A DNA stretch of 7,241 nucleotides from JAHJDO01 sp030671985 [NCBI: bacterium] (GTDB lineage: Bacteria; JAHJDO01), in the NCBI GenBank assembly GCA_030671985.1, contig DAOVHI010000070.1, positions 1 through 7,241 of the forward strand, read 5' to 3'. This document shows positions 1-7,241 of this stretch, one piece after another (the first letter of the stretch is position 1; each line of letters begins with the position of its first letter). Below the pieces are notes generated by a model, which was not told the origin of the DNA, did not search any database, and worked only from the letters and a program-made list of their open reading frames with translations. The position numbers and the translations under genes were made by a program.

Positions 1-126
1 AAAAACATTGATGATGTGGTTAAGGTTGGAGACAAGCTAACCGTCAAGGTAACTGAAATAGATTCTCAGGGCAGAATCAAGTTAAGCCGTAAGGCAGTAA
101 TAGAGGAAGAGAAAAAAGACAAATAG
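1..126 (+). CDS. pnp: Polynucleotide phosphorylase, C-terminal end (partial)
   Basis: This is the 3' end of a gene that enters from the left edge; 41 codons are visible before the TAG stop at 124-126. The peptide reads as the last part of an S1 RNA-binding domain, with [11 protein letters not shown], then [13 protein letters not shown], and a short charged tail (EEEKKDK). The signature 'VGD...V.V..ID..GRI.LSRK' is typical of the S1 domain that ends PNPase, the phosphate-dependent 3'-5' exoribonuclease of the cytoplasm and RNA degradosome. Other S1 proteins (RpsA, Rne/Rng-type) share the fold, so the name rests on the terminal position, the acidic/lysine-rich tail and the common placement of pnp near such genes. 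The catalytic RNase PH and KH domains lie outside the window. The dut start is 9 bases after the stop, so the two genes are probably cotranscribed. Confidence 0.8.
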
Positions 127-129
127 GAA
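125..129 (+). promoter_or_regulatory. Ribosome binding site of dut overlapping the pnp stop
   Basis: AGGAA lies 6-7 bases before the TTG at 136 and shares its first two bases with the pnp stop codon TAG. The good spacing supports TTG 136 as the dut start and suggests that ribosomes ending pnp translation can pass directly to dut. There is no ATG or GTG better placed in this frame before the conserved core of the enzyme. Confidence 0.6.
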
Positions 130-135
130 CTGGTT

Positions 136-585
136 TTGAAAGAGATAAAAGTAGAAGTAGCGCACGTCGCCGGCTCGGAGGATCTGTCGCTTCCTAAATA
201 TATGACTGAATATGCAAGCGGCATGGATCTGGCTGCTGCTGTTGAGGAAGATACGATTTTGAAGCCGGGGGAAATCAAACTGGTTCCTACAGGTGTTCAA
301 ATAGCCATTCCGTCGGGATATGAAGGGCAGGTCAGACCAAGAAGTGGGCTTGCTCTTAAACATGGAATAAGTATTGTTAACAGCCCCGGTACGATTGATG
401 CGGATTACAGAGGCGAAGTAGGGGTTATACTGGTAAATCTTGGGAAAAAAGATTTTTTAATCCATCGCGGAGATCGGATAGCGCAGCTCATAATTAACAA
501 GGTTGCTAGAGCTGATTTAGTGTACGTTGACAAGCTGACCCAAACCTCCAGAAATGCCGGAGGTTTCGGACATACGGGACTATAA
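136..585 (+). CDS. dut: dUTP diphosphatase (dUTPase)
   Basis: This homotrimeric cytoplasmic enzyme hydrolyses dUTP to dUMP and pyrophosphate, keeping uracil out of DNA and supplying the dTMP pathway. All five motifs of the trimeric family are present in order in 149 residues, the usual length. Motif 1 is ASGMDLAA (27-34). Motif 2 is [11 protein letters not shown] (68-78). Motif 3 is [13 protein letters not shown] (85-97), with the expected catalytic Asp88 and the deoxyribose-discriminating Tyr91. Motif 4 is GDRIAQLII (112-120). Motif 5 is [10 protein letters not shown] (139-148), whose Phe144 should close over the uracil. Nothing is missing, so it should be active. The start is TTG, supported by an AGGA sequence at proper spacing. 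The gene sits 9 bases after pnp and 2 bases before ftsK, consistent with one operon. No promoter can be seen between these genes. Confidence 0.97.
542..566 (+). promoter_or_regulatory. Inverted repeat covering GGAGG upstream of ftsK
   Basis: AAACCTCC (542-549) and GGAGGTTT (559-566) are perfect reverse complements separated by a 9-base loop, inside the last codons of dut. The right arm contains GGAGG, a full anti-Shine-Dalgarno match, but it ends 24 bases before the ftsK TTG start, too far for ordinary initiation. No T-run follows, so it is not a typical intrinsic terminator. It could act in translational coupling or mRNA stability. It could also be a by-product of the Gly-Gly codons of dUTPase motif 5 meeting a chance complement. 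The structure is seen; a role is inference. Confidence 0.35.
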
Positions 586-587
586 AC

Positions 588-2675
588 TTGTTTAGTTCTT
601 TAAAAGAAAAACAGAGAAACGATTTAATTGGATTGTTGCTTCTTGCCTTTAGTATCCTTATCTTTATTAGTCTGAAATCCTATGATTCTGCAGATATCGC
701 ATTTAATATATCGACCCCTAATAGGCCTGTACACAATTATATCGGTATAAGCGGGGCGTATATTGGGTTTGGACTTTTTCTTGCTCTGGGATTTGCGGCC
801 TATTTTGTACCAATTATAGGCTTTATTTCAAGTATTAATAGGTTCAGGCAGAAACCGCCGCAGAATATATATGTAAAAATACTTGGCATAGTTTTGCTTT
901 TATGTGGAGGAGCGGTTTTATTTGTTCTGATCAATATGCTCTCACTGAAGATTTTTCTTTTAGCAAACAGGTTTGAGGCAGGCGGTATATTAGGGCTTTT
1001 TCTGGCAGAACAGCTAAAAACGTATCTGGAGCAAACCGGAGCTTATATTGTAGCGGTAACAGTATTTATTTCCGGTTTTCTTTTATGTACAGAGTTTTCT
1101 CTCTCTGCTTTCAGTTCATATATTGCCGGCAAGTTCTCAAAAAAGGATTTAATTATTAATAGAAACATTACAAGAAAGATTAGAACCGCAGGGCTAAAAC
1201 AAGTTCAAACAAAAGCTGTTTCAGAAAAGCAGTCTGTCTCTAAAGAAACCGTTGCTTCGGTTCAGCCTGATGTATTCCAACTGCCGCCATTAACACTGCT
1301 GGATTTACCTTCGGAGTCTGATATGGCAAGTGATGACGCAAGCATGTTGGATTCAAACTCTGAAATACTGGAACAGACACTTCGTGATTTTGGCATAGAG
1401 GCAAAGGTTACTCAGATCAATCAAGGACCTGCTATCACAAGTTATGAATTACAGCCTGCGCCCGGAGTAAAGGTGCAAAATATTGTTGCGCTTGCAAATG
1501 ATATAGCGTTGAATCTTAAAGCACAAAGTGTTCGCATTGTGGCGCCAATTCCAGGAAAGGATGTTGTAGGAATTGAAATCCCAAATAGAAAAAGACAGCC
1601 CGTATATCTGAGAGAAGTGCTGGAGTCAAACGCTTTTAAGAATACTAAGTCAAAACTTGCGCTGGCGTTTGGAAAGGATATTCAGGGAGAATGTTTGGTT
1701 GCGGATATTGAGGATATGCCTCATATTTTAATTGCAGGAACTACCGGAGCAGGTAAGTCTGTATGTATTAGTAGTCTTATAATGAGTATGCTGTATAACT
1801 CATATCCGAGTGAAGTTCAATTTTTGATGATAGATCCAAAAATGGTGGAATTGTCGGCTTTTTCAGATATTCCTCAGCTCATAACTCCAATAGTAACTGA
1901 TGCAAAAAAAGCGGCCAATGCTCTGAAATGGATCGTGGGAGAGATGGAGGATAGATATCAAAAACTTGCAAAAGCGAATGTGCGCAATATTGCCGGATAT
2001 AACAAGATAGTTTCTGAGGGGAACATGCCGTATATTGTTGTAGTTATTGATGAATTGGCAGATTTAATGAGTGTTGCGCGTAGAGATGTTGAAGAATCAA
2101 TTACCAGATTGGCGCAACTTTCAAGAGCTGCCGGAATTCATATCATTCTTGCCACTCAAAGACCGTCGGTTGATGTGATAACAGGTGTTATTAAAGCTAA
2201 TTTCCCATGTAGACTCTCATTTCAGGTTTCTTCCAAGGTGGATTCCAGAACCGTTCTTGATATGAACGGAGCAGAGATTCTTCTTGGCAAGGGAGATATG
2301 TTATTTCTGCCCGCCGGCTCACCAAAGCCTGTGAGAGCGCAGGCATGTTTTGTATCTGATAAGGAAATATCAAGGACAGTCAATTTTCTCAAAAAACAGG
2401 CGGCTCCTTCGTACAGAAAGGAAATTCTTGAAGAACCTAAGGCTGAAGCGGCAAATGGAGAAGAATGGGAAAAAGATGATCTGTTTGAAGACGCTGTAAA
2501 AGTAGTTTTAGACACACATCAAGCATCTTCTTCAGTCCTGCAGCGCCGTCTCAGGATCGGATACGCAAGAGCTGCACGGCTTATTGATATGATGGAAGCC
2601 GAAGGTATTGTGGGCTCCCTCAAAGGAAGTAAAGGCCGAGAGATCCTCATAGATTCTTACGAAGCTGAAGAGTAA
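588..2675 (+). CDS. ftsK: FtsK/SpoIIIE family DNA translocase
   Basis: This is a membrane-anchored ATPase that pumps double-stranded DNA at the division septum and helps resolve the chromosome terminus. The 695 residues contain, in order: an N-terminal membrane domain of about four hydrophobic segments (roughly 13-29, 52-82, 95-126, 151-180); a short linker (182-232); the alpha domain (235-335); a RecA-like motor with Walker A GTTGAGKS at 384-391 and Walker B VVVIDE at 484-489, followed by ATQRPSVDVITG; and a C-terminal winged-helix gamma domain (630-690) with the conserved RIGYARAARLIDMM core that reads polar guide sequences (KOPS/SRS). The linker is short, as in SpoIIIE-like proteins rather than E. 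coli FtsK. The TTG at 588 is the only usable start in this frame after a stop at 528-530, and it puts the first membrane helix at the normal distance. Its ribosome site is weak (GGGA at 576-579), so coupling to dut is likely. The gene ends in tandem stops TAA TAG. Confidence 0.97.
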   Translation: MFSSLKEKQRNDLIGLLLLAFSILIFISLKSYDSADIAFNISTPNRPVHNYIGISGAYIGFGLFLALGFAAYFVPIIGFISSINRFRQKPPQNIYVKILGIVLLLCGGAVLFVLINMLSLKIFLLANRFEAGGILGLFLAEQLKTYLEQTGAYIVAVTVFISGFLLCTEFSLSAFSSYIAGKFSKKDLIINRNITRKIRTAGLKQVQTKAVSEKQSVSKETVASVQPDVFQLPPLTLLDLPSESDMASDDASMLDSNSEILEQTLRDFGIEAKVTQINQGPAITSYELQPAPGVKVQNIVALANDIALNLKAQSVRIVAPIPGKDVVGIEIPNRKRQPVYLREVLESNAFKNTKSKLALAFGKDIQGECLVADIEDMPHILIAGTTGAGKSVCISSLIMSMLYNSYPSEVQFLMIDPKMVELSAFSDIPQLITPIVTDAKKAANALKWIVGEMEDRYQKLAKANVRNIAGYNKIVSEGNMPYIVVVIDELADLMSVARRDVEESITRLAQLSRAAGIHIILATQRPSVDVITGVIKANFPCRLSFQVSSKVDSRTVLDMNGAEILLGKGDMLFLPAGSPKPVRAQACFVSDKEISRTVNFLKKQAAPSYRKEILEEPKAEAANGEEWEKDDLFEDAVKVVLDTHQASSSVLQRRLRIGYARAARLIDMMEAEGIVGSLKGSKGREILIDSYEAEE

Positions 2676-5600
2676 TAGTCTTCTTTTCCAGAGCATCTAT
2701 CCTGCGGCAGAAATCTACAAACTTTGGATAATCCGAGACGGAGATTTCCTGAGGGTGAAGTTCAAAGTGTTGTTTTACTTCCAGTGTGTTCTTATTTAAC
2801 GTAAATTCAACAAGATATTTACCGAATTTACTCTCTTCGGCGATATCTTGAGGCGTATCCTTAATGATAAAATTGTCAGGGATATTTATATCAAACTGCT
2901 GATCCATGTATAGAGGGGCAAATCCAAGGTTTATTACAATTGGGAATTTGCGCTGAATTTTCTGTATATATTTTTTACTGAGTTCCAGTTTAAAAGGAAT
3001 AGGGCTGAATGTAAACTCATCATCTCGTCCGGATACCTGCAGAAGAAAATCTGATATCGTGAATTTGTATTTTATGCAAAACGGATCTTCCTGGTTCTCT
3101 ATATTCGGAAATTCCGCCTTTTCCAAAACAGGTTCTCCAAAAGATTTTGCCAGTCCTTTTTCAATATATTTGTCCCACAGGTTTTTTTCTATGCCCTCAA
3201 GAAAAATAAGACGAAATAAACCGGATAAATTGCCCAGATAGGTTTCATCTGCCAAACAATCGGATTTTCCGTTAATATCTTTGTTAATATTTATAACCAG
3301 TTTTACTTTTGCTCCGTTAGCCGAAATATTTAAAGGAGGGGTTTTGCATATCTGATAATTGGTTGTATTAAAAACAAGCGCATCCGCATTTGTTAAACTC
3401 GAAGAAATTTCGCCGAATTTAAGATATTTGTTGCTTACGTCAAGCCAAATATTTTCTCCCTGAAGATTAAGTCTTACAAGTGGTGTTTGGAAAGCTCCAT
3501 AATAAGGCATGTCCATTTTTGCAAGTGTATTTGGCCTTACAAGAATATAAGCTGTATCAAGCCCTGCTATATCAAGCATAACTTTCAGCAAGATAGTTTT
3601 ATTCCCACTTTTTTTTGTCAAGGTAGATATTGCCGAATCAAATCCGGCGCTGTTATGTTTAATAGTCCTGTTTACATAGTAGTATATTGCTTCTGCCTTT
3701 TCCTTGGAGGTGTTACGATTCTTCGTGATTTCATAGGTTGTATCTCTAAGCAGTGACGTAACAATGGACGTTCCCATCATTAAACTTCTGTAGAGAGCAT
3801 CCACCTTATCTATTTTCATAGAGTCTGTTATAGTAACATTAGGCAATATATCTTCTTTTGGAGGCATCATAGCCTCTTTTGTAACGCTCGGAACATCATG
3901 GCACCCAAATTGAACAAGTTTTCTGTTGCCTTCCAAATTCCTCTCTTCTCTTACTATGTTATCTCCTAAATTTTTAGATATATACGAGACCTTAATATCT
4001 GACGGGAATATCACTGTATAACGGGACCAGAGGAGAGCTTCATTAAATGTCTGAAAATAAAAAGTCGGCAGTCTAAAATGACCTTTGGCTATGTTGTATT
4101 TTTTATGTTCAACAGTATATTTATATTCTATCACTGCACCCTTTTCTAATCCATGAACAGAGTAGACGTGTTTGCCTTTTATCTTTACCGGTTCTAATAT
4201 TGTCCCGTCTTTAAGAAATACTCTTAATTCCTCAAGCTTGCCGGGAATATAAATTTCACCATATTTTTCTATTCCTATTTCGCTAAAAATTTTAACTATC
4301 CTGTGTGTCGTCTCTCTATAACTGCCGTCTGCATTAAGAACGACAATATTCCCGTTATATAAAGCGGCAGTGAAGGCGTTTGGAAGTTCGCTTAGGTCTT
4401 TATTTTTTTCAATTAGTTTTACTGTGTTGAATTTCTTTTGAATATATGGTGCTGCTGTACGTGCTTTTATTTCAGTTAACATATTTCTAAGTTCAAAGTC
4501 GCGCGGAGCAAGTTTTAGAGCGTCTCTCCATGCTTTTATTGTGCCGTTTGTCTTATTCTCAGAATAGAAAAGATTTCCCAATGTTTTATGGCACACACTG
4601 TATGTTGGGACGATATCCAGAATATCTCTATACTGTTTATATGCGCTTTTATAGTCTCCCAATTTAGAATATAATCTGCCCAATTTCATGCGTAAATCAA
4701 TTCTCAGCGGATTAGCTTTTATACGAGCATCGTACTGTGCCGCAGCCTGATCATACTTACTTTCTTTTAGCAAGAGGGAAATAGGTATGCGCCCGCTTTT
4801 CTTGTAAAACTTATTAGCTTTATCAAACCTGTTTTTGCCGGCATATAATTCTGCTTTGAGTGCTAAGGCGTCTTTTAGCTCAGGATTGATTTTTAAAGCC
4901 GAATCAATGGATTTTTCGGCTTCTAAATCCCATCCTTTCTTCTTGTAAACTCTTCCAATATCAACATAGCCGACAGCAAACTCAGGATTTATTTTTATTG
5001 TGTGTTTAAATTTTTCTATCGCTTTTTCGTATAACTTATTTCTCTCAAAATATGCGCCCAGTGCTTGCAGAGCAGGTACGTGCCGGTCGTCATACTCAAT
5101 AACTTTATTGTAAAAGTTCTTTGCCTTGTTTTCTCTTTCTATTTTTGGAAGAAACCTAGCTTGCTCGTACATCCAGCCTATTGCGTATAAAAATCTGGAG
5201 AATTTAGGTTGAAGTTCAATTGCCCGCTTTAAATATTTTATTCCGTCATCCTGCAATCCTTGGCAGTAAAGATGCATGCCGGTATAGTAATAGTTCAGAG
5301 CTTTATTATCTAAACATTCAATGTTATTGTCATTGCGAACGGAGGAAAGCAATCCGGTTGTGGATTGCCGCGGCGTTTTGAACGCTTTCGAAATTTCTTG
5401 CAATGACGAGGATGATAACTTATCTATAAACTTCAGGTTTGCGCAAGTTCTTTTCTTCTTGTCGGTTACCCTTAACTTAAATGTCCAGTTACTTAATTCT
5501 GGCTCACAAACAGATTTGATAAGCAAAGAATTCCATCCTTCATCCAGAGAAGCATGGAATGAATTTGTTAAAGGATAGAAGTTTACATATTGATCGCACA

Positions 5601-6303
5601 CGGAGACGGATTGATGGTTTACCCATGCTTTCCACGACTGCGGTGTTTGAAGCTCAAAAATCACAGTCTGTTTAAAAGGAGAATGTATAAATGTCTGAGC
5701 ATAAGCGCATCCGACATTCGGCTTAATTATCTGTTTGAAATCGACTAAGCCATTTCTGAAGATGTTTTCAAAACGTCTCCAGCGAATCTCTCCGCTGTAT
5801 CCGCGATAGTTGGTGTCAAATTCAATCTCTTGTTCCGGAGGAAATTTTTCATAAAGACATGAGCGTCCAAATCTGCCAAACGGACCTATTACTGCCCATT
5901 CAGTTACATATCCAAAAGAATCGTAGATTTTTTTAGCCTTTTTTGGCTGATGAACGAGATTATAGAATTTTACCAGAACCTGTTTTGCAAGAAACTTGTT
6001 TTCACTGTTATTTATTCCGCTTTTTAGTATCTTTTCAAGAATCTTAATGGCTTTTCTATAAGTCGCAGACTTATTAAACCTCTCAGATGAGTTCAACATG
6101 TTTTGTAATATAACTGTGCTCCTTATAGAATCGGGATTTTCCTTTAATGTTTTTAGCCGGCTGTCCAGCATTTCGTCATACCTTCCTCCGGCTTCATACG
6201 CGAAGGCTATGCTCTCATATGAAGATATTACATTAGTTGCACTTGCCCAGGTCGTCAGGCATACAAATATTACTAAAATAAAAATTTTAAATAATTTCAT
6301 CAT
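2647..6303 (-). CDS. Secreted TPR protein with DUF3857 and degenerate transglutaminase-like domain
   Basis: This 1218-residue exported protein has no name I can assign. Visible parts, in order: a signal peptide with hydrophobic core 4-16 and an A-S-A cleavage site at 20-22; helical TPR-like segments (about 27-130); a beta-rich module opening with WAVIGPFGRFG at 136-146, probably jelly-roll or galactose-binding-like (about 135-290); a linker (295-334) that includes an in-frame palindromic repeat; about eight TPRs (335-605), e.g. the units ending KINPEF and KINPEL; a DUF3857-type beta domain (about 640-790); a transglutaminase-like domain (about 850-965); and a C-terminal beta region ending in the DYPKFVDFC motif. 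In the transglutaminase-like part, the position expected for the catalytic Cys is Ser899 (SGNKTILL), and that for His is Thr940 (FQTPL). Asp955 (WLDVS) remains. It is therefore probably non-catalytic and likely a periplasmic or outer-surface assembly/binding protein. ATG 6303 overlaps the upstream stop as ATGATG; the second ATG (6300) is equally possible. The 3' end overlaps ftsK. Confidence 0.87.
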   Translation of the reverse strand: MMKLFKIFILVIFVCLTTWASATNVISSYESIAFAYEAGGRYDEMLDSRLKTLKENPDSIRSTVILQNMLNSSERFNKSATYRKAIKILEKILKSGINNSENKFLAKQVLVKFYNLVHQPKKAKKIYDSFGYVTEWAVIGPFGRFGRSCLYEKFPPEQEIEFDTNYRGYSGEIRWRRFENIFRNGLVDFKQIIKPNVGCAYAQTFIHSPFKQTVIFELQTPQSWKAWVNHQSVSVCDQYVNFYPLTNSFHASLDEGWNSLLIKSVCEPELSNWTFKLRVTDKKKRTCANLKFIDKLSSSSLQEISKAFKTPRQSTTGLLSSVRNDNNIECLDNKALNYYYTGMHLYCQGLQDDGIKYLKRAIELQPKFSRFLYAIGWMYEQARFLPKIERENKAKNFYNKVIEYDDRHVPALQALGAYFERNKLYEKAIEKFKHTIKINPEFAVGYVDIGRVYKKKGWDLEAEKSIDSALKINPELKDALALKAELYAGKNRFDKANKFYKKSGRIPISLLLKESKYDQAAAQYDARIKANPLRIDLRMKLGRLYSKLGDYKSAYKQYRDILDIVPTYSVCHKTLGNLFYSENKTNGTIKAWRDALKLAPRDFELRNMLTEIKARTAAPYIQKKFNTVKLIEKNKDLSELPNAFTAALYNGNIVVLNADGSYRETTHRIVKIFSEIGIEKYGEIYIPGKLEELRVFLKDGTILEPVKIKGKHVYSVHGLEKGAVIEYKYTVEHKKYNIAKGHFRLPTFYFQTFNEALLWSRYTVIFPSDIKVSYISKNLGDNIVREERNLEGNRKLVQFGCHDVPSVTKEAMMPPKEDILPNVTITDSMKIDKVDALYRSLMMGTSIVTSLLRDTTYEITKNRNTSKEKAEAIYYYVNRTIKHNSAGFDSAISTLTKKSGNKTILLKVMLDIAGLDTAYILVRPNTLAKMDMPYYGAFQTPLVRLNLQGENIWLDVSNKYLKFGEISSSLTNADALVFNTTNYQICKTPPLNISANGAKVKLVININKDINGKSDCLADETYLGNLSGLFRLIFLEGIEKNLWDKYIEKGLAKSFGEPVLEKAEFPNIENQEDPFCIKYKFTISDFLLQVSGRDDEFTFSPIPFKLELSKKYIQKIQRKFPIVINLGFAPLYMDQQFDINIPDNFIIKDTPQDIAEESKFGKYLVEFTLNKNTLEVKQHFELHPQEISVSDYPKFVDFCRRIDALEKKTITLQLRKNL
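5329..5407. repeat. 79-bp palindromic repeat element inside a coding gene
   Basis: The terminal inverted repeats GTCATTGC (5329-5336) and GCAATGAC (5400-5407) are perfect over 8 bases. Inside are GCAATCC (5349-5355) and GGATTGC (5362-5368) around a 6-base loop, then GCGTT/AACGC (5373-5377 and 5381-5385) around TTG, and the palindrome TTTCGAAA (5386-5393). The outer and inner arms follow the pattern GTCATTGCGA...GGA...AAGCAATCC, which I recall as the ends of palindromic repeats scattered through many bacterial genomes. About 49% of its bases are G or C (39 of 79 by hand count), more than the flanks appear to have. It encodes residues 299-325 of the minus-strand TPR protein without breaking the frame. 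No clear target-site duplication is seen, and no second copy lies in this window. It is probably a non-autonomous element that was domesticated as linker sequence. Confidence 0.6.
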
Positions 6304-7241
6304 TCAACAGCAGGTTTCTTTTTAATTATTATCTCATTATTTTCGTTTTTATCTACATTTGTGCAAAATTTACGAAATTCCGGATACTCTTCAGGCGAAA
6401 TTCTGGAGACATCTAGCTGAAACTTTATTTTAATCATAATCTTATCGGCTAATTTTCTATACGCTATTGATAGAGATCCGAATTTGCTTTTCAGTTCAAC
6501 ACGTTGCGGCAGATGACTTGCCTCATAACCCTGCGGAAGCAGGAATTCAGTTGTCCTGTTCTCCATAGATGGATACGAAAGTAAGAGGTCGTATTTTCGT
6601 CTACTGCTTGAAGCATATCTTTGAGTAAGTTTATGCCTGAACATAACCGAATTAAATGAAAAACCTTCGGAAACAGGTTTTAAGAATTTTGGCACACTAA
6701 CGGCATAATTGTATTTTATAGGAGTATCCAGTCCTGATAAATCCGGAAAGTGGACATTTATTACCTGCGCGCCTTCAAATATGGTGTTTAATAGTTTTTC
6801 AAATTCCTCTTTCTGTTTTGAAGGAATTTGGAAGAAATATCTAATTGCGGGACAGAATGCTCCCTTAATTATTTCTGTTCCGCCAATATATGCACTGCCA
6901 TCGTTTTTTAACAATACTTTTTTATCTGAGACACGATTGTTATGAATGCTTGCGTTAATGGGCGTTGTAGATAATATTCCCTTTCTACGCTTCGGGTCTA
7001 CTACAAACACACAGACTTCCTGATCCATCCATGGTGTTTCACTGATACTGCTATATTCCGCAGTGCCGTCCAGCCAGAGCTCTTTTCCGTCCTTAAGCCG
7101 AACGTGACATATTGCGTGATTAAACAGCCCAAGATAGGGTTGGGAGCAGTCAAACATGCCTCGGGATCTTGGTCTTGGAAGCACAATTTCCGAATGGATC
7201 CCAGCTTCTTTAAGCATTGGCATAACTAGCAGCGCTTTATC
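6300..7241 (-). CDS. Transglutaminase-like / DUF3857-type protein, C-terminal part (partial)
   Basis: The gene enters from the right edge; 313 residues are visible and the true start is outside. The frame is open to the last base and begins D-K-A-L-L-V-M-P-M-L-K-E-A-G-I. This matches the 'C-x-D-K-A-x-L-x-x-x-M-L-x-x-A-G-I' segment of bacterial transglutaminase-like domains that follow DUF3857, so the ATG at 7223 is internal. The catalytic Cys would be encoded just beyond the window. The His is present in FNHAI (fragment residue 42) and the Asp in LWLDGT (residue 58), so this domain looks catalytically competent. A beta-rich C-terminal region follows, ending in an EEYPEFRKFC motif shared with the downstream 1218-residue protein. 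Its stop overlaps that gene's start by four bases (ATGA), so the two are translationally coupled. A periplasmic location is likely by analogy but the signal peptide is not visible. Substrate unknown. Confidence 0.83.
   Translation of the reverse strand, partial: DKALLVMPMLKEAGIHSEIVLPRPRSRGMFDCSQPYLGLFNHAICHVRLKDGKELWLDGTAEYSSISETPWMDQEVCVFVVDPKRRKGILSTTPINASIHNNRVSDKKVLLKNDGSAYIGGTEIIKGAFCPAIRYFFQIPSKQKEEFEKLLNTIFEGAQVINVHFPDLSGLDTPIKYNYAVSVPKFLKPVSEGFSFNSVMFRHKLTQRYASSSRRKYDLLLSYPSMENRTTEFLLPQGYEASHLPQRVELKSKFGSLSIAYRKLADKIMIKIKFQLDVSRISPEEYPEFRKFCTNVDKNENNEIIIKKKPAVE

What the first reader, a model, noticed from the sequence alone, without database searches (positions are those of the whole stretch)
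5329..5407. Dispersed-type palindromic repeat captured in frame within a TPR protein gene
A 79-bp segment with perfect 8-bp terminal inverted repeats (GTCATTGC/GCAATGAC), an inner GCAATCC/GGATTGC hairpin, a GCGTT/AACGC hairpin and a TTTCGAAA palindrome sits in the middle of an otherwise intact 1218-codon gene. It translates on the minus strand as residues 299-325, a Ser/Thr/Lys-rich linker between the jelly-roll-like module and the TPR array, where an insertion would be tolerated. Repeats with GTCATTGCGA...AAGCAATC ends are common between genes in many bacteria. Coding insertion recalls the palindromic elements reported inside Rickettsia and Wolbachia proteins. A repeat that stays open in its host frame would be a source of new protein sequence. 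The repeat structure is seen directly; mobility and capture are inference.
Basis: partly seen in the sequence, partly recalled or inferred. Interest (0 to 1): 0.65.

Follow-up and report, generated by a model that had tools for sequence, protein, structure and literature searches.

The report
REP palindrome captured in a protein
A common kind of short bacterial DNA repeat sits in the middle of a protein gene without breaking it, at the same place in three related species, and now encodes a stretch linking two parts of the protein; this kind of event is known from Rickettsia and other bacteria, and here is a new example in an unnamed lineage.

Summary
Window 5329-5407 holds two units of one dispersed palindromic repeat, tags outward, read in frame inside a 1218-codon TPR/DUF3857 gene. 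A covariance model built from 18 units outside this gene lists 108 units (E<=0.05) in the five genomes of the genus; most lie between genes. Orthologues in two sister species carry diverged copies at the same place. Two others carry a non-palindromic linker of similar length (33 against 36-40 residues), as does a paralogue family, so the repeat seems to have replaced a linker, not simply lengthened it. Other genes of the genus hold in-frame copies: dephospho-CoA kinase, a DNA methylase (empty site in three homologues aligned), a propeller protein and two RHS proteins. The repeat resembles CGTC-tagged REPs, whose intragenic copies in Rickettsia, including same-site retention in orthologues, are published. 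So this is a new member of a known kind. Two leads are less ordinary: a Y1 transposase gene whose two ends lie inside units of this family, and a sister copy with a perfect 13-bp hairpin, the longest of 110 units.

The parts
5329..5407 (.). REP-type inverted dimer, 79 bp, tags outermost
   Evidence: 10 of 11 neighbouring unit pairs closer than 60 nt (window pair included) have this orientation, spacer 1-7 nt
5329..5355 (+). Unit A, short form, TGTC tag
   Evidence: model R1, 15.7 bits, E 0.04 in 28 kb
5356..5361 (.). 6-nt spacer between the two units
5362..5407 (-). Unit B, long form, CGTC tag, with a decayed inner hairpin of the TCCCGAA/TTCGGGA type
   Evidence: model R1, 13.6 bits, E 0.13 in 28 kb; ungapped alignment to dispersed units
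5329..5336 (+). Left arm of the 8-bp terminal inverted repeat
5400..5407 (-). Right arm of the 8-bp terminal inverted repeat
5329..5409 (-). Codons 299-325 of the host protein, read through the dimer without a stop
2647..6303 (-). Host gene: 1218-aa protein with TPR repeats, DUF3857 and a DUF3858 match below its cut-off

Best explanation
The 79 bp are a copy of a CGTC-like REP family, two units in inverse orientation, that entered the linker between the N-terminal region and the TPR array in an ancestor of at least three species of this genus. It stayed open in the host frame and has since been kept and has diverged as ordinary linker sequence. Shown: family membership, in-frame reading, the same place in three species, and empty sites for other in-frame copies. 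Inferred: that the unit moved as a single-stranded hairpin handled by an IS200/IS605-type (Y1, HUH) transposase acting in trans; that part of the older linker was lost when or after it arrived; and that the repeat has no job in the protein beyond being a tolerated spacer.
For: Dispersed family: 10 exact tags against 0 in the control; 108 listed units at E<=0.05 in 5 genomes, the 18 training units among them. Same place in orthologues: G003 (E 1.8e-7) and G002 (E 4.5e-4), none in G001 and G004. All three copies have the long unit first on the coding strand and leave the flanks in frame. In-frame copies elsewhere: 9 well-supported sites of 97 (window site included), in TPR (3 species), CoaE (2), RHS (2), methylase (1), propeller (1). 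Empty sites: the methylase has 12 extra residues that the three homologues I aligned (of 11 other loci returned) lack; CoaE is short in G002 and in one of two G004 copies. Y1 transposases in 5 of 5 genomes. Published precedent: PMC3733652 and PMC3767692.
Against: The orthologues without the repeat have a linker of nearly equal length, so there is no clean empty site for this gene. The trees cannot say whether the repeat was gained once or was lost in G001/G004: the FtsK tree leaves the order inside the genus open (its G001 row is only 331 aa), and the TPR tree is unrooted. The window copy alone does not pass E<=1 genome-wide. No target-site duplication is seen (by eye). Only 1 of 16 transposase genes carries units at both ends.
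Confidence: 0.85

Rival explanations
1. Hot spot: the three species received the repeat at this place independently, as a preferred insertion site.
For: The inner parts differ strongly between the three copies. With the TPR tree drawn at its midpoint G000 lies outside the other four, so G001/G004 without the repeat would nest among carriers. PMC3767692 keeps hot spots open for RPE-4/6/7.
Against: Break points agree to within a few bases in all three, and all three have the long-form unit first on the coding strand.
Confidence: 0.15
2. The linker of G001 and G004 is itself a fully decayed repeat, so the insertion is older than the genus and nothing was replaced.
For: Nearly equal length. Rickettsia orthologues without a typical RPE still have an insertion there (PMC3767692).
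Against: No model match in L020 or L021. A paralogue family in the same genus has a linker of 32-33 residues here in three species (counted by eye).
Confidence: 0.2
3. The palindrome is kept because its RNA or DNA hairpin has a function inside the gene, such as pausing, mRNA processing or gyrase binding.
For: The G002 copy has a perfect 13-bp hairpin, the longest of 110 units. The G000 inner stem shows two C-G to T-A changes on both sides (by eye). Pairing across the dispersed family is above shuffles (98.5 against 97.0 percent, on an alignment fitted to the structure).
Against: Outer stem decayed in G002, inner stem partly broken in G000; repeat absent in two orthologues; no Rfam match at E<=5. 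Template switching between arms would give the same pattern without selection (PMC8604942, abstract).
Confidence: 0.06
4. Chance palindrome produced by codon usage; not a repeat.
For: The window copy alone scores weakly.
Against: Ten exact tags against none in the control; same-place copies with much better scores; fold better than shuffles.
Confidence: 0.02

Closest known systems
CGTC-tagged REPs (Di Nocera et al. 2013, PMC3733652)
   Same: CGTC/TGTC tag, stem beginning with AT, dispersed, mostly intergenic, inverted dimers, intragenic dimers coding 20-30 residues.
   Different: Constant stem of 5 bp, not 8-9, with a variable inner part; usual tail TCTC or TCTT, not CCA. That paper found no transposase gene flanked by CGTC units; here one Y1 gene has units at both ends.
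Rickettsia palindromic elements RPE-4, RPE-6, RPE-7 and Wolbachia WPE (PMC3767692; PMC2229807)
   Same: In frame in conserved proteins, at the same site in orthologues, ATGAC at the ends, orthologues with an insertion but no recognisable repeat.
   Different: Another set of genomes (unnamed, so lineage not tested); the dimer is 79 bp; the repeat-free orthologues here may keep an older linker.
GTAG REPs with RAYT transposases (REPtrons; PMC3733652, PMC6006769)
   Same: Short palindromes likely mobilised in trans by Y1 transposases.
   Different: Tag is YGTC, not GTAG; association with a transposase gene is rare here.

Membership tests
REP (repetitive extragenic palindrome), general | Short palindromic unit in many copies | tested here: met
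   108 listed units at E<=0.05 in 5 genomes; only 150 candidates per genome were scored, so these are lower bounds
REP (repetitive extragenic palindrome), general | Mostly between genes | tested here: met
   88 of 110 units have no ORF of 120 aa or more over them; 14 (12 of 97 sites) lie well inside one and 8 overlap an ORF end or hold its stop (counted). Coding density of the genomes was not measured.
REP (repetitive extragenic palindrome), general | Inverted dimers | tested here: met
   10 of 11 neighbour pairs closer than 60 nt are +/- with tags outward, spacer 1-7 nt; the window pair is one of the ten
CGTC-tagged REP superfamily | CGTC tag, often changed to TGTC | tested here: met
   Base before GTC is T in 66 and C in 26 of 110 units; the window dimer has one TGTC and one CGTC
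CGTC-tagged REP superfamily | Stem of 8-9 bp, loop of 4-5 | tested here: not met
   Constant stem is ATTGC/GCAAT, 5 bp, with a variable inner part
CGTC-tagged REP superfamily | 3-nt unpaired tail, mostly CCA | tested here: not met
   94 of 110 units end GCAATCTC or GCAATCTT (79 and 15, from the ends listed); the two window units end GCAATCC
Rickettsia palindromic elements | In-frame retention at the same site in orthologues | tested here: met
   TPR gene in 3 of 5 genomes; CoaE in 2 genomes plus one decayed copy
Rickettsia palindromic elements | Found in Rickettsia or Wolbachia | not testable with these tools
MITE with cut-and-paste transposase | Target-site duplication | tested here: not met
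   Flanks TTATT and GAGGAT show no duplication (by eye, window copy only)
REP with a dedicated Y1 transposase | Units flank the transposase gene | tested here: inconclusive
   Units at both ends in 1 of 16 genus loci, end motif at the 3' end in 3 of 16; model matches in 1 of 40 transposase loci; exact 9-mer near none of the other 29 of 30 loci except once inside a gene

The most novel reading that the evidence does not exclude
This genus holds a REP system of the CGTC-like type with its own Y1 transposase (G004:C105, units at both gene ends in the same orientation), something the 2013 survey reported missing for CGTC repeats. Its intragenic copies keep making new protein sequence, because template switching between hairpin arms rewrites both arms together, as the 13-bp hairpin in the G002 linker suggests.
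Probability: 0.15. Interest if true: 0.65.

Novelty: new member of a known kind. Interest (0 to 1): 0.38.

Why it matters
It extends in-frame repeat capture, best known from Rickettsia, to another genus with several affected genes and sister species at workable distances. That makes it a usable case for asking how a linker is replaced by repeat DNA and how coding hairpins evolve. The transposase gene with this repeat at both ends is a concrete candidate for the enzyme that CGTC repeats were said to lack (PMC3733652; one search found no later paper about it among the 10 listed titles and abstract beginnings).

Tried and rejected
A structure prediction of residues 181-420 from the single sequence gave mean pLDDT 41 and says nothing. 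A literature search for the tag as letters gave 31 papers; 20 were listed, their titles and abstract beginnings do not concern this repeat, and none was opened. The propeller protein of G002 has only short matches in G001 and none in the other three genomes, so its empty site could not be tested. I looked for a general link between Y1 transposases and this repeat. In 30 loci (of 119 genomes with a match among 385) the exact 9-mer tag occurs at the G004:C105 gene and once inside another transposase gene, L220, the backward control nowhere; the model matches only in the G004:C105 locus of 40, and not at G003:C87, whose 3' end holds only the end motif. The chance value for the 13-bp hairpin, 0.0012, was computed after seeing it and would be about 0.1 after allowing for 110 units; stems were counted with loops of 2-8 nt only.

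Counts set aside: of 12 sites with a unit well inside an ORF, three were not called well supported: G003:C52 (a start codon lies just after the unit, and no Pfam match), G004:C68 (no Pfam match) and G004:C44 (123-aa ORF, not scanned). The 19 CoaE loci from outside the genus were aligned and looked at by eye only.

Papers: PMC3733652 outline, passages, sections 15 and 16, and part 1 of 2 of section 17; PMC3767692 passages and section 12; PMC2229807 passages and section 9; PMC6006769 abstract beginning and passages, from which the single-strand, end-hairpin mechanism of IS200/IS605 is taken; PMC8604942 outline and abstract. All others in the search listings were seen as listings only.

Full report
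What is there. The window is a whole contig (G000:C6) of a 1.25-Mb draft genome in 152 contigs. The gene at 2647-6303 minus codes for a 1218-residue protein with TPR repeats and DUF3857, and a DUF3858 match below its cut-off. Ahead of the TPR array, residues 299-325 are coded by a 79-bp palindromic stretch, 5329-5407. The stretch folds better than dinucleotide shuffles on both strands. The jelly-roll reading of the N-terminal part was not tested: Pfam shows nothing there and the structure prediction failed.

A dispersed family. GTCATTGCGA occurs 10 times in this genome, the same pattern read backwards not once. A two-ended pattern finds 12 places in the five genomes held of the genus. From 18 units outside the TPR gene I built a covariance model, R1. 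In the five genomes it lists 108 units at E<=0.05, the 18 training units among them: G000 10, G001 30, G002 18, G003 32, G004 18; only 150 candidates per genome were scored, so these are lower bounds. Of 110 units (those plus the two in the window), 94 begin GTCATTGCGA, with T before it in 66 and C in 26 of all 110; of 11 neighbour pairs closer than 60 nt, 10 are inverted with the tags outward and 1-7 nt between them. The window element is one of these ten: unit A 5329-5355 plus and unit B 5362-5407 minus, 6 nt apart. Unit B is the long form with an inner hairpin, 33 of 47 letters identical without a gap to a dispersed unit (counted by eye). The window scores are weak (E 0.04 and 0.13 in 28 kb), and the copy is missing from the genome-wide list at E<=1, so it is a diverged copy. 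In 370 genomes across the domain, 93 hold the two-ended pattern, the five of this genus included, some with over 200 matches; the backward control shows one match in each of two genomes as I read the rows.

The same place in sister species. Orthologues of 72-77 percent identity exist in all four congeners; those of G004 and G001 run off contig ends. In G003 and G002 the linker is also coded by the repeat, at the same place (R1 E 1.8e-7 and 4.5e-4; alignment). The G003 copy has outer arms TCATTGCGAGG/CCTCGCAATGA. In G002 the outer arms have decayed, but the inner hairpin is a perfect 13-bp stem, the longest of 110 units; the next is 9. In G004 and G001 there is no match; the linker there is 33 residues, against 36, 40 and 38 in G000, G003 and G002. 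A paralogue family has a linker of 32-33 residues here in G002, G003 and G004 (counted by eye). I take the repeat-free form as the older one; the repeat then replaced most of it, or entered with a deletion. That is inference. The trees do not settle the history: the TPR tree groups G002 with G003 and G001 with G004 at high support but is unrooted, and the FtsK tree supports the genus (100/98) and, less firmly, G002 with G003 (81/92), and leaves the rest open; its G001 row is only 331 residues.

Other captured copies. Of the 110 units, 88 have no open frame of 120 residues or more over them, 14 (12 of 97 sites) lie well inside one, and 8 overlap an end or hold the stop. Nine of the 12 sites are well supported: the TPR gene in three species, dephospho-CoA kinase in G000 and G003 at the same place, RHS proteins in G001 and G004, a DNA methylase in G002, and a dimer in a propeller protein of G002. 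The methylase has 12 extra residues that the three homologues I aligned lack, all from other families, one of them 70 percent identical over residues 1-296; the other loci returned were not aligned. CoaE has a third, decayed copy in a second G004 gene, and short forms in G002 and in the first G004 gene; none was found in G001. Copies read from the minus side of the unit mostly end in RND (CGC AAT GAC). Units are more open than random stretches of the same loci: 4.1 of 6 frames against 3.4.

How it may move. Genes with the Y1 transposase domain are present in 5 of 5 genomes. In G004:C105 the reading frame of one begins and ends inside units of this family, in the same orientation. In two others, G000:C47 and G003:C87, the stop codon lies in the end motif TCGCAATGA, though the model does not match at G003:C87. 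In total 3 of 16 genus loci inspected have the motif at a gene end, and 1 of 16 has units at both. In 30 loci of the nearest related transposases, 28 of them from outside the genus, no other gene has the exact tag at its ends. This is a lead, not a proof.

Comparison with what is known. The 2013 survey of GTAG and CGTC REPs (PMC3733652; passages, sections 15-16 and part 1 of 17 read) describes CGTC repeats in five phyla, intragenic dimers or groups coding 20-30 residues, and the identity of intragenic R. conorii repeats with RPE-4 and RPE-6; it reports no transposase flanked by CGTC units. The R. japonica paper (PMC3767692, section 12 read) reports RPE-4/6/7 at the same sites in orthologues, an ATGAC motif, and orthologues with an insertion but no recognisable repeat. 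A review states that one Rickettsia enzyme with such an insert, guanylate kinase, is made and active (PMC2229807). The present family has the tag and habits of CGTC REPs but a shorter constant stem and another tail, so I call it CGTC-like and do not place it in one of the four published families.

Verdict. The finding is real and its reading is right in the main; the kind of event is known. What it adds is another genus, several captured copies with sister-species comparisons, one likely case of linker replacement rather than plain insertion, and a candidate transposase.

Noticed in passing
L206 1501-2184 (G004:C105:11463-12146): Y1 transposase gene whose 228-codon frame begins and ends inside repeat units of this family, both in the same orientation; candidate dedicated transposase of a CGTC-like REP.
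   Followed up: partly
L007 (G000:C47, 952-961) and L068 (G003:C87, locus 1813-1822): Two further Y1 transposase genes whose stop codon lies in the repeat's end motif TCGCAATGA.
   Followed up: partly
L166, L167, L189 (CoaE genes): Dephospho-CoA kinase with a 10-14-residue repeat-coded stretch at one place in G000 and G003, decayed in a second G004 copy, absent in G002 and the other G004 copy.
   Followed up: yes
L122 995-2980 (G002:C115): Type III DNA methylase with a 12-residue repeat-coded insert that three aligned homologues lack.
   Followed up: yes
L106 and L156 (RHS proteins): A single unit reads as VIA(N/S)GSEAIS just before a YsYD/YtYD motif of an RHS repeat, so it may fit the period of that repeat.
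   Followed up: no
G004 contigs C16, C26, C37, C48, C52, C55, C72, C73 (positions about 61-91): The model's inner palindrome part (positions 11-33) matches 61-91 bases from the start of eight G004 contigs, as if another, higher-copy element breaks the assembly there.
   Followed up: no
L192, L194 (FtsK of G001 and G002): One in-frame stop each (TAG, TAA) is counted in the FtsK matches; may be assembly error or true breaks.
   Followed up: no
window 6300-7241 minus: A second protein frame of the same family lies directly upstream of the host gene and runs off the contig (25 percent identity to the host protein's C-terminal part).
   Followed up: no
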